A program made the translations under genes and the position numbers. Positions 1 through 64,000 of a stretch of DNA of 64,000 nucleotides are shown here, in pieces. The notes beneath the pieces are model-generated. The model was not told the origin of the DNA. It did not search any database and saw only the letters and a list, made by a program, of their open reading frames with translations. Origin of the DNA: Bradyrhizobium sp. WSM471 (GTDB taxonomy: Bacteria; Pseudomonadota; Alphaproteobacteria; Rhizobiales; Xanthobacteraceae); contig NZ_CM001442.1 in the NCBI RefSeq assembly GCF_000244915.1, forward strand, positions 5,580,001 through 5,644,000, read 5' to 3'. The first letter of the stretch is position 1; every line of letters begins with the position of its first letter.

Positions 1-2
1 CC

Positions 3-1550
3 CAGAACGACATGCTCCGCGTGGTGCAGGACTTCTCCGCCAAAGTGTCGGCGCGCGGTCCGAACACCGTGGCGATGGTCTACTACGCCGGTCACGGCGT
101 GCAGCTCGCCGGCGAGAACTACCTCGTTCCCGTCGACGCCAAGGTCTCGAGCCAGACCGAGCTCGTCAACAACTCCGTCCGCCTGGTCGACGTGATGTCG
201 ACGCTGGAGACGATCCCGAGCCGCATGCGCATCGTCATCCTCGACGCCTGCCGCAACAACCCGTTCCCGAACGTGAATGATGCCGGCCGCGGCTTGGCCA
301 TCGTCGATGCGCCGAACGGTTCGATCGTCGGTTACTCGACCGCGCCGGGCGCGGAAGCGCAGGACGGCACCGGCGGCCACAGCCCCTATACGCAGGCCTT
401 CCTGAACGTCGCGCGCGAGCCCAACGTGCCGATCGAGCAGCTGTTCAAGCGCGTGCGCCTCGAAGTGAACCAGACCACCAGCGGCGCGCAGATCCCGTGG
501 GAGAGCTCGTCGCTGACGTCGGACTTCACCTTCTTCGGCGACACCGCCGTTGCCGCCAACCGCGCGCCGGTGAATGCGCCTGTGGTGCAGATGGCCTCCA
601 ACCTGCCGAGCCGCTCGACCCGCCAAGCCTATGACTACGTCGTGTCCGAAGCACGGCCGGAGTACTATCAGGAATTCATCACGATGTATCCGCACGACCC
701 GCTGTGCGATCACGTCCGCTGGCTGCTCAACAACCTGCTGCTCACGCAGGCCTGGCACAAGGCGGTGCTCGCGAACTCGCCGCTCGGCTACAAGAACTTC
801 TACGACAGCTACGGCAACACGCCCTATGCGCAGGTCGCGCTGAAGCTCCAGATGCAGCCGAAGCAGATTCCCTTGATGCAGGCGACCAAATTCCTGGCGC
901 CGCAGAATATCGCCCCGACCTTCAAGATCGGCAATCTCGGCCAGCCCAAATACATGCCGCTGCAGCAGGGTAATGGCGGCGCGCAAGTGAACGGCAATTT
1001 TCCGATCGTGCAGAAGTCGGGCGACAACAACGGCATCGGCAAGCTCGGCAATGGCGGCCAGATCATCAACCTGCCGGCGGGCAACAACCAGCCCAACCCG
1101 CAGAACGGCACGCCGTCGCAGACCCCGGGCAAGATCGCCACCCTGCCCGCGCCGACCAACACCACCAACACCACCAACAACAATGGCGGCATCGGCAAGA
1201 TCGTGACGCTGCCTGCGACCAATAAGACGCCGAATGGCACTGCCAACGGCACAACCAGTGGCAATCCTGGCAAGATCGTGAGCATGCCGGTGAATGTCGG
1301 CAAGGGCGGCACGACCATCGATACGAAGCCCGTCAACGTTCAGACCCAGAACAACCCGATCCGCATCAACAACGGCGTGAAGATCAGCAACAACCCGGTG
1401 AACAAGCTGCAGGTGCAGAACAACGACCGCCCGCAGTTCAACACGAACAACCGGATCGTCAACAATGGCAACAACAACTTCCGCCAGTCGATGAACCAGA
1501 GCCAGGGTGGCAACAGCGGCAACAACCACCGCGGCGGCTTCATGCACTGA
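3..1550 (+). CDS. Caspase-like (peptidase C14) protein with Asn/Gly-rich tail, 5' truncated
   Basis: The frame is already open at the window edge, so the true start and the first part of the caspase fold lie upstream. Counting from the first in-frame ATG (position 12), the catalytic dyad of the caspase p20 fold is visible: His28 in YYAGHG and Cys80 in DACRNNP. The fold ends near residue 180. A helical stretch follows, and from about residue 300 the tail is rich in Asn, Gly, Pro and Thr. A short phrase recurs in it with variations (GQIINLP, GKIATLP, GKIVTLP, GKIVSMP). Bacterial C14 proteins are often processing proteases, but the substrate here cannot be inferred. No membrane helix is seen in the visible part. 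A second caspase-like gene lies at 45524. Confidence 0.85.
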   Translation, partial: QNDMLRVVQDFSAKVSARGPNTVAMVYYAGHGVQLAGENYLVPVDAKVSSQTELVNNSVRLVDVMSTLETIPSRMRIVILDACRNNPFPNVNDAGRGLAIVDAPNGSIVGYSTAPGAEAQDGTGGHSPYTQAFLNVAREPNVPIEQLFKRVRLEVNQTTSGAQIPWESSSLTSDFTFFGDTAVAANRAPVNAPVVQMASNLPSRSTRQAYDYVVSEARPEYYQEFITMYPHDPLCDHVRWLLNNLLLTQAWHKAVLANSPLGYKNFYDSYGNTPYAQVALKLQMQPKQIPLMQATKFLAPQNIAPTFKIGNLGQPKYMPLQQGNGGAQVNGNFPIVQKSGDNNGIGKLGNGGQIINLPAGNNQPNPQNGTPSQTPGKIATLPAPTNTTNTTNNNGGIGKIVTLPATNKTPNGTANGTTSGNPGKIVSMPVNVGKGGTTIDTKPVNVQTQNNPIRINNGVKISNNPVNKLQVQNNDRPQFNTNNRIVNNGNNNFRQSMNQSQGGNSGNNHRGGFMH

Positions 1551-1573
1551 TGATGCAAAGAAGAAGGTGCGCG

Positions 1574-1691
1574 CCCTCCCCCGCTTGCGGGGGAGGGTTG
1601 GGGAGAGGGTGCTTCCACAAACGAGGATCCCGCGAGAGGAAAGAGCCCCCACCCGGCGCTTCGCGCCGACCTCCCCCGCAAGCGGGAGAGG
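1574..1691. repeat. Short inverted-repeat element, C-rich family (copy 1, degraded)
   Basis: A palindromic C-rich end at 1574-1597 is answered by a near reverse complement at 1670-1691, with a second small hairpin (GGCGC/GCGCC) inside. The ends match those of the cleaner copies at 15308 and 61155, but with several changes. It looks like a non-coding MITE or REP-type element. Confidence 0.7.
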
Positions 1692-1741
1692 TTGCACCGA
1701 GCAAAGCGGCGAGTTCGAACCCACATGCGACAAATAAAGAA

Positions 1742-1767
1742 GGGGCAGAGCGGTGACGCTCTGCCCC
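1742..1767. terminator. Probable bidirectional intrinsic terminator
   Basis: A perfect 11-bp stem (GGGGCAGAGCG / CGCTCTGCCCC) closes a GTGA loop. Read on the minus strand it runs into TTCTTTATTTG, and on the plus strand into TCTT. It can serve both the caspase-like gene on the left and the minus-strand gene ending at 1971. Confidence 0.7.
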
Positions 1768-1822
1768 TCTTCGCATTGGGGAATAGATATGATCAGCATT
1801 GGCGCGCTCTGAGCGCGCGCCT

Positions 1823-1952
1823 CGTCCTTCGAGACGACCGCTCCGCGGTCTCCTCAGGATGAGGCTAATCAGCATCGGGGCCGATTGAAGCTGCTGCCGC
1901 GCACGCCTTCCTCATCCTGAGGAGCCCGCCAAAGCGGGCGTCTCGAAGGATG
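1823..1952. repeat. Short inverted-repeat element, CGTCTCGAAGGA family (copy 1)
   Basis: The ends CGTCCTTCGAGACG and CGTCTCGAAGGATG are near reverse complements. Inside them CTCAGGATGAGG is answered by CCTCATCCTGAGG. The right half, including the GCCCGCC/GGCGGGC hairpin, also occurs at 12416-12527. No protein is encoded. Confidence 0.7.
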
Positions 1953-1970
1953 GCCACAGGGAAACTGCTC

Positions 1971-2954
1971 TCAGGCCACCAGCTCGGCGAACAGATCGGC
2001 GTCGACATTGCCGCCCGAGAGCACAATGACGACGTTCTTGCCGGCAACATCAAGTCGCCCCGCAAGCAGCGCGGCCAGGCCGACCGCTCCGCCCGGCTCG
2101 ACCACGAGCTTCAGCTCGCGATAGGCAAAGGCGACGGCCGCGCCGACTTCCTTGTCCGACGCGGTCACGCCGCGCGCGAGCAGCTTGCTGTTGATTGCAA
2201 AGGTCATCTCGCCGGGGATCAGGGCCATCAGCGCATCGCAGATGGTGCGGCCGGCGGGTGCGTGCGGCTCGCGGTGGCCCGCGGTCAGCGACAGGCCGTG
2301 ATCGTCGAACGCTTCGGGCTCGGCCACGACGATTTGGGCCAGCGGAAAGCGTGCCTTTACGGCCGTCGCGACGCCCGCGATCAGGCCGCCGCCGGAGGCC
2401 GGCGCTACCACGATATCTGGGGCGAGACCAAGTGCCGCCATGTCCTCGGCGATCTCGCGGCCGGCCGTGCCTTGGCCGGCGATCACGAAGGGATCGTCAT
2501 AGGGCCTGACCAGCGTCGCGCCGCGCTTCTCGGCGATACCGCGCGAGATCGCCTCGCGGTCGTCGCGGTCGCGGTCGTACAGCACGACCTCGGCACCGTA
2601 GGATTTGGTGCGCTCGCGCTTCGACAACGGCGCATCCGCAGGCATCACGATGGTCGCCTGCATGTCGAGGATCTTGGCCGCCGCCGCCACGCCCTGGGCG
2701 TGGTTGCCGGAGGAGAACGCGACTACGCCGCCGGCGCGCTTGTCCTGCGGGATCGAGGCGACCTTGTTGAAGGCACCGCGGAACTTGAACGAACCGGTGC
2801 GCTGGAGCATCTCCGGCTTGAGATAGACCTTTGCGCCGACGCGTTCGTTGAGCACGGGAAAGGACAGCAGCGGCGTGCGGACGGCGAAGGGTGCGATCAC
2901 GCGTGCTGCGGCATCGATATCGGCAGGGCCGATCGGGAGGAGCTGTTCTGTCAT
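1971..2954 (-). CDS. Threonine/serine dehydratase (PLP-dependent, short form)
   Basis: This 327-residue fold-type II PLP enzyme probably deaminates L-threonine to 2-oxobutanoate (or serine to pyruvate) in the cytoplasm. The PLP lysine is Lys57 in GSFKFRGA, SSGNHAQG at 81-88 follows, and a glycine-rich phosphate-binding loop (SGGGLIAG) lies past the middle. There is no C-terminal ACT regulatory domain, so it resembles the short catabolic form rather than the feedback-controlled isoleucine enzyme. A threo-3-hydroxyaspartate dehydratase or serine racemase of the same family is possible. It lies 63 bp downstream of a same-strand glycosyltransferase gene with no obvious link in function. Confidence 0.85.
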   Translation of the reverse strand: MTEQLLPIGPADIDAAARVIAPFAVRTPLLSFPVLNERVGAKVYLKPEMLQRTGSFKFRGAFNKVASIPQDKRAGGVVAFSSGNHAQGVAAAAKILDMQATIVMPADAPLSKRERTKSYGAEVVLYDRDRDDREAISRGIAEKRGATLVRPYDDPFVIAGQGTAGREIAEDMAALGLAPDIVVAPASGGGLIAGVATAVKARFPLAQIVVAEPEAFDDHGLSLTAGHREPHAPAGRTICDALMALIPGEMTFAINSKLLARGVTASDKEVGAAVAFAYRELKLVVEPGGAVGLAALLAGRLDVAGKNVVIVLSGGNVDADLFAELVA

Positions 2955-3017
2955 GCCCGATGTTATCGCGGCGGATGAGGCGCGGGCAAGGCATGTCTGC
3001 GCGAGCGCTTCTTCCCC

Positions 3018-4061
3018 TCAGGCGACGAATCGCGCCGGTTCTGCCCCGTTCCGGCCCGGCAGCACCGCATCGACCGCCAAAATGCTGTCGATAAAGGCCC
3101 GGGCCGAGGCTTCCCAGGTGTAGTTGGCGGCGAATTCGACGCAGTCCTGCCGGGAGATGTCCAGCGCGGCGAAGCAGGCACCGCGCAGATCGTGATCGAG
3201 CGCGCCGACCGGGGCATCGCCGATCACGTCGCGGGGGCCCTTCACCGGGAAGGCCGCGACCGGCAGGCCGCTCGCCAGCGCTTCGAGCAGAACGAGGCCG
3301 AACGTGTCGGTCTTGCTCGGAAACACGAAGACGTCAGCGGCCGCATAGATGTCCGCCAGCTCCTCGCCGTGCTTTTCGCCGAGGAAGATCGCGTCCGGAT
3401 AGGCCTCCTCCAGCGCGACACGCGCCGGACCGTCGCCGACAATCACCTTGGTGCCGGGCAGGTCGAGGTCGAGGAACGCCTCGAGATTCTTCTCCACCGC
3501 GACCCGGCCGACCGAGAGGAACACCGGTGCCGGCAGGCAGAGATCGATCGCGCGGGGATGGAACAAATGGGTGTCGACGCCGCGCGGCCACAGCACGACA
3601 TTGTCGAAGCCGCGCTCGGTCAGCTCGCTGGCGAGCGCCGGCGTTGCCGCCATCACGGCGCGGCTGGGGCTGTGAAATCGGCGCAGCGCCCGCCAGATCA
3701 GCGAGCCCGGCACCGGCACGCGGGCGCGGACATATTCGGGAAAGCGGGTGTGGAAGCTGGTCGTGAAGGGCAGCTTGCGCTGGCGGCAATAACGCCGAAC
3801 CATCAGGCCGATCGGACCCTCCGTCGCGATGTGGATGCTGTCCGGGTGCGCCTCTTCGATCAGCTTTGCGATTCTGCCCGGCCGCGGCATGGCCAGCCGC
3901 ACGTCACGGTAGCTCGGCATCGCAAAGGTGCGGAACGATTGCGGCGTCAGGAACGAGAATTCGACGTCGAGGCTTTTGGCACCGTCAGCAAGTTTGGTCA
4001 GCGTCCGAACCACACCGTTGACTTGCGGGTGCCAGGCGTCGGTCGCGACCAGGATGCGCAT
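3018..4061 (-). CDS. GT4-family glycosyltransferase
   Basis: A 347-residue GT-B glycosyltransferase of the GT4 type. The N-terminus MRILVATDAWHPQVNGV is typical of mannosyl/glucosyl transferases that act on lipids. Near the C-terminus lies the sugar-nucleotide-binding E-x7-E stretch (FPSKTDTFGLVLLEALASG). The start at 4061 is preferred over an in-frame ATG at 4157 because AAAGG precedes it and the longer form would run back into the upstream gene. It starts 13 bp after the stop of the LpxH-like gene, so the two are very likely cotranscribed and may both modify a glycolipid or lipid A precursor. The acceptor is unknown. Confidence 0.85.
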   Translation of the reverse strand: MRILVATDAWHPQVNGVVRTLTKLADGAKSLDVEFSFLTPQSFRTFAMPSYRDVRLAMPRPGRIAKLIEEAHPDSIHIATEGPIGLMVRRYCRQRKLPFTTSFHTRFPEYVRARVPVPGSLIWRALRRFHSPSRAVMAATPALASELTERGFDNVVLWPRGVDTHLFHPRAIDLCLPAPVFLSVGRVAVEKNLEAFLDLDLPGTKVIVGDGPARVALEEAYPDAIFLGEKHGEELADIYAAADVFVFPSKTDTFGLVLLEALASGLPVAAFPVKGPRDVIGDAPVGALDHDLRGACFAALDISRQDCVEFAANYTWEASARAFIDSILAVDAVLPGRNGAEPARFVA

Positions 4062-4074
4062 CAGGCTGCCTTTG

Positions 4075-4887
4075 TCATGCAGCTCTGGCTGCAACCTGCG
4101 GGACCTGTGCCGGCTTCTCGGCCTGGTCCGCCCAGGTGATGATCTCGAAACGGCCATCGTCGTGCTCGACCAGCGCCGTGCAGCTCTCGACCCAGTCGCC
4201 GCAATTCATGTAGCGGATGCCGCCCTCGTCGCGGATCACCGCGTAGTGGATGTGACCGCAGATCACGCCGTCGGCGTCGTGGCGCCGCGCCTCGGCGGCG
4301 AGCGCCTGCTCGAACGCGCCGATATAGTTCACCGCATTCTTCACCTTCTGCTTGGCCCATTGCGACAGCGACCAATAGGGCACCTTGAACATGCGCCGGA
4401 AGAAGTTGACGAAGCGATTCAGCTGGATCGCGAAATCGTAGGCCTTGTCGCCGAGATGGGCGAGCCAGCGTGCGTTCTGCACCACGAGGTCGAAGATGTC
4501 GCCGTGGATGACGAGATAGCGCTTGCCGTCAGCGCCGGAGTGGACGGTGTTCTCGACCACGTCGATGCCGCCGAAATGCGTGCCGTAATAGTTGCGCAGG
4601 AACTCGTCGTGATTACCGGGGATGTAGATCACCTTGGCGCCCTTGCGCGCCTTGCGCAAAAGCTTCTGGACCAGGTCGTTATGCGATTGCGGCCAATGCC
4701 AGCTCGATTTCAGCGCCCAGCCGTCGACGATATCGCCGACGAGATAGATCGTGTCGGCATCATGGAAACGCAGGAAGTCGAGCAGAAGGTCGGCTTGAGA
4801 ACCGCGGGCTCCGAGATGAACGTCGGAGATGAACAACGTGCGAAAGCGCCGCTCCGGGCTCTCGTCACTCACATCGTAACTTCCCAT
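4075..4887 (-). CDS. LpxH-like metallophosphoesterase (UDP-2,3-diacylglucosamine diphosphatase family)
   Basis: This 270-residue calcineurin-type phosphoesterase shows the full metal-binding set in order: SDVHLG (Asp22, His24), GDIVDGW (Asp52), GNHDE (91-95), a later His in IHGD, and GHIH (211-214). Close relatives hydrolyse UDP-2,3-diacylglucosamine in lipid A synthesis. Many alphaproteobacteria use the unrelated LpxI for that step, so the substrate should be treated as unproven. The frame stays open upstream to 5301, but that extension overlaps thiD and is low in family-like sequence, so Met at 4887 was chosen. It sits just upstream of a glycosyltransferase gene on the same strand. Confidence 0.8.
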   Translation of the reverse strand: MGSYDVSDESPERRFRTLFISDVHLGARGSQADLLLDFLRFHDADTIYLVGDIVDGWALKSSWHWPQSHNDLVQKLLRKARKGAKVIYIPGNHDEFLRNYYGTHFGGIDVVENTVHSGADGKRYLVIHGDIFDLVVQNARWLAHLGDKAYDFAIQLNRFVNFFRRMFKVPYWSLSQWAKQKVKNAVNYIGAFEQALAAEARRHDADGVICGHIHYAVIRDEGGIRYMNCGDWVESCTALVEHDDGRFEIITWADQAEKPAQVPQVAARAA

Positions 4888-5071
4888 GCGCCAGCCTGTA
4901 ACAATGTCCCGTGACAGGGGGATGACCAATTGAACCTTTGAGGCACCTTCGGATACGAATCGCGCTTGCCTCGCCCACCCCGCGAATATCAGTCGCATGC
5001 GACAATCAGGCGACATGGCGTCGCAGCGGCCTCCGCAAGAACCCGGAACCGCGGCGCGCTCGCGAGCGGCG

Positions 5072-5872
5072 TCAGTAGAATTTGTGGAAATGATGGATCG
5101 GGCCGTGGCCGTGGCCGACGCTGAAGCGGTCGGCGGCGGCGATCGCCGCGCTGATCCAGGTCTTGGCGTTGCGCACGGCGCGCTCGAGATCCTCGCCTCG
5201 GGCGAGCCCCGCGGCAACCGCCGAGGACAGCGAGCAGCCGGTGCCATGGGTATTGCGAGTGGCAACGCGCGGCGCGGCGAGCGCGATCGTGGTGCTGGCA
5301 TCGACGAGATAGTCGATGCTCTCGGCGCCCTCGCCGTGCCCGCCCTTGATCAGGACCGCCCGGCAGCCGAGCGCCAGCAGCCGGCGCCCCTGGCTTTCGA
5401 TCTCGGCCTCGCTGGCCGCGACCGGTTCGCCGAGCAGAGCCGCGGCCTCGGGCAGATTGGGTGTGATCACCGAAGCCAGCGGCATCAGTTTAATGCGCAG
5501 GGCGTCGACAGCTTCGGACGCGAGCAGGCGATCGCCCGATGTCGCCACCATCACGGGATCGAGCACGATATGCCGGGGCGCCCAGCGCGACAGCGCGGCC
5601 GCGATCGCATCGATGCTGGCGGCTTGCGCCACCATGCCGATCTTGACCGCGCCGACCTCGAGATCGGAGAACACCGCGTCGATCTGCGCGGTGACGAATT
5701 CGGCGGGCACCGCGTGAATGCCGGTGACGCCGCAGGTGTTCTGCGCCGTCAGCGCCGTGATGGCGGACGCGCCAAAAACGCCGAGCGCGGCAAAGGTCTT
5801 CAGGTCGGCCTGGATGCCGGCGCCGCCGCTCGAATCGGAGCCGGCAATGGTCAGCGCGACGGGCGTCGTCAT
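5072..5872 (-). CDS. thiD: Hydroxymethylpyrimidine/phosphomethylpyrimidine kinase
   Basis: A 266-residue ribokinase-superfamily enzyme that phosphorylates hydroxymethylpyrimidine and its monophosphate in thiamine synthesis. The N-terminal [13 protein letters not shown] (11-23) and the C-terminal anion-hole motif GTGCSLSSA are diagnostic. The start at 5872 gives the standard [13 protein letters not shown] opening; the longer frame to 5935 adds sequence foreign to the family. No other thi genes and no TPP riboswitch were recognised nearby. The next gene is divergent, 129 bp away. Confidence 0.93.
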
Positions 5873-6001
5873 GGGGCGATTTTCCGCGTTTTCGAAGCCA
5901 TGGCCCGTCCTAGCGCGCCTCCCCCAGCCCAGCAAGTTCGCTTGCTAAATCCGGCCGGGTTTGGCCTATTAGCCGTCAGATATGCTTTCGGAGTGACCGC
6001 G

Positions 6002-6247
6002 ATGGTTCCCTTTTTCGTCCAGATCAAATGCAAGCTCGGTCAATCCTATGTGGTCGCCAATGCGCTTGCCGAAGCCGAGATCGCCTCCGAGATCTATTCC
6101 ACGGCCGGGCAATACGACCTGCTGGTGAAGTTCTACGTCGACAACGACACCGATATCGGCCACTTCGTCAACGAGAAGGTGCAGGTGCTGCCCGGGATCC
6201 AGGACACCCTCACCATCATCACCTTCAAGGCGTTTGGCGCGAGTTGA
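6002..6247 (+). CDS. Stand-alone Lrp/AsnC ligand-binding (RAM) domain protein
   Basis: An 81-residue protein made only of the alpha/beta effector domain of Lrp/AsnC regulators (VPFFVQIKC at the start; YDLLVKFYVD and the C-terminal VLPGIQDTLTIITF strand), with no helix-turn-helix. Such single domains form dimers or larger rings and may bind amino acids or mix with full-length Lrp proteins. The ATG at 6002 has GGAG eight bases upstream; a GTG at 5993 would overlap that ribosome-binding site, so it is less likely. Confidence 0.8.
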   Translation: MVPFFVQIKCKLGQSYVVANALAEAEIASEIYSTAGQYDLLVKFYVDNDTDIGHFVNEKVQVLPGIQDTLTIITFKAFGAS

Positions 6248-6271
6248 TCGTCCGGAAAGGAGCGGGCCTGA

Positions 6272-7198
6272 TCAGGCGCCGCCCTCCTTGCGCTTGGGAC
6301 GCGGCGGACCGTCCACCGGCGGCAGCGATTTGAGATAGTCCGCCATCGCCGCGAGATCGTCGTCCGGCAATTGCGAGGTGTTCTTGATCACCCGCGTCAT
6401 CGCGCCGCCGACGCTGTCGCCGTCGGGCAATTCGCCGGTCTTCAGGAAATAGGCAATATCCTTCGCGCTCCACTCGCCAAGGCCCTTCTGGGTGATGTTG
6501 GGCACCCACCCCTCGCCTTCCGGATTGGGTCCGCCGGCGAAGCGTTGTCCGGCGATGATGCCGCCAAGCGCATTGCGCGGGCTGTGGCATTCCGCGCAAT
6601 GGCCAAAACTGTTGACGAGATAGGCGCCGCGATTCCACTGCGGCGACTTCGCGCTGTCGGCGACGAAGGGCTTGCCGTCCAGAAATAAGAATTTCCAGAT
6701 GCCGACGTTGCGGCGGATATTGAACGGAAAGCGCACGTCGTGGTCGCGCACCTTGCCTGCAACGGCCGGTAGCGTTTTCAGGTACGCAAAGAGATCGAGC
6801 ACGTCCTCGCGCCTGGCGTGCTGATAGGACGTGTAGGGAAAGGCCGGAAAATAATGCCGTCCCTCCGGCGAGACCCCGTGCATCACCGCGTTGACGAATT
6901 CGGCCTGGCTCCATTTGCCGATGCCGTCGGTCGGATCGGACGAGATGTTCGGCGCGTAGAACGTTCCGAACGGCGACTTGATCGCGACGCCGCCGCCGAG
7001 CCTGAGACGATCGGGCTGGTCGGGGACGGCATGGCATGAGGCGCAGCCGCCGGCGTTGAACATCACCTCGCCATTGGCAAGATCAGGGACGCGGGCAGGC
7101 GCGATGCCGGCGGCCGCCACCACCGGCGCGCTGAGCCACCAATAGACGCCGGCTGCGGCGAGTGCGGCGAGCAGCGCCACGGAGATTGTTCGTCGCAA
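6272..7198 (-). CDS. Diheme cytochrome c
   Basis: A 308-residue exported protein with an N-terminal signal or anchor (residues 1-24) and two haem c sites, CASCH (52-56) and CAECH (201-205). The layout resembles the cytochrome subunits of alcohol, aldehyde or gluconate dehydrogenases and thiosulfate-dehydrogenase-like proteins, which pass electrons from a periplasmic dehydrogenase to the respiratory chain. No partner dehydrogenase adjoins it, so the electron donor is unknown. It is transcribed away from the CHRD gene, with about 160 bp between them. Confidence 0.88.
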   Translation of the reverse strand: MRRTISVALLAALAAAGVYWWLSAPVVAAAGIAPARVPDLANGEVMFNAGGCASCHAVPDQPDRLRLGGGVAIKSPFGTFYAPNISSDPTDGIGKWSQAEFVNAVMHGVSPEGRHYFPAFPYTSYQHARREDVLDLFAYLKTLPAVAGKVRDHDVRFPFNIRRNVGIWKFLFLDGKPFVADSAKSPQWNRGAYLVNSFGHCAECHSPRNALGGIIAGQRFAGGPNPEGEGWVPNITQKGLGEWSAKDIAYFLKTGELPDGDSVGGAMTRVIKNTSQLPDDDLAAMADYLKSLPPVDGPPRPKRKEGGA

Positions 7199-7356
7199 TA
7201 TGCGGTCCTTTCGTCGTCGCGGCGAAGCTTATGACCGATGTCCTCGCGGCTCCAGCCACGAAGAATTTAGCCCACCGCGGCCTGAAACGGGAATAAACTG
7301 AAATGCCGGCTGTTGGAAGTTTGGCGGCCCAAACGGGTTCAGCAGGGAGAAAAATC

Positions 7357-7773
7357 ATGAACAAGATCGTCATCGCGATGTCATTGCTTGGCGCCGTTGC
7401 TCTTGCAGGTTCGGCCAGCGCGGAAAAGCTGAAAGCAACGCTCGACGCCAAGTCCGAGGTCCCCGCAACGACCAGCAGCGGCACCGGAACGGCTGATCTG
7501 GATTACGACGCCGCCAGCAAGAAGCTGTCCTGGAAGGTCACCTATTCCGGTCTGTCCGGCCCCGCCACCGCCGCGCATTTCCACGGACCTGCCGAACCCG
7601 GCAAGAACGCCGGCGTTGCGATCCCGATTCCCGGCGCAGCCACCAGCCCGGCCGAGGGCTCGGCGACACTGACCGACGCGCAGGCGGCCGATCTGCTCGG
7701 CGGCAAGCTCTACGTCAACATCCACACCGCGGCCAATCCGGGCGGCGAGATCCGCGGTCAGGTGATGAAGTAA
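7357..7773 (+). CDS. CHRD-domain secreted protein
   Basis: A 138-residue protein with a clear signal peptide (about residues 1-22, ending SASA) followed by one CHRD domain. The marks are LSGPATAAHFHGPA in the middle and the closing phrase NIHTAANPGGEIRGQV. CHRD domains occur in chordin and many secreted bacterial proteins; their biochemical role is unsettled. AGGGAG at 7344-7349 gives good spacing to the ATG at 7357, so the upstream ATG at 7303 is rejected. A strong terminator follows at 7796. Confidence 0.88.
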   Translation: MNKIVIAMSLLGAVALAGSASAEKLKATLDAKSEVPATTSSGTGTADLDYDAASKKLSWKVTYSGLSGPATAAHFHGPAEPGKNAGVAIPIPGAATSPAEGSATLTDAQAADLLGGKLYVNIHTAANPGGEIRGQVMK

Positions 7774-7795
7774 CCTTCGCACAGACCAGCAAAAA

Positions 7796-7819
7796 GGGCG
7801 GCTGCCATCGCAGCCGCCC
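7796..7819 (+). terminator. Intrinsic terminator after the CHRD gene
   Basis: A 10-bp perfect stem (GGGCGGCTGC / GCAGCCGCCC) with loop CATC is followed by TTTTC. It is flanked by AAAAA on the left, so it can also stop transcription of the minus-strand gene that ends at 7850. Confidence 0.85.
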
Positions 7820-7849
7820 TTTTCGATTCCGCGTACGCTGGCGCAGGCG

Positions 7850-9145
7850 TCACACCTCAGGTTCGGCCGCGTTCAGCGCCTGTGCGAGGTCGGCGATCAA
7901 ATCCGACGGGTGTTCGATGCCGATCGACAGCCGGATCGTGGAATCGAGCACGCCGATCTTCCGGCGGATGTCGGCGGGAACGCCGGAATGGGTCATGGTG
8001 GCAGGCAGGCTCGCAAGCGACTCCGTTCCACCAAGACTCACCGCCAGCTTGAGGATTTGCAGCGCGTTGAGGAACTTCATGGCGGCGGCCTTACCGCCGA
8101 CGATGTCGAACGAGAACGTGGACCCCGCCCCTGTGCATTGCCGCGCAAACACACGTCCGTCCGGCGACGCGGCGTCGTGATGACCGAGATAGTGCACCTT
8201 GGCCACCCTGGGGTGATCGCGCAGATAGTCCGCCACGAGGCGCGCATTCGCGTCGGCCTTTTCCATGCGCAGGCTCAGCGTCTCCAGCGATCGGTTGATC
8301 ATCCAACAGGAATGCGGATCGAGCTGCGTGCCGATGGCGCCCCGTAGCGCCTTGATGCCTTTCACGACCGCTTTGGCGCCGAGCGCGGCGCCCGCGATCA
8401 GATCGGAATGACCGCCGACATATTTCGTGAGCGAGTACAGGGAAATATCCGCGCCATGCTCGATCGGCCGCTGAAACACCGGTCCGAGCAGCGTATTGTC
8501 GCAGGCGATGATCGGAACGTGGCCTTGGGTCTTTCCGATCGTCTCGGCGACACGCCGCATCATGGCGATGTCGACCAGCCCGTTGGTCGGGTTGGCCGGA
8601 GTTTCGATCAGGATCATCGAGACCCTTCCCTTGCGCATGGCCTCCTCGGCGGCCTGGCTGACCACGGCTTCATCGACGCCATCGGCGAAGCCGACGGCGC
8701 CGATCGACAGACGCGCAAGCGTATTCGTCAGCAGCGTTTCCGTCCCGCCGTAGAGCGGCTGCGAGTGCAGAATGACATCGCCGGGGCGGACGAACGCCAG
8801 GATCGTGGTCGCGATGGCCGCCATGCCGGACGAGAACAGCGCACAGCTCTCGGTGCGCTCGTAGATCGCGAGCCTGTCCTCGACGATTTCGCTGTTGGGG
8901 TGATTGAAGCGCGAATAGACCAGGCCCGCGCCCATCCCTTCCGGCGGCTCGCGCCGGCCGGAGACGAAATCGAAGAAGTCCTGTCCGTCCTCGGCCGTCT
9001 TGAATACGAAGGTCGAGGTCAGGAACACCGGCGGCTTGACCGCGCCTTCCGACAATTGCGGATCGTAGCCATAGGTCAGCATCAGCGTTTCCGGATGCAG
9101 CATATGGTTGCCGATGTGCGTCTTCGACGGGAACGGTTTGACCAT
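7850..9145 (-). CDS. PLP-dependent trans-sulfuration enzyme (cystathionine gamma-synthase family)
   Basis: A 431-residue Cys/Met-metabolism PLP enzyme. The PLP lysine is Lys241 in [11 protein letters not shown], with the cofactor-contacting YSRFNHPN at 77-84 and SSGMAAI at 105-111. The family includes cystathionine gamma-synthase/lyase, O-acyl-homoserine sulfhydrylase and methionine gamma-lyase, and these cannot be separated by eye. The body is slightly longer than usual because of the insert around [15 protein letters not shown]. No sulfur-assimilation genes adjoin it. A hairpin lies in its 5' leader (9192-9218). Confidence 0.85.
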
Positions 9146-9191
9146 GGCTTGTCTCGCTGTTGCTGATTGAGCTGCTCGCCGCGGGTTGGAA

Positions 9192-9218
9192 CTCCTGATG
9201 TCGCAACGCAGTCAGGAG
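9192..9218 (-). promoter_or_regulatory. Leader hairpin upstream of the trans-sulfuration gene
   Basis: A perfect 7-bp inverted repeat, CTCCTGA and TCAGGAG, is separated by 13 bases and lies 47-73 bases before the start codon at 9145. No U-tract follows, so it is not a plain terminator. I could not fit the leader to SAM-I, SAM-II or SAH riboswitch consensus sequences. Confidence 0.35.
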
Positions 9219-9344
9219 CAAGATGCGTCAGCGTCAAAAGCTCACGCCCATGCCGCGGCGGCTGGAGCCAAGATAGCTGCTCCGCCAGCAATCCGTCAGG
9301 CCTTGCGAACAGAATTTCCTGCGCTACGCGCCGACATGAAAAAA

Positions 9345-9364
9345 GCGGCTGCTGTCGCAACCGC
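9345..9364 (-). terminator. Intrinsic terminator after the cytochrome c' gene
   Basis: On the minus strand an 8-bp stem (GCGGTTGC / GCAGCCGC, one G-U pair) with loop GACA is followed by six T residues. It lies 33 bp after the stop of the cytochrome c' gene. Confidence 0.8.
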
Positions 9365-9396
9365 CTTTTCCCGATTCCCAGAATCTTTTTCTTCCG

Positions 9397-9843
9397 TCAG
9401 CCGTTCTTCACGCGAAACGTCTCGTGGCAGCCGCCGCATTCCTTGCCGATCGCGGGGAAATTCGCCTTGAGCGAGTCGATATCCTTGATCTTGCCCTTGG
9501 CCTCGCCAACGACCTTGGCGAAGCTCGCGACCTTGGCATCGAACCCGGCCTTGTCCTCCCAGACCTTCGGCGAGGCGCTGTAGTCGCCCTCGGGCTTCAT
9601 GCCCTTTGCGCTCGCGGGAAACAGGTTCGGCAGCTTCTTGGCGGTGTCCTCGAACTGCGCCAGCGCGCTGTCCACCGTGGCCTGATCGTAGGGCTTCTCG
9701 CCCTTGACGATCGCCGCCACCGCGCCGGCGTTCTTGCCGTTGGCCTTCATCAGCATCTGGACCTCCTTGACGGAGTCCTGCTGCGCCCAAACCGCGCCCA
9801 TACCCAGCAAAAGCGCGCCCCCAACAACCAACACTCGCTTCAT
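9397..9843 (-). CDS. Cytochrome c' (c-prime family)
   Basis: A 148-residue periplasmic protein with a signal peptide (1-20, ending VWA) and a four-helix-bundle pattern. The single haem site CGGCH is at the extreme C-terminus (136-140), the layout of cytochrome c' and c-556. Such proteins bind NO or CO or carry electrons. The start at 9843 gives a clean signal peptide; the longer frame to 9975 overlaps the downstream end of the neighbouring molybdoenzyme gene. It has its own terminator. Confidence 0.9.
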   Translation of the reverse strand: MKRVLVVGGALLLGMGAVWAQQDSVKEVQMLMKANGKNAGAVAAIVKGEKPYDQATVDSALAQFEDTAKKLPNLFPASAKGMKPEGDYSASPKVWEDKAGFDAKVASFAKVVGEAKGKIKDIDSLKANFPAIGKECGGCHETFRVKNG

Positions 9844-9932
9844 TCGCGAAATCCCTTTCGTTGATACAGGATCGTGCCGACCCCTCAATGGGGCCAACAC
9901 CGCCCGGCAGATTTCATTCCCGTGGAAGATTG

Positions 9933-12242
9933 TCACAGGCTGTGACGGCGATGGTGCTCGTTGACGGCGATCCACACCCGCTCCGGGGTTGCCGGCATGT
10001 CGATATGGTCGATCTTGTACTCGCGCCAGAGCCCGTCAACGATGGCGTTGACGACGGCCGGGCAGGACCCGATCGCACCGGCCTCGCCCGCGCCCTTCAC
10101 CCCCAACGGATTGGTCTTGCAGGGAACGTTGGCCGTCTCGAACACGAAGGCCGGCCCGTCCGCCGCGCGTGGCAGCGCGTAGTCCATGAAGGTCGCGGTG
10201 ACGAGCTGGCCGTCGCCCGCGCCATAGACCACCTGCTCCATCAACGCCTGCCCGATGCCCTGCATGGCGCCGCCATGGACTTGGCCGGCCAGCAGCAGCG
10301 GATTGAGCGTCATGCCGAAATCGTCCACGATCACGTAATTGACGATCTTGATGATGCCGGTGGCCGGATCGATCTCGACCTCCGCGACATGGGTGCCGTT
10401 CGGATAGGTGCCGTCGGCGCTGGCGAAGGTCGCGCTCGCATTGAGCTTCGACGGATCGACGCCGGGACGCTTGGCGAGATCGGCGAACGAGATCGAACGG
10501 TCGGTGCCGGCGATGCGCACCAGGCCATCGGTAATCTCGAGGTCGCCGGCACTGGCTTCCAGCGCCTGCGCGGCGATCTCCTTGAGCCGCGCGCCGAGCT
10601 CGCGGGTCGCACGCTCGACGCTGACACCGCCTGACGGGATCGAAGCCGAGCCGCCCGTCCCGAGGCCCGTGGCGATCATGTCGGTGTCGCCCTGGTGGAC
10701 GTGCACGCGCTCGGGCGCCACGCCGAACTGCTCGGCAACGATCTGCGCATAGGCGGTCTGATGGCCCTGCCCGCTCGACTGGGTGCCGATCAGGACGGTG
10801 ATATCGCCATTGGGGTCCATCCGCACATTGGCGGTCTCCTCGCCCATGGTGCCGCAGACCTCGACATAGCTCGCAAGTCCGATGCCGCGGATCAGGCCGT
10901 TCTTCTTGGCCGCCTTGGCGCGCTTGCCAAACTCCTTCCACTCGGCGATCTCCATCGCGCGCTTCAGATGCGCGGCGAAGTCGCCGGAATCGTAGACCTT
11001 GCCGGTCGCGGTCTTGTAGGGCAGCGCCTTCGGCTGGATGAAATTCTTGCGGCGGATGGCATCCACCGTCATGTCGAGTTTCCGCGCGCAGGCATCCACA
11101 AGACGTTCGATGACGTAAGCAGCCTCGGGTCGCCCCGCACCGCGATAGGCATCGACCGGCACGCTGTTGGTGAAGATGGTGCGCACCCGGCAGTGGAACG
11201 CCTGGATGTCGTAGAGGCCCGGCAGCATGCCGGCGCCGCCATGCGGGATATAGGGTCCGAAGGTCGACAGATACGCGCCCATGTCGCCCATCAGGTCGCA
11301 ATCCATCGCGAGGAACTTGCCGTCCTCGGCCAGCGCCATCTTCGCGGTGGTGACGTTGTCGCGGCCCTGCGCGTCGCCCATGAAATGCTCGGTGCGGTCG
11401 GCCGCCCATTTCACCGCCTTCTTCAGCTTTCGCGCGGCGACTGCCAAAAGGGCGTATTCCCGATAGGGAAACAGCTTCGTGCCGAAGCCGCCGCCGACGT
11501 CGGGGCAGATCACCCGCATCTTGTCGGTCGGGATGTTGAGCACGTTCTGACAGAGGATGTCGCGCAGGCGATGGCTGCCCTGGCTGCCGACCGTCAGCGT
11601 CAGATGGTCGCGCTTGGCGTCGTATTCGCACACTGCCGCGCGCGTCTCCATGAAGTTCGCGACCACGCGCGGATTGACGATCGAGATCTCGGCCACCGCA
11701 TGCGCTTTGGCAAACGCCGCTTCGGTCGCTTTCTTGTCGCCGATCGAGACGTCGAACAGGACGTTGCCGGGCTTGTCCGGCCAGACCAAGGCTGCGCCCT
11801 TCTTCACGGCGTTGACGACGCCGGTCACTGCCGGCAGCGGGCTCCATTTGACCTCGATCGCCTCGATCGCGTCGCGGGCCTGGTCGATGGTTTCGGCGAC
11901 GACGAAGGCGATGGAATCGCCGACATGGCGCACTTCGTCCTTGGCGAGGATCGGGTAAGGCGGCCCGGTGAAGGGATCTGTCTCGAGATTGAACAGGCAG
12001 GGCAGATTGCCGAGATCCCCAACGTCATCGGCGGTCAGGATCAGCGCGACGCCGGGAAGGGTGCGGGCACGGCTCGCATCAATGGTGTATTTGGCATGCG
12101 CATGCGGCGAGCGCAGCATCAGGCAGCGCAAAGCGGCCTGCGGCGCATAATCGTCGGTATAGCGGCCCTTGCCGCGAATGAGCGCGTCATCCTCCTTGCG
12201 CAACACACTTTGGCCGACGCCGAACTTGATTGGGGCTGCCAT
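9933..12242 (-). CDS. Molybdopterin-binding large subunit, xanthine dehydrogenase/CO dehydrogenase family (form II CoxL-like)
   Basis: A 769-residue molybdenum hydroxylase large subunit. GGGFGTK (250-256) and the active-site loop AYRGAGR (365-371) are present, and the C-terminal GAGEAGAIGS supplies the catalytic glutamate. AYRGAGR marks form II CoxL-like proteins; true aerobic CO dehydrogenases have AYRCSFR. CO oxidation is therefore unlikely, and a purine, aldehyde or N-heterocycle is a better guess. The usual FAD (medium) and 2Fe-2S (small) subunit genes are absent on both sides, which is unusual for a three-subunit enzyme. Confidence 0.88.
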   Translation of the reverse strand: MAAPIKFGVGQSVLRKEDDALIRGKGRYTDDYAPQAALRCLMLRSPHAHAKYTIDASRARTLPGVALILTADDVGDLGNLPCLFNLETDPFTGPPYPILAKDEVRHVGDSIAFVVAETIDQARDAIEAIEVKWSPLPAVTGVVNAVKKGAALVWPDKPGNVLFDVSIGDKKATEAAFAKAHAVAEISIVNPRVVANFMETRAAVCEYDAKRDHLTLTVGSQGSHRLRDILCQNVLNIPTDKMRVICPDVGGGFGTKLFPYREYALLAVAARKLKKAVKWAADRTEHFMGDAQGRDNVTTAKMALAEDGKFLAMDCDLMGDMGAYLSTFGPYIPHGGAGMLPGLYDIQAFHCRVRTIFTNSVPVDAYRGAGRPEAAYVIERLVDACARKLDMTVDAIRRKNFIQPKALPYKTATGKVYDSGDFAAHLKRAMEIAEWKEFGKRAKAAKKNGLIRGIGLASYVEVCGTMGEETANVRMDPNGDITVLIGTQSSGQGHQTAYAQIVAEQFGVAPERVHVHQGDTDMIATGLGTGGSASIPSGGVSVERATRELGARLKEIAAQALEASAGDLEITDGLVRIAGTDRSISFADLAKRPGVDPSKLNASATFASADGTYPNGTHVAEVEIDPATGIIKIVNYVIVDDFGMTLNPLLLAGQVHGGAMQGIGQALMEQVVYGAGDGQLVTATFMDYALPRAADGPAFVFETANVPCKTNPLGVKGAGEAGAIGSCPAVVNAIVDGLWREYKIDHIDMPATPERVWIAVNEHHRRHSL

Positions 12243-12563
12243 TTTCTCATCCCGTTTCGCATGGTTGTTTTGCCGGCATATTGCCGTGGAAAAACTGGCA
12301 AGGCAAACGGGTTTAGGCGGTGGCACGTGATTGCAGGCAGGGGAACGCGCCGCGCCCGGTCACCCACCGGACTATCGCATATGGCAACCAGTGACCGTAG
12401 AACGAACTCGGCCTGCATGGTTCGAGACGCCCGCTTTGGCGGGCTCCTCACCATGAGGGTTTAACATCTCGCCGCAAAACGCGACCTCATCCTGAGGGCC
12501 CGCCATAGGCGGGCGTCTCGAAGGATGGGCCGCGAAGAAGCAGTCAGCCAAGCTCCTCAAAAC
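12243..12563. other. Gene-free gap holding a repeat
   Basis: These 321 bases carry the upstream region of the molybdoenzyme gene and one repeat element at 12416-12527. No ORF with family-like sequence or a ribosome-binding site was found. Confidence 0.6.
12416..12527. repeat. Short inverted-repeat element, CGTCTCGAAGGA family (copy 2)
   Basis: The ends CATGGTTCGAGACGCCCGC and GCGGGCGTCTCGAAGGATG are near reverse complements. Just inside, CTCACCATGAGG is answered by CCTCATCCTGAGG. It shares its right end with the element at 1823-1952. Confidence 0.7.
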
Positions 12564-12842
12564 CTACATCCCTCCGCGGCTCCATAGATAGGTTGCGCTA
12601 TTTCTCAACGTATCGATCGCTCGCTGAGGCGAGATATAGTCGACCTCGCCACGCGTCAGACCGATATCCATCAGCTCCCTGTCACTCAGGTCCTGCAAGG
12701 CGATTTGTGGACCCTGCCGCCAGCGCCAGTCCTGGAGCACACGCCAGTATTGCGCGAGCAAGCCTGGGATGCTGCGCGTCGATGCAAGTTCGAGGGTGAG
12801 CCCCTCGGCCTCGGATGTGATGTTCGTCTGTTGGGGTGGCAT
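12564..12842 (-). CDS. DUF1127 domain protein
   Basis: A 92-residue protein. Its C-terminal half carries the DUF1127 signature: a helix rich in Arg and Trp (WRVLQDWRWRQG), then LSDRELMDIGLTRGEVDYI. Short DUF1127 proteins in alphaproteobacteria are linked to RNA turnover and phosphate or carbon metabolism; longer ones like this are poorly known. The start at 12842 has AGGAG six bases upstream, so the longer frame to 12887 is rejected. A terminator at 12889-12915 separates it from a tiny upstream ORF. Confidence 0.85.
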   Translation of the reverse strand: MPPQQTNITSEAEGLTLELASTRSIPGLLAQYWRVLQDWRWRQGPQIALQDLSDRELMDIGLTRGEVDYISPQRAIDTLRNSATYLWSRGGM

Positions 12843-12888
12843 CGGACGCTCCTGCTGTTGTGCCGGCAGGGAAGCGTGGCCAAACAAA

Positions 12889-12915
12889 AGGCCCCGTCCG
12901 ATGCCGGCGGGGCCT
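12889..12915 (-). terminator. Intrinsic terminator between the 25-residue ORF and the DUF1127 gene
   Basis: On the minus strand the stem AGGCCCC / GGGGCCT closes a 13-base loop and is followed by TTTGTTT. It lies 27 bp after the stop of the small ORF at 12943, so it most simply ends that transcript. Confidence 0.8.
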
Positions 12916-12942
12916 GGTGAAAAGATGTCGTCGTCGAATTCT

Positions 12943-13020
12943 TTAGCGCGCGACTCCTTCCACGGCCCAGCCGAAGCGGGTCATGTGGTTGCGGTTGAGT
13001 TTGCGCACTGATTTGATCAT
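12943..13020 (-). CDS. Candidate 25-residue basic small protein
   Basis: An ATG at 13020 opens a 25-codon frame ending in TAA at 12943. The product begins MIKSVRKLNRN and ends WAVEGVAR; it is strongly basic in the first half and contains two Met residues. An intrinsic terminator follows after 27 bp, which suggests a short separate transcript. The ribosome-binding site is weak (GGTAA about ten bases upstream), so the transcript could be a small RNA instead. The family is not recognised. Confidence 0.4.
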   Translation of the reverse strand: MIKSVRKLNRNHMTRFGWAVEGVAR

Positions 13021-13141
13021 GCGACGCGATTACCACAGCAATCGCGCAAAATCAAGAGATGTGTAGAGTTCGCTGCATCCTGGAGGCGAGTCCCTACCTG
13101 AGGGTGCCGGGCGCCGAAGCCGACGACGCCCGTCAACGCCT

Positions 13142-13555
13142 TCACGACTTCTTCTTCGCTTCCACGTATCGTGCGAAGTTGTCGAGGATGGCCTGCCAAC
13201 CGCCTTGCTGCTGCTCGACCGAGTGCGTCGATTCGCCATCGAAGACAACCCGGACCAGAACGCCCTTCGGGCCGGGCACAAACTCGACTTCGGCTTTTCG
13301 CTCGCCGAACGCGTACTCGATCCGCTTGTGCTCGATGATTTTCGTGTAGGTACCGGCGAAGTCAAAGCCCATGCTGCCGTCCTTGGCCTCCATGCGCGAT
13401 GAGAAGACACCGCCTTCTCGCAGGTCGACGGTCGCCTTGGTCGTATGCCAGTCGTCGGACGCGGCGTTCCACTTCATGATGTCGGCGGGCGTCGTGTAAG
13501 CGCGCCAGACCTGATCGATGGGGGCTGCGACGTTGGTTTCGACGGTGATCCTCAT
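13142..13555 (-). CDS. SRPBCC/AHSA1-family protein
   Basis: A 137-residue protein of the START-like (Bet v1) fold in the bacterial AHSA1 subfamily. It opens with MRITVETNVAAPIDQVWRAY and the W-N-A pattern of that group, and ends with the conserved GGWQAILDNFARYVE helix. The fold binds hydrophobic ligands; these bacterial members have no assigned role and are often regulated by a neighbouring ArsR-type repressor, which is absent here. AGGAG ten bases upstream supports the start. Confidence 0.85.
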   Translation of the reverse strand: MRITVETNVAAPIDQVWRAYTTPADIMKWNAASDDWHTTKATVDLREGGVFSSRMEAKDGSMGFDFAGTYTKIIEHKRIEYAFGERKAEVEFVPGPKGVLVRVVFDGESTHSVEQQQGGWQAILDNFARYVEAKKKS

Positions 13556-13718
13556 AAACAGTGCTCCTGGTTCGATTTTTGCCGGCTCGAGGTGACGGCA
13601 TCACGTCAATTGTGCAGGGTCCATCCACCGCACTTCCGAGATGTGTCCATCCAAGGACGATCGAGATTGGCCCGTGCCGACAAGGTCGAGCCGTCCATGC
13701 GTTGAAAATATGAAAAAG

Positions 13719-15245
13719 CTAGCCGCGCACCAGCGAGACCAGCCAGCGGCGGCCGAACAGCACAAGGATGGCGAGCGCATAGACGATGGTGCCCCCGCCG
13801 GCCAGCAGAAGCAGCGTCAATTCGTCCCGGAAGTGCATCGAGCCCAACGAAGGACCGCCAAAGCGCGCGATCAGCCAGAAGGCGGCGGCCAGGATGAGCC
13901 CCGTCACCAGGAATTTGACGAGCGACAACAGCCAGGCGCGGTCCAGCACGAGAAAACCTCGCCGCACCGCGAAGAACAGCACCAGCAGCAGGTTGGTCCA
14001 GACACCGACGGCCGTTGCCAACGCAAGGCCGATCTGGGCCAGCGATCCCATCAAGGCGACCTTGAGGGCGACGTTGACCGCGATGCCGGTCAGCGACGCC
14101 CGCACCGGCGTCGCCGTGTCCTTGCGCGCATAAAACGTCGCGACGGCACTGCGGATCAGCACGAAGGGGATCAGACCGATGGCATAGGCCGCGAGCGTGG
14201 CGCCGGCGGCGGCGGCATCGGTTTTCGAGAATGCCCCGCGGGCGAACAGCGCGCGCATGATTGCGTCGGGCACGGTGAGGAAGGCGGCGACGAATGGCAC
14301 CGAGAACAGCAGCGTGAAATCGAACGCACGGCGCTGCGCCTTCATCGCGCCATCATGATCGTTCGCCGTGATCCGCCGCGACATCTCCGGCAGCAGCACC
14401 GTGCCGACGGCAATGCCGATCACGCCGATCGGGAGCTGGTTGAGGCGGTCGGCATAGTAAAGCGCCGACAGGGCGCCGGCGGGCAGGAAAGTCGCGATGA
14501 TGGTGTCGGCAAACAGCGCGAGCTGCGTGCCCATCGAGCCCAGCGTCGCCGGCCCGAGTGCCCTGAAGAATGCGCGGACGTCTTCGTCGAGCTTGAGCGG
14601 CGCAAAGCGCGGCAGGCCGCCATGGCGGGCGAGATCGCCGGCGAGCAGGACATATTGCAGGAAGCCGGAGATCAGGACACCCCAGGCGGCGGCGTGGCCC
14701 GCGCTGGGAAACCAGGCGGCAAGCGCCAGCGTCATCATCATCGAGATGTTGAGGAAGATCGACGCGGCTGCGGCGCTGGCGAAGCGCTGCATCACGTTGA
14801 GCATGCCGCCATAGAGCGTCACCAGCGTGATCAGCAGCAGATAGGGAAAGGTGATCCGGGTCAGCTCGATCGCGAGCTTGCGTTGCTCGGCGTCCTCGGA
14901 AAATCCGGGCGCCAAAATGCTCATGGCCTGCGGCATGAACAGCCAGGCGACGATCAGCAGCACCACCTGGGAGGCCAGCAGCAGCGTGAAGATGCGGTCG
15001 GCGAACAATCTTGCCGCCCCCTCCCCGCGCTCGCCATGGACATGCGCATAGGCCGGCACCCAGGCTGCGTTGAAGGCCCCCTCGGCGAAGATCGCACGGA
15101 AATGGTTGGGCAGCCGCAGCGCCACGAAAAAGGCGTCGGCCACCGGGCCGGCGCCGAGGATCGCCGCAAGCATGATGTCGCGGGCAAATCCCGTCAGCCG
15201 CGAAAGCAGCGTGTAACCACCAACCGTGAAGATACGTCCGAGCAT
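13719..15245 (-). CDS. murJ: Lipid II flippase MurJ
   Basis: A 508-residue integral membrane protein of the MATE-like MurJ/MviN family with about 14 hydrophobic segments. The N-terminus (ILGAGPVADAFFVALRLPNHFRAIFAEGAFNAAWVPA, split here over residues 25-62) carries the conserved Arg and the family motif R-x-F-x-E-G-A-F. It moves lipid-linked peptidoglycan precursor across the inner membrane and should be essential. It stands alone, with a repeat element on its upstream side (15308-15507) before the polysaccharide genes. Confidence 0.93.
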   Translation of the reverse strand: MLGRIFTVGGYTLLSRLTGFARDIMLAAILGAGPVADAFFVALRLPNHFRAIFAEGAFNAAWVPAYAHVHGERGEGAARLFADRIFTLLLASQVVLLIVAWLFMPQAMSILAPGFSEDAEQRKLAIELTRITFPYLLLITLVTLYGGMLNVMQRFASAAAASIFLNISMMMTLALAAWFPSAGHAAAWGVLISGFLQYVLLAGDLARHGGLPRFAPLKLDEDVRAFFRALGPATLGSMGTQLALFADTIIATFLPAGALSALYYADRLNQLPIGVIGIAVGTVLLPEMSRRITANDHDGAMKAQRRAFDFTLLFSVPFVAAFLTVPDAIMRALFARGAFSKTDAAAAGATLAAYAIGLIPFVLIRSAVATFYARKDTATPVRASLTGIAVNVALKVALMGSLAQIGLALATAVGVWTNLLLVLFFAVRRGFLVLDRAWLLSLVKFLVTGLILAAAFWLIARFGGPSLGSMHFRDELTLLLLAGGGTIVYALAILVLFGRRWLVSLVRG

Positions 15246-15307
15246 GCGTCTGTTTTAGAGACTTATCGAACAGAGGTCGATTGCATCTTGCGATGCGCAT
15301 TGCTGTG

Positions 15308-15507
15308 CCCTCTCCCCTTGTGGGAGAGGGCAGCGCCGCAAGTAGACACAAACTCGATAGGGTGAGGGGTCTCTCTCCCAGCTTTCGATGCGGAGAGAGA
15401 CCCCTCACCCGTCTCGCCGCTTTGCGATAGCCGATGCGATGCATCGGCGTCCTTAAGAACGGCGGCCGAAAGCCGCCTCTGCCACCCTCTCCCACAAGGG
15501 GAGAGGG
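15308..15507. repeat. Inverted-repeat element, C-rich family (copy 2, intact, 200 bp)
   Basis: The 23-bp ends at 15308-15330 and 15485-15507 are exact reverse complements (outer part CCCTCTCCCC), and each is itself an imperfect palindrome. A second perfect 19-bp inverted repeat, starting GGGTGAGGGGTC, lies inside at 15360-15378 and 15392-15410. No protein is encoded. It resembles a MITE or a paired REP element. Confidence 0.85.
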
Positions 15508-15520
15508 TAAGAACGGCGAC

Positions 15521-16708
15521 TCAGGTTGAAAGCGCCCCGCGCACGGCGGCGATGATTCGCTCCTGATCGGCTTCGGTCAGATAGGCGTGCATCGGCAGGC
15601 TGATGACGTCCTGCGACAGGCTCTCGCAAGCCGGCAGGCCGCCCTCTGCGACCGGGTACTGCTTGTAGGCCGTCTGCTGATGCATCGACTTGCCGTAGTA
15701 GATCGCCGTCGGCACGCCCTGGGCCTTCAGCGCGGCAGCAAAGCCGTCGCGGTCGGTGCCTACAGGGAGGCGGATCGTGTACTGCGCCCACACCGAGGTG
15801 TTGCCGGGAGCCACGCGCGGCACGGTGACCACATTGCTGAGACCGCGCGCGTAGCGCTCGGCGACTTTGTTGCGGGCGGCGATCTCGTCGTCGAAGATCT
15901 TCAGCTTCTCGATCAGGATCGCGGCCTGCATGGTGTCAAGCCGGCCGGTCAGGCCGAGGCGGACGTTGTCGTATTTGTCGACGCCCTGTCCGTGCACGCG
16001 GATGCTGCGCAGCGTCGCCGCGAGCTCGTCGTCATCGGTGAAGATCGCGCCGCCGTCGCCGAAGCAGCCGAGCGGCTTTGCGGGAAAGAAGCTGGTCGCG
16101 GTGGCGAGTGCCAGGGTGCCGAGCTTGCGGCCCTTGTAGCTCGCGCCAAAGCCTTGCGCTGCATCATCGAGCACGAACAGGCCTTCGGCCTTGGCGATCT
16201 CGGCGATGGCGTCGTGATCGGCGGGCTGTCCGAACAAATCGACCGGAATGACCGCGACCGGCTTGAGGCCGGCCTTCCGGGCCGTTGCGATGCCGCGCTT
16301 GAGCGATTCCGGGCTCATGTTGAAGGTGGTCTCATCGACGTCGACGTAAACCGGCGTCGCGCCGGTCCGCGCCACCGGCGAAGCCGTCGCGATGAAGGTG
16401 AAGGACGGACACAGCACGGCGTCGCCCGGCCCGACATTCTTCGCCATCATCACCATCAGGATCGCGTCGGTGCCGCTGGCGCAGCCGATGACGTGCTTGG
16501 CGCCGCAATAGGCCGCAAGCTGCTTCTCGAGCTCGGCGACTTCAGGGCCGTTGACGAACTGACAATGATCGAGAACCCGCTTCACGGCGGCATCGAGCGA
16601 ATCGCCGAGCCGGCGGCGCTGCGAGGCGACGTCGATGAAGGGAATGGATTCGGAACGCAGATGCTGGTTCATGGCCTGGTTCTTGGAGCCTTCTTGGCTA
16701 GTCGACAT
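15521..16708 (-). CDS. DegT/DnrJ/EryC1-type sugar nucleotide aminotransferase (GnnB/WbpE-like)
   Basis: A 395-residue PLP aminotransferase that places an amino group on a keto-sugar nucleotide. The PLP lysine is Lys211 in SFFPAKPLGCFGDGGA, a phrase close to WbpE, which acts on UDP-3-keto-GlcNAcA. It starts 9 bp after the stop of a Gfo/Idh/MocA dehydrogenase gene. That pairing fits GnnA/GnnB, which turn UDP-GlcNAc into the 3-amino derivative used in lipid A with 2,3-diaminoglucose, known from Bradyrhizobium. No WbpA- or WbpD-like gene is near, which argues against the WbpABDE route. An internal ATG at 16672 is an alternative start. Confidence 0.82.
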   Translation of the reverse strand: MSTSQEGSKNQAMNQHLRSESIPFIDVASQRRRLGDSLDAAVKRVLDHCQFVNGPEVAELEKQLAAYCGAKHVIGCASGTDAILMVMMAKNVGPGDAVLCPSFTFIATASPVARTGATPVYVDVDETTFNMSPESLKRGIATARKAGLKPVAVIPVDLFGQPADHDAIAEIAKAEGLFVLDDAAQGFGASYKGRKLGTLALATATSFFPAKPLGCFGDGGAIFTDDDELAATLRSIRVHGQGVDKYDNVRLGLTGRLDTMQAAILIEKLKIFDDEIAARNKVAERYARGLSNVVTVPRVAPGNTSVWAQYTIRLPVGTDRDGFAAALKAQGVPTAIYYGKSMHQQTAYKQYPVAEGGLPACESLSQDVISLPMHAYLTEADQERIIAAVRGALST

Positions 16709-16717
16709 GGAAAGAGT

Positions 16718-17722
16718 TCAGCCAGCGACGCGGCGCGGACCCTTGCGGGCAGACGACGTGGCCGCGGGCCGCGACGGCGTTTCCAGGCACTGCGTCGCGA
16801 TCTCGAGGCTGGCGACGCCTTCGTCGCCGGTGACCGCCGGCGTCTCGCCGTGACGCACGGCCTTGAGGAACGCGATCAGTTCGGCGCGGAGCGGCTCGTC
16901 ATGGCCGACCGGCAGATGCCGCATCGAATAGCTGCCGTCAGGCTTGAAGCCGAAACATTCGGTGACCTGGCGCGTCAGGAGATCGCCCATCACGTATTTG
17001 CCGCGGGTCGCGACCGTGACGCTGCGCGCCTTGAACGGCGTCAGCCAGTTGGTGTTGATGTGCGCGAGCACGCCGTTGGCGGTGCGGAACTGCAAGAGCG
17101 CGATGTCCTCGCGCTCGGCGACCGCGCTCGACAATTGCGGCTGCACCTCGACGATGTCGGACTCGGTGAACCAGCGGATCAGATCGATATCGTGCACGGC
17201 AAGATCGATGACGACGCCGACATTGGACATGCGCGGCGGGAACGGGCCGACGCGCGTGATCGCGATCGACAGAATGTCCTCGCCCGCGATCGCCTGCTTG
17301 ACGGCGGCGACCGCCGGATTGAAGCGCTCGACATGGCCGACCATCAGCGTCACGCCGGCCTTTTGCGCAGCAGTGACGATCTCGCGGCCTTCCGCGACCG
17401 TGGACGCAATCGGCTTCTCGACCATCACGTGGATGTTCTTCGCGATGCAGGCGAGCGAGACCTCGTGATGCAGATGGGTCGGCGCCGCGATGGTGACCGC
17501 GTCGACGCCTTCGGCCAGCAGCTGGTCGAGCGTCTCGAAGCTCGCGCAATTGGCAAGCTCCATCGCCCGGGTGCGATGTGCCGGCGAAGGATCGACGACG
17601 CCGACGAGGCTGACGCCGGGAAGACCCGCGAGCACGCGCGCGTGGTTGCTGCCCATCACGCCGGCGCCAATGACGCCGACGCGCAAGCCGGCCTTTGCCG
17701 GTGCAGATCCTGTGGAACTCAT
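16718..17722 (-). CDS. Gfo/Idh/MocA-family sugar nucleotide dehydrogenase (GnnA/WbpB-like)
   Basis: A 334-residue NAD(P)-dependent oxidoreductase. The Rossmann motif GVIGAGVMGSNH (16-27), the family motif EKPI (102-105) and a later DLAVHDID with the catalytic His are visible. With the aminotransferase just downstream, the likely reaction is oxidation of C3 of UDP-GlcNAc (GnnA), giving the ketone that the partner aminates. A WbpB-like enzyme or an inositol-type dehydrogenase remains possible. Residues 1-12 and the Arg/Pro/Ser-rich last 20 residues are low-complexity extensions. Confidence 0.8.
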   Translation of the reverse strand: MSSTGSAPAKAGLRVGVIGAGVMGSNHARVLAGLPGVSLVGVVDPSPAHRTRAMELANCASFETLDQLLAEGVDAVTIAAPTHLHHEVSLACIAKNIHVMVEKPIASTVAEGREIVTAAQKAGVTLMVGHVERFNPAVAAVKQAIAGEDILSIAITRVGPFPPRMSNVGVVIDLAVHDIDLIRWFTESDIVEVQPQLSSAVAEREDIALLQFRTANGVLAHINTNWLTPFKARSVTVATRGKYVMGDLLTRQVTECFGFKPDGSYSMRHLPVGHDEPLRAELIAFLKAVRHGETPAVTGDEGVASLEIATQCLETPSRPAATSSARKGPRRVAG

Positions 17723-17839
17723 GTGAGCAAACCCCGATTCAACGCAAATCCCCGGGGCGCTTCTAGCACGGACGCCACATTTGTGGCGAATGCGGAGCTA
17801 GCGGTCCGGACACGATTTGATTCAAAAAGTTACACGTTC

Positions 17840-17883
17840 CCCGGGCCTTAAGCCTCTGAAAGAGACCACTCTTTTGGCCCGGG
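17840..17883 (-). terminator. Possible terminator after manC
   Basis: A perfect 8-bp inverted repeat (CCCGGGCC / GGCCCGGG) encloses 28 bases with a weaker inner stem. On the minus strand TTTTT follows some ten bases later. It lies 24 bp after the manC stop. The long loop makes this a moderate call. Confidence 0.45.
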
Positions 17884-17906
17884 TCGCGTGATTCGGAGTG
17901 TGCTGG

Positions 17907-19325
17907 TTACGACCTTTGGTAGTCGTCTTCAATCCGGATGATGTCGTCTTCCCCGAGATAGCTTCCAGTCTGGACCTCGATCAGCTCCAGCATGATTTTA
18001 CCGGGGTTCTCCATCCGGTGCACCGCGCCCATCGGGATGTAGATCGACTCGTTCTCGTGCACGCTTTTGACGGTCTCGTTGACGGTGACGCGGGCTGTGC
18101 CGCGGACCACGATCCAGTGCTCGGCACGATGATGGTGCTTCTGCAGCGACAGCCGCCCGCCGGGCTTGACCACGATGCGCTTGACCTGGTGACGCTCGCC
18201 ATTGTCGACCGATTGGTAGCTGCCCCAGGGCCGATGCACCTTGAGGTGCTCCTCGGTGACTTTCGGTGCGACCGCCTTGAGTTTTGTGACCAGCCGCTTG
18301 AGCCCGTTGGCATCTTTCTGGCGCGAGACCAGCACCGCGTCCGCAGTCGCGACCACGATGAGATCGTCGACGCCTTCGAGCGCGACCAGCGCGGAGTCGG
18401 TGGTGACGTTGCAGTTGCGGCTATCTTCGAACACCGCGGTGCCGTGCGCGGCATTGCCTTGCGCATCCTTGTCCGACAATTCCCACACCGCGTGCCAGGA
18501 GCCGACGTCGGACCAGCCGCACGACACCGGCACCACCGCGGCGCGCGCGGTCTTCTCCATCACCGCATAGTCGATCGAGATCGCCTTGGCCGCGCCGAAC
18601 GCCTCCGGCTCCAGCGTCACGAAGCCGAGATCGCGGCCGGCATTGCTCACGGCATTGGAAATCGCCTCCACGCTCGCCGCGTCGACCTTGCGGTATTCGT
18701 CGAGCAACACAGTGGCGGGGAACATGAAGTTGCCGCTGTTCCAGAGATAGCCGGAATTGACATAGTCGGCCGCCTTCACCGCATCCGGCTTCTCGACGAA
18801 GCGCGCGACCGCGTGCACCTCGCCGGAGATGACCTCCCCCGGGCTGATATAGCCGTATTCGGTCGCCGGCCGCTCCGGCTTGACGCCGAAGGTGACGATG
18901 CGCCCGGCGCTCGCGGCGGTGAGGCCCTGGCGGCACGCCGCGACGAAGGCGGCATTGTCCTGCACCACGTGGTCGGCGGCGAGCGCGAGCACGATTGCCT
19001 CACTCGCGCGGTTCTGCGCGAACACCGCGCCGGCTGCGATCGCAGGGCCGGAATCGCGCCGCATCGGCTCGAGGATCACGTCGGCCTCGATGCCGATCTC
19101 GGCGAGCTGCTCCAGCACCATGAAGCGATAGGAGGCATTGGTGATGACGATCGGACGATCGAACAGCGAGGCCTCCGAGACGCGCAACAGCGTGTCCTGG
19201 AAGGTCGAGCGCGTGCCGAACAACGGCAGGAACTGCTTGGGGCGCACCTCGCGCGAAGCCGGCCACAGCCGCGTTCCGGCACCGCCGCACATGATCAGGG
19301 GGATAATGCGTTTGTCCATCGTCAT
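17907..19325 (-). CDS. manC: Mannose-1-phosphate guanylyltransferase / mannose-6-phosphate isomerase
   Basis: A 472-residue two-domain enzyme that makes GDP-mannose for mannose-containing glycans. The N-terminal nucleotidyltransferase shows GGAGTRLWP (14-22) and later VILEPMRRDSGPAIA. The C-terminal cupin isomerase domain carries HRPWGSYQSV and the metal-site stretch QKHHHRAEHW. The ATG at 19325 is preferred because AAGG stands six bases upstream; an ATG at 19319 is the alternative. It starts one base after the stop of the epimerase remnant, so it depends on that upstream transcript. GDP-mannose could feed the mannosyl-type transferases in this window. Confidence 0.92.
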   Translation of the reverse strand: MTMDKRIIPLIMCGGAGTRLWPASREVRPKQFLPLFGTRSTFQDTLLRVSEASLFDRPIVITNASYRFMVLEQLAEIGIEADVILEPMRRDSGPAIAAGAVFAQNRASEAIVLALAADHVVQDNAAFVAACRQGLTAASAGRIVTFGVKPERPATEYGYISPGEVISGEVHAVARFVEKPDAVKAADYVNSGYLWNSGNFMFPATVLLDEYRKVDAASVEAISNAVSNAGRDLGFVTLEPEAFGAAKAISIDYAVMEKTARAAVVPVSCGWSDVGSWHAVWELSDKDAQGNAAHGTAVFEDSRNCNVTTDSALVALEGVDDLIVVATADAVLVSRQKDANGLKRLVTKLKAVAPKVTEEHLKVHRPWGSYQSVDNGERHQVKRIVVKPGGRLSLQKHHHRAEHWIVVRGTARVTVNETVKSVHENESIYIPMGAVHRMENPGKIMLELIEVQTGSYLGEDDIIRIEDDYQRS

Positions 19326-19326
19326 T

Positions 19327-19656
19327 TCAAACCTTGAAGTCGTCCCGATACCAGGTGACAAAATTATGAACTCCGTGCGCGATCGGCGTTGACGATGCAA
19401 CGCCGGCGTCGCGCATCAGATCATCGACATCCGCGAACGTTTCCAAGAGGTCTTCCGGCCGCATCGGCAGCAATTCTTTGATCGCCGTCCGACCCAGCTC
19501 CGGCTCCAGAACTCCGACGACGTGCGTCAGCTCTTCCGGATGGTGATTGCCGACATTGTAGAGCTTAGACGGCGCATTTGCGGCAGCCGGGTCATCCGCG
19601 GGCACCAGGCCGGTGAAATCGGCGGCACCTGTGACCAAAATCACCTGATCTCTCAT
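19327..19656 (-). pseudogene. Internally deleted UDP-sugar epimerase remnant
   Basis: A 109-codon frame with the start of an NAD-dependent sugar epimerase (MRDQVILVTGAADFTG, a damaged form of the Rossmann motif GAAGFIG) joined directly to the end of one (SKLYNVGNHHPEELTHVVGVLE to VHNFVTWYRDDFKV). Relatives of the UDP-glucuronate 4-epimerase/LpsL type are about 330 residues, so some 220 residues with the catalytic Tyr-Lys pair are missing, yet the frame is kept. It cannot be an active epimerase. Its ribosome-binding site (GGGAACAGG) and the one-base spacing to manC suggest it is kept to carry translation into manC. Confidence 0.8.
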
Positions 19657-19725
19657 CCTGTTCCCAAGGACTGCTTCGCCCGATCCGTCGCTCGATCTTT
19701 CACCCGCGGCGCCTCTTTAGCCTCC

Positions 19726-19798
19726 GCGTCGACGGGGTCGCAATAGCCCCGCCGCCCTGCATTCGGGCTCCTGATCACCGCTATTGCAAGATCGACGC
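19726..19798. promoter_or_regulatory. Inverted repeat between two divergent genes
   Basis: Two nested pairs of arms, GCGTCGA/TCGACGC and GCAATAGC/GCTATTGC, face each other across about 32 bases in the 216-bp gap between the epimerase remnant and the flippase-like gene. It may be an operator or a hairpin in a leader. Confidence 0.3.
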
Positions 19799-19872
19799 CA
19801 AAACCATACCAAAGCGGCCGAATTCGGCGCCCTGCGTCGGGTTGCTTCAAAACCCTTGTTCATGCGGGCGAA

Positions 19873-20832
19873 ATGCGCCGAATCCTGCTGTCGACGGCCA
19901 AGATCCTGATTTCCGGAGCGCTGCTCTACCTGGCGCTGCGCAAGGTCGATCTGTCCGAACTGTTTTCGCGCTTCACCGTGACCAGCCTGTTCTGGATCGG
20001 CTCGGCGATCGCCATCGCGTTCCTGCAAATCTTCGTCGGCGTGTTGCGCTGGCGCGAGGTCAGCGCCGCATGCGGCGCCCCGCTCGAGCTCGGCCGGGCC
20101 ATGCGCTACAACGTGATCGGATCGTTCTTCAACCAGACCCTGCCGTCGGCGATCGGCGGCGATGCGGTCCGGCTGTGGCTCGTCGCGCGCGCCGGCGCAG
20201 GCTGGCGCGCCGCGACCTACTCGATCTTCGTCGATCGCGCGATCGGCTTGATCGCGCTGGCGATCATCATCGTCGCGAGCCTGCCCTGGAGCTACAGCCT
20301 CATCGCCGATCCGCACGGGCGCTCGGCGCTGCTGTTCGTCGACCTCGCGGCGCTCGCGGGTGGTCTCGGCTTCCTGGTCTTCGGCGCGCTGAAATGGCAC
20401 TGGCTGAGAACCTGGTGGGCCACGCATCACATCCACGCCTGTGCCGTGATCGCCAACCGCGTGATCTTCAGCCGCTCGCGCGGACCGGCCGTCGTGATCC
20501 TGTCGCTCGCCGTGCATGTGCTGGCGGTCGTGGTCGCCTGGTGCGTCGTGCAGTCGATCGCTGCGCCGGTCGGATTCAGCGACGTCTTTATGCTCGTGCC
20601 GCCGGTGATGCTGATCACGATGATGCCGATCTCGATCGCCGGCTGGGGCGTGCGTGAAGCCACCATGGGCCTCGCGTTCGGCTTCGCGGGGCTGGCCGCC
20701 AACGAGGGGGTCAACGTCTCGCTGCTGTTCGGCGCCGTGTACTTCATCGTCGGCGCGATCGGCGGCCTGGTCTGGATCCTCAGCGCCGAGAAAGCCGCGC
20801 AGGGATCGGCGCCGCTCGGGGTGCCGGAGTGA
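19873..20832 (+). CDS. Lysylphosphatidylglycerol synthase TM-region (flippase-like) family membrane protein
   Basis: A 319-residue protein with about eight membrane helices of the UPF0104/AglD family. The conserved polar segment SFFNQTLPSAIGGDAVRLW between the second and third helices is typical, and PISIAGWGVREA near the C-terminus closes the family pattern. Members are thought to flip or bind lipid-linked substrates. Its stop overlaps the GTG start of the WecA-like gene (GTGA), so both are translated from one message. A role in glycolipid transport within this LPS region is likely but unproven. Confidence 0.82.
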   Translation: MRRILLSTAKILISGALLYLALRKVDLSELFSRFTVTSLFWIGSAIAIAFLQIFVGVLRWREVSAACGAPLELGRAMRYNVIGSFFNQTLPSAIGGDAVRLWLVARAGAGWRAATYSIFVDRAIGLIALAIIIVASLPWSYSLIADPHGRSALLFVDLAALAGGLGFLVFGALKWHWLRTWWATHHIHACAVIANRVIFSRSRGPAVVILSLAVHVLAVVVAWCVVQSIAAPVGFSDVFMLVPPVMLITMMPISIAGWGVREATMGLAFGFAGLAANEGVNVSLLFGAVYFIVGAIGGLVWILSAEKAAQGSAPLGVPE

Positions 20833-21848
20833 GCGCGGCCATCGATGCGCTCGGCGCCGTACCCTCGCTGCTTGCCGTTGCGATTGCCGCGCTGGTATCG
20901 GGCGTCATCACCTGGACCAGCCGCCCCATGCTCCAGCGTTACGCATTGGCGCGGCCCAACGCGCGGTCCTCTCATCGCATCCCGACCCCGCAGGGTGCGG
21001 GTATCGCCGTGATATCAGCGACGCTGCTGGTCGCATCAGCCTGGGCAGTCTGGGCGAACGTCGCGATTCCGCCGACGCTGATCGCTGCGACTGTGTTGAT
21101 CGCCGTGGTCGGATTTGCCGACGACATCGTGTCGCTGCCGGTGCTGGTACGGCTCGTGCTGCAGGCCGCAGCCGTCGGCGCCGTCGTGTTCACCACGCCC
21201 GAGACCGTGCGCATCGTGCCGGCGCTGCCGCTCGCGCTGGAGCGCGGACTGATCCTGCTGGCAGGCGTGTGGTTCGTGAACCTCGTCAACTTCATGGACG
21301 GACTCGACTTGATGACGGTGGCGGAAGTCGTGCCCGTCACCGCGGCGCTGCTGCTGCTGGGATTGCTCGGCGAGCTGTCGTGGCCGGCCGCGCTGATCGC
21401 CGCGACGCTGTGCGGCGCCATGCTCGGCTTTGCGCCGTTCAACAAGCCGGTCGCAAAAGTCTTCCTGGGTGATGTCGGCAGCCTGCCGATCGGCCTTTTG
21501 CTCGGCTGGTGCCTGCTCGAGCTCGCCTGGCGCGGGCAGCCCGCCGCAGCGCTGTTGCTGCCGGCCTATTACCTCGTGGATTCCACCATCACGCTATTTC
21601 GGCGCGTCGCCAGGCGCGAGCAATTCTGGTCGGCGCATCGCTCGCATTTCTACCAGCGCGCCACCGAGCACGGCTTCACGGTCTCTCGCGTGATCGGGGA
21701 GGTGTTCGCGCTCAATCTCGTGCTCGCGGGGCTTGCCATCGTCACCGCTCGCGCCGGCTCGACGACAATCACGTTGATCGCGCTGCTGGCGGGCGCAATC
21801 GCGATCAGCATCGTGCTGCGGCGATTCTCCCGTCCTCAAGCGTCCTGA
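20829..21848 (+). CDS. WecA/WbpL-type polyprenyl-phosphate sugar-1-phosphate transferase
   Basis: A 339-residue membrane enzyme of the MraY/WecA family, with about ten helices, that loads the first sugar of a chain onto undecaprenyl phosphate. The catalytic motifs are FADD (Asp98, Asp99), NFMDGLD (154-160) and FLGDVGS (212-218), followed by an Arg/His-rich cytoplasmic loop (AHRSHFYQRA). The start is a GTG overlapping the previous stop. With the WbpV- and WbpM-like genes next door, the donor is probably UDP-QuiNAc or UDP-FucNAc. Its 3' end overlaps the convergent epimerase gene by 13 bp. Confidence 0.9.
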   Translation: MSAAIDALGAVPSLLAVAIAALVSGVITWTSRPMLQRYALARPNARSSHRIPTPQGAGIAVISATLLVASAWAVWANVAIPPTLIAATVLIAVVGFADDIVSLPVLVRLVLQAAAVGAVVFTTPETVRIVPALPLALERGLILLAGVWFVNLVNFMDGLDLMTVAEVVPVTAALLLLGLLGELSWPAALIAATLCGAMLGFAPFNKPVAKVFLGDVGSLPIGLLLGWCLLELAWRGQPAAALLLPAYYLVDSTITLFRRVARREQFWSAHRSHFYQRATEHGFTVSRVIGEVFALNLVLAGLAIVTARAGSTTITLIALLAGAIAISIVLRRFSRPQAS

Positions 21849-22783
21849 GCCAGCAGCGCCAGCCGCAGCCCCTCGTCGAGAGACACCTGCGGCTGCCACC
21901 CGGTCGCGATCGCCTTGGCGAGGTTGAGCTCGAGCGAACCGATCAGGCTGTCCTGCGTATCCTGCCGGCCCATCACGCTCAGCAGCGTGCTGAGCAGCTC
22001 CGGCGGCATGCCGAACAGCCGCGAGTTCTTGCCGGCAGCCTTGGCCAGCCGCGCGATGAACTCGGGCGTCGAGACCTGCTCCCTGTCGGCCACCAGGAAG
22101 ATCTCGAAATTGCTCGCGGGATCTGGATGAGAGAGCCGGCGCAGGATGAACGACGACAGGTTCTGCACGGCAAGGAAGGCGCGGTGATTGCGGATCGCCG
22201 CAAAGGGCAGCGGCAGCCCGAGGTTCACTGCACGCGTCAGCAGCGCGAAATTGCCCTTGGCGCCCGCACCATAGACCAGCGGCGGCCTGATCACCGAGAC
22301 CTTCATGGCGCTGTCGCGCGCCAGCGTCTTCAAGCCCGCTTCGGCCGCGGCCTTGGACATGCCGTAGAGACCGCGCGGCGTCAGGACATCGTCCTCGCTG
22401 AACGGCGCGCGGCCCTCATTGCTGCGACCGTGCACGAGAACGGTGCTGATGAAGATGAACTGGTGTACGCCGGCTGTGGCCGCGCTGCGCGCCAGGTGCA
22501 GCGTGCCGGCGATGTTGACGTTGCGGTAGAGCTGGACCGCATGCTCTTCGTGCTTGTGATGCACCCGCGCGGCGAGATGAACGACCGCGTCGACCCCTTG
22601 AAGCGCGGCTTGCCAGTCGGTTTCCGGTCCGACGGTTTCGATCACGACCTCGTCGTCCAAGCCTTCCGGTCTGCGCACCGCGCGGCGGATCGACCATCCC
22701 TCGCGCGCCAGCGCGGGCACGACATGACGGCCGACGAAACCGCTCGCACCCGTCACCAGCACGACTGGCTTGCGCTCGTTCAT
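21836..22783 (-). CDS. SDR-family nucleotide-sugar 4-reductase/epimerase (WbpV/WreQ-like)
   Basis: A 315-residue extended short-chain dehydrogenase. GASGFVG (12-18) binds NAD(P), and Ser113 with Tyr140-x3-Lys144 form the catalytic set. Lying with a WecA-like transferase and a WbpM-like dehydratase, it fits the 4-reductase that completes UDP-QuiNAc or UDP-FucNAc, like WbpV in Pseudomonas aeruginosa or WreQ in Rhizobium etli. A plain C4 epimerase cannot be excluded by eye. The start at 22783 overlaps the stop of the upstream glycosyltransferase (ATGA), so the longer frame to 22915 is rejected. Confidence 0.83.
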   Translation of the reverse strand: MNERKPVVLVTGASGFVGRHVVPALAREGWSIRRAVRRPEGLDDEVVIETVGPETDWQAALQGVDAVVHLAARVHHKHEEHAVQLYRNVNIAGTLHLARSAATAGVHQFIFISTVLVHGRSNEGRAPFSEDDVLTPRGLYGMSKAAAEAGLKTLARDSAMKVSVIRPPLVYGAGAKGNFALLTRAVNLGLPLPFAAIRNHRAFLAVQNLSSFILRRLSHPDPASNFEIFLVADREQVSTPEFIARLAKAAGKNSRLFGMPPELLSTLLSVMGRQDTQDSLIGSLELNLAKAIATGWQPQVSLDEGLRLALLAQDA

Positions 22784-24000
22784 CGTTGCTCCGCCAGTTC
22801 GGGGTTGCGCAACAATTCGTCGATCAGGGCGGCATAGGCGTTCAACGCGGTGACGCGATCGAACTTCGCCGCCGCCTTCACCGCGCGCTCCGCAATGGGG
22901 ACACCGTCGGAGCATGACGCCGCGCGGATCGCCTCGGCCAGTTGATCGGCACGGCCGGGCGTCACGACCCAGCCCAGCCCGTTCTCCACCACCGTCAACG
23001 CGGCCTCGGCCTCCGGTTCGGAGACCAGCACCACGGGACGGCCGACCGCCAGCAGATTGTAGAACCGGCTCGGCACCGACACCCCCGCAACGTCCTTCCG
23101 GTACGGAATGATCCAGAGATTGGCCGCCGTCAGGAAGGCCTCGAGCTCGGCATCCTCGACCCGCCCCACGAAGGAGACATTGGGCAAGTTCGCCTCAGTC
23201 TGCAACTGCTTCAACCGCTCGAAGCCGATGCCCCAACCGGAGAGCAGGAAGTGGATGCCAGGCTCGGCCCTCAAAAGGCGCGCCGCCTCGAACACGATCT
23301 CCGGATCATGGGTGAAGCCGAGATTGCCCGACAGGCCGACAACGAAATCCGCCGAGAGCGCTGTGCGGAACGGATTGTCCGGCGTCACCGGCCGGGGTGC
23401 GGCCGCGAGCGTCGCCCAGTTCGGGATGAAGCGGATCTTGTTCCGCGTCATGCCGGAATAGCTCAGCAGCGGCCGTTCCGCATCGCGGCCGATGGTGATG
23501 ACGGCATTGAGCGCGCGGAACATCAGGCTGTTGGCGGCGCGCATCGTCAAGGTCACGATGGAACCGGGCTTCAGCAGGCCCGCCATCACCAGCACGTCGG
23601 GGAAGAGGTCGTGCATGATCAGCGCCGAACGCGCGCCCTTCAGCTTCGCCGCCGCCGCGACCGCGTAAGGCAGCATGAACGGTGCGGTGACGGTGAGCAC
23701 GACGTCACCTCGCCTCAGCTCCCGTGTCAACGCCAGGAACGCGCGCACCGCGAACAGCAGCTCGGAGGCGCCGCGCCGCACCAGCGCCGCCTTGCCCGTC
23801 ATGCGGTTCTTGACGGCGACGATGCGCGGCTTGCCCGGGCCGGTCTGCGACGCCGGCAACGCGCCTGATGAGCCCGACAGCACAACGACCTCGTGATCCC
23901 CGGCGATGCGGCAGGCGATCTCGGCCATGATCGCCGCCGTCGTGCTCGGATCAGGCGGGTAATGCTGGCTCGCCACGACGATCTTGCCTCGAGGCTGCAT
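22780..24000 (-). CDS. GT4 glycosyltransferase (WbuB-like)
   Basis: A 406-residue GT-B transferase. The N-terminus IVVASQHYPPDPSTTAAIMAE and the later LSGNLGFTHDPEIVFEAA and PYRKDVAGVSVPSRFYNLLAVG resemble WbuB-type enzymes that add an amino-deoxy sugar as an early step of O-antigen assembly. The characteristic C-terminal acidic pair seen in many GT4 enzymes is replaced by this PSRFYNL segment, as is usual in WbuB-like proteins. The start is 2 bp from the stop of the WbpM-like gene, and its own stop overlaps the next start, so it sits in the middle of a tight operon. Confidence 0.85.
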   Translation of the reverse strand: MQPRGKIVVASQHYPPDPSTTAAIMAEIACRIAGDHEVVVLSGSSGALPASQTGPGKPRIVAVKNRMTGKAALVRRGASELLFAVRAFLALTRELRRGDVVLTVTAPFMLPYAVAAAAKLKGARSALIMHDLFPDVLVMAGLLKPGSIVTLTMRAANSLMFRALNAVITIGRDAERPLLSYSGMTRNKIRFIPNWATLAAAPRPVTPDNPFRTALSADFVVGLSGNLGFTHDPEIVFEAARLLRAEPGIHFLLSGWGIGFERLKQLQTEANLPNVSFVGRVEDAELEAFLTAANLWIIPYRKDVAGVSVPSRFYNLLAVGRPVVLVSEPEAEAALTVVENGLGWVVTPGRADQLAEAIRAASCSDGVPIAERAVKAAAKFDRVTALNAYAALIDELLRNPELAEQR

Positions 24001-24002
24001 GA

Positions 24003-25967
24003 TCAGGCCGCGGTCGACCCGAATTCCGGAATCGCGTCCTTCAGGATGGTCCTGATGGTGGCCCGATCGTCGCGCGCGATCGCCTGCTCCAGCGCCGCAA
24101 TCCATTTGCGCAGCGTCTGCATCGGCGGCTCGTTCGGCTGCGCAGCCATGATGCCGGCGACGCCGATCTCGCGGGTCGGCTCCTCGGAGGCGAACAGGAT
24201 TTCATGCAGGCGTTCGCCGGGCCGCATGCCCGTGAACACGATTTCGATGTCGTAGCCGGGTTGCAAGCCCGAGAGACGGATCATGCGCTCGGCGAGATCG
24301 ACGATCTTCACTGGCTGGCCCATGTTGAGCACGTAGACCGACACGTCCGAGCGCTGCGTTCCGAGCGCATGCGTTGCCGCCGTGATGACGAGATCGCAGG
24401 CCTCCCGGATGGTCATGAAGTAGCGGACCATGTCCGGATGCGTGACCGTCACGGGACCGCCCGCATCGATCTGGGCCTTGAACTTCGGCACCACCGAGCC
24501 GTTCGACGCGAGCACGTTACCGAACCGGACCGAGATCAGCCGCATCGACCGCCTGGCGCCGCCGTGGCCCGCCGCAAGATCATGGTCGAGCGCCTGGCAA
24601 TACATCTCGGCGAAGCGCTTGGTCAGGCCGAGCATCGACACCGGCTCGATCGCCTTGTCGGTCGAGATCATCACCATGGCTTCGGCGCCGGCGCTGTGCG
24701 CGGCGTCGGCAACGTTGATCGAGCCGAAGATGTTGGTCTTGACGCCCTCGCTCCAGTCGCGCTCGAGGATCGGCACGTGCTTGAGCGCGGCGGCATGGAA
24801 CACGATGTCCGGCTTGAACTCGGCCATCAGACGCATGATGCGCTCACGGTCGCGGATGTCGGCGATCCGCCCTTCGATCGAAGCAGCGGTGCCGAGCGCC
24901 GCGAGCGTTTCGGTGATCGCGTAGAGCGCTGGTTCGGAATTTTCCACGATCAGAAGGCGCGCGGCGCCGAACGCGACGACACGCTCGCAGATCTCGGAAC
25001 CGATCGAGCCGCCTCCGCCGGTGACGATCACCGCCTTGCCCTCGATCAGGGCCTCGAGCCGCGCATAGTCGATCTTTTCGCTCGGCCGCAGCAGCAGGTC
25101 CTCGACGGCGACGGCCGTGAGCCGTGGCGTATCGCCGCTCTCGAGTGAGGGCATGCGGCTCACGATCACGCCGAGCTTGCGCGCCCGCATCAGGATCGAT
25201 TCGGGATGGGCCTCCGGCTCGAACGCCGTCGGCGTCATCACGACGCGCGCGATCGGCTTGCCGCGCTTGGTGAAGTCGGCGATGACATCCTCGATGTCGT
25301 CGACGCCGCCCAGAACCGGGACGTTGCGGATCAACTGGCCGCGATCGGAACTCGACGGCGAGAGCAGGCCGACCGGCCAGATGCGCTTGATCGCCCCGCT
25401 CTCGATTCCGCGCAACAGCACCTCGGCATCCGCGGCGCGGCCGATCAGCAGCGTCGGCGCGGCATCACCGGTGCGGGCGTGACGCCGCACCCGCGTATAG
25501 CGGAAATAGCGGTAGGCCATGCGCAACGCGCTGAGGAAGGAGATCTCGAGGAACCAGTAGAGGACGATGGTCACCTTGCCGAGGAAGAAGGCGCCGCGGA
25601 CGTTGGGGGCGACGAAGATGTAGTCGAGCACCAGGAGTGCAACCGTCAGCACGGTCGCGACGCGGATGATGTTCAGCGCGTCGGGCAGCGAGATGAAGCG
25701 CCATTTCGTCGTGGTCAAGTTGAAGACGAAGAACACGACCACGCTGAAGGCGAGGAAATAGGGCAGGATCTGGATCAGCAGCGGCAGGCGGTCGAAGAAG
25801 CCGTCGCCGCCCTCGAAGCGCAGATAGAAGGCGGCGAACAGCGCCGCCGTGGTCGCCAGCAGGTCGTGGAGCGCGATCATGAAATTGCGCAAGGTGAGAT
25901 GCGAAAGACGCGTCATCCGCTGACCGAAAATCCAGTAAGATGCAACCTGATCGCGCTGATAACCCAT
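24003..25967 (-). CDS. Membrane-bound nucleotide-sugar 4,6-dehydratase (WbpM/CapD/FlaA1 family)
   Basis: A 654-residue protein with four N-terminal membrane helices (about residues 30-150), a CoA-binding-like middle domain and a C-terminal extended SDR domain. The NAD motif GGGGSIGSE is at 317-325. The catalytic region STDKAIEPVSMLGLTK (435-450) has Met445 where most SDRs have Tyr, together with Lys450, as is normal for WbpM-type 4,6-dehydratases. It should convert UDP-GlcNAc to the 4-keto-6-deoxy sugar that the nearby reductase finishes. An in-frame ATG at 25916 is an alternative start; neither has a strong ribosome-binding site. Confidence 0.9.
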   Translation of the reverse strand: MGYQRDQVASYWIFGQRMTRLSHLTLRNFMIALHDLLATTAALFAAFYLRFEGGDGFFDRLPLLIQILPYFLAFSVVVFFVFNLTTTKWRFISLPDALNIIRVATVLTVALLVLDYIFVAPNVRGAFFLGKVTIVLYWFLEISFLSALRMAYRYFRYTRVRRHARTGDAAPTLLIGRAADAEVLLRGIESGAIKRIWPVGLLSPSSSDRGQLIRNVPVLGGVDDIEDVIADFTKRGKPIARVVMTPTAFEPEAHPESILMRARKLGVIVSRMPSLESGDTPRLTAVAVEDLLLRPSEKIDYARLEALIEGKAVIVTGGGGSIGSEICERVVAFGAARLLIVENSEPALYAITETLAALGTAASIEGRIADIRDRERIMRLMAEFKPDIVFHAAALKHVPILERDWSEGVKTNIFGSINVADAAHSAGAEAMVMISTDKAIEPVSMLGLTKRFAEMYCQALDHDLAAGHGGARRSMRLISVRFGNVLASNGSVVPKFKAQIDAGGPVTVTHPDMVRYFMTIREACDLVITAATHALGTQRSDVSVYVLNMGQPVKIVDLAERMIRLSGLQPGYDIEIVFTGMRPGERLHEILFASEEPTREIGVAGIMAAQPNEPPMQTLRKWIAALEQAIARDDRATIRTILKDAIPEFGSTAA

Positions 25968-26024
25968 CTCGGCCGGACATGCCAGTCAGGGCTTGCCGGT
26001 CAAGGTTTGCCGTCGGCCGGCCGT

Positions 26025-27314
26025 TCAGGAACCGGCTTCCGCCGGCTTCGCCCCGGCCTGCTGGGCCCGGATCACCATGCCGCCGGCAACGCCGACACCG
26101 ATGACGTACATCCAGCCCTCGTGGAAGTCGAACAGATGGGAGTTGAACAGCGAGGTGAAGACGTTCTGGACGACGACCAGGAGGCCGACCCAGTTTGCGA
26201 GCCCGTCGCCGCGAAACAACAGCAGATGCAGGATCCAGATGGCGTAGAGAGCGGCGACCCCGATGATGCCCCATTGCACGGCCACGTTCAGCGTCTGGTT
26301 ATGCGGGTTGCCGATCACCTCGGCGGATGCCTGATACAGAGCATCGCCCGGCGTCGCGGCACGTTCGAACAATCCGCGCGTCGAGCCCGTGCCGTGCCCC
26401 TTGACCGGCGCCTCCGCGAAGAAGCCGAGGGATTTTCGCCAGAATTCGAGCCGCAAGCCGGCCGAGGTCGGCGCTCCTTTCTCGACATAGCGCGTGTAGT
26501 CGCTGGCAAAGCTGTCGGCGGTCTTGCGCAATTGCGGCGAGGCCTGCCAGGCGAGAACCGCGCCCACGAGCAGGGCGGCGGAGATGATCGCGATGCTGCG
26601 CCATCTCAGATGAAGCAACGCAAACACCCCGAACAGGATCGGAATGGTGAGGAGCGCGGTGCGCGATACCACCACGAACACCATGTTGACGAAGAAGGCG
26701 AGCGCAAGCGCCGTGAGCAGCCCGGCGATCCAGTAGCGCTTCTGGCGCAGCAACTGCACGATCGGATAGGCGAGCGCGACCGCGCAGAGCGTGAACTCCT
26801 GGCTCTGGTCGATGTAGTTCTTGACGAAGATGCCGCGCTCGACGCGATCGGATTTGAGTGCAAGATCAGGGTAGAAGGCGACGACCCAGGACATCACCGA
26901 CAGCAGCGCGCAGGACACCAGGAAGGCGACGAACACCCAATGTCCGCGCGGCGAGCGCGCAAAATGATAGAGCAGGACCGGCAGCACCAGCAGCTTGACC
27001 GTCGGATTGACCGCGTAGAACCGCGCGCCCCAGGCCGCGTCCGACCATAGCGTCCCGACCAGCGCGAGCAGGACCAGCGCAATCGGCGCCGCGCAGATCG
27101 GACGCTTGAGCGATTGCAGGAACTCACGGCCGTCGAGGAACGGCACCATGCAGAGCAGCATCAGGACATTGAAGATCGCCGCAAGCGACGTCGACCATGG
27201 CAACGAGGCCGCGGTCAGGATCGCGAACAGATCGACCGTCTCGGACCAGGCCGCCGGACTGCGCAGACGCCGCCACAGCAGCTGGCCGGTCGTCTCCCCG
27301 GCGAGCGTCGTCAC
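26025..27314 (-). CDS. O-antigen ligase/polymerase (Wzy_C/WaaL family)
   Basis: A 429-residue membrane protein with 10-12 helices and one large periplasmic loop, roughly residues 250-330, containing [26 protein letters not shown] and the functional His of the pattern [14 protein letters not shown]. This is the layout of WaaL ligases, which attach finished O-chain to the lipid A core. O-antigen polymerases look alike, but location after hldD-hldE favours the ligase. The GTG start overlaps the hldE stop (GTGA), giving translational coupling. Confidence 0.85.
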
Positions 27315-28795
27315 TTGCCCTCTCCCCGCGCGCGATGAACCAGCGCCGTCGTGCTGAAGCCCTGGAGAATGTCGACCAGCACGACCGTCCCGCCCGCGGC
27401 TTCGACGACCTCATGGCCGACCACCTGTTCGCGGGTGTAATCGCCCCCTTTGATCAGCGCGCTCGGCTTGATGCGAGTGATCAGGTCGATCGGCGTATCC
27501 TCATCGAAAATGACGACGAGATCGACGGCTTCGAGCGCCGCCAGCACTTCCGCACGCGCTCGCTCGTCCTGAACGGGGCGGTCGGTACCCTTCAGACGCC
27601 GTACCGAGGCGTCGCTGTTCAGGCCCACGATCAGGCGGTCGCAGGCGGAGCGCGCCGCTGTCAGCACCTTGACGTGGCCGGGATGCAGGATGTCGAAGCA
27701 GCCATTGGTGAAGCCGACGCGCTGGCCTTGCTTCTTCCATTCCGCGAGCTGCGCGTCGAGCGCACCGGGCTCGAGCACGATCTTCTCCTCGGCCGCGAGA
27801 TAGGCATGCGGCAAGATCTTTCGCTTCAGCTCGGCCGCACTCACGCTGGCGGTGCCCTGCTTGCCGACGGCGACGGCGGCCGCGGCACTGGCCATGCGCA
27901 GCGCCGTGTCCCAGTCCGCGCCCGTGGCGAGCGAGACCGCGAGCGCCGCGGCAACGGTGTCGCCGGCGCCGGAGACGTCGCGCACCTTGACCGGAAACGC
28001 CGGAACGTGAACGGCCTCGCCGTTGCGCGGCACCAGTGTCATGCCTTGCTCGCCTTGGGTGACCAGGATCGCTTCGCAATCGGCAAGCCGCATCACGTCC
28101 TCGCTGGCATCGACGATGCTCTGCGGCGTGTCGGCGCGGCTTCGGGTCGCTTCCGAAAATTCCTTGCGATTGGGCGTGAGCAGCGTGGCGCCGCGATAGA
28201 TCGCCCAGTTCAGGCTCTTGGGATCGACGATCACGGGCTTGCCGAGTTTTCGCGCGGCGTCGATGGTGTGGCGGATGACGCGGGCGGTCAGCACGCCCTT
28301 GGCGTAGTCGGACAGCAGCACGATGTCGGCGCGCGCGATCTGCGGCAGGATCGCTTCGATCAGCTTGGTCTCGATCGTATCGGAAGCAGGCTGTGCCTGC
28401 TCCCAATCCGCACGCAGCATGTGCGTGGAAAAATGCTCGGAGACGAAACGGACTTTTCGCGTGGTCGGACGCGAGGGATCGCACACCAGCACGCTTTCGA
28501 TGGCGCCCTGCTCCGCAAGCGTCGAGGCGAGCTGCCTGCCCGCATCGTCCTCGCCGACGAGGCCGACGAAGATGCAGCGCGCGCCAAGCGCGGCGACGTT
28601 GCGCGCGACATTGCCGGCACCGCCGATGTGGATCTCGCTGCGCTGTGCCGCGATGACGGGCGCCGGCGCTTCCGGCGAGATCCGCGACACCTCGCCATAG
28701 ACGAACTCGTCCAGCATGATGTCGCCGATGCACAGCACCGTGCGGCCCGAGATGGCTTGCGCGAGAGCATCGAAATCGAGAATGGGCGTCGGCAT
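27311..28795 (-). CDS. hldE: Bifunctional heptose-7-phosphate kinase / heptose-1-phosphate adenylyltransferase
   Basis: A 494-residue fusion that makes ADP-heptose for the LPS inner core. The N-terminal ribokinase-type domain ends with GAGDT (276-280), and the C-terminal nucleotidyltransferase domain (from about 355) starts [12 protein letters not shown] with the HxGH motif at 371-374. The length is typical of HldE. The start at 28795 is the only one giving the family N-terminus; the open frame to 29293 runs antisense-like through hldD. It follows hldD by 11 bp and overlaps the ligase start. Confidence 0.95.
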
Positions 28796-28806
28796 GGTGA
28801 TGGGCC

Positions 28807-29787
28807 TCAGCGGAAGCGGTCGGGCCGGTCGAGATAATCCCCGACATAGGCCTTCACCGCGTCCTCGAGCGTCATGAAGCCGCCATTGTAGCCGGCGCGG
28901 TGGAGGCGATCGACCTCGCTCTGGGTGAAGTACTGGTAGCTGCCGCGGATCTGCTCCGGCATGTCGATGTATTCGATGTTGGGGCTGGCGCCGAGCGTAG
29001 CATAGGCCGCGAGCATCAGGTCCCTGAAGCTGCGCGCCTTGCCGGTGCCGACATTGAACAGCCCGGACACCGACGGCGTCGCCAGCAGCCACATGATCAC
29101 GCGCACGACGTCGTCGACATAGATGAAGTCGCGGCGCTGGTCGCCATCGGCGATGCCTTCGCGATGCGACTTGAACAATTGCACGACGCGGCCCGCTTTG
29201 ACGTCGTCGAAGCGGCGTGCCAGCACGCTCATCATCGAGCCCTTGTGGTATTCGTTGGGGCCGAACACGTTGAAGAATTTCAGCCCGGCCCATTGCGGCG
29301 GCAGCCTCTCGCCGTTCGCTGCGCGCTCGGCGACGGCGAGATCGAACAGGTGCTTGCTCCAGCCGTAGAGATTCATCGGCCGCAGTTTCTTCAGCGCAGC
29401 GACCGAGGAATCGTCGTCAAATCCTGCCTCGCCGTCGCCATAGGTAGCCGCCGAAGAGGCGTAGATCAACGGCACCGCATTCGCCGTGCACCAGTCCAGG
29501 AGGCGCATCGACAGGCGGAAATTGGTCTCGAACACCAGGTCGCCGTCGGTCGCGGTGGTCGCGGAAATCGCCCCGAGATGGATCACGGCATCGAGCTTGC
29601 GGCCCTTCAGCCAGTCCGGCAGCTCAGCCGGCGGCACGATATCCACAAGCTGCCGCTTGGCGAGGTTGCGCCATTTGCCCTCGTTGCCAAGGAAATCGCA
29701 GACCACCACGTCGCTGCGGCCGGCCTCGTTCAGCGCGGCGACGACATTCGATCCGATAAAACCGGCCCCGCCGGTCACCAGCAACAT
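28807..29787 (-). CDS. hldD: ADP-L-glycero-D-manno-heptose 6-epimerase
   Basis: A 326-residue extended SDR enzyme that inverts C6 of ADP-D-glycero-heptose. GGAGFIGSN (6-14) binds NADP, and Ser111/Ser112 and Tyr141-x3-Lys145 form the active site. The phrase [18 protein letters not shown] is characteristic of HldD. It is the first gene of a minus-strand run of six (hldD, hldE, ligase, WbpM-like, glycosyltransferase, reductase). waaF is divergent, 173 bp away. Confidence 0.95.
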
Positions 29788-29960
29788 TCCAACTTCCCTG
29801 CCAGATTCCGCCTGCCCGAAGTTTTGCGGCCCGGTTCTGCCCTAGCGCATGATCCGCCAAAGTGTAAGCGGTTTTGGGATTGCCACTCAGCCGGCTTTAC
29901 CTGCCGGCCCGGAGCGGCTAACCGAACCGCCACATCAGCGCACCCCGGCCTTATCAACGA

Positions 29961-31049
29961 ATGAACCAAGATTCGCAACTTAGTGGCGAGGCAGATCGGG
30001 GCGACACGCGCCCGATCCTGATCGTCCCCTACATGTGGATCGGCGATTTCGTCCGGAATCACACCGTCGTGCGGGTCCTCAATGAGCGCTGGCCGAACCG
30101 GCCGATCGATCTGCTCACGACCTCCCTATGCGCGCCCTTGGTCGATTACATGCCGGGCGTGCGCGAAGCGATCGTCTGGGACCTGCCGCGCGGCCGGCTC
30201 GCCGTGGGCCGCCAGCTCGGCCTGGCGAAGCTCCTGCGCGAGCGGAACTACGGCACCGCCCTGGTGCTGCCCCGGACCTGGAAGGCCGCCATCGCGCCCG
30301 CTTTGGCCGGGATTCCGGAAAGGGTCGGCTTCGTCGGCGAATTCCGGTTCGGCCTGCTCAATCGCTGGCGCTGGGGCGAAAAGAAGCTGCCCCGCTTCAT
30401 CGACAAGAACGCCGCCCTCGCCCAGCCCGATGGCGCCCCGCTGCCGCCGGAATGGCCGGTGCCGCAATTGCGGGTCCCGGCCGAGCAAATCGTCCGCTGG
30501 CGGCAGGCCAATGGCCTAAGCGCAGGCGCTGCCGTAGCGCTCGCCCCCGGCTCGGTCGGCGTCTCAAAGCGCTGGACCTACTATCCCGAGGCCGCCCGCC
30601 TGCTCGCCGAGCGCGGCCTCGAGGTCTGGGTTGTCGGCGGCCCCGGGGAAAAGGGCTTGGCCCAGGAGATCGTCGCGGCCGGCGGCGCCGGGACCGCTGG
30701 CGGCCCTGGGGTGCGGGACCTTACCGGCAATGATCTGCGCAACGGCGTGCTGGCCATGGCCGCGGCCGGCGTCGCAATCTCCAACGATTCCGGCCTGATG
30801 CACATCGCTGCCGCCCTGGGCACACCGACCATGGGCATCTTCGGCCCGACCAGCCCCTATCTCTGGGCCCCCCTCAACGGCCTCGCCGCGACCGTGGTGC
30901 AGGACAAGAGCGTGCTCTCCTGCCAACCCTGCCAGAGCACGACCTGCAGGATGAACGACCACCGCTGCATGCGAGATATCGCGGCGAGCGAGGTGGTTGG
31001 GATTGCGGAGCGGGTGCTGGGTGAGGTGGGGATGCGGGCTTCGACGTGA
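29961..31049 (+). CDS. waaF: LPS heptosyltransferase II (GT9 family)
   Basis: A 362-residue GT-B enzyme that adds heptose from ADP-heptose to the inner core. It opens with PYMWIGDFVRNHTVVRVL and has the GT9 signature at the C-terminal domain: LAPGSVGVSKRWTYY, then SNDSGLMHIAAALGTPTMGIFGPTSP. A cluster of Cys residues (CQPCQ...C...C) stands close to the C-terminus, as in many WaaF proteins. It is divergent from the hldD operon, which makes its donor sugar, and converges on the hicBA pair 10 bp downstream. Confidence 0.92.
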   Translation: MNQDSQLSGEADRGDTRPILIVPYMWIGDFVRNHTVVRVLNERWPNRPIDLLTTSLCAPLVDYMPGVREAIVWDLPRGRLAVGRQLGLAKLLRERNYGTALVLPRTWKAAIAPALAGIPERVGFVGEFRFGLLNRWRWGEKKLPRFIDKNAALAQPDGAPLPPEWPVPQLRVPAEQIVRWRQANGLSAGAAVALAPGSVGVSKRWTYYPEAARLLAERGLEVWVVGGPGEKGLAQEIVAAGGAGTAGGPGVRDLTGNDLRNGVLAMAAAGVAISNDSGLMHIAAALGTPTMGIFGPTSPYLWAPLNGLAATVVQDKSVLSCQPCQSTTCRMNDHRCMRDIAASEVVGIAERVLGEVGMRAST

Positions 31050-31058
31050 GCGTGGAGG

Positions 31059-31253
31059 TCAAAACTGCTTGGGCAGCCCAGCCTGTTTCAGAACTGCGTT
31101 CGCTGTATGCCGAGATTTGATATTGTTATCGACCGTAAAGCGGATACCTGAGACCGGGCTCTCCCAAATGTCGTGGTCGCCGCGCCCACGTCGAACGAAG
31201 AAGCATCCCGCCTTCTCCAGAATTCGTTTCAATTCCGGAGTAAAGCTATTCAT
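31059..31253 (-). CDS. hicA: HicA-type toxin (mRNA interferase)
   Basis: A 64-residue protein with the double-stranded-RNA-binding-like HicA fold. His27 in RRGRGDHDIW is the predicted catalytic residue, and the C-terminal phrase SRHTANAVLKQAGLP is typical of the family. HicA cleaves mRNA when not bound by HicB. The start codon overlaps the stop of the antitoxin gene (ATGA), as expected for coupled toxin-antitoxin translation. Base use is less GC-rich than in the flanking LPS genes. Confidence 0.88.
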   Translation of the reverse strand: MNSFTPELKRILEKAGCFFVRRGRGDHDIWESPVSGIRFTVDNNIKSRHTANAVLKQAGLPKQF

Positions 31254-31531
31254 GCGGCTTCTTTTGCGGAGCCGATCTTTATGCGTTTGGAGAAGCTCGC
31301 AATCACCTCGACGGGGACTTCATACCCTTCAGTGGCGCCTTCATCCTCCAACAAATCGCGAATAAGATCGGGCAACTTCGCATCGAGCTCATCAAGGCTC
31401 GCAGCTTCCGTGACGAGTCCCGGGAGGTCGGAACTCTCGGCAGTCCACACAGACGCTTCGGTATCCCAATTCGCTCGAACGACGATGAGATGGCCCATTT
31501 TCAGCATTCCCTCTGCGGCGATTTCTTTCAT
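31250..31531 (-). CDS. hicB: HicB-type antitoxin (DUF1902 domain)
   Basis: A 93-residue protein from the preferred start. The DUF1902/HicB pattern VRANWDTEASVWTAESSDLPGLVTEAASLDEL is the RNase-H-like fold that neutralises HicA. There is no added C-terminal DNA-binding domain of the usual ribbon-helix-helix length, so autoregulation is uncertain. An ATG at 31531 has GAGG nine bases upstream; a GTG at 31546 and ATGs at 31507 or 31498 are also possible starts. It precedes hicA with a 4-bp overlap. Confidence 0.85.
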   Translation of the reverse strand: MKEIAAEGMLKMGHLIVVRANWDTEASVWTAESSDLPGLVTEAASLDELDAKLPDLIRDLLEDEGATEGYEVPVEVIASFSKRIKIGSAKEAA

Positions 31532-31546
31532 CAAAGCAGCCCTCAC

Positions 31547-31913
31547 TAGTCATGGCAACCGCATAGCAAGCAGAGTGCCAGACAACGCATTAAACCCTAG
31601 TTAGTCTCGCCAAGTTAGGAAAACCCGCCCCGCAACATAACACACTGATTTGATGCGCATTTTCTGTGCGCAACAATGTTGGATTGCTGTCGAGAGGAAA
31701 AGGGCTTCCCGCTCGACGGGGCGTACGCTGACAACGGGGACAGCGAACCTGCGATGATGAACTTTAGACCTGTTTTGCCCGACGAGTCAAATCCATTTCG
31801 TAAAATCAGCAGCCCACTACACCGGCCGCCAAACCATTGATTCCGCTAGCACCGGCTACTGTGCATGGGGTTGTTTTCGCGGTTTTTGTTTTTGATGCCG
31901 CTACGGCAGTGGC
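31547..31913. other. AT-richer gap upstream of hicB, no gene seen
   Basis: These 367 bases are clearly less GC-rich than their surroundings. No ORF is convincing. An imperfect inverted repeat, TTGATGCGCA (31650-31659) and TGCGCAACAA (31666-31675), could be an operator or hairpin. The stretch at about 31740-31900 looks like a decayed intergenic repeat, and I recall similar text in other Bradyrhizobium genomes, but could not check this. Confidence 0.5.
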
Positions 31914-32951
31914 TCAAAGCAGCGGCCGATAGACGTCCCCGATCCGTGACGCCTCCGCATCGAGGCTGAATCGTTCGAGCACCCGTGCCCGCCCGCGCTC
32001 GCCCATCGCGATTGCGATGGCCGCATCCCGCATCAGCGGCTCCAGCGCTGCAGCCAGCGCATCCGCATCACCGGTCGGGATCAGCACGCCAGTCACGCCA
32101 TCCTCGACCACGAGTTCGGCCGCGCCGGCGCGCGCGGCGACCAGCGCGCTGCCGGCCGCCATCGCCTCGATCAAGGTCAGGCCAAAACCTTCGTTGCGTG
32201 AGGTGAAGGCGTAGATCGTCAGCCGCTGATACCAGCGCTGCACGTCTTCGATCGGCAGTTCGCCAGTGATGACGATGCGCGATTGCAGGCCGGCGGCCTC
32301 GATCCGCTTCTTCAGATCGTTTGCAAAAGCGGTTTGCTCGGCTGTGACCTGGCCGACGATGATTGCGGTGAAATCCGGATAGCGCGGCAGCAAGCGGCAC
32401 ATCGCATCGACGAACACATCGGTTCCCTTCTGCGCGCGCACCCGGCCGAAGCAGCCGATCGCGTAGCGGCCCGGCAGTGCGGTTTCAGCGAAGGCAGCAG
32501 TGCGGTCGAGCGGCGGCGCATAGACGGCGGTGTCGACGCCGTGCGGAATCACCGTCGCCTTCACCTTCAGGAACGAGGCCGAAAGATCTGATGTCGCGAT
32601 GATCGCGTCCATGCGCCGGATCAGCCAGCGCGTGATCCAACTATGATGGCGTTGCGCCGCCGAGGTGAAGACGAGCTTGAGCGGCCAGCCGAGCGCGCTC
32701 AACAGCACGCCCGCGATCATCTCGTTGTTGCGGCGCGCGTGCCAGATCACCGGCGCCTTGCGGCGCCACAATCTCAGGAGATCGGCACCGCCCAGGCGCG
32801 CGATCCCCTCCGGCGCGTCGGAGCCGAACCACGCGGCGCGAAACAGCTTTGCCAGCCGCGGCGCCACCATCCGGTTGGTCGCGGTGACCCCGGAATAGCG
32901 CCTGTGCAGATTTGGCACGATCACTTCGAGATCGCCTGGGGAATTCGCCAC
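31914..32951 (-). CDS. LpcC-like GT4 glycosyltransferase (LPS core)
   Basis: A 345-residue GT-B transferase. The N-terminal LEVIVPNLHRRYSGVTATN and the phrase WHARRNNEMIAGVLL match the LpcC-type core mannosyltransferase of rhizobia as I remember it. The GT4 E-x7-E region is TSRNEGFGLTLIEAMAAG. The GTG at 32951 is preferred because GGAG lies six bases upstream and it gives a family-like start; an ATG at 32987 without a ribosome-binding site is the alternative. GDP-mannose from the manC product would be the natural donor. Confidence 0.82.
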   Translation of the reverse strand: MANSPGDLEVIVPNLHRRYSGVTATNRMVAPRLAKLFRAAWFGSDAPEGIARLGGADLLRLWRRKAPVIWHARRNNEMIAGVLLSALGWPLKLVFTSAAQRHHSWITRWLIRRMDAIIATSDLSASFLKVKATVIPHGVDTAVYAPPLDRTAAFAETALPGRYAIGCFGRVRAQKGTDVFVDAMCRLLPRYPDFTAIIVGQVTAEQTAFANDLKKRIEAAGLQSRIVITGELPIEDVQRWYQRLTIYAFTSRNEGFGLTLIEAMAAGSALVAARAGAAELVVEDGVTGVLIPTGDADALAAALEPLMRDAAIAIAMGERGRARVLERFSLDAEASRIGDVYRPLL

Positions 32952-33076
32952 GCCACGCTCCGTTTCGAAAGTCCCTATACGCAACATTAAGCATAGTGAC
33001 CAGTTCAGCCGCGCCGATACCCCCTCTTCACCACGTAAACGTTAGCTTGGAGCGTTGATCGAAGACGGGTGAGATC

Positions 33077-34090
33077 ATGACTGTGCTTGTCACCGGCGGT
33101 GCCGGCTATATCGGAAGCCACACGGTTCTGGCGCTGGCGGAAGCCGGCGAGGACGTCGTCGTGATCGACGATCTCTCCACCGGTTTCTCGGCCTATCTGC
33201 CCGAAGGCGTGCCGCTGTTCATTGGCGATGCCGGCGACGAGAACCTGCTCGAAGGCGTGATCGCCCAGCACAACATCGAGAGCATCATCCATTTCGCGGG
33301 CTCGGTGGTCGTGCCGGATTCGATGCGCGATCCGCTCGGCTATTACCGCAACAATTTCACGACCGCGCGCAACCTGCTCAATGTCGCGGTCAAGCGCGGC
33401 ATCGACCGCTTCATCTTCTCCTCGACCGCGGCGGTCTACGGCGATCCGGACCAGGTGCCGGTGCCCGAGCATGCGCCGACACGGCCGCTGTCGCCCTACG
33501 GTTCGTCGAAGCTGATGACCGAGATCATGCTGCACGACGTCGCCGCCGCCTACGGCATGCAATACGTGACCCTGCGCTATTTCAACGTTGCGGGTGCCGA
33601 TCCGCAGGCCCGCATCGGCCTTGCCACCGTCGGCGCCACGCATTTGCTCAAGATCGCGGTGGAAGCCGCGACCGGCCAGCGCGCCAAGATCGACGTGTTC
33701 GGCACCGACTATCCGACCCAGGATGGCAGCTGCATTCGCGACTTCATCCACGTCACGGACCTGTCGCAGGCGCATCGATCGGCGCTCGCTTATTTGCGCA
33801 ACGGCGGCGCCTCGACGACGCTCAATTGCGGCTATGGCCGCGGCTACTCGGTGCTGGAGACCATCGACGCGGTGCGTCGTGTTTCGGGCCGCAGCTTCGC
33901 CGTGCAATACGCCCCGCGCCGGCCCGGCGACATCATGACCATGGTCGCCGACACCAGCCGCATCCGCGGCCTGCTCGACTGGAAGCCGCAATACGACGAC
34001 CTCGAGACCATCGCCGCCCATGCGCTGGCCTGGGAGGACAAGCTGTTCCGCGAGCGTCACGGCGAGCTCCGCCACGCCGCCTCGGCCTAG
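33077..34090 (+). CDS. galE: UDP-glucose 4-epimerase
   Basis: A 337-residue extended SDR enzyme that interconverts UDP-glucose and UDP-galactose. GGAGYIGSH (7-15) binds NAD, and Ser116 with Tyr141-x3-Lys145 is the catalytic set; RYFNVAGAD and the C-terminal RRPGDI are typical of GalE. It lies 118 bp before the MsbA-like gene on the same strand, so cotranscription is possible. It would provide galactose, or a precursor of galacturonate, for surface glycans. Confidence 0.93.
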   Translation: MTVLVTGGAGYIGSHTVLALAEAGEDVVVIDDLSTGFSAYLPEGVPLFIGDAGDENLLEGVIAQHNIESIIHFAGSVVVPDSMRDPLGYYRNNFTTARNLLNVAVKRGIDRFIFSSTAAVYGDPDQVPVPEHAPTRPLSPYGSSKLMTEIMLHDVAAAYGMQYVTLRYFNVAGADPQARIGLATVGATHLLKIAVEAATGQRAKIDVFGTDYPTQDGSCIRDFIHVTDLSQAHRSALAYLRNGGASTTLNCGYGRGYSVLETIDAVRRVSGRSFAVQYAPRRPGDIMTMVADTSRIRGLLDWKPQYDDLETIAAHALAWEDKLFRERHGELRHAASA

Positions 34091-34208
34091 ATTCCATTCC
34101 AGCGCAAGCCCTTAATTGGGCTTGAAAAGCGCTGGCTTAGCGGGCACAGAGGCCGTTCGATCCCTGACGCGCGGGCAGGCTTATTCCTGTGCCGTCAATG
34201 GACTACGG

Positions 34209-36011
34209 ATGGCTCAGTTTCCAAAGAAAATCACTGACGATCCCTATGCGGCAGCGGTGCTGATTCGCCGCCTGGTCACGGAACAGGGGATTCTCTACTG
34301 GCGGCGCTATCTGGTCGCCTTCGCGCTGATGGCGCTTGCCGCCGGATCGACCGCGGGCGCGACCTACGTGCTCGGCCAGGTCATCAACCAGGCCTATGTC
34401 GACAAGAACATCCCGGGCATCGCGATGTTCTCAGGCATCACGGTGATCCTGCTCTTCATCAAGGGCGTGGCGACGTACGGCCACATGGTGATCCTGACCA
34501 AGATCTCCAACGCCATCCTCGCCACCAACCAGCGCCAGCTGTTCGCCAAGCTGATGCGCGAGAGCGTCGGATTCTTCTCCGAGCGGCATTCGTCCGAATT
34601 TCTGGCGCGGCTGACGGCCGGCGCAAAGTCCATCACCGATGTCCTCAACATGCTGGTCAATGCGGTCGGGCGCGACCTCATGATGCTGCTCGCCATGATC
34701 GGCGTGATGGTGTGGCAGGATCCGGTGATGTCGTTCATCGGCCTCGTCGCGGTGCCGCCGGCGATGCTGGTGCTACGCAAGCTGGTGAAGCGCATCAAGG
34801 GCCTCGCCTACAACCAGTTCACCGGCACCGCCGACATCCTGGAGACGATGCAGGAATCGCTGCAGGGCATCCGCACGGTGAAAGCGTTCACGCTCGAAGA
34901 CACCATGCAGACCCGCATCGACGAGAACATCGCGATCGTCGAGCGCAACGCCAACAAGATGGCCCGCGTCGCCAACCGCTCCAATCCGCTGATGGAAATG
35001 CTCGGCGGCTTCGCGGTCGCCGGCTGCCTGCTTTATGGCGGCTATAGCGTGGTCGCGCTCAACGCCACGCCCGGCGCTTTCTTTTCCTTCATGACCGCCT
35101 TCCTGATGGCGACCGAGCCGGCCAAGCGGCTGGCGCGGCTCAACATCGACCTCAACAGCCAGCTCGTCGGCGCCCGCATGCTGCTCGAAGTCGTCGACAG
35201 CCCTGCGAGCGAGCATTCCGACGACGACAAGCCGGCGCTGAAACTCTCGAATGCCCGTATCGAACTGCGCGACGTCAGCTTCTCCTATCGCAACGGCGAG
35301 ACCGTCCTCAACCGGATGAGCTTTGTTGCCGAGCCCGGCAAGGTCACTGCGCTGGTCGGGCCCTCCGGCGGCGGCAAATCGACCGTGCTGGGGTTGCTGC
35401 TGCGCTTCTACGAGGTGACGCAAGGCGACATCGTGATCGACGGCCAGTCGATCGGCGCCGTCTCGCGAAAATCGCTGCGGGCTCAGACCGCCTATGTCGG
35501 CCAGGACGTCTATCTGTTCCGCGACACGATCCGCAACAACATCGCCTTCGGCCGCGCGGGCGCGACCGAAGAACAAATCATCGATGCTGCGAAAGCAGCC
35601 TGCGCGCATGATTTCATCATGGGCTTCCCCCTCGGCTACGACACGCCCGTCGGCGAGCACGGCACGCAACTGTCCGGCGGCCAGCGCCAACGCATCGCGG
35701 TCGCGCGCGCGCTGATCAAGAACGCGCCGATCATCCTCCTCGACGAAGCCACCGCCGCGCTCGATTCGGAGTCGGAGCGCCAGGTGCAGGAGGCGATCGA
35801 GCATCTCTGCCAGAACCGCACCACCATCGTGATCGCGCATCGCCTGCACACCATCATGCACGCCGATGCGATCCTGGTGGTCGAGGGCGGCGAGATCGTC
35901 GAGCAGGGCCGGCATGACGAGCTGCTCCGCCGCGGCGGGCGCTATGCGTCGTTCTTCCGCCTGCAACATCACGACGCCGGCGCTCTGGCGCCGATCAGCG
36001 CAACCGCATAG
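34209..36011 (+). CDS. MsbA-like ABC exporter (fused permease and ATPase)
   Basis: A 600-residue half-transporter. Six membrane helices occupy about residues 30-330; the nucleotide-binding domain follows with Walker A GPSGGGKST (384-392), signature LSGGQRQR (488-495) and Walker B LLDEA (Asp512, Glu513). The type carries lipid A, glycolipids or drugs out of the cytoplasmic leaflet. The position among LPS genes makes a lipid-linked substrate likely. The start at 34209 gives a normal cytoplasmic N-terminus; the frame to 34116 runs into the galE end. Confidence 0.88.
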   Translation: MAQFPKKITDDPYAAAVLIRRLVTEQGILYWRRYLVAFALMALAAGSTAGATYVLGQVINQAYVDKNIPGIAMFSGITVILLFIKGVATYGHMVILTKISNAILATNQRQLFAKLMRESVGFFSERHSSEFLARLTAGAKSITDVLNMLVNAVGRDLMMLLAMIGVMVWQDPVMSFIGLVAVPPAMLVLRKLVKRIKGLAYNQFTGTADILETMQESLQGIRTVKAFTLEDTMQTRIDENIAIVERNANKMARVANRSNPLMEMLGGFAVAGCLLYGGYSVVALNATPGAFFSFMTAFLMATEPAKRLARLNIDLNSQLVGARMLLEVVDSPASEHSDDDKPALKLSNARIELRDVSFSYRNGETVLNRMSFVAEPGKVTALVGPSGGGKSTVLGLLLRFYEVTQGDIVIDGQSIGAVSRKSLRAQTAYVGQDVYLFRDTIRNNIAFGRAGATEEQIIDAAKAACAHDFIMGFPLGYDTPVGEHGTQLSGGQRQRIAVARALIKNAPIILLDEATAALDSESERQVQEAIEHLCQNRTTIVIAHRLHTIMHADAILVVEGGEIVEQGRHDELLRRGGRYASFFRLQHHDAGALAPISATA

Positions 36012-36046
36012 AGTTCCTTTCACCTCAAGAGCAGCGAGATCGCACC

Positions 36047-36748
36047 ATGAACGCCGCCTCCTACGTCATCCCGCTTCCGACCCAGGCTTCTCTTCCCGTC
36101 GTCGGGGAGAGTGGCCGTTATCCCGTGCGCCGCATCTGGTGCGTCGGTCGCAACTATCTCGAGCACATCCGCGAGATGGGCAATGACGAGCGCGCCCCGC
36201 CGTTCTTCTTCGCCAAGCACGCCGACATGCTGGTGCCCGACGGCGCCACCATTCCCTATCCGCCGCTGACCAAGGATCTTCATCACGAGGTCGAACTGAT
36301 CGTCGCAATGAAGAGCGGCGGCCTCAACATTCCCGCCGAGAAGGCGCTCGACCACGTCTACGGCTATGCCGTCGGCATCGACCTGACCCGCCGCGACCTG
36401 CAGATCGCCTCGCGCAAGAAGGAGCGTCCTTGGGAGATCGGCAAGTCGTTCGACTATTCGGCGCCCTGCTCCGCGGTGCAGCCGGCATCGAAGATAGGCC
36501 ATCCCGCCAAGGGCAAGATCTGGCTCACGGTCAACGGCAAGGAAGCGCAGAAAGGCGATCTCACCGAGCTGATCTGGAACGTGCCTGAGATCATCTGGCA
36601 GCTCTCGCAGCAGGTGAAGCTCGCCGCCGGCGATATCATCATGACGGGCACGCCTGCCGGCGTGTCGCAGCTCCAGCCCGGCGACAAGCTCGAATGCGGC
36701 GTCGACGGCGTCGGCACGCTGAAGGTCTCGATCGGCCAGCCCGAGTAA
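36047..36748 (+). CDS. Fumarylacetoacetate hydrolase (FAH) family protein
   Basis: A 233-residue single-domain FAH-fold enzyme. The metal site is Glu81 and Glu83 in HHEVEL with Asp112 in GIDLTRRDLQ, and the C-terminal TGTPAGVSQLQPGD is typical. The size and the start VRRIWCVGRNYLEHIREMG resemble fumarylpyruvate hydrolase (gentisate pathway) and acylpyruvases; the substrate is not fixed by sequence. It begins 35 bp after the exporter gene, with a strong terminator behind it. Confidence 0.88.
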   Translation: MNAASYVIPLPTQASLPVVGESGRYPVRRIWCVGRNYLEHIREMGNDERAPPFFFAKHADMLVPDGATIPYPPLTKDLHHEVELIVAMKSGGLNIPAEKALDHVYGYAVGIDLTRRDLQIASRKKERPWEIGKSFDYSAPCSAVQPASKIGHPAKGKIWLTVNGKEAQKGDLTELIWNVPEIIWQLSQQVKLAAGDIIMTGTPAGVSQLQPGDKLECGVDGVGTLKVSIGQPE

Positions 36749-36772
36749 GGCTGACGGCGCTCCAAATATGAG

Positions 36773-36795
36773 GGCCCCGGGCATGCCCCGGGGCC
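36773..36795 (+). terminator. Intrinsic terminator after the FAH-family gene
   Basis: A 9-bp GC-only stem (GGCCCCGGG / CCCGGGGCC) with a short loop is followed by TTTT. It closes the galE/MsbA-like/FAH stretch. Confidence 0.85.
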
Positions 36796-36822
36796 TTTTG
36801 CATTAGGCGGACGATGCCTGAT

Positions 36823-37329
36823 CTACCGGGCCTTCACCGGCCGATTGGCGTGGCTTGCCTGCGGCACACCGCGATTGAGCGACATGTGGGAATGCACGCA
36901 CAGCCAACCATCGCCAAGTCTTGAAAACACCATCGTGGCCCGGCCGGGGCGCGGAAACGCGCTGCCGTCGGGATGATAGCCCGTGCTCGTCCACGGCACG
37001 ATCACGGTCGCCATCGTGCCATCGGACGATGCCAGGATCGAGGCCTGGTCGACGACGAAGCGGAAGTCGGCCGTCTTCGGCCAGACGTTGTCCCATTGCG
37101 TCGAGACCCATTGCTCGAGACCTGGGATGACATCGTTGTGGGTGCCGAAAGCCAGCACATCCGGATGGAAGAGCGGCCGTGCCGAAGCATAGTCGACCTC
37201 GCGGACATGGCCCGCGAAGGTCTCCAGCCACGCGCGGAAGAATTGCAGCAGCTCAGTGTTCGCAACTGGCAACGAGGCCATCGCCTGCTCCATGTTCGGC
37301 AACTCAATCACGGCAATCTTTGTTGCCAT
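36823..37329 (-). CDS. SnoaL/NTF2-like protein
   Basis: A 168-residue protein with the cone-shaped NTF2-like fold. The helix LLQFFRAWLETFAGHVREVDYASARPLFHPDVLAFGTH is followed by strands ending in WLCVHSHMSLNRG. Proteins of this DUF4440/SnoaL type may be small-molecule isomerases or hydrolases, or simple binding proteins. No partner gene points to a substrate. The next gene is divergent, 83 bp away. Confidence 0.75.
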   Translation of the reverse strand: MATKIAVIELPNMEQAMASLPVANTELLQFFRAWLETFAGHVREVDYASARPLFHPDVLAFGTHNDVIPGLEQWVSTQWDNVWPKTADFRFVVDQASILASSDGTMATVIVPWTSTGYHPDGSAFPRPGRATMVFSRLGDGWLCVHSHMSLNRGVPQASHANRPVKAR

Positions 37330-37412
37330 GGGGCGAACCGTCCAGCAAGATATATGGAGAGCACCGGTGGAGATCGATCGACGAGCCGGGCCGATGTCAT
37401 GGAGCCAGCCTC

Positions 37413-38027
37413 ATGAGACGCCTTCTCCTGCTCGCGGCCACGCTTATCATCTCGTGCAATATTGCCAGCGCGCAGTCCAGTCAGCCTTATGCTGGCCTTG
37501 AGCATCGCCCCATCAAGGCGCTGTCGCAGCAGCAGATCGACGATCTTCGGGCCGGACGTGGCATGGGCCTGGCGCTTGCCGCCGAGCTCAATGGATATCC
37601 CGGTCCGAGCCATGTTCTTGAATTAGGTGATCGGCTTGAGTTGACCGCGGATCAGCGCATCCAGGTTCAGCGCCTCTTCGACGCCATGAAGCAAGAGGCG
37701 GTTTCGCTGGGTAACAAGCTGGTCGAGCAGGAGACGGAGTTGGACCGGCTCTTCTCCACCCGCGTCGCGACATCGGAGTCACTCAGGGCGACCCTCGTTG
37801 CCATTTCGGAAACCCAGGCACTGCTCCGCGAAAGCCACCTCAAATATCATCTGTCGACAACTGCCGTGCTCGATCCGAGCCAGAAGCAGCGATACGCTGA
37901 GTTGCGCGTTACCAACGCCCTGATGGCTCCGAAGGACACAAGCACCGTCACTAAACGCAATCACCGCAATGCCGACAGCACGATGAGGCCGAGAATCAGC
38001 GCCGTCAGCGAATATTTGAGCGTGTAG
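37413..38027 (+). CDS. Spy/CpxP-like periplasmic helical protein
   Basis: A 204-residue exported protein with a signal peptide (1-20, ending ASA) and a long helical region carrying the LTxxQ-type motif (LTADQRIQVQRLFDAM). Spy/CpxP and metal-sensor proteins of this type act as periplasmic chaperones or stress sensors. GGAG eight bases upstream supports the ATG at 37413. The last 67 bp overlap the end of the convergent hydroxylase gene, and the tail there (from about residue 183) looks random, so the frame may have been extended by loss of an earlier stop. Confidence 0.75.
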   Translation: MRRLLLLAATLIISCNIASAQSSQPYAGLEHRPIKALSQQQIDDLRAGRGMGLALAAELNGYPGPSHVLELGDRLELTADQRIQVQRLFDAMKQEAVSLGNKLVEQETELDRLFSTRVATSESLRATLVAISETQALLRESHLKYHLSTTAVLDPSQKQRYAELRVTNALMAPKDTSTVTKRNHRNADSTMRPRISAVSEYLSV

Positions 38028-38890
38028 TAGACGTTGCGATTCCATGCCTTGACCTTGCGGCTCGCAAGATGGATCTCGTAGAGCTTTCCGAACACCTTGT
38101 TGAGGACGCCGACGCTCTCGCCGTCGACGTTCTGGGTTGCAGAGGCCTTGACGATGTGGTGGCTGACCCAGCGGTTGATCGCGGTCATGAAGCCGTACTT
38201 CATCGGACGCTCGACGTCGCAGAACAGGATGATGCGGTTGACGTCGGTGGCATTCTCCGCACTGTGGATGAAGGTCTCGTCGAACATGAAGGCCTCACCG
38301 TCGCGCCAGACGCATTCGACGCCGTCGACCAGGATGCGGCACTTGTTCGAGTTCGGCGTGACAAGGCCGAGGTGGTATCGCAGCGAACCGGCGAAGGGAT
38401 CGCGGTGGGCGCCGAGCTTGCCGCCGGGCGGCAGCATTGCGAACATCGCACCATGTACGCTCGGAATGGAGTTGAGCAGCTCCACCGTCTTCGGGCACAG
38501 CGTGCGCGCCGAAGGCAGGAAGTCATCGTACCATTTCAGATAAAAGCGTTTCCAGCCGCTCTTGAAGAACGAGTAGAAACCCCAATCGTTGTTCTTCGCC
38601 GCCGCGCGGATGAAGCCTTCGTCGAACAAGCGAACGGCCTCGTCGCGGATGGTCTCCCAATTCTCGCTGAGGGCTTTCAGCTCCGGAAACTGCTCCACCG
38701 GGATCACCGGCTTGTTCGGCACCGCCGAGCCCGCGTACATCAGCACATTGTAGGGCGCGAGATAGGTGGAGTGATCGCCGAGCTGCCGCGTAAAGCGCAG
38801 CCGCTGCTTGCCGCGGAAATGAACGTAGATCGTCGATGCCGCCAGCACATAGAGAATGACGAGTTGCGGCGCAAAAAGCTGTTTTAACAT
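37961..38890 (-). CDS. LpxO-like aspartyl/asparaginyl beta-hydroxylase family protein
   Basis: A 309-residue iron- and 2-oxoglutarate-dependent oxygenase with a membrane helix at each end (about 6-22 and 288-306). The iron ligands are His162 and Asp164 in GAHRDPF and His209 in FIHSAEN. The same arrangement is seen in LpxO, which adds a 2-hydroxyl to a secondary acyl chain of lipid A at the inner membrane. The setting close to LPS genes agrees. Hydroxylation of another lipid, such as an ornithine lipid (OlsC-like), is a real alternative. Confidence 0.82.
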   Translation of the reverse strand: MLKQLFAPQLVILYVLAASTIYVHFRGKQRLRFTRQLGDHSTYLAPYNVLMYAGSAVPNKPVIPVEQFPELKALSENWETIRDEAVRLFDEGFIRAAAKNNDWGFYSFFKSGWKRFYLKWYDDFLPSARTLCPKTVELLNSIPSVHGAMFAMLPPGGKLGAHRDPFAGSLRYHLGLVTPNSNKCRILVDGVECVWRDGEAFMFDETFIHSAENATDVNRIILFCDVERPMKYGFMTAINRWVSHHIVKASATQNVDGESVGVLNKVFGKLYEIHLASRKVKAWNRNVYYTLKYSLTALILGLIVLSALR

Positions 38891-39022
38891 CCCCCGTTCC
38901 CCGGTGGTCCAACCGGGAACGTGATCTATCCTGACGCGGCCCGAGCGGCAAGATATTCACCGGAGGGTTGCAATCACGCTCCGGAGATCAGGGATGGCAA
39001 CTTGAGGCCGAAACGAGCCGAA

Positions 39023-39178
39023 TCAGGCCCGTGACAGCGCCTGGAGACCCTTGAAGGTCAGGCGCTTGGGGTCGGTGACGCCGGCGAGATACAGGCGGCG
39101 GATGAACGCGATGACGGCGTCGCGGTCGCAATCGGTCAACGCGACGACGGCGTCGACCGCTATTCTCTGGGCTTCCAT
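39023..39178 (-). CDS. Small hypothetical protein, 51 residues
   Basis: An ATG at 39178 is preceded by a strong ribosome-binding site (GAGGTGA, six bases upstream) and opens a 51-codon frame ending in TGA. The product starts MEAQRIAVDAVVALTDCDRD and has a predicted helix-turn-helix-like run of two or three helices, with IAFIRRLYLAGV in the middle. I do not know the family. It stands alone, 132 bp upstream of the LpxO-like gene on the same strand. Confidence 0.55.
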   Translation of the reverse strand: MEAQRIAVDAVVALTDCDRDAVIAFIRRLYLAGVTDPKRLTFKGLQALSRA

Positions 39179-39491
39179 TGGGCTCACCTCGGCCTTGCAA
39201 GTAACCCCGGCCGAGACAGGCTAGGACTCCGCGGTTAATCCGGCGTTAACCGTTCGGGCAACATGGCCAATTCAGCCCAGCGGCCGTATACGCAAAACAA
39301 CGCATTGGCGGTTGCGATTCTTGGCGAGCGCCGATGCTCTTCTTCAGGAGGGGAACGACGCCGGGTGCGGCGACGCTCACCGCGGAGGAGACCATTGTGT
39401 GCTGTTCCGGCTCGGCGGCGACGCAGTTGGTCTTGCGCTCGCGATCGATTTGAAGCTGGCGCTTACCACGCGCAAGACAACACGGCGGCGA
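39179..39491. other. Gap of 313 bases without a convincing gene
   Basis: Several frames are open here, including one starting at 39263, but none has both a ribosome-binding site and protein-like sequence. An AGGAGG at about 39345 is not followed by a start at normal spacing. Nothing else was recognised. Confidence 0.5.
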
Positions 39492-40952
39492 TCAGGAATA
39501 CTGCATCACGCCATCGTCGATCCGGCCGAACCGCAAGGAGACGATGTCGAGCGCGTAGTTCTGGTAGAGCCGCCACGGCTGCTTCGAGCCTTGCTTCGGC
39601 ATCTTTGCGACCGAGCGCTGCACATAACCCGAGGTGAAATCGAGCGACGGCTGCGCGGTAATCGTGGGATCGTCATTATGCGGCATGCACTGCCGGAAAT
39701 TGTGCCGGTCCATGTAGTTGATGAGCCGACAGACATATTCGCAGGTGAGGTCGCATTTCAGCGTCCATGATGCGTTGGTGTAGCCAAAGGCGGAGGCCAT
39801 GTTGGGCACATCCGCATACATCATACCTTTGTAGGTCAGCGTGTTGGCAAAATCGACGGCGCGGCCGTCGACGCTCACCTCCAACCCGCCGACGACCTGG
39901 AGCACCAGTCCCGTCGCGGTCACGATGATGTCCGCCGCAAGCTCGCTGCCGTCCTTGAGGCGGATACCGTCGTGCGTGAACGTGTCGATCTCCTTGGTGA
40001 CCACCGAGGCGCGCTGCTCGCGGATCGCCTTGAACAGATCGCCATCCGGCACGAGGCAGAGCCGCTGGTCCCAGGGATTGTAGCGCGGCGTGAAGTGGGT
40101 TGCGACGTCGTAATCGGGGCCGAGCGCCATCTGCACGCCCTTGAGAACCAGCTCCTTCACCTTCGCAGGGCGGCGCCGACTGAGCTGAAAGAAGAACATC
40201 CCCCACATCACGTTGCGCCAGCGGATCAGGTGATAGGCAAGCCGCGTCGGGAGATTGCGGCGCAATTTGTTGGCGACGGGATCCTGCGCCGGGCGCGACA
40301 CCACATAGGTCGGCGAGCGCTGCAGCATGGTGACCTGCGCGGCGGTCTTGGCGAGCTCCGGCACCAGCGTCACCGCGGTCGCGCCCGAGCCGATCACGAC
40401 GACGCGCTTGCCCGCGCAGTCGATGTCGCCGGTCCATTTCTGCGGATGCACGATGCGGCCGGCGAAATCCGCGACGCCCGGAAACTCCGGCGTGTATCCT
40501 TCCTCGTATTTGTAATAGCCCGAGCACATGAACAGGAAATTGCAGGTGAAGCGCACGGTTTCGATCGCGCCCTCGCCGGTAATGCGCTCGGCCTCGACGG
40601 CCCAGCGCGCCTCACTCGTCGACCACGCCGCACGCTTGACACGATGGCGGAAGCGGATGTGCTTCTCGATGCCGTTCTCAGCCGCGGTTTCGCGAACGTA
40701 GTTGAGGATTTGCGCGCCGTCGGCGATCGCCTTCGGATCGGTCCAGGGCTTGAAGGAATAGCCCAGCGTGAACATGTCGCTGTCGGAGCGGACGCCGGGA
40801 TAGCGAAACAGGTCCCAGGTGCCGCCGATGCAGTCGCGCCCCTCGAGGATGACGTAGCTCTTTCCCGGGCATTTGGTCTGCAGGTGGAAGCCCGCGCCGA
40901 TCCCGGACAGGCCGGCGCCGACGATCAGCACGTCGAAATGGTCTTGAGCCAT
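39492..40952 (-). CDS. Flavin-containing monooxygenase with Baeyer-Villiger fingerprint
   Basis: A 486-residue FAD/NADPH enzyme. FAD-binding GAGLSG (12-17), the type I Baeyer-Villiger fingerprint FAGRIVHPQKW (163-173, pattern F-x-G-x3-H-x3-W) and the NADP-binding GSGATA (188-193) lie in the expected order. Such enzymes insert oxygen next to a ketone carbonyl. It belongs to the shorter group, without the extended N-terminus of cyclohexanone-type enzymes. The start at 40952 has GGAGG seven bases upstream; the longer frame to 40991 lacks support. The substrate is unknown and no pathway genes adjoin it. Confidence 0.87.
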   Translation of the reverse strand: MAQDHFDVLIVGAGLSGIGAGFHLQTKCPGKSYVILEGRDCIGGTWDLFRYPGVRSDSDMFTLGYSFKPWTDPKAIADGAQILNYVRETAAENGIEKHIRFRHRVKRAAWSTSEARWAVEAERITGEGAIETVRFTCNFLFMCSGYYKYEEGYTPEFPGVADFAGRIVHPQKWTGDIDCAGKRVVVIGSGATAVTLVPELAKTAAQVTMLQRSPTYVVSRPAQDPVANKLRRNLPTRLAYHLIRWRNVMWGMFFFQLSRRRPAKVKELVLKGVQMALGPDYDVATHFTPRYNPWDQRLCLVPDGDLFKAIREQRASVVTKEIDTFTHDGIRLKDGSELAADIIVTATGLVLQVVGGLEVSVDGRAVDFANTLTYKGMMYADVPNMASAFGYTNASWTLKCDLTCEYVCRLINYMDRHNFRQCMPHNDDPTITAQPSLDFTSGYVQRSVAKMPKQGSKQPWRLYQNYALDIVSLRFGRIDDGVMQYS

Positions 40953-41059
40953 TGTTTCCTCCGCTGCCAAGGATTGTCTGACCGGGATCATCGCTCGTCA
41001 ACTGGCAATCGGCCCCGACACAACCGCGAAGAGATACGTGCGTCGGGCACAAGACAACA

Positions 41060-41083
41060 AAGCCCCGGATCGCTCCGAGGCTT
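41060..41083 (-). terminator. Probable terminator after ahcY
   Basis: On the minus strand a 10-bp stem (AAGCCTCGGA / TCCGGGGCTT, one G-U pair) with loop GCGA is followed by TGTTGTCTT. It lies 28 bp after the ahcY stop and separates ahcY from the monooxygenase gene. Confidence 0.7.
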
Positions 41084-41111
41084 TGCGTCGACAATAGATG
41101 CGATCAGCGGA

Positions 41112-42533
41112 TCAGTACCGGTAATGGTCCGACTTGTAAGGACCTTCCTGTTTGACGCCGATATAGTCGGCCTGGTCCTTGCGCAGCTCGGTGAGCTTGA
41201 CGCCGATCTTGGCGAGGTGCAGGCGCGCGACCTTTTCGTCGAGCGACTTCGGCAGCACGTAGACTTCCTTCTTGTACTTGCCGTCCTTGTTGTTGGCGAA
41301 AAGCTCGATCTGCGCCAGCGTCTGGTTGGTGAAGGAGGCCGACATCACGAAGGACGGATGGCCCATCGCGTTGCCGAGGTTCACGAGGCGACCTTCCGAC
41401 AGCATGATGATGCGATGCTTGTCGGGAAATTCGATCTCGTCGACCTGCGGCTTGATGTTGGTCCATTTCAGGTTGCGCAGACCCGCGATCTGGATCTCGT
41501 TGTCGAAGTGACCGATGTTGCAGACGATGGCGCGATCCTTCATCGCGCGCATGTGCTCGATCGTGATGATGTCCTTGTTGCCGGTCGCGGTGACGAAAAT
41601 GTCAGCGCGGGGCGCGGCGTCTTCCATGGTCACGACTTCATAGCCTTCCATCGCAGCCTGCAGTGCGCAGATCGGATCGACTTCGGAGACCATGACGCGG
41701 CAGCCGGCCTGGCGCAGCGAGGCGGCCGAACCCTTGCCGACGTCGCCGAAGCCCGCGACCATCGCGACCTTGCCGGACATCATCACGTCGGTGCCGCGGC
41801 GGATGCCGTCGACCAGCGATTCACGGCAGCCATAGAGGTTGTCGAACTTCGACTTGGTGACGCTGTCGTTGACGTTGATGGCGGGCCATAGCAGCGTGCC
41901 GGCTTTCTGCATGTCATAGAGACGATGCACGCCCGTGGTGGTCTCTTCGGAAACGCCCTTGATGCTCTTGGCGATCTCGGCGAAGTAGCCCTTCGGCTTC
42001 TCCTTGAGCTGCTTCTTCAGAAGCGCGAAGAAGACTTCCTCTTCTTCCGAACCCGGCTTGTCCAGGAACTTGGTGTCGCCGTTCTCGGCGCGCAGGCCGA
42101 GATGGACGTACATGGTGGCGTCGCCGCCGTCATCGAGGATCATGTTCGGGTGACCGCCGCCGTGCCAGTCGAACAGCTTGGCGGTGTAGTCCCAGTACTC
42201 GGTCAGGCTCTCACCCTTGACGGCGAACACCGGAATGCCGGCGGCTGCGATCGCCGCCGCAGCGTGGTCCTGCGTCGAATAGATGTTGCAGGAGACCCAG
42301 CGGATGTCGGCGCCGAGCGCGGCCAGCGTCTCGATCAGCACGCCGGTCTGGATCGTCATGTGCAGGGAGCCGGCGATACGCGCGCCCTTCAGGGGCTGCT
42401 TCGGGCCATATTCTTCGCGGGTGGCCATCAGGCCGGGCATCTCGGTCTCGGCGAGCGAGAGCTCCTTGCGGCCGAAATCGGCGAGCGAAATGTCCTTGAC
42501 GATGTAATCGGTGAAGCCGGGCTTCGCGTTCAT
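41112..42533 (-). CDS. ahcY: S-adenosylhomocysteinase
   Basis: A 473-residue NAD-dependent hydrolase that splits S-adenosylhomocysteine to adenosine and homocysteine. It shows [16 protein letters not shown] near the start, NAD-binding [10 protein letters not shown], the closing DHYRY C-terminus and the 40-residue insert typical of alphaproteobacterial enzymes ([16 protein letters not shown]). It lies downstream of metK on the same strand, with a repeat element in the 200-bp gap between them. It removes the product of every SAM-dependent methyl transfer. Confidence 0.97.
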
Positions 42534-42606
42534 GTCTGTTTCCTAGTGGTGGGTCTGGCGTGTCAGTAACGAAGCAAACGAAGCGCCTTGCGGCACAGTC
42601 TTCTTT

Positions 42607-42726
42607 CTCTCCCCCGTTCTTACGGGGAGAGGGCTGGGGTGAGGGGCTCCATCCGCGCACTGAGCCAGTGGAGAGTCCCCCTCACCCGCCGCTTCGCGGC
42701 GACCTCTCCCCGCAAGCGGGGCGAGG
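42607..42726. repeat. Inverted-repeat element, C-rich family (copy 3, degraded)
   Basis: A palindromic end at 42607-42633 is answered by a diverged one at 42703-42726, with GGGGTGAGGGG facing CCCCCTCACCC inside. It lies in the metK-ahcY gap and could fold in the joint message. Confidence 0.7.
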
Positions 42727-42735
42727 TAAGAGCGT

Positions 42736-43932
<1,197 letters not shown>

Positions 43933-43993
43933 CAGTAACCCCTTGTTCCGCCGCTAGCTGGCGGGCGTTTGCGATATTTAGCTTTGAATGATG

Positions 43994-45349
43994 TCAATCA
44001 CGCCGGCGCGAGATGACGTAGGATTCGTCGAGAAACCAGAGCCCATTGTACTTTCGCAGCACGTCCCTGGCGGCATCCAGAGTGCGGCCGTTTTGAGTCA
44101 TTTCCGTCAACCGGTCGTCCTCAATCTGAGCGACGTACACCGCCGCATTCCACGCTGCAAAGGCCGTCGAGGTGCCGATAGAGCCTGTCACCTCGTTGGG
44201 CAGAGCTTCCATATCATACCTGAAGATCGAGCGGTTATCTGCGTAAGCATTAAAATTTAAGTCGCGGCCCACCGAGCCGAGCTCGTACTTCACCGCGCGC
44301 AATAGCTCATGACGGCTCACAGAGAAAGGGTTTTCTCCGGGCCAGATCGCCTGGATCATTTCCATGCCCGGATCCTGGCCGTGGGAGTGAATTCCGATCA
44401 GGCGGCCGCCTGCCCGCAAGGCCCGGGCCAGGGGCGCAATGATCCGTTTTGCCCGAAAATTGACCGAGGACAGCGCGCGGTATGGCTGGGATGCAATAAC
44501 GAGGTCGAAATTGGCCTCGGCCTGGCCCGGCCGTGGAATGGTCGAATCAAGCAGAAACCGCTGGTCTTCACGGTAGAGCACCAGCACGACAGGCCGCTCA
44601 TAAAGAGGCATCCCCGTGCGCGGGCTGACCGCCGCGCGCCAGTTCTGCTCCAAAAACGGCTTCAATTCCGCGATTTGCGTCTCGAACTCGCCCGAGGAAG
44701 CACCCCGCAGGGGAACCTCATGCCAGACGGTCGCGGCCGCCGCCGCGGGTGATGCCGGCGTGAGCCAGGGCGCCTCCGCGTAAAGCATGTTGGTAAAAAC
44801 AAACACCGAGGCCGGATGCTCGAAAATGCGATCCGGCACCTTGTCCAGCGTCAGGCGGAGGTCCTCGAGACTGAGCTCCTTGCCGGCGACGTAGAACGGC
44901 ATGTGCGGAAAGCGCTGATGCATCGAGCGCAGCACGCGCGCCAGCACCGTGCCGTCGCCAACGCCGGCATCGAACACGCGCAGCGCCGGCGGCCGGGGAT
45001 GGATGCTGGCAAGCTCCAGGGCCACGCGCTCGGCGACCACCCGCTTCTCACTGCAAGTGTGGACGAACAGCAGGTATTTCTGCCGATTCTCGAAAAAGCG
45101 GAAATTGCCGCGCGGATCGCGCTTTTCCGGCGGCACCTGAAGCCCCCGCGGTGGCGGCACGCCGCCGGCCATCGATGCGGCCATGTAGGCCTGGATCCGG
45201 TCCAGCGTGTCGATCGTGATGCGCTTGCCCTCGCGCAGCCGGTGCACAAGCTTCCCATCGTTCACCGCGCGCCGGCCGAACGTCGACTCCGCCATGTCCG
45301 CCTTACGGCAGAACTCGGTGATTTGGCTCAGGATTTCGTCATTCTTCAT
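43994..45349 (-). CDS. SAM-dependent methyltransferase with N-terminal HTH-like segment
   Basis: A 451-residue protein. Residues 1-55 (EFCRKADMAESTFGRRAVN and REGKRITIDTLDRIQAYMA) resemble the helix-turn-helix of phage-repressor-like proteins. From about 85 a Rossmann methyltransferase domain follows, with the SAM loop DAGVGDGTVLARVL at 127-140 and VIASQPYRAL later. It lies directly upstream of metK and ahcY, suggesting a link between SAM level and gene control. The ATG at 45349 has no ribosome-binding site close to it; the only AGGAGG is about 37 bases upstream, inside an inverted repeat. The substrate is unknown. Confidence 0.78.
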   Translation of the reverse strand: MKNDEILSQITEFCRKADMAESTFGRRAVNDGKLVHRLREGKRITIDTLDRIQAYMAASMAGGVPPPRGLQVPPEKRDPRGNFRFFENRQKYLLFVHTCSEKRVVAERVALELASIHPRPPALRVFDAGVGDGTVLARVLRSMHQRFPHMPFYVAGKELSLEDLRLTLDKVPDRIFEHPASVFVFTNMLYAEAPWLTPASPAAAAATVWHEVPLRGASSGEFETQIAELKPFLEQNWRAAVSPRTGMPLYERPVVLVLYREDQRFLLDSTIPRPGQAEANFDLVIASQPYRALSSVNFRAKRIIAPLARALRAGGRLIGIHSHGQDPGMEMIQAIWPGENPFSVSRHELLRAVKYELGSVGRDLNFNAYADNRSIFRYDMEALPNEVTGSIGTSTAFAAWNAAVYVAQIEDDRLTEMTQNGRTLDAARDVLRKYNGLWFLDESYVISRRRD

Positions 45350-45362
45350 GGAGTGGGACGCG

Positions 45363-45407
45363 GTGGGCAGAAGGATTGGGTAGCGCCTCCTAGCAAATTC
45401 TGCCCAC
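45363..45407. promoter_or_regulatory. Perfect inverted repeat before the HTH-methyltransferase gene
   Basis: GTGGGCAGAA (45363-45372) and TTCTGCCCAC (45398-45407) are exact reverse complements 25 bases apart, 14 bases upstream of the start codon at 45349. The region between holds the AGGAGG that would be the only nearby ribosome-binding site on the minus strand. It may be an operator for the HTH protein or an RNA hairpin in its leader. Confidence 0.55.
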
Positions 45408-45523
45408 TGAGGGAATAGGGATAGCGACACCCCCCGTTTGCCGTGTGCACAATAGCGAAGCCGTGAACCACCTTCCCCCGCCGGGCAACAAACAGACGCC
45501 TCTCCTCTACGGGACCACCGCCA

Positions 45524-47242
45524 ATGCGTCGCCTGCTCGTCGCGCTCTGCCTGCTCGCCGCAACCCTGTGGTCGGCGCCCGCTTTTGCGCAGGCGCGCAA
45601 CCAGCTTGGGCCGCTCTGCACCACCGACACCACGCCGGCAGACCAGATGATCGACGCCTGCAGCAAGATCATCGCGCTGAAGGTGTTCAAAGGCGAGCAG
45701 CTCGCGACGGTCTACTTCTGGCGCGCGGTGGGCTGGAATAAGAAGGGCGATTACGCCAAGGTCATCACTGACGCCACGGAAGCGGTTCGGCTCCATCCGA
45801 GCCAGGCAGTCTACAACCTGCGCGGCTCGGCGTATTACGACAAAGGCGACTACGAGATCGCGGTCGCTGATTTCGACGATGCGCTGAAGCTTGGCCCGCC
45901 TGATGGCACCATCTTCCACAACCGCGGCAATGCCTGGCGCGGCAAAGGCGATTACGCCAAGGCGATCGCCGACTACGACATGTCGATCAAGGCCAATCCA
46001 AGATCGGCGTTCTCGTTCCAGAACCGCGGTATCGCGAAGGAGGCACTTGGCGATCTCGACGGCGCGCTGGCCGACATCAACCAGGCGATCCGGCTCGACC
46101 CGACACTGCCGCAGCCGCTGATCAACCGGACCGCGATCTGGCGTGTCAGAGGCGATTACGATCGCGCGATTGCCGACGGCAGCGATGCGATCCGGCTCGC
46201 GAAGGAAAACCCGCCCGTCAATATCATGACGCCGCCGAACAGCGTGCTGATCTCGGGCTACACCCATCGCGCGCTGGCCTATGAGGCGAAAGGCGATTAC
46301 GCGCACGCGAGCGACGACTACAAGGCCACGCTGGCGATCGCGGCGTCCGATGCCGGCAGCAAGGCCAATCAAGCCACCGCAAAGGTGCGGCTGTCGCTGA
46401 TCACCGACGCAAGCGCACCGATCCCGCGCGATGCGCCGTCACCGACGACCGAGCCGGCAAACGCACCGGCTCCCCAGCAGACCGGTGCCGCGCCGCCCGC
46501 CTCGCCTGCCCCGGCCGCGCGCGGCACGCGCATGGCGCTGATCATCGGCAACGGCGCCTATGCGCATGTCAAGGCGCTGCCCAATCCGCCCAATGACGCG
46601 CGCGCCGTTGCCAGGGCCTTGCGCGATATCGGCTTCACTGTATCAGAAGGCGTCGATCTCGACCGCGCGGCGATGCAGAAGATGACGCGTGACTTCTTGC
46701 GGGAAGCGGCGCGGGCGCAGGTCGTAGTGGTCTACTATGCGGGCCACGGCGTGCAGGTCGACGGCCGCAACTATCTCATTCCCGTCGACGTCGAACTCAA
46801 GCCGGGCGCGAGGATGACGGACGCGATGATCGACATGGACACGATCATGGCCGGCCTCGACGACCAGGTCCGCACCAACATTTTGATCTTCGATGCCTGT
46901 CGCAATAATCCGATGGCACAGCAGGTCGCATCAGCCGGCACCAACCGCGCCATCGAAGCTGCCTCGGGCCTCGCAGCGCCAACGAGCCTGGGCGCCGGCG
47001 CGACGCTCGGCGCCGGCACGCTGATCGCTTTCGCCACTGCGCCGGGACAGGTCGCGCTCGACGGCGAAGGTGCCAACTCGCCGTTCTCCGCCGCGCTCTC
47101 CCGCCATCTCGGCACGCCCGGCCTGGAAGTGCAGCAGATGCTGACACGTGTGCGGGCGGAGGTGGTGTCAACCACGAAAAACAAGCAGGTGCCGTGGTCG
47201 AACTCGTCGCTGCTGGGAGAGGTTTATCTGGCGGAGAAGTGA
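45524..47242 (+). CDS. TPR-repeat caspase-like (peptidase C14) protein
   Basis: A 572-residue exported protein: signal peptide (1-23, ending AFAQA), then about six TPR units (roughly 60-290, recurring KGDYAKAIADYD), a Pro/Ala-rich linker (about 300-332) and a C-terminal caspase fold beginning RMALIIGNGAYAHV. The catalytic dyad is His408 (YYAGHG) and Cys459 (DACRNNP), both intact. TPR units suggest binding of a protein partner in the periplasm. It is divergent from the HTH-methyltransferase gene, with 174 bp between them, and is related in its C-terminal half to the gene at the left window edge. Confidence 0.88.
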   Translation: MRRLLVALCLLAATLWSAPAFAQARNQLGPLCTTDTTPADQMIDACSKIIALKVFKGEQLATVYFWRAVGWNKKGDYAKVITDATEAVRLHPSQAVYNLRGSAYYDKGDYEIAVADFDDALKLGPPDGTIFHNRGNAWRGKGDYAKAIADYDMSIKANPRSAFSFQNRGIAKEALGDLDGALADINQAIRLDPTLPQPLINRTAIWRVRGDYDRAIADGSDAIRLAKENPPVNIMTPPNSVLISGYTHRALAYEAKGDYAHASDDYKATLAIAASDAGSKANQATAKVRLSLITDASAPIPRDAPSPTTEPANAPAPQQTGAAPPASPAPAARGTRMALIIGNGAYAHVKALPNPPNDARAVARALRDIGFTVSEGVDLDRAAMQKMTRDFLREAARAQVVVVYYAGHGVQVDGRNYLIPVDVELKPGARMTDAMIDMDTIMAGLDDQVRTNILIFDACRNNPMAQQVASAGTNRAIEAASGLAAPTSLGAGATLGAGTLIAFATAPGQVALDGEGANSPFSAALSRHLGTPGLEVQQMLTRVRAEVVSTTKNKQVPWSNSSLLGEVYLAEK

Positions 47243-47264
47243 GGGGCGCGTGCCTCACCCTCAG

Positions 47265-47368
47265 CTGTCATCGCCCGGCTTGACCGGGCGATCCAGTACG
47301 CCGAGAAGTCAGCGATTCTCCGAGAAGCCGCGGCGTACTGGATTCCCCGCCTTCGCAGGGAATGACAG
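47265..47368. repeat. Inverted-repeat element, CTGTCAT-ended family
   Basis: A 104-bp element with ends CTGTCAT and ATGACAG and inner arms ATCCAGTACGCC and GGCGTACTGGAT. It lies between the TPR-caspase gene and the MetE-like gene, whose transcripts converge here, so it may also act as a terminator-like structure. Confidence 0.7.
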
Positions 47369-47383
47369 TGAGCGAGTAGAGCC

Positions 47384-48502
47384 TTATTGGCCCCACACTT
47401 CCTTCGCGATCTCCACGGCGAGGCCGAGCTTGGCCCACTGCTCCTCTTCGGAGAGGACGTTGCCCTCCTCCGTCGAGGCGAAACCGCACTGCGGGGAGAG
47501 TGCGAGCTGCTCCAGCGGGGCGAACTTGGCGGCTTCCTCGAGACGGCGCTTGATATCATCCCTCTTCTCGAGCTCACCGAATTTCGAGGTGATGACGCCG
47601 ACCACGACGACCTTGTTACCCTTGGGCAGGAAGCGCAGCGGCTCGAAGCCACCGGCACGGTCGCTGTCGTATTCGAGGAAATAGCCGTCGTAATTGGTGC
47701 CGGCGAGCATGGTCTCGGCAACCGGCTCGTAGCCGCCTGACGAAATCCAGGTCGAACGGAAATTTCCGCGGCAGACATGCGTCGTCACCACCATGTCGGC
47801 GGGCTTCTCGGCCAGCGCGTAGTTGATGACGCGCGCATAGATCTGCTGGAGACCGTCGGGATTGTCGCCCCGCTCGCGCGCCTTCTGCAATTCGTCCGGC
47901 GAGCAGAGATAGGCCCACACGGTGTCGTCGAACTGGAGATAGCGGCAGCCGGCGTCGTAGAACGCCTTCACCGCCTTGCGGTAGGTCTTGCCGAGGTCTT
48001 CGTAGAAGGCATCGAGATCCGGATAGACGTCCTTGGAGATCGCCTTGCGGCCGCCGCGGAAGTGCAGCACCGCCGGCGACGGGATCGTCATCTTGGCGGT
48101 GACATGAGCCTGGTCGGCGACCTTCTTCAGGAAGCGGAAGTGATCCAGCATCGGATGGTCATCTGGGAAGTCGAGCTTTCCGATCACCCGCACCGCATCA
48201 TGCCGCGTCTCGACGCCCGCGAACTGGATGCCGGTGTCGGGGTGGAACATTTCGCAGCCGGTGAGCTTGGCCAGGAAGTCGAAATGCCACCAGGAGCGGC
48301 GGAATTCGCCGTCGGTCGCGAGCTTCAGGCCGAGCGAGGCCTGTTTATGCACGACCTTCTCGATCTCCATGTCCTCGATCTTGCGCAGATCGTCGGCTGA
48401 GATCTCGCCCTTCTCCAGCCTGGCGCGGGCTTCCTTGATCTTGGCGGGGCGCAGGAGACTGCCGACCTCGTCGGCGCGGAAGGGGGCTTTGGTTCGCTGC
48501 AT
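47384..48502 (-). CDS. MetE C-terminal-domain methionine synthase-like protein
   Basis: A 372-residue cobalamin-independent methyltransferase made of the MetE catalytic barrel only, as in YxjG/YxjH-type and archaeal MetE proteins. Zinc-ligand candidates are in THVCRGNF and LSPQCGFAS, and DEVGSLLRP opens the domain. It probably transfers a methyl group to homocysteine, but the methyl donor may not be methyl-tetrahydrofolate. GGGAG stands eight bases before the ATG. It starts 20 bp after livF and is therefore likely the last gene of the Liv transporter operon. Confidence 0.85.
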   Translation of the reverse strand: MQRTKAPFRADEVGSLLRPAKIKEARARLEKGEISADDLRKIEDMEIEKVVHKQASLGLKLATDGEFRRSWWHFDFLAKLTGCEMFHPDTGIQFAGVETRHDAVRVIGKLDFPDDHPMLDHFRFLKKVADQAHVTAKMTIPSPAVLHFRGGRKAISKDVYPDLDAFYEDLGKTYRKAVKAFYDAGCRYLQFDDTVWAYLCSPDELQKARERGDNPDGLQQIYARVINYALAEKPADMVVTTHVCRGNFRSTWISSGGYEPVAETMLAGTNYDGYFLEYDSDRAGGFEPLRFLPKGNKVVVVGVITSKFGELEKRDDIKRRLEEAAKFAPLEQLALSPQCGFASTEEGNVLSEEEQWAKLGLAVEIAKEVWGQ

Positions 48503-48522
48503 TCTTAACTCCCGTGAATTTT

Positions 48523-49239
48523 TTAGTGGGCCGCCGCCCCTGCAACGCCGAGGTGGCGCTCGAGGACCGACGGGTCGGCTTTCAGCGCGGCGCTCGGGGC
48601 GTCGTGGACGATCGTTCCGCGCTCCAATATCACAACACGGTCGGCCAGCCCCAGAATCTTTTGGGCATTCTGCTCGACGATGATCGAGCAGATGCCGCCC
48701 GCCCGCGTGATGGTCCGGATCGCCTTCAAGAGCTCCTCGACGATGATGGGGGCAAGGCCCTCGGTCGGCTCGTCCAGGAGAAGCACTTTCGGATTGAGGG
48801 TCAGCGCGCGGCCGATTGCCAGCATCTGCTGCTCACCGCCGGAGAGCTGGTTGCCAAAATTGCTCCGCCGCTCCTTCAACCGCGGGAACATCTCGTAGAC
48901 TCTCTCGACGGTCCAGGGACCGGGCTGGGCCACTGCTGACATATTCTCCTCCACCGTGAGCGAGCGGAAGATATTGCGCTCCTGCGGCACCCAGCCGATC
49001 CCGGCACGCGCCCGCTGGTCGGGCCGCAAGGTCGTGACGTCGGTGCCAGCCAGCCCGACAGTGCCGGAGAAGCGACGGGTGACGCCGACGATCGAGTTGA
49101 TCAGGGTGGTCTTGCCGGTGCCGTTGCGCCCCAAAAGTGCCAGCACCTGGCCTTCGGCGAGACGCAGGGACATGCTCGGCAGCACCACGGCCTCGCCGTA
49201 GCCGGCGCGAAGCGAGTCGATCGCGAGCAGGTCAGACAT
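48523..49239 (-). CDS. livF: Liv-type ABC transporter ATP-binding protein
   Basis: A 238-residue ATPase of the LivF type. Walker A is GRNGTGKTT (37-45), the signature is LSGGEQQM and Walker B is KVLLLDEPTEGLAP. It pairs with LivG to drive uptake through LivH/LivM. The first codons overlap the end of livG by 8 bp. Confidence 0.93.
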   Translation of the reverse strand: MSDLLAIDSLRAGYGEAVVLPSMSLRLAEGQVLALLGRNGTGKTTLINSIVGVTRRFSGTVGLAGTDVTTLRPDQRARAGIGWVPQERNIFRSLTVEENMSAVAQPGPWTVERVYEMFPRLKERRSNFGNQLSGGEQQMLAIGRALTLNPKVLLLDEPTEGLAPIIVEELLKAIRTITRAGGICSIIVEQNAQKILGLADRVVILERGTIVHDAPSAALKADPSVLERHLGVAGAAAH

Positions 49240-49987
49240 TGACCGCCTCCTCGCCGAGATAGACCGCCTTGACCTGCGGGTCGCGCGCGACCTGCTCGGG
49301 CGGGCCTTCGGTGAGCAGCGCGCCGGAGACCAGGACAGAGATGCGGTCGGCGAAGGAGAACACGAGGTCCATGTCGTGCTCGATCAGCAGCACGGTCACG
49401 TCGCGCGGCAGGCTGCCCACGACGGCGAGGATGTCGTGGCGCTCGCTCTCGGGCACGCCGGCGGCGGGCTCGTCCAGCAGCAGCACGCGCGGCTTGGCGG
49501 CGATCGCCACCGCAATCTCGAGCAGGCGCTGCTTGCCATAAGGCAGCGTCACGGTCTGCTCGTTCATGACGTCGAGCAGGTGGAAACGCGTGAGGAGGTC
49601 GGCGATCTCGCCGTTGACGTCGCTGCGCGTGCCCATCCGCCGCCACCAGTCGCCGCCATGACCGAGGCGCTCGGAAACAGCGAGACCGATGGTTTCGAGC
49701 GGGGTCAGGTCGGGATAGAGCTGGTTGATCTGGAAGGTGCGCGACAAGCCGCGCAACACGCGCTTGTGCACGGGCAGATCGGTGATGTCCTGGCCTTCGA
49801 GCAGGATACGGCCCGAGTTCGGCTTGAGCACGCCGGTAAGCTGGTTGATCACCGTGGTCTTGCCGGCGCCGTTCGGGCCGATCAGCGCGTGGCGGGCGCC
49901 TTGTTCGATTTTGAGCGACAAGTCGCGGGTGACACGCAGACCGCCGAATTGCTTTTCGAGATTCTGGGTTTCGAGCGCGATGGTCAT
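49232..49987 (-). CDS. livG: Liv-type ABC transporter ATP-binding protein
   Basis: A 251-residue ATPase of the LivG type. Walker A is GPNGAGKTT (37-45) and Walker B is RVLLLDEPAAGVPESE. The signature region LPYGKQRLLEIA is the LivG variant of LSGGQ. The ATG at 49987 overlaps the livM stop (ATGA), so longer upstream frames are rejected. Confidence 0.93.
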   Translation of the reverse strand: MTIALETQNLEKQFGGLRVTRDLSLKIEQGARHALIGPNGAGKTTVINQLTGVLKPNSGRILLEGQDITDLPVHKRVLRGLSRTFQINQLYPDLTPLETIGLAVSERLGHGGDWWRRMGTRSDVNGEIADLLTRFHLLDVMNEQTVTLPYGKQRLLEIAVAIAAKPRVLLLDEPAAGVPESERHDILAVVGSLPRDVTVLLIEHDMDLVFSFADRISVLVSGALLTEGPPEQVARDPQVKAVYLGEEAVNV

Positions 49988-51012
49988 GCGTCGCTCTCCG
50001 GCACGGCGACGACGGCCTTGCGCCCGGCTATCTGCCTGATGACCAGATTGGGCACATAGAGCATCCAGCGATGCAGGCGCTGGCGGCCAACCAGGACGAT
50101 CACGACCAGCACGAGCCCGATCCAGAACTGCCAATATTGCGGAGTGATGGTCGAGAACAATTCCTGCAGCATGCGAAACAGCACTGCGCCAATCAGCCCG
50201 CCGTAGAGATAGCCGGTGCCGCCGATCACGAGCACCAGCATCAGGTCCGCCGAGCGCTCGAAGGAGAACACGTCGAGCGAGGCGATCGCGGTGGTCTGGG
50301 TGAACAGCGCGCCTGCGATGCCGGCATAGAACGCTGCGAGCGTGTAGATGGCAATCAGCCGACGGTTGACGGGGATGCCGATAGCCGCCGCGCGCAGCGG
50401 GTTGTTCTTGATCGCGCGCAATGACAGCCCGAAAGGCGAGTGCACGACCCGGCGAGCGAACAGGAACAACAGGAACAGAACGGCGAGCGAATAGAAGAAC
50501 CCGGTCTTGCCGAACATGTCGAACGGGATCTGGCCGAAGATCGGCTGCATCTCGATACCCTGCAGACCGTCGGTGCCACCGGTGATGTTGGAGAAGCGTT
50601 CGGCCAGCGCCTCAAGCAACAACGCGATGCCGAGCGTCACCATCAGCCGCGTCAGGTCGACGCCGCGGATCACCAGGAAGCTGGTGGCGAAGCCGAGCAC
50701 CATCGCGACAAGGCCGGCGACGACAAGCGCAAGCACGGGCTCGTTGATGATCCCGTGCAGCGCAAGAAGCCCGGCGGCGTAAGCGCCGACGCCGAAGAAG
50801 GCGGCATGGCCGAGCGAGACGATGCCGGCGTAGCCGAGGATCAGGTCGAGCGACATCGCAAACAGCGCGAGCCGCAAGATATCCGTCATGATCAAATAAC
50901 GCGTCGGAAATACGAAGCCGCAGGCCAGCACGATCAGCCAGAAAGCGGCCTCGCCGTAGTGCCAACGGGCCTGGCGCTGGGCGTGATAACCGACGTCGGA
51001 AGAAGCGTTCAT
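49984..51012 (-). CDS. livM: Liv-type ABC transporter permease
   Basis: A 342-residue membrane protein with eight to ten helices. The family phrases LGYAGIVSLGHAAFFGVGAYAAG and IKNNPLRAAAIGI are present. The Met at 51012 starts with a hydrophilic 20-residue segment before the first helix. It lies 8 bp after livH. Together with LivH it forms the transmembrane channel. Confidence 0.92.
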   Translation of the reverse strand: MNASSDVGYHAQRQARWHYGEAAFWLIVLACGFVFPTRYLIMTDILRLALFAMSLDLILGYAGIVSLGHAAFFGVGAYAAGLLALHGIINEPVLALVVAGLVAMVLGFATSFLVIRGVDLTRLMVTLGIALLLEALAERFSNITGGTDGLQGIEMQPIFGQIPFDMFGKTGFFYSLAVLFLLFLFARRVVHSPFGLSLRAIKNNPLRAAAIGIPVNRRLIAIYTLAAFYAGIAGALFTQTTAIASLDVFSFERSADLMLVLVIGGTGYLYGGLIGAVLFRMLQELFSTITPQYWQFWIGLVLVVIVLVGRQRLHRWMLYVPNLVIRQIAGRKAVVAVPESDA

Positions 51013-51020
51013 CGGCGAAC

Positions 51021-51890
51021 TCAACGCGCGGCCGTGCGGCCGAACAGACCGTTCGGGCGCCAGATCAGGATCACGATCATCATGGTGTAGATCACGAAAG
51101 GTCCCATCTTCGGGACGTAATATTTGCCGGCGACGTCGCCGATGCCGAGCAGCAGCGAGGCCAGAAACGGGCCGGTGATCGAGGACGAGCCGCCGACGGT
51201 GACCACGATCAGGAAGTAGATCATGAACTTCAGCGGAAAGTACGGGTCGAGGCCGAGGATCTCGGCGCTCAGCGCGCCGCCGAGACCGGCCAGGCCGCAG
51301 CCAAAGGCAAATGTGAAGGCGAACACCTGCGGCACGTTGATGCCGAGGCCGCTCGCGGCGCGGGGATCGTCGACCGCGGCGCGCAGACGGCTGCCGAACC
51401 GCGTCTTGGCCAGCACCATCTGGAGACCGATGGTGAGCAGCCCGCAGATGACGATGATCATCAGCCGGTAGCGGCCGATGCCGACGCCGAACACGTCGAA
51501 CTGGCCCTGGAGCGCGGCCGGCAGGTTGATGAAGACCCGCGACGAGCCCTGGATGTAATCGACTGCCGCGACCGACATGAAAGTCAGGCCGATCGTGAAC
51601 AGCACCTGATCGAGATGGCTGCGCGCATAGAGGTGTCGGTACAGCGTGCGCTCGAGCACGATGCCGATCGCAGCAGAGGAGACGAAGGCAAGCGGCAATG
51701 CAGCGAAGAATGGCCAGCCCATCCGGTTGACCAGCACCATGCAGACATAGCCGCCGGCCATGGCGAAGGCGCCATGGGCGAGGTTGACGAAGTTCATCAG
51801 GCCGAGCGTGACCGCGAGCCCGCAAGCCAGCACGAACAGCAGCATGCCGTAGGCAACGCCATCGAACAGGTTGGTGAGAATTGAGGTCAT
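51021..51890 (-). CDS. livH: Liv-type ABC transporter permease
   Basis: A 289-residue membrane protein with about eight helices. It begins GVAYGMLLFVLACGLAVTLGLMNFVNLAHGAFAM, the LivH opening, and has the conserved loop ILGLDPYFPLKFMIYFLIVVTVGG. The gap to livK upstream holds an 80-bp repeat element, so transporter subunits downstream of livK may be expressed at a lower level than the binding protein. Confidence 0.92.
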   Translation of the reverse strand: MTSILTNLFDGVAYGMLLFVLACGLAVTLGLMNFVNLAHGAFAMAGGYVCMVLVNRMGWPFFAALPLAFVSSAAIGIVLERTLYRHLYARSHLDQVLFTIGLTFMSVAAVDYIQGSSRVFINLPAALQGQFDVFGVGIGRYRLMIIVICGLLTIGLQMVLAKTRFGSRLRAAVDDPRAASGLGINVPQVFAFTFAFGCGLAGLGGALSAEILGLDPYFPLKFMIYFLIVVTVGGSSSITGPFLASLLLGIGDVAGKYYVPKMGPFVIYTMMIVILIWRPNGLFGRTAAR

Positions 51891-51910
51891 CGTCTCAGCT
51901 TGGCGTTATC

Positions 51911-51990
51911 GTCATGGCCGGGCTTGTCCCGGCCATCCACGTTCCTGGTTCGGCTCCCGCGTGGATGCCCGGGTCAAGCCCGGGCATGAC
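51911..51990. repeat. Inverted-repeat element, GTCATGGCCGGG family
   Basis: An 80-bp element whose 30-bp arms (starting GTCATGGCCGGGCTTG and ending CAAGCCCGGGCATGAC) are near-perfect reverse complements. It lies in the livK-livH gap and would form a long hairpin in the operon message. Confidence 0.8.
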
Positions 51991-52056
51991 GAGAGTGGCG
52001 GGCGAGATCCCCGATGCGCGGCTAGTGCGCGCTCGGGAATGTCGCGCTTTCGCGTG

Positions 52057-53247
52057 TCACTTCTTGGTCTTGCCTAGATCCTTGACGGCCTCGAAGGTCG
52101 CGAACTCGACGTTGTAGAGCTCGCCGTCAACCTTCTCGACCTTCCGGATGTAGATGTTCTGCACGATGTCGCGGGTCTCGGGGTCGATCGAGATCGGGCC
52201 GCGCGGGCTCTCCCACTTCTGGCCCTTCATGGCTTCGACCAGCTTGGTGCCGTCGGTGTCGCCATTGGTCTTCTTCAACGCTTCGTAGATCAGGTGCATG
52301 CCGTCATAGCCGCTCACCGCCATGAAGCCCGGCCGGTTTCCGTACGCCTTCTTGTAGGCCGCGACGAAATCCTTGTTCATCTGCGAGGGATGCGCGGCCG
52401 AATAGAGGTGCGCGGTGACGGTGCCCAGCACGGCGTCGCCCATGTTGTTGAGGAGGTCGTCGTCGGTCACGTCGCCCGGTCCGATCACCTTGATGCCGGC
52501 CTTGTCGAGCCCGCGTTCGGCATACTGCTTCATGAAGTTGCCGCCCTGGCCGGCCGGCACGAACACGAAGATCGCGTCGGGCTTGGCATCCTTCATACGC
52601 TGGAGGAACGGTGCGAAATCGGGATTGGCAAGCGGCGTCTTCACCTCTTCGACCACCTCACCGCCACCGGCGGTGAAGTTCTGCTTGAAGAAGTTGAGCG
52701 CGTCATTGCCCGGCGCATAGTCCGAGGTCAGCGTCGCCACCTTCTTGATGCCGTTTTTCACCGCCCAGTCGGCGATGATGGTGGAGGACTGCGCCAGCGT
52801 GAAGCTGGTGCGCACGATATAGGGCGAGCGCTCGGTGATGATGGAGGTGCCGGCTGCCATCACGACTTCCGGAATCTTGGCTTGCGTGGCCAGCGGCGCC
52901 GCCGCGAGCGCGGCCGGGGTCACGCCGAAGCCGGCGATGAAATGGACCTTGTCGTTGACGATCAACTCCTGCGCGGCCGTCTTGGTCTTGTCGGGTATCG
53001 CAGCATCGTCCTTGAGGATGATCTCGATTTTCTTGCCGGCGACGGTGTCGCCCTTCTGCTGCATGTAGAGCTTGATCGCGTTCTCGATCTGCTTGCCGGT
53101 CGAGGCCTGGCCGCCGGTCATCGGCAGGATCAGGCCGACCTTGACGCTGTCCTCGGCCTTGGCCGGAGCGACGGCCGCGAGGCCCGCGATGGCGGTAGCT
53201 GTTGCGGCCCAAATAGTCTTGCGAGACAGTTGTTTGCGTTCGAACAT
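52057..53247 (-). CDS. Liv-type periplasmic substrate-binding protein
   Basis: A 396-residue type I periplasmic binding protein. A signal peptide (1-31, ending APAKA) is followed by VKVGLILPMTGGQASTGKQIENAIKL, the usual start of the amino-acid-binding fold. Ligand identity cannot be read from the sequence; the transporter may import amino acids, amides or other small acids. The start at 53247 has GGAGGGA eight bases upstream. It is the first gene of the operon livK-H-M-G-F-MetE-like, and a palindrome at 53488 lies in its upstream region. Confidence 0.92.
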   Translation of the reverse strand: MFERKQLSRKTIWAATATAIAGLAAVAPAKAEDSVKVGLILPMTGGQASTGKQIENAIKLYMQQKGDTVAGKKIEIILKDDAAIPDKTKTAAQELIVNDKVHFIAGFGVTPAALAAAPLATQAKIPEVVMAAGTSIITERSPYIVRTSFTLAQSSTIIADWAVKNGIKKVATLTSDYAPGNDALNFFKQNFTAGGGEVVEEVKTPLANPDFAPFLQRMKDAKPDAIFVFVPAGQGGNFMKQYAERGLDKAGIKVIGPGDVTDDDLLNNMGDAVLGTVTAHLYSAAHPSQMNKDFVAAYKKAYGNRPGFMAVSGYDGMHLIYEALKKTNGDTDGTKLVEAMKGQKWESPRGPISIDPETRDIVQNIYIRKVEKVDGELYNVEFATFEAVKDLGKTKK

Positions 53248-53771
53248 CAGATGTCCCTCCCCTTCATTCCTGATCGCTTGTGCGCCGGACCGAGTGCCCG
53301 GTCCTTGCCTTAAGTCTAGCTCACGCACGCGTGATGTCGCGCGCAACATGGCGTCTTTCGCGCCCTTATTGTCAATCGGACGTTTGGCGACCCTTCGGCG
53401 CAAGCCGAGCGTTCCGATTGCCGACGGCAGATGCGATATCGGGTCACGTCCAGGTAACCCGGGCATCGTGACCGTGATTGCTATCTTTTGTACGATTGTA
53501 CAAATAAAATGGACCTGTCAACGAAAAAGCCCCATCTCGGATGAAGCGACTTTGTCGCGAGCCCTTGCTGCAGTCTAGAAACGCTGCCACCCGGGTGGAT
53601 GGAGGATTTCGTCTTTTGTTTGCAGAATTTGAACATCGGCAGGGTCCCGGGCGTCACATTACGGTATCCCATTACCCACCTCGAATAAGTCTATTTTACC
53701 TTGTTGAAAGCTACTCTCCCGGCGACAGCCTATCTGGCGTCCAACACGACTGACCTCGCGCCCCCCGTACA
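53248..53771. other. Regulatory gap upstream of the Liv operon, no gene seen
   Basis: These 524 bases hold the livK promoter region and the palindrome at 53488-53503, in a noticeably AT-richer part (53480-53720). Open frames such as the one at 53541 have no ribosome-binding site or family resemblance. Confidence 0.55.
53488..53503. promoter_or_regulatory. Palindrome TTGTAC-N4-GTACAA, candidate operator
   Basis: TTGTACGATTGTACAA is a perfect 6-bp inverted repeat around four bases, 241 bases upstream of livK. The T-x-G-T...A-C-x-A form is like sites for GntR/FadR-type repressors. No such regulator gene is in the window. Confidence 0.4.
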
Positions 53772-54056
53772 ATGCCTAGATCCTTCCGTTCCCTCCTGAT
53801 CCTCCTCGCGCTCTCGGCGAGCCTGTCCGGCTGCGGCACCGTCAACGAAAAGCTCTCGTCCGGCATGGGCGACTACGTCCCGCAATGGGCCGGCGGCTTG
53901 CCGGCGGACGCCCCGCCGCGGGCGGGCACGCCGCAATACGATGCCTACATGAAGGAGCGCGAGCGCAAGCGACTGATGCCGGCAGCGGATCGCGAAAAGG
54001 AAGAGCAGGCGCAGAAGGGCGCAACGGGCTCGGCGTCCGGCACCGCGGCGCGTTAA
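53772..54056 (+). CDS. Small lipoprotein
   Basis: A 94-residue protein with a lipoprotein signal peptide. The lipobox is LSGC with Cys21 as the acylated residue. The rest is hydrophilic, with a basic-acidic helix (YMKERERKRLMPAADREKEE) and an Ala/Gly/Ser tail. Small lipoproteins of this kind with a WAGGLPADAPPRAGTPQYDAY-like middle part are common in Bradyrhizobium-type genomes; no function is known to me. Confidence 0.75.
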   Translation: MPRSFRSLLILLALSASLSGCGTVNEKLSSGMGDYVPQWAGGLPADAPPRAGTPQYDAYMKERERKRLMPAADREKEEQAQKGATGSASGTAAR

Positions 54057-54066
54057 GTTGCGCCCC

Positions 54067-54084
54067 CTCGCCGCTTGCGGCGAG
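54067..54084. terminator. Hairpin between the lipoprotein gene and purU
   Basis: A perfect 8-bp stem (CTCGCCGC / GCGGCGAG) with a two-base spacer lies between two convergent genes. No T-tract follows, so it may be a fragment of the C-rich repeat family rather than a true terminator. Confidence 0.4.
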
Positions 54085-54095
54085 AGCGAAGCAAA

Positions 54096-54959
54096 TCAAT
54101 CCACGAACACCACGGTCTTGCGGCCGTTGAGGATGACGCGGTCGTTGAGATGGTAGCGGATCGCGCGCGCCAACACGCGGCGCTCGATGTCGCGGCCCTT
54201 TCGGACGAGATCCTCAGGCGTGTCGCGATGGCTGATGCGCTCGACGTCCTGATCGATGATCGGGCCCTCGTCGAGGTCGCGCGTGACGTAATGCGCGGTG
54301 GCGCCGATCAGTTTGACGCCACGCTCATGGGCCTGGTGATAGGGTTTTGCGCCCTTGAAACCCGGCAGGAACGAGTGGTGGATGTTGATGCAGCGTCCCG
54401 ACAGATTTGCCGAGAGATCGTCGGACAATATCTGCATATAGCGGGCCAGCACGACGAGATCCGTCCCGGTCTTGGCGACAAGGTCGAGGATCTGCGCCTC
54501 CTGCTCGCGCTTGGTCTCTTTCGTAACAGGCAGATAGTGGAACGGAACTCCGCCGAAATCGAGCCCGTCATAGACCTCGCGCGGATGGTTGGAGACGATG
54601 GCGGCCAATGTCATCGGCAGCTCGCCGGTGCGCCAGCGATAGAGGATGTCGACCAGGCAGTGGTCGGACTTCGACACCAAAAGCATCACCTTGCGATGCG
54701 CGGCGCGATCTCGCATTTGCCAATCCATGCCGAAACGCTCGGCGATCGCGGCAAAGCCGGTCTGCAGCGCCGACAGCTCTACGGCGAGATCGGCGGCGGT
54801 GAACACCACCCGCATGAAGAACTTGTTGGTCTCGATATCGTCGAACTGTTGGGCGTCGAGGATATTCTGTCCGGAATTCGCCAGGAAGGTCGACACCGCC
54901 GAGACGATGCCGGGACGATCCGGACAGGACAGGGTCAGGACATATTGATGATCGGGCAT
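54096..54959 (-). CDS. purU: Formyltetrahydrofolate deformylase
   Basis: A 287-residue enzyme that releases formate from 10-formyl-tetrahydrofolate. An N-terminal ACT domain (about 1-80, [17 protein letters not shown]) precedes the formyltransferase-like catalytic domain with [21 protein letters not shown] and the later [17 protein letters not shown]. The start at 54959 gives the normal N-terminus; the frame to 55058 is open but unlike the family. It balances one-carbon units and is often linked with purine synthesis, but no pur genes are near. Confidence 0.95.
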
Positions 54960-55114
54960 GGTCTTTGAAACAATGGGCCTTGATGAAGGTTTGGGCAGCG
55001 GCTGCGGAACGACCCGCGATTTGCGCCCTGCTCTATCACCGACCCCACCTTGCGCCAATCCCGACCGTCGAGTCAGGATGAACGCACCATTGCTTTGACT
55101 GACCGGAGTTCACC

Positions 55115-55954
55115 ATGGCCGACCGCTTGAACGGCACCCGCATCCTGATCCTGGAAACGCGCGAGGAGGCGCAGTTTTCGAAGCTGCTGGCCGAGCAAGG
55201 CGCCGAGGTCGTGCAATGCCCGATGTTCACAATCCAGGATGCGCCGGACCCCGCCCCGGTCGAGGCCTGGATCCGCCGCGCCATCGACAAGCCTTTCGAC
55301 GATCTCGTGCTGATGACCGGCGAAGGGCTGCGGCGGATCATGAAGCTCGCCGTCGCGCGAGGACTGGACCAGGCTCTCGTGGCGGCGCTTGCCAGATCGC
55401 GAAAATTCACCCGCGGTCCGAAGCCCGGCAAGGCATTGCGCGAAATCGGGCTCGAGGCGCAGCAGACCACGGAGAAGCCGACCACCGAGGGCGTGATCGA
55501 GATGCTCGGCAAGCTCGATTTGAAGGGACACCGCCTCGGCCTCCAGCTCTATCCCGACAAGGATCACAGCGCGCTGACCGGTGCGCTCTCGGCGCAAGGT
55601 GCCGAAGTCTATACCGTGCTGCCCTATGCCTACGATTCCAAGGCGGCGGATGCCAGCATCGTCGCCGCCATCGACGACATGGCCGAAGGGCGGATCGATT
55701 CGATCGCGCTGACCAATCTTGGCCAGGTCCGGCGGCTGATCGAAGCTGCGAGAGCCCACGGTAGCGAAGCGAAGCTGCGCGCGGGCCTAGAGCGGACGCT
55801 GATCGCGTCGGTAGGACCGGCGGTCTCGGGCGAGCTCACCGCGCATGGTTTGCGCACGGACGTTTCGCCGCCTGAGGAAGCCTATTTCATGCGGCCCTTG
55901 ATCTCGGCCATGGCGGCGGCGCTGGCGCAGCGGAAGCGAGCTCCTGCGCGTTGA
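55115..55954 (+). CDS. hemD: Uroporphyrinogen-III synthase-like protein
   Basis: A 279-residue two-domain protein of the HemD fold, which cyclises hydroxymethylbilane in haem and corrin synthesis. It begins TRILILETREEAQFSKLLAEQGAEVVQCP, and KPTTEGVIEMLGKLDLKGHRLGLQLYPDKD and IDSIALTNLGQVRRL lie in the expected places. HemD sequences are very variable, and alphaproteobacteria can carry a second HemD-like gene, so the exact role is likely but not certain. GGAG six bases upstream supports the start. Confidence 0.8.
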   Translation: MADRLNGTRILILETREEAQFSKLLAEQGAEVVQCPMFTIQDAPDPAPVEAWIRRAIDKPFDDLVLMTGEGLRRIMKLAVARGLDQALVAALARSRKFTRGPKPGKALREIGLEAQQTTEKPTTEGVIEMLGKLDLKGHRLGLQLYPDKDHSALTGALSAQGAEVYTVLPYAYDSKAADASIVAAIDDMAEGRIDSIALTNLGQVRRLIEAARAHGSEAKLRAGLERTLIASVGPAVSGELTAHGLRTDVSPPEEAYFMRPLISAMAAALAQRKRAPAR

Positions 55955-56083
55955 TCGCGCGTCGTCGGCGAGCATGGCACTATGCGGCAGCGCCGATTGA
56001 CACGGACATCGCCGGGGTTACCCTGCGACCAGAAAAACGAATAACAAAGGGCAGGGAATCGCCGTGATACCCGTCGTCGAGAC

Positions 56084-57346
56084 TTGAGCACGACCATACG
56101 TCTTTCCGCGCTCGCGCCATTCCGCATCCGCAACTATCGCTTCCAGTGGCCGTCCGATCTGCTCACCTCCTGGGCATTCGAGATCGAGACGCTGGTGCTC
56201 GGCTGGTACATCATGGTCGAGACCGGCTCGGTGCTGCTGCTCACCGTGCTTGCGTCGCTCCAGTTCGTCGGGACATTGGTGGCGCCGGTGTTCGGCATGA
56301 TCGGCGACCGCATGGGTCATCGCGATCTCCTGGTCGCGATGCGTCTTGCCTATATGGTGCTCGCGTCGACCATCATGACTCTGGCACTGACCGGTCACCT
56401 GACGCCGCCAGGCGTGATGATCATCGTCGCAATCATGGGCCTGATTCGCCCCTCGGACCTCGGCGTTCGCGGCGCGCTGCTCGCCGAGATCATGCCGACC
56501 GAGCAACTGGTGGGCGCGATCAGCGTTGCGCGCACGACCCAGGACAGCGCGCGCATCGCTGGCGCGTTGACAGGCGCCGGACTGTTTGCCGTCCTCGGCA
56601 TTGGCCTCGTTTACGTGGTGATCGTCTGCCTCTATCTCGTGGCCGCGCTTCTCATGCTCTGCCTGACCCGGCCGGAACGGACCATTGCCACAACTGATCT
56701 TCCGGCAGACAGCCGCGTCGTTTCAAGATTGCTGGGCGATTTGAAGGAAGGGATCGTCTACGCCTGGAATGGTCCGGGGATGCGCGCGGCGCTGTGCGTC
56801 GCCTTCCTGGCCAACCTGACCGCATTTCCTTTCACCGGCGGATTGCTGCCCTACATCGCGCGGGACATCTTTCATACCGACCAGACCGGCCTCGGTTATC
56901 TCTCCGCGAGCTTCGCCGTCGGCTCGCTGATCGGCTCCATCACGCTCAGCCTCGTCAGTGGATTGCGCATTGCCCGGCTCCTGATTGGCGCGACGCTGGC
57001 GTGGTACGCCATGCTGCTGGTGTTCGTCGAGATCAGGACCATGCCGGTGGCGATGGCCTGCCTCGTGCTCGCCGGCATCGCCCAGAGCATGTCGATGATA
57101 TCAGCTGCCGTCATCCTGATGCGCACGGCCAGCGCACACCTTCGCGGCCGCGTGATGGGCGTGCGGATGATGGTGATCTACGGTCTGCCGCTCGGATTGC
57201 TCGCGGCCGGCAGCCTGATCGACATCATTGGCTATTCCGCGACGGGGTCGCTCTATGCGGTATCGGGGTTCATCGCAATGATGGCGATCGCGGTGCGCTG
57301 GCGCGCTGACCTCTGGCCGGTGCACGCCCCCGCCAATACGCGATGA
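56084..57346 (+). CDS. MFS transporter (enterobactin-exporter-like, MFS_3)
   Basis: A 420-residue membrane protein with 12 helices. Loops have the MFS motif GMIGDRMGHRDLLVAMR after helix 2 and a related SGLRIARLL segment in the second half. It resembles EntS-type exporters of siderophores or drugs. In the frame between the preceding stop (56042) and the protein, the only possible start is TTG at 56084. A ribosome-binding site (AGGGCAGGGA) instead fits a GTG at 56064 in another frame, whose seven-codon ORF ends in TGA overlapping this TTG. Confidence 0.83.
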   Translation: MSTTIRLSALAPFRIRNYRFQWPSDLLTSWAFEIETLVLGWYIMVETGSVLLLTVLASLQFVGTLVAPVFGMIGDRMGHRDLLVAMRLAYMVLASTIMTLALTGHLTPPGVMIIVAIMGLIRPSDLGVRGALLAEIMPTEQLVGAISVARTTQDSARIAGALTGAGLFAVLGIGLVYVVIVCLYLVAALLMLCLTRPERTIATTDLPADSRVVSRLLGDLKEGIVYAWNGPGMRAALCVAFLANLTAFPFTGGLLPYIARDIFHTDQTGLGYLSASFAVGSLIGSITLSLVSGLRIARLLIGATLAWYAMLLVFVEIRTMPVAMACLVLAGIAQSMSMISAAVILMRTASAHLRGRVMGVRMMVIYGLPLGLLAAGSLIDIIGYSATGSLYAVSGFIAMMAIAVRWRADLWPVHAPANTR

Positions 57347-57359
57347 CGAACGAGTAACT

Positions 57360-58034
57360 CTAGTCCCCGTAACCCCGCAACCGCTCGATATCGAGGATGG
57401 TGACGCCGCCATATTCGAGCCGCAGCAGCCCCTCTTTCTCCAGCCGGTTCAGCGCACGGTTGGCATTCTGGCGGGACATGCCAGAGAGCGCGCCGATCTC
57501 CTCCTGGGTGATCTCCAGATGCGCGGTGGATTCGGGATAGAGGATCGGATTGAACAGCGAGGCGATGCTGCGTGCAAGCCGCGCGGTCGCATCCAGCGTG
57601 CGGTTGACTTCGAGCATGCCGATGAACTGGCCGAGCCGCTCGTTGAGCTGGCGCACCAGGAAGCGGTTGAAGCCGACGCTGTTCTCGAACAGCCACATGA
57701 AGGCGCTGCGTTCCATCAATGCGACGCGGCTGTTGCGCAGCGCGACCACGTCATAACGGCGCGGCTCGTTCTTGAGCACGCTGCCCTCGCCGAACCAGGC
57801 CCCTGCCGTCAGCCCGGCAAGACTCGTCTCCTTGCCATCGCGCGAGACTCCGCCCATCCGGGCAAGGCCGAAGACCATGCCGGCCCAATAGTCGAACGTG
57901 TCGCCGCGCATGAAGACGGTCTCGCCGGTGCCGTAGGACCGCTCCGTGATCCCGCCACGAGCGACCGCGATCTCCGCTTGCGTGAGCTCGCGCGACCAGG
58001 CAGCGACGCGCTTCAGTTGATCCTCTGAAATCAT
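57360..58034 (-). CDS. Crp/Fnr-family transcriptional regulator
   Basis: A 224-residue regulator. The N-terminal cyclic-nucleotide-binding-like beta roll (about 25-120, GETVFMRGDTFDYWAGMVFGLARM) is followed by a dimer helix and a C-terminal winged HTH (ITQEEIGALSGMSRQNANRALNRLEKEGLL). No Fnr-type Cys cluster is visible, so oxygen sensing through iron-sulfur is unlikely. The Met at 58034 gives the usual N-terminus, though its ribosome-binding site is weak. It is divergent from the second Liv-type operon and could control it. Confidence 0.85.
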   Translation of the reverse strand: MISEDQLKRVAAWSRELTQAEIAVARGGITERSYGTGETVFMRGDTFDYWAGMVFGLARMGGVSRDGKETSLAGLTAGAWFGEGSVLKNEPRRYDVVALRNSRVALMERSAFMWLFENSVGFNRFLVRQLNERLGQFIGMLEVNRTLDATARLARSIASLFNPILYPESTAHLEITQEEIGALSGMSRQNANRALNRLEKEGLLRLEYGGVTILDIERLRGYGD

Positions 58035-58363
58035 GATCCCGAAGCCAGCCGCACCGTTCGTCACTCCTGTTCTGCTGCAATGCAGCATGACCGTTTCGGC
58101 TACCATCCGACGAAAGACGGAGGTTGCTTCCACCCGAAAACTTTGTCGCAGAATTGTCAGGCGGGAGACATTTCAAAATAGCGCTTTCCCCTATTGAGGA
58201 CCACCTCGGGCGATGCGGCTTTTGATCCCAAGCGGGAACGAGAGTGGCGCGGCTCCGGTCGAGACCATCTGCTGCATGGTCTCACCGGCACGGTCGTACT
58301 AGGATCGCCCGACAGAACGGACGAAGAGCGCCACTGAATGCGCCATCACCGGGAGGGATCTGT
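58035..58363. other. Divergent promoter region, no gene seen
   Basis: These 329 bases separate the Crp/Fnr regulator from the second Liv-type operon and must hold both promoters. I saw no clear palindrome of the Crp type and no small ORF worth listing. Confidence 0.5.
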
Positions 58364-59188
58364 TTGGTGGCTACCAGTCTTGAAGTGCGCGGCGTGTCCT
58401 TGCGATTCGGCGGCGTTCGTGCGCTGAGCGATGTCGGCTTCGCCATCAGGGAAGGCGAGCTGTTCTCGATCATCGGCCCCAACGGCGCCGGCAAGACCTC
58501 GATCGTGAACTGTATTTCCGGCCGCTACAAGCCGACTGAAGGCCAGCTTTTCTACCGGGGACGCGACATCACCGGCCTGACGCCCAACGCGCGCGCTTCG
58601 CTCGGCATCGGCCGCACCTTCCAGAACCTGGCGCTGTTCCACCACATGAGCGTGCTCGACAACGTCATGGTCGGCCGCCATCACCTCCTGAAGAACAATT
58701 TCCTCACGGGCTCGCTGTACTGGCTCACCGGCGCGCGCAAGGAAGAGCTGGAACATCGCCGCAAGGTCGAGGAGATCATCGACTTCCTCGATCTCCAGTC
58801 GGTGCGAAAGGCGCAAGCCGGCACCCTCTCCTATGGCCTACGCAAGCGCGTGGAGCTCGCGCGCGCCATGGCGCTGGAGCCGCGCCTCATTCTCCTCGAC
58901 GAGCCGATGGCCGGCATGAATTTCGAGGAGAAGGAGGATATGGCCCGCTACATCGTCGATCTCAATGAAGAGTTCGGCATGACCGTGGTGATGATCGAGC
59001 ACGACATGGGCGTGGTGATGGACATCTCCCACCGTGTCATGGTGCTGGATTTCGGTCGCAAGATCGCCGAGGGCGATCCGGCCGCCGTGCTCGCGGATCC
59101 CCACGTCAGGCGCGCCTATCTCGGCGAAGAGGACGAGGTGCTGGTCGATCCTGACGATGCTCCGCCGGCGCAGGAGAGCGCGGCATGA
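58364..59188 (+). CDS. Liv-type ABC transporter ATP-binding protein (LivG-like), second operon
   Basis: A 274-residue ATPase. Walker A is GPNGAGKTS (38-46), the signature LSYGLRKRVELARAM and Walker B LILLDEPMAGMNFEEKED. GGAGG at 58352-58356 points to a TTG at 58364 or a GTG at 58367; there is no ATG nearby. The longer-than-usual C-terminus (EDEVLVDPDDAPPAQESAA) is acidic. Its last codons overlap the acyl-CoA ligase start (ATGA), so the transporter and the ligase are translated together. Confidence 0.9.
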   Translation: MVATSLEVRGVSLRFGGVRALSDVGFAIREGELFSIIGPNGAGKTSIVNCISGRYKPTEGQLFYRGRDITGLTPNARASLGIGRTFQNLALFHHMSVLDNVMVGRHHLLKNNFLTGSLYWLTGARKEELEHRRKVEEIIDFLDLQSVRKAQAGTLSYGLRKRVELARAMALEPRLILLDEPMAGMNFEEKEDMARYIVDLNEEFGMTVVMIEHDMGVVMDISHRVMVLDFGRKIAEGDPAAVLADPHVRRAYLGEEDEVLVDPDDAPPAQESAA

Positions 59189-61116
59189 TGGATTATGCAG
59201 GCCGCGTCGCGCAGGCCGACACCTATCCGAAGATGCTCCGGCTCAATGCGAAGGAGTACGGCAACGAGATTGCGCTGCGCGAGAAGGATCTTGGGCTGTG
59301 GCGCCCGTTCACCTGGAACGCCTACCAGAGGCGGGTGCGCGATTTCGCGCTCGGCCTCGTCGAACTGGGCCTTGGGCGCCAAGATGTCATAGGCATCATC
59401 GGCGACAACCGGCCGGACTGGGTCGCGGCGGAAATCGCCACTCATGCGGTTGGAGGCTTGAGCCTCGGGCTCTACCGCGACGTGCTCGACGAAGAAGCCT
59501 CGTATCTCCTCAATTATGGCGAGGCGCAGCTCGTTTTCGCCGAGGACGAGGAGCAGGTCGACAAGCTGCTCACGCTCGCCGACCGCGTCCCAAAGCTGAA
59601 GCACATCATCTATTCCGATCCGCGCGGCATGCGGAAATACGATGATCCGCGTTTGATGTCGGCGGAGACGTTTGGCGAACTCGGCCGGGCGCGGGCTACG
59701 CGCGAACCGGAACTTTACGACCGGCTGGTGGACGCGACCAAGGGCGAGGACGTCGCGATCCTCTGCACGACGTCTGGCACCACCTCGCATCCAAAGCTCG
59801 CGATGCTCGCCGCCGGCCGCGTGCTCGGCCATTGCGCGACGTATCTGGCTTTCGACCCGAAAGGGCCGGATGACGAGTACGTGTCGGTGCTGCCGCTGCC
59901 CTGGATCATGGAGCAGGTCTATGTGCTCGGCAAAGGCCTCTTGTGCCGGATGAAGATCAACTTCGTCGAAGAGCCCGAGACCATGATGAACGATCTGCGC
60001 GAGATCGCACCGACGTTCATCCTATTTGCGCCGCGCGTTTGGGAATCGATCGCCGCCGACGTTCGCGCCAGGGTGATGGACGCAACGCCGTTCAAGCAAC
60101 GCCTGTTCGACATCGGCATGAAGAGCGGGCTTGCCGCGCTCCGACAGGGCGAGCGTTCCGGCTTTGCCGACGCGATCCTGTTCCGTGCATTGCGCGACCG
60201 CCTCGGCTTCACCCGCCTGCGTTCGGCCGCAACCGGCGGCGCGGCGCTCGGCCCCGAGACCTTCAAGTTCTTCCAGGCCATGGGCGTGCCGCTGCGCACG
60301 CTCTACGGCCAGACCGAGCTGCTGGGGGCCTACACGCTGCATCCCGCGGGCAAGGTCGATCCCGACACCACCGGCGTGCCGATGGCCGACAGCGTCGAAA
60401 TCCGCATCGACAATGCCGACGTTCACGGTGTCGGCGAGATCGTGGTGCGGCATCCCAATATGTTCCTCGGCTATTACAAGAACCCGGAGGCGAGCGTCGC
60501 CGACATCAAGGACGGCTGGATGCTGTCCGGCGACGCCGGCTATTTCAACGAAGACAAGCAGCTCGTGGTGATCGACCGCATCAAGGATCTCGCCGAGACC
60601 TCGCGCGGCGAGCGATTCTCGCCGCAGTTCATCGAGAACAAGCTGAAGTTCTCGCCCTATATCGCGGAAGCCGTGGTGCTTGGCGCAGGCCGCGACGCGC
60701 TCGCCGCAATGATCTGCATCCGCTACTCCATCATCTCGAAATGGGCGGAGAAGAACCGGCTCTCGTTCACGACCTACAGCGACCTCGCCTCGCGGCCCGA
60801 GGTCTATGCGCTGCTCAAGAAGGAAGTCGAGACCGTCAACGCGACTCTGCCGCCGGCACAGCGCATCTCGCGTTTCCTGTTGCTCTACAAGGAACTCGAC
60901 GCCGACGACGGCGAGCTCACCCGCACGCGGAAAGTGCGCCGCAGCGTCATCAACGAAAAATACGAAGGCATCATCGACGCGATCTACCGCGGCCAGGCCG
61001 ACATCCCCGTGGACACCATGATCCGCTTCCAGGACGGCACCACGCAGCGCGTACGAACAACGCTGAGGGTCGTGGATCTGGGCGAGCACGGGCACATGGC
61101 GGAGGCGGCGGAGTGA
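59185..61116 (+). CDS. AMP-binding acyl-CoA ligase (long-chain type)
   Basis: A 643-residue adenylate-forming enzyme that activates a carboxylic acid to its CoA thioester. The ATP loop is TSGTTSHPK (196-204), with Ser at the usual Gly. The later YGQTE and the hinge region WMLSGDAGYFNEDKQLVVIDRIKDL are present. The length and the DEYVSVLPLPWIMEQ segment are like long-chain fatty acyl-CoA synthetases. It sits between the ATPase and permease genes of a Liv-type transporter, so its substrate is probably the imported compound, such as an aromatic or fatty acid. Confidence 0.88.
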   Translation: MMDYAGRVAQADTYPKMLRLNAKEYGNEIALREKDLGLWRPFTWNAYQRRVRDFALGLVELGLGRQDVIGIIGDNRPDWVAAEIATHAVGGLSLGLYRDVLDEEASYLLNYGEAQLVFAEDEEQVDKLLTLADRVPKLKHIIYSDPRGMRKYDDPRLMSAETFGELGRARATREPELYDRLVDATKGEDVAILCTTSGTTSHPKLAMLAAGRVLGHCATYLAFDPKGPDDEYVSVLPLPWIMEQVYVLGKGLLCRMKINFVEEPETMMNDLREIAPTFILFAPRVWESIAADVRARVMDATPFKQRLFDIGMKSGLAALRQGERSGFADAILFRALRDRLGFTRLRSAATGGAALGPETFKFFQAMGVPLRTLYGQTELLGAYTLHPAGKVDPDTTGVPMADSVEIRIDNADVHGVGEIVVRHPNMFLGYYKNPEASVADIKDGWMLSGDAGYFNEDKQLVVIDRIKDLAETSRGERFSPQFIENKLKFSPYIAEAVVLGAGRDALAAMICIRYSIISKWAEKNRLSFTTYSDLASRPEVYALLKKEVETVNATLPPAQRISRFLLLYKELDADDGELTRTRKVRRSVINEKYEGIIDAIYRGQADIPVDTMIRFQDGTTQRVRTTLRVVDLGEHGHMAEAAE

Positions 61117-61154
61117 GCCTACTTCGAACCGAGAGCGCGATGCGGGTCGATGCG

Positions 61155-61300
61155 CCCTCTCCCCTTGCGGGAGAGGGCATCTCCGCTATTAGCCAAGACC
61201 CCACTCGGGTGAGGGGTCCTCTCTCCGCACCATCGCTGCGGAGAAAACCCCTCACCCGGCTTCGCTTCGCGAAGCCACCCTCTCCCGCAAGGGGAGAGGG
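61155..61300. repeat. Inverted-repeat element, C-rich family (copy 4, intact, 146 bp)
   Basis: The 23-bp ends at 61155-61177 and 61278-61300 are exact reverse complements, differing from copy 2 at one palindromic position (TTGCGG for TTGTGG). Inner arms GGGTGAGGGGTCCTC and ACCCCTCACCC are also paired. It lies inside the second Liv-type operon between the ligase and permease genes. Confidence 0.85.
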
Positions 61301-61339
61301 TGCACCGTCATCGCTTCTGCATTTTACGCGGACATCCGC

Positions 61340-62233
61340 ATGAACACCGCCTTCCTTATCCAGCTCCTGGTCAACGGCCTCGTGGTCGGCACGCTCTATG
61401 GCGTGGTCGCGATGTCGTTCGTGCTGATCTACAAGGCCACGCAGGTCGTCAATTTCGCGCAGGGCGAGCTCTTGCTTGTCGGCGCCTGGGTGTGCTGGAC
61501 CTTGCTCGCGAAATACCAGGTGCCGTTCTGGATCGGCATGCCGATGACGCTGGTGTTCATGTTCGTGTTCGGCATCGCGGTGCAGGTCCTGATCCTGCGG
61601 CCGATGATCGGCGAACCCATCATCTCGGTCATCATGGTGACGATCGGCCTGTCCACTGTGCTGCAGGCGACGCTGAAATGGATGTTCGGCGTCAATCCGC
61701 AGCCATTCCCGCGCGTGTTCGAGAGCCAGTCCGTCAGCCTGTTCGGGCTTCAGATCCAGACCGTCTATGTCATGAGCCTCGTCGTCTCGATCGCGATGAT
61801 GATCGGCATGGCCTGGTTCTTCCGCGCGTCAAAGTACGGCCTTGCGATGCGCGCCACCGCGTTCAACCAGCAGGTCGCGCAATCGCTCGGCATTTCCGTG
61901 AAAAGCGTGTTCGCGATGGCTTGGGCGATCTCCGCAACGGTCTCGGCGGTGGCGGGCGTCGTCGTTGCGGTCGTGAACGGCGTATCCTCGGGCCTTGCCG
62001 CTTACGGCATAAAGGTATTTCCGGCTGCGATCCTCGGGGGGCTCGATTCCGTCGGCGGCGCCGTGCTCGGCGGCATCATCATCGGATTACTCGAGAACAT
62101 CGCGCAATATGTCGACAGCGAATACCTTCACTGGGGCAATCTCTACGAGATCGCGCCGTTCTACGTCCTCATCATCGTGCTGATGATCAAGCCGTACGGG
62201 CTGTTCGGCACCCACGACATCGAACGGATCTGA
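61340..62233 (+). CDS. livH: Liv-type ABC transporter permease (LivH-like), second operon
   Basis: A 297-residue membrane protein with about eight helices. NGLVVGTLYGVVAMSFVLIYKATQVVNFAQGELLLVGAW is the LivH opening, and AAYGIKVFPAAILGGLDSVGGAVLGG closes the family pattern. The repeat element in the 223-bp gap before it may reduce read-through from the ligase gene. Its stop is 3 bp before the next permease gene. Confidence 0.92.
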   Translation: MNTAFLIQLLVNGLVVGTLYGVVAMSFVLIYKATQVVNFAQGELLLVGAWVCWTLLAKYQVPFWIGMPMTLVFMFVFGIAVQVLILRPMIGEPIISVIMVTIGLSTVLQATLKWMFGVNPQPFPRVFESQSVSLFGLQIQTVYVMSLVVSIAMMIGMAWFFRASKYGLAMRATAFNQQVAQSLGISVKSVFAMAWAISATVSAVAGVVVAVVNGVSSGLAAYGIKVFPAAILGGLDSVGGAVLGGIIIGLLENIAQYVDSEYLHWGNLYEIAPFYVLIIVLMIKPYGLFGTHDIERI

Positions 62234-62236
62234 TCC

Positions 62237-63310
62237 ATGGCCGGCCCCGCCCTCATCCCTGCTGGTGATTTCCGCACCTCTTACGCGGCCGACACCACGA
62301 TCTTCCCGACCACGACCAGCCGCAATTTTGCGATCGCCGGCGTGCTGCTGCTCTGCCTCGTGCCGCAATTCCTTGGTGGGTACTGGCTCAGCATCCTGAT
62401 CCAGATCGGCATCTTTTCGATCGCCGCGCTTGGCCTCAACATCCTGGTCGGCTTCACAGGCCAAATTTCGATCGGCCACGCCGCCTTCTTCCTGCTCGGC
62501 GCCTTCACCTCGGCCTACATCTCCAACAGCGCATCGATCCCGGTGTTCTTCGCGATCCCTCTCGCGGGCGTCGTCACTGCGCTGGTCGGGCTGATCTTCG
62601 GCATCCCGGCGGCGCGACTGAAGGGGCTTTACCTCGTCATCGCGACGCTCGCCGCGCAATACATCCTGCTCGATTTCTTCTCCCGCGCGGAGTGGTTCAC
62701 CGGCGGCTCGGTGCCGGCCAGCGCCAATCCATTCTCGATCTTCGGCTACACGCTGCGCGGCGACAGGCAATATTTCTATGTCGTGCTCGCCTATGTGATC
62801 GCGAGCTACGTCCTCGTCACCAATCTGATGCGCACCCGCGACGGCCGCGCGCTGGTGGCGATCCGCGACCATTATCTCTCCGCGGAGATCATGGGCATCA
62901 ACCTCACCAAGTACCGCACGCTGTCATTTGGCCTCGCCGCGTTCTTCGCCGGCATCGCCGGCGCGCTCTATGCGCACTACCAGCTCGTGGTGTCGCAAGA
63001 GGGTTTCGGCATCGAACGTTCGATCCTGTTCCTCGCCATGATCATCATCGGCGGCACCGGTTCGATCATGGGCACGCTGATGGGCACTGCGTTCGTGGTG
63101 CTGCTGCCCGAGACGATGGAGTTCCTCAGCGTGGCGCTGAAGGGCGGTGCGATCGACAAGGCGCTGTCGCTCAACAACAACATCACCTTCCTGCGCGAGA
63201 TCGCGATCGGGGTGATCATCATCGCGTTCCTGATGTTCGAGCCCGACGGGCTCGCCCATCGCTGGCGACAGATCAAGGCGTACTGGAAACTCTACCCGTT
63301 CTCGCATTGA
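62237..63310 (+). CDS. livM: Liv-type ABC transporter permease (LivM-like), second operon
   Basis: A 357-residue membrane protein with about ten helices. The motif LVGFTGQISIGHAAFFLLGAFTSAYI is the LivM core, and IRDHYLSAEIMGINLTKYR is the cytoplasmic coupling loop. An extra hydrophilic N-terminus of about 30 residues precedes the first helix. It forms the channel with the LivH-like protein encoded 3 bp upstream. Confidence 0.92.
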   Translation: MAGPALIPAGDFRTSYAADTTIFPTTTSRNFAIAGVLLLCLVPQFLGGYWLSILIQIGIFSIAALGLNILVGFTGQISIGHAAFFLLGAFTSAYISNSASIPVFFAIPLAGVVTALVGLIFGIPAARLKGLYLVIATLAAQYILLDFFSRAEWFTGGSVPASANPFSIFGYTLRGDRQYFYVVLAYVIASYVLVTNLMRTRDGRALVAIRDHYLSAEIMGINLTKYRTLSFGLAAFFAGIAGALYAHYQLVVSQEGFGIERSILFLAMIIIGGTGSIMGTLMGTAFVVLLPETMEFLSVALKGGAIDKALSLNNNITFLREIAIGVIIIAFLMFEPDGLAHRWRQIKAYWKLYPFSH

Positions 63311-63356
63311 GCGCGGGCAACTCTCTAACCAACAAATAAGCAGGAGGAGGCAACCA

Positions 63357-64000
63357 ATGAAGACAAAATCCCTTTTGAGCACCGCTTCGCTCGCCCTGGC
63401 GATCGCCGCATTCTCGTCAGGCGCGCAGGCGCAGATCGCGATCGGTCATCTCGCCGATTATTCCGGCGGCACGTCGGACGTCGGCACGCCCTACGGCCAG
63501 GCCGTCGCCGACACCTTCGCCTGGGTCAACAAGAACGGCGGCGTCAGCGGCAAGCAGATCAACGTCGACACCAACGACTATGGCTATCAGGTGCCGCGCG
63601 CGATCGCACTCTACAAGAAGTGGTCGGCGCCGGACTCCAAGGTCGCGGCGATCATGGGCTGGGGCACTGCAGACACCGAAGCGCTGACCGGCTTCCTCGC
63701 ACAGGATAAAATCCCCGACCTCTCCGGCTCCTACGCCGCCGCCCTCACCGATCCCGAAGGCGTCAGCGGCAAGGCCAAGCCCGCGCCCTACAATTTCTTC
63801 TATGGTCCGAGCTATTCGGACTCGCTGCGCGCGATGCTGATGTGGGCAGCCGAAGACTGGAAGGCCAAGGGCAAGTCCGGCAAGCCGAAATTCGTCCACA
63901 TGGGCGCCAACCACCCTTATCCGAACGCGCCGAAGGCCGCCGGCGAAGCCATGGCGCAGGAGCTCGGTTTCGAGGTGCTGCCGCCGCTGGTGTTCGCGCT
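63357..64000 (+). CDS. Liv-type periplasmic substrate-binding protein, 3' truncated by window edge
   Basis: The first 214 codons of a type I periplasmic binding protein. A signal peptide (1-24, ending SGAQA) is followed by IAIGHLADYSGGTSDVGTPYGQAV. GGAGGAGG at 63343-63350 is a very strong ribosome-binding site, fitting the high level usual for binding proteins. Sequence such as GWGTADTEALTGFLAQDKIPDLSGSY fits the group that imports aromatic or carboxylic acids rather than leucine, but this is a weak inference. The gene continues past the edge; a LivF-type gene is expected beyond it. Confidence 0.9.
   Translation, partial: MKTKSLLSTASLALAIAAFSSGAQAQIAIGHLADYSGGTSDVGTPYGQAVADTFAWVNKNGGVSGKQINVDTNDYGYQVPRAIALYKKWSAPDSKVAAIMGWGTADTEALTGFLAQDKIPDLSGSYAAALTDPEGVSGKAKPAPYNFFYGPSYSDSLRAMLMWAAEDWKAKGKSGKPKFVHMGANHPYPNAPKAAGEAMAQELGFEVLPPLVFA

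Follow-up and report, generated by a model that had tools for sequence, protein, structure and literature searches.

The gene directly upstream of metK in Bradyrhizobium sp. WSM471 is predicted to encode a phage Cro-like helix-turn-helix (HTH) domain joined to a methyltransferase domain, and comparison with its relatives indicates that the protein probably regulates its own gene, most likely as a repressor, and through read-through also controls metK. The gene was analysed in a window of 64,000 nucleotides of contig NZ_CM001442.1. An earlier note on this DNA had proposed a protein that controls its own gene and metK; the comparison supports the autoregulation and the conserved coupling to metK, as it does the HTH fold, the geometry of the promoter-operator and the dependence of the sites on the HTH.

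The fusion gene and its neighbours

The fusion gene is an open frame of 451 aa on the minus strand (43994..45349, ATG at 45349); the span 43994..45407 of the earlier note is this gene plus the inverted repeat. The best 80 of 220 relatives in named genomes are 89-100% identical to it, 79 of them covering residues 1-451 and one covering residues 1-447. A further 28 loci of the same family, three of them from the same genus, are 80-88% identical. These two sets are called close and further relatives below.

As the earlier note had it, metK (SAM synthetase, 42736..43932) and ahcY (SAH hydrolase, 41112..42533) lie downstream in the same orientation. The fusion gene and metK are separated by 61 bp (43933..43993, minus strand) that contain no terminator-like site, and metK is presumed to be co-transcribed. 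metK is the next gene in all 108 same-family loci (80/80 close and 28/28 further relatives), at a distance of 57-142 bp. In 78 of the 80 close loci ahcY is found no more than 800 bp from metK; in the other two the contig ends there. The part of the metK-ahcY gap at 42594-42735 contains GC-rich inverted repeats (ctctccccg.../...cggggagag) resembling a dispersed repeat element, and a weak match to sX13, below threshold, falls inside it.

Two other genes lie close to the operon. A TPR-caspase gene (Peptidase_C14, 45524-47242, plus strand) is divergent from the fusion gene and shares a 174-bp intergenic region with it; it is divergent and within 2.5 kb in 73 of the 80 Bradyrhizobium loci, and the same operator may also touch this gene. 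A short MetE-like protein (Meth_synt_2, 372 aa) is encoded at 47384-48502 on the minus strand; its relative in locus L189 forms one operon with a fusion gene and an MTHFR gene.

The HTH domain

Residues 1-60 (45170..45349, minus strand) are predicted with confidence to form a Cro/Xre-type HTH belonging to the phage Cro-like family phrog_7669, as judged from a structure model, its fold matches and a profile comparison. The modelled helices (residues 3-16, 21-29, 34-39 and 46-60; pLDDT about 81-91) form a compact helical bundle of the lambda-repressor type, which matches Cro/Xre-type domains, and residues 4-58 match the profile of phrog_7669, listed as a family of unknown function, at E 5.7e-6. 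Residues 30-33, immediately ahead of the recognition helix, are NDGK. The fusion protein has no match to HTH_5 (ArsR-type) or to any other Pfam model. An HTH at about residues 5-55 had been called from the sequence, with a fold prediction of residues 1-60 suggested as a check, and this prediction bears the call out.

The methyltransferase domain

The residues after the HTH match class I methyltransferases (residues 83-451; 43997..45103, minus strand), as profile similarity and motif I (DAGxGD, residues 127-132) indicate. The fusion protein contains METHYLTRANSFERASE, and its remaining ~370 residues are without a Pfam or NCBIfam match; with the protein itself as query, neither database gave a match at E up to 10. 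The profile comparison, run against 20 Methyltransf_25 domains taken from this genome, gave 94.8%, and 0.0-0.1% for the control families MetK, AhcY and TPR-caspase, which agrees with the earlier proposal that a SAM-dependent methyltransferase domain is joined to the HTH. A few of 37 relatives gave weak hits (best E 0.015), most often to methyltransferase models: Methyltransf_28 in 3, Methyltransf_12 in 2 and MTase_DVU1556 in 6. D127, A128, G129, G131 and D132 are among the many residues that do not vary across 37 sequences, some of them with an HTH and some lacking it, whose identity goes down to 28%.

The structure prediction of this part had a pLDDT mostly below 50. The top Foldseek rows by E-value were SRP GTPases, with a probability of 0.28 or less, and were taken as noise from the unmodelled part. 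A PDB sequence search with the fusion protein returned nothing, and a PDB search with the profile returned a single row at chance level (3npi, E 0.7).

A role as a nucleic-acid (DNA or RNA) methyltransferase whose HTH finds the sites and represses its own gene is very unlikely. No DNA-methyltransferase family appeared among the Pfam and NCBIfam matches and the neighbours are methyl-cycle rather than restriction genes, although S287 and Q288 are invariant and P289 nearly so, at the position of (D/N/S)PPY in amino-methyltransferases, and restriction-control proteins are among the fold matches of the HTH.

A conserved promoter-operator

Upstream of the fusion gene lies an exact inverted repeat with 10-bp arms, GTGGGCAGAA/TTCTGCCCAC, at 45363-45372 and 45398-45407, with 25 nt between them. 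The window has a single such arm pair, and 100 shuffles gave none, so that the perfect repeat reported earlier is confirmed; its near arm lies 13 bases before the ATG, not 14. Read on the minus strand, half-site 1 (GTGGGCAGAA, 45398..45407) falls within the presumed -35/-10 spacer and half-site 2 (TTCTGCCCAC, 45363..45372) just beyond the presumed transcription start. A further CCCA-type half-site, TCCCAC (45353..45358, minus strand), stands 10 nt on from half-site 2 and, judged by eye, is similar in most aligned rows, and a weaker CCCAA (45376-45380) lies near half-site 2.

The promoter elements are conserved along with the half-sites. A conserved TGnTA, the presumed extended -10 (TGCTAGGAG, 45387..45395, minus strand), occurs exactly 11 nt after TGGGMA in 80/80 close and 24/28 further relatives, and TGCCCA follows TGGGMA at 36-39 nt in 79/80 and 26/28, respectively. 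Among 125 full-length loci both half-site motifs were found in 111, and 36-39 nt was the shortest spacing in 110 of these, counts which are not independent as near-copies are included (L012 and L082, for instance, share their upstream sequence). The distance from TGGGMA to the ATG is variable: among the same-family loci listed, it is 52 bases at the shortest and 86 at the longest. In 27 aligned loci a T-rich conserved peak lies nine bases before TGGG; it marks the presumed -35 hexamer, TTCCCT (45410..45415, minus strand), 17 nt from the -10 hexamer. A sigma-70 consensus scan found no promoter site, the presumed -35 included, and the promoter thus rests on conservation.

The inverted repeat therefore appears, from these alignments, to be part of a rigid promoter-operator. 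The palindrome had been called operator-like, and a conserved TGGGMA-TGnTA-TGCCCA module argues for this reading rather than for a chance repeat. Conservation of the palindrome, which had been named as a check, holds for TGGGMA...TGCCCA but not for the perfect 10-bp form, which is present in only 13/80 close and 0/28 further relatives; a 7-bp form is present in 74/80 and 14/28.

The earlier note had also seen no ribosome-binding site near the start and had placed the only AGGAGG inside the repeat. The first point extends to the relatives, as a Shine-Dalgarno-like run beside the ATG is present in 0/80 close and 0/28 further loci. The second needs correction: the AGGAGG (45386-45391, minus strand) sits in the gap between the arms and within neither of them. 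Because it is conserved in few relatives (25/80 close, 2/28 further) and overlaps the -10-like element, it is no ribosome site hidden in the operator. These counts also bear on the idea that the repeat works at the RNA level, as a leader hairpin or riboswitch, instead of as DNA sites, which we consider highly improbable. The arms are indeed complementary and in this genome flank the Shine-Dalgarno-like AGGAGG; however, few relatives have the latter, the first arm is upstream of the presumed transcription start, and elsewhere the half-sites are found in both orientations and at other spacings. Rfam gave no match at gathering score in the window, with only chance-level matches at 42400-45700.

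Sites accompany the HTH

Whole-genome searches found a match in 83 of 119 genomes of the family, 34 of 297 of the order and 40 of 385 of the class. The relatives recovered were of three kinds: the fusion in other families, the N-domain on its own, and the methyltransferase lacking the HTH. Upstream sites were counted as TGGG-N6-CCCA, CCCA-N9-TGGG or the long-spaced form, and across all groups and spacing classes the shuffle means reached at most 0.22. Where the HTH was absent, the 250 bases were measured from the point at which the match begins and therefore contain some coding sequence. Sites preceded the fused gene at 10 of 12 loci in other families (L096 and L137 were without) and at 26 of 28 in the same family (L133 and L134 were without, the long-spaced site included); for stand-alone HTH genes the count was 6 of 9 (L159, L160 and L161 were without), and for HTH-less genes 0 of 21. 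Because the TGGG/CCCA sites are present before fused and stand-alone HTH genes and before none of the 21 HTH-less relatives, they appear to follow the HTH and not the methyltransferase.

The long-spaced layout of the Bradyrhizobium clade (36-39 nt) differs from the 14-bp TGGG-N6-CCCA unit found elsewhere. An N6 or N9 site was present at 23 of 28 loci with an NDGK-type HTH versus 0 of 5 others (Fisher p 0.001; one duplicate was dropped, and with five of the 28 coming from one genus the p-value is generous). The NDGK-type loci without such a site were L255, L096, L206, L208 and L211. In the tree, the HTH-less gene L181 nests within the fused clade with good support and, counted as L100 in the survey of sites, has none, which suggests a joint loss of HTH and sites in the lineage of L181. 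Two Bradyrhizobium-type genomes, G194 and G171, have an additional copy of the fusion gene with 59% identity (L186 and L187); both copies have a TGGG-N6-CCCA site, and both are immediately followed by an MTHFR-like gene.

The same counts argue against another regulator as the binder of the TGGG sites, an extremely improbable explanation given that the sites are missing before all 21 HTH-less relatives and are tied to the NDGK-type HTH. MraZ binds TGGGN boxes 10 bp apart, and CCCAC-N5-CCCAC is present at the fusion promoter. However, mraZ was not found in the genome of WSM471, while 7 of 14 control genomes were positive, and MraZ was rejected as a candidate. The complete arrangement was found once in the genome: TGGGMA-N29-34-TKCCCA has one place (the reversed control pattern two), a looser half-site spacing three, and half-site plus -10 with up to 2 mismatches five (control five). 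No further methionine gene in the genome appears to carry the site pattern.

Phage relatives of the HTH

Four of the stand-alone N-domain genes (L202-L205) are located opposite a gene with Peptidase_S24 (3/4) and HTH_3 (3/4) domains, and their upstream regions contain one to three TGGG-N6-CCCA palindromes each. The arrangement resembles Cro/CI immunity regions, in which Cro stands opposite CI: the HTH family is the same (phrog_7669), S24/HTH_3 repressors are encoded opposite, and the palindromes lie between. In contrast, the Bradyrhizobium HTH is fused to a methyltransferase and is encoded in the core genome, before metK. Phages of Agrobacterium, Synechococcus and Acetobacter also carry relatives of the HTH family (6 and 3 records); a plasmid search gave no match. 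The phage members L212 and L213 are not of the NDGK type, and neither TGGG-N6-CCCA nor CCCA-N9-TGGG was found in the 250 bases upstream of them. In Agrobacterium phage Atu_ph08 (L212, 2420-2500) another palindrome, TCCTCTATAGAGGATA, precedes the HTH-family member, and the letters of the operator may therefore change with the recognition helix.

Methyl-cycle neighbours and the role of the methyltransferase domain

In a wider set of fused loci, too, the fusion gene often has methyl-cycle neighbours. On the same strand and within 3 kb, metK, ahcY, an MTHFR-like or a metE-like gene was found in 15 of 19 wider fused loci (all except L177, L179, L190 and L206). Of 17 HTH-less loci, a weak metE-like gene in the same orientation was found at one (L185), and an adjoining MTHFR-like gene on the opposite strand at five (L192-L196); metK was the next gene in 0 of 21 HTH-less loci. 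These numbers come from a tblastn recount, as earlier gene calls by a simple GC3 rule had missed genes. The metE-like call is clear; of the MTHFR calls, one cluster is at the Pfam cut-off (26.5 and 24.1 bits versus 24) and the other is strong (117 bits). On these counts the link to the methyl cycle holds whether or not the HTH is present, and it is the operon-like arrangement that goes with the HTH. The divergent MTHFR-like family at the Pfam cut-off (L172, 7911-8810; L210, 7338-8270), which shares the orientation of the fusion gene in 11 of the 19 wider fused loci, is possibly a separate, unstudied enzyme.

The explanation to take most seriously besides the regulator of metK is a self-limiting enzyme, in which the HTH autorepresses the level of the methyltransferase, no ligand is sensed, and metK is a mere neighbour or is transcribed from a promoter of its own. 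The invariant residues are retained in relatives of 49-58% identity that lack the HTH, and the methyltransferase domain may thus simply be an enzyme; in addition, of 11 fused genes in other families only 3 are directly followed by metK, and the other 8 are not. We nevertheless consider a self-limiting enzyme rather unlikely, in view of metK being next to the fusion gene throughout the same family and of the methyl-cycle neighbours in most of the wider fused loci.

In the preferred reading, control of both the fusion gene and metK, the N-terminal HTH would bind the TGGGM/KCCCA half-sites in the -35/-10 spacer and just past the transcription start. As the half-sites lie at these two positions, the bound protein should block RNA polymerase, keeping it off the fusion promoter and repressing the fusion gene; the repression would extend to metK by read-through across the 61-bp gap. 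We infer that the fusion protein itself does the binding, that the sign of the control is repression and that metK is co-transcribed. Counting against this reading are the long-spaced layout of the clade, the five NDGK-type loci with neither an N6 nor an N9 site, L133 and L134 as loci without a long-spaced one, the small share of fused genes in other families that have metK next, the single place of the arrangement in the genome and the negative sigma-70 scan. The methyltransferase domain would tie this control to the methyl cycle, either through occupancy by SAM or SAH or through its enzymatic work; that its content sets the strength of DNA binding is a guess that fits the neighbours.

Comparison with known regulators

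SahR has a C-terminal methyltransferase-like domain. The fusion protein would resemble SahR and SamR in such a domain and in the autoregulated control of genes of the metK/ahcY type. Both are repressors of SAM-cycle genes in Proteobacteria, as described in PMC4239095 and PMC8877191; SahR belongs to the ArsR family and has a 20-bp palindromic operator before sahR, ahcY, metH, metF and metK (PMC4239095). Unlike the ArsR-type HTH of SahR, the HTH of the fusion protein is Cro/Xre-like, and unlike the 20-bp palindrome, compared here by description, its site consists of two half-sites 36-39 nt apart. SahR was also sought elsewhere in the genome (150 of 172 candidates scored): 13 ArsR-type places were found, none with [DE]xGxGxG in a frame of more than 100 aa. 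From the HTH type and this search, the fusion protein appears not to be SahR.

M.EcoRII and M.SsoII are DNA methyltransferases whose N-terminal HTH represses their own genes. They share with the fusion protein an HTH and a methyltransferase in one chain and, as proposed here, autoregulation; the methyltransferase family differs, as do the neighbours, which belong to the methyl cycle and not to restriction. Riboswitches for SAM or SAH also control methionine or SAM genes, and the window is without an Rfam match. SahR, SamR and riboswitches are treated in the methionine-regulon survey PMC4239095, which gives SAM_alpha before metXW in the Bradyrhizobiaceae; its passages considered here name no metK regulator for this group. 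A literature search found no report of the fusion protein or its operator, which we present as a new, presumed autoregulator of the SAM cycle that combines a phage-type HTH with a methyltransferase domain. Tentatively, we also consider it possible that a Cro-like phage repressor domain entered the core genome of alphaproteobacteria and was joined to a methyltransferase of an unnamed family, and that the fusion reads the SAM/SAH state through the latter and sets SAM synthesis (metK) in Bradyrhizobium and its family and MTHFR-like methyl-folate genes elsewhere. It would then be an independently evolved counterpart of SahR in which the phage half-site TGGG was retained, a reading we hold with the same reserve.

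metK makes the main methyl donor of the cell. If the proposed control is true, the conserved promoter sites would let the fusion protein steer the supply of methyl groups, and a phage Cro-like domain would be at work in central metabolism. It would also give a likely function for phrog_7669, operator binding, and a simple link between protein and DNA site, the NDGK-type HTH with TGGG half-sites. With a regulator of one gene and a short operator, the question of how metK is regulated becomes directly testable.
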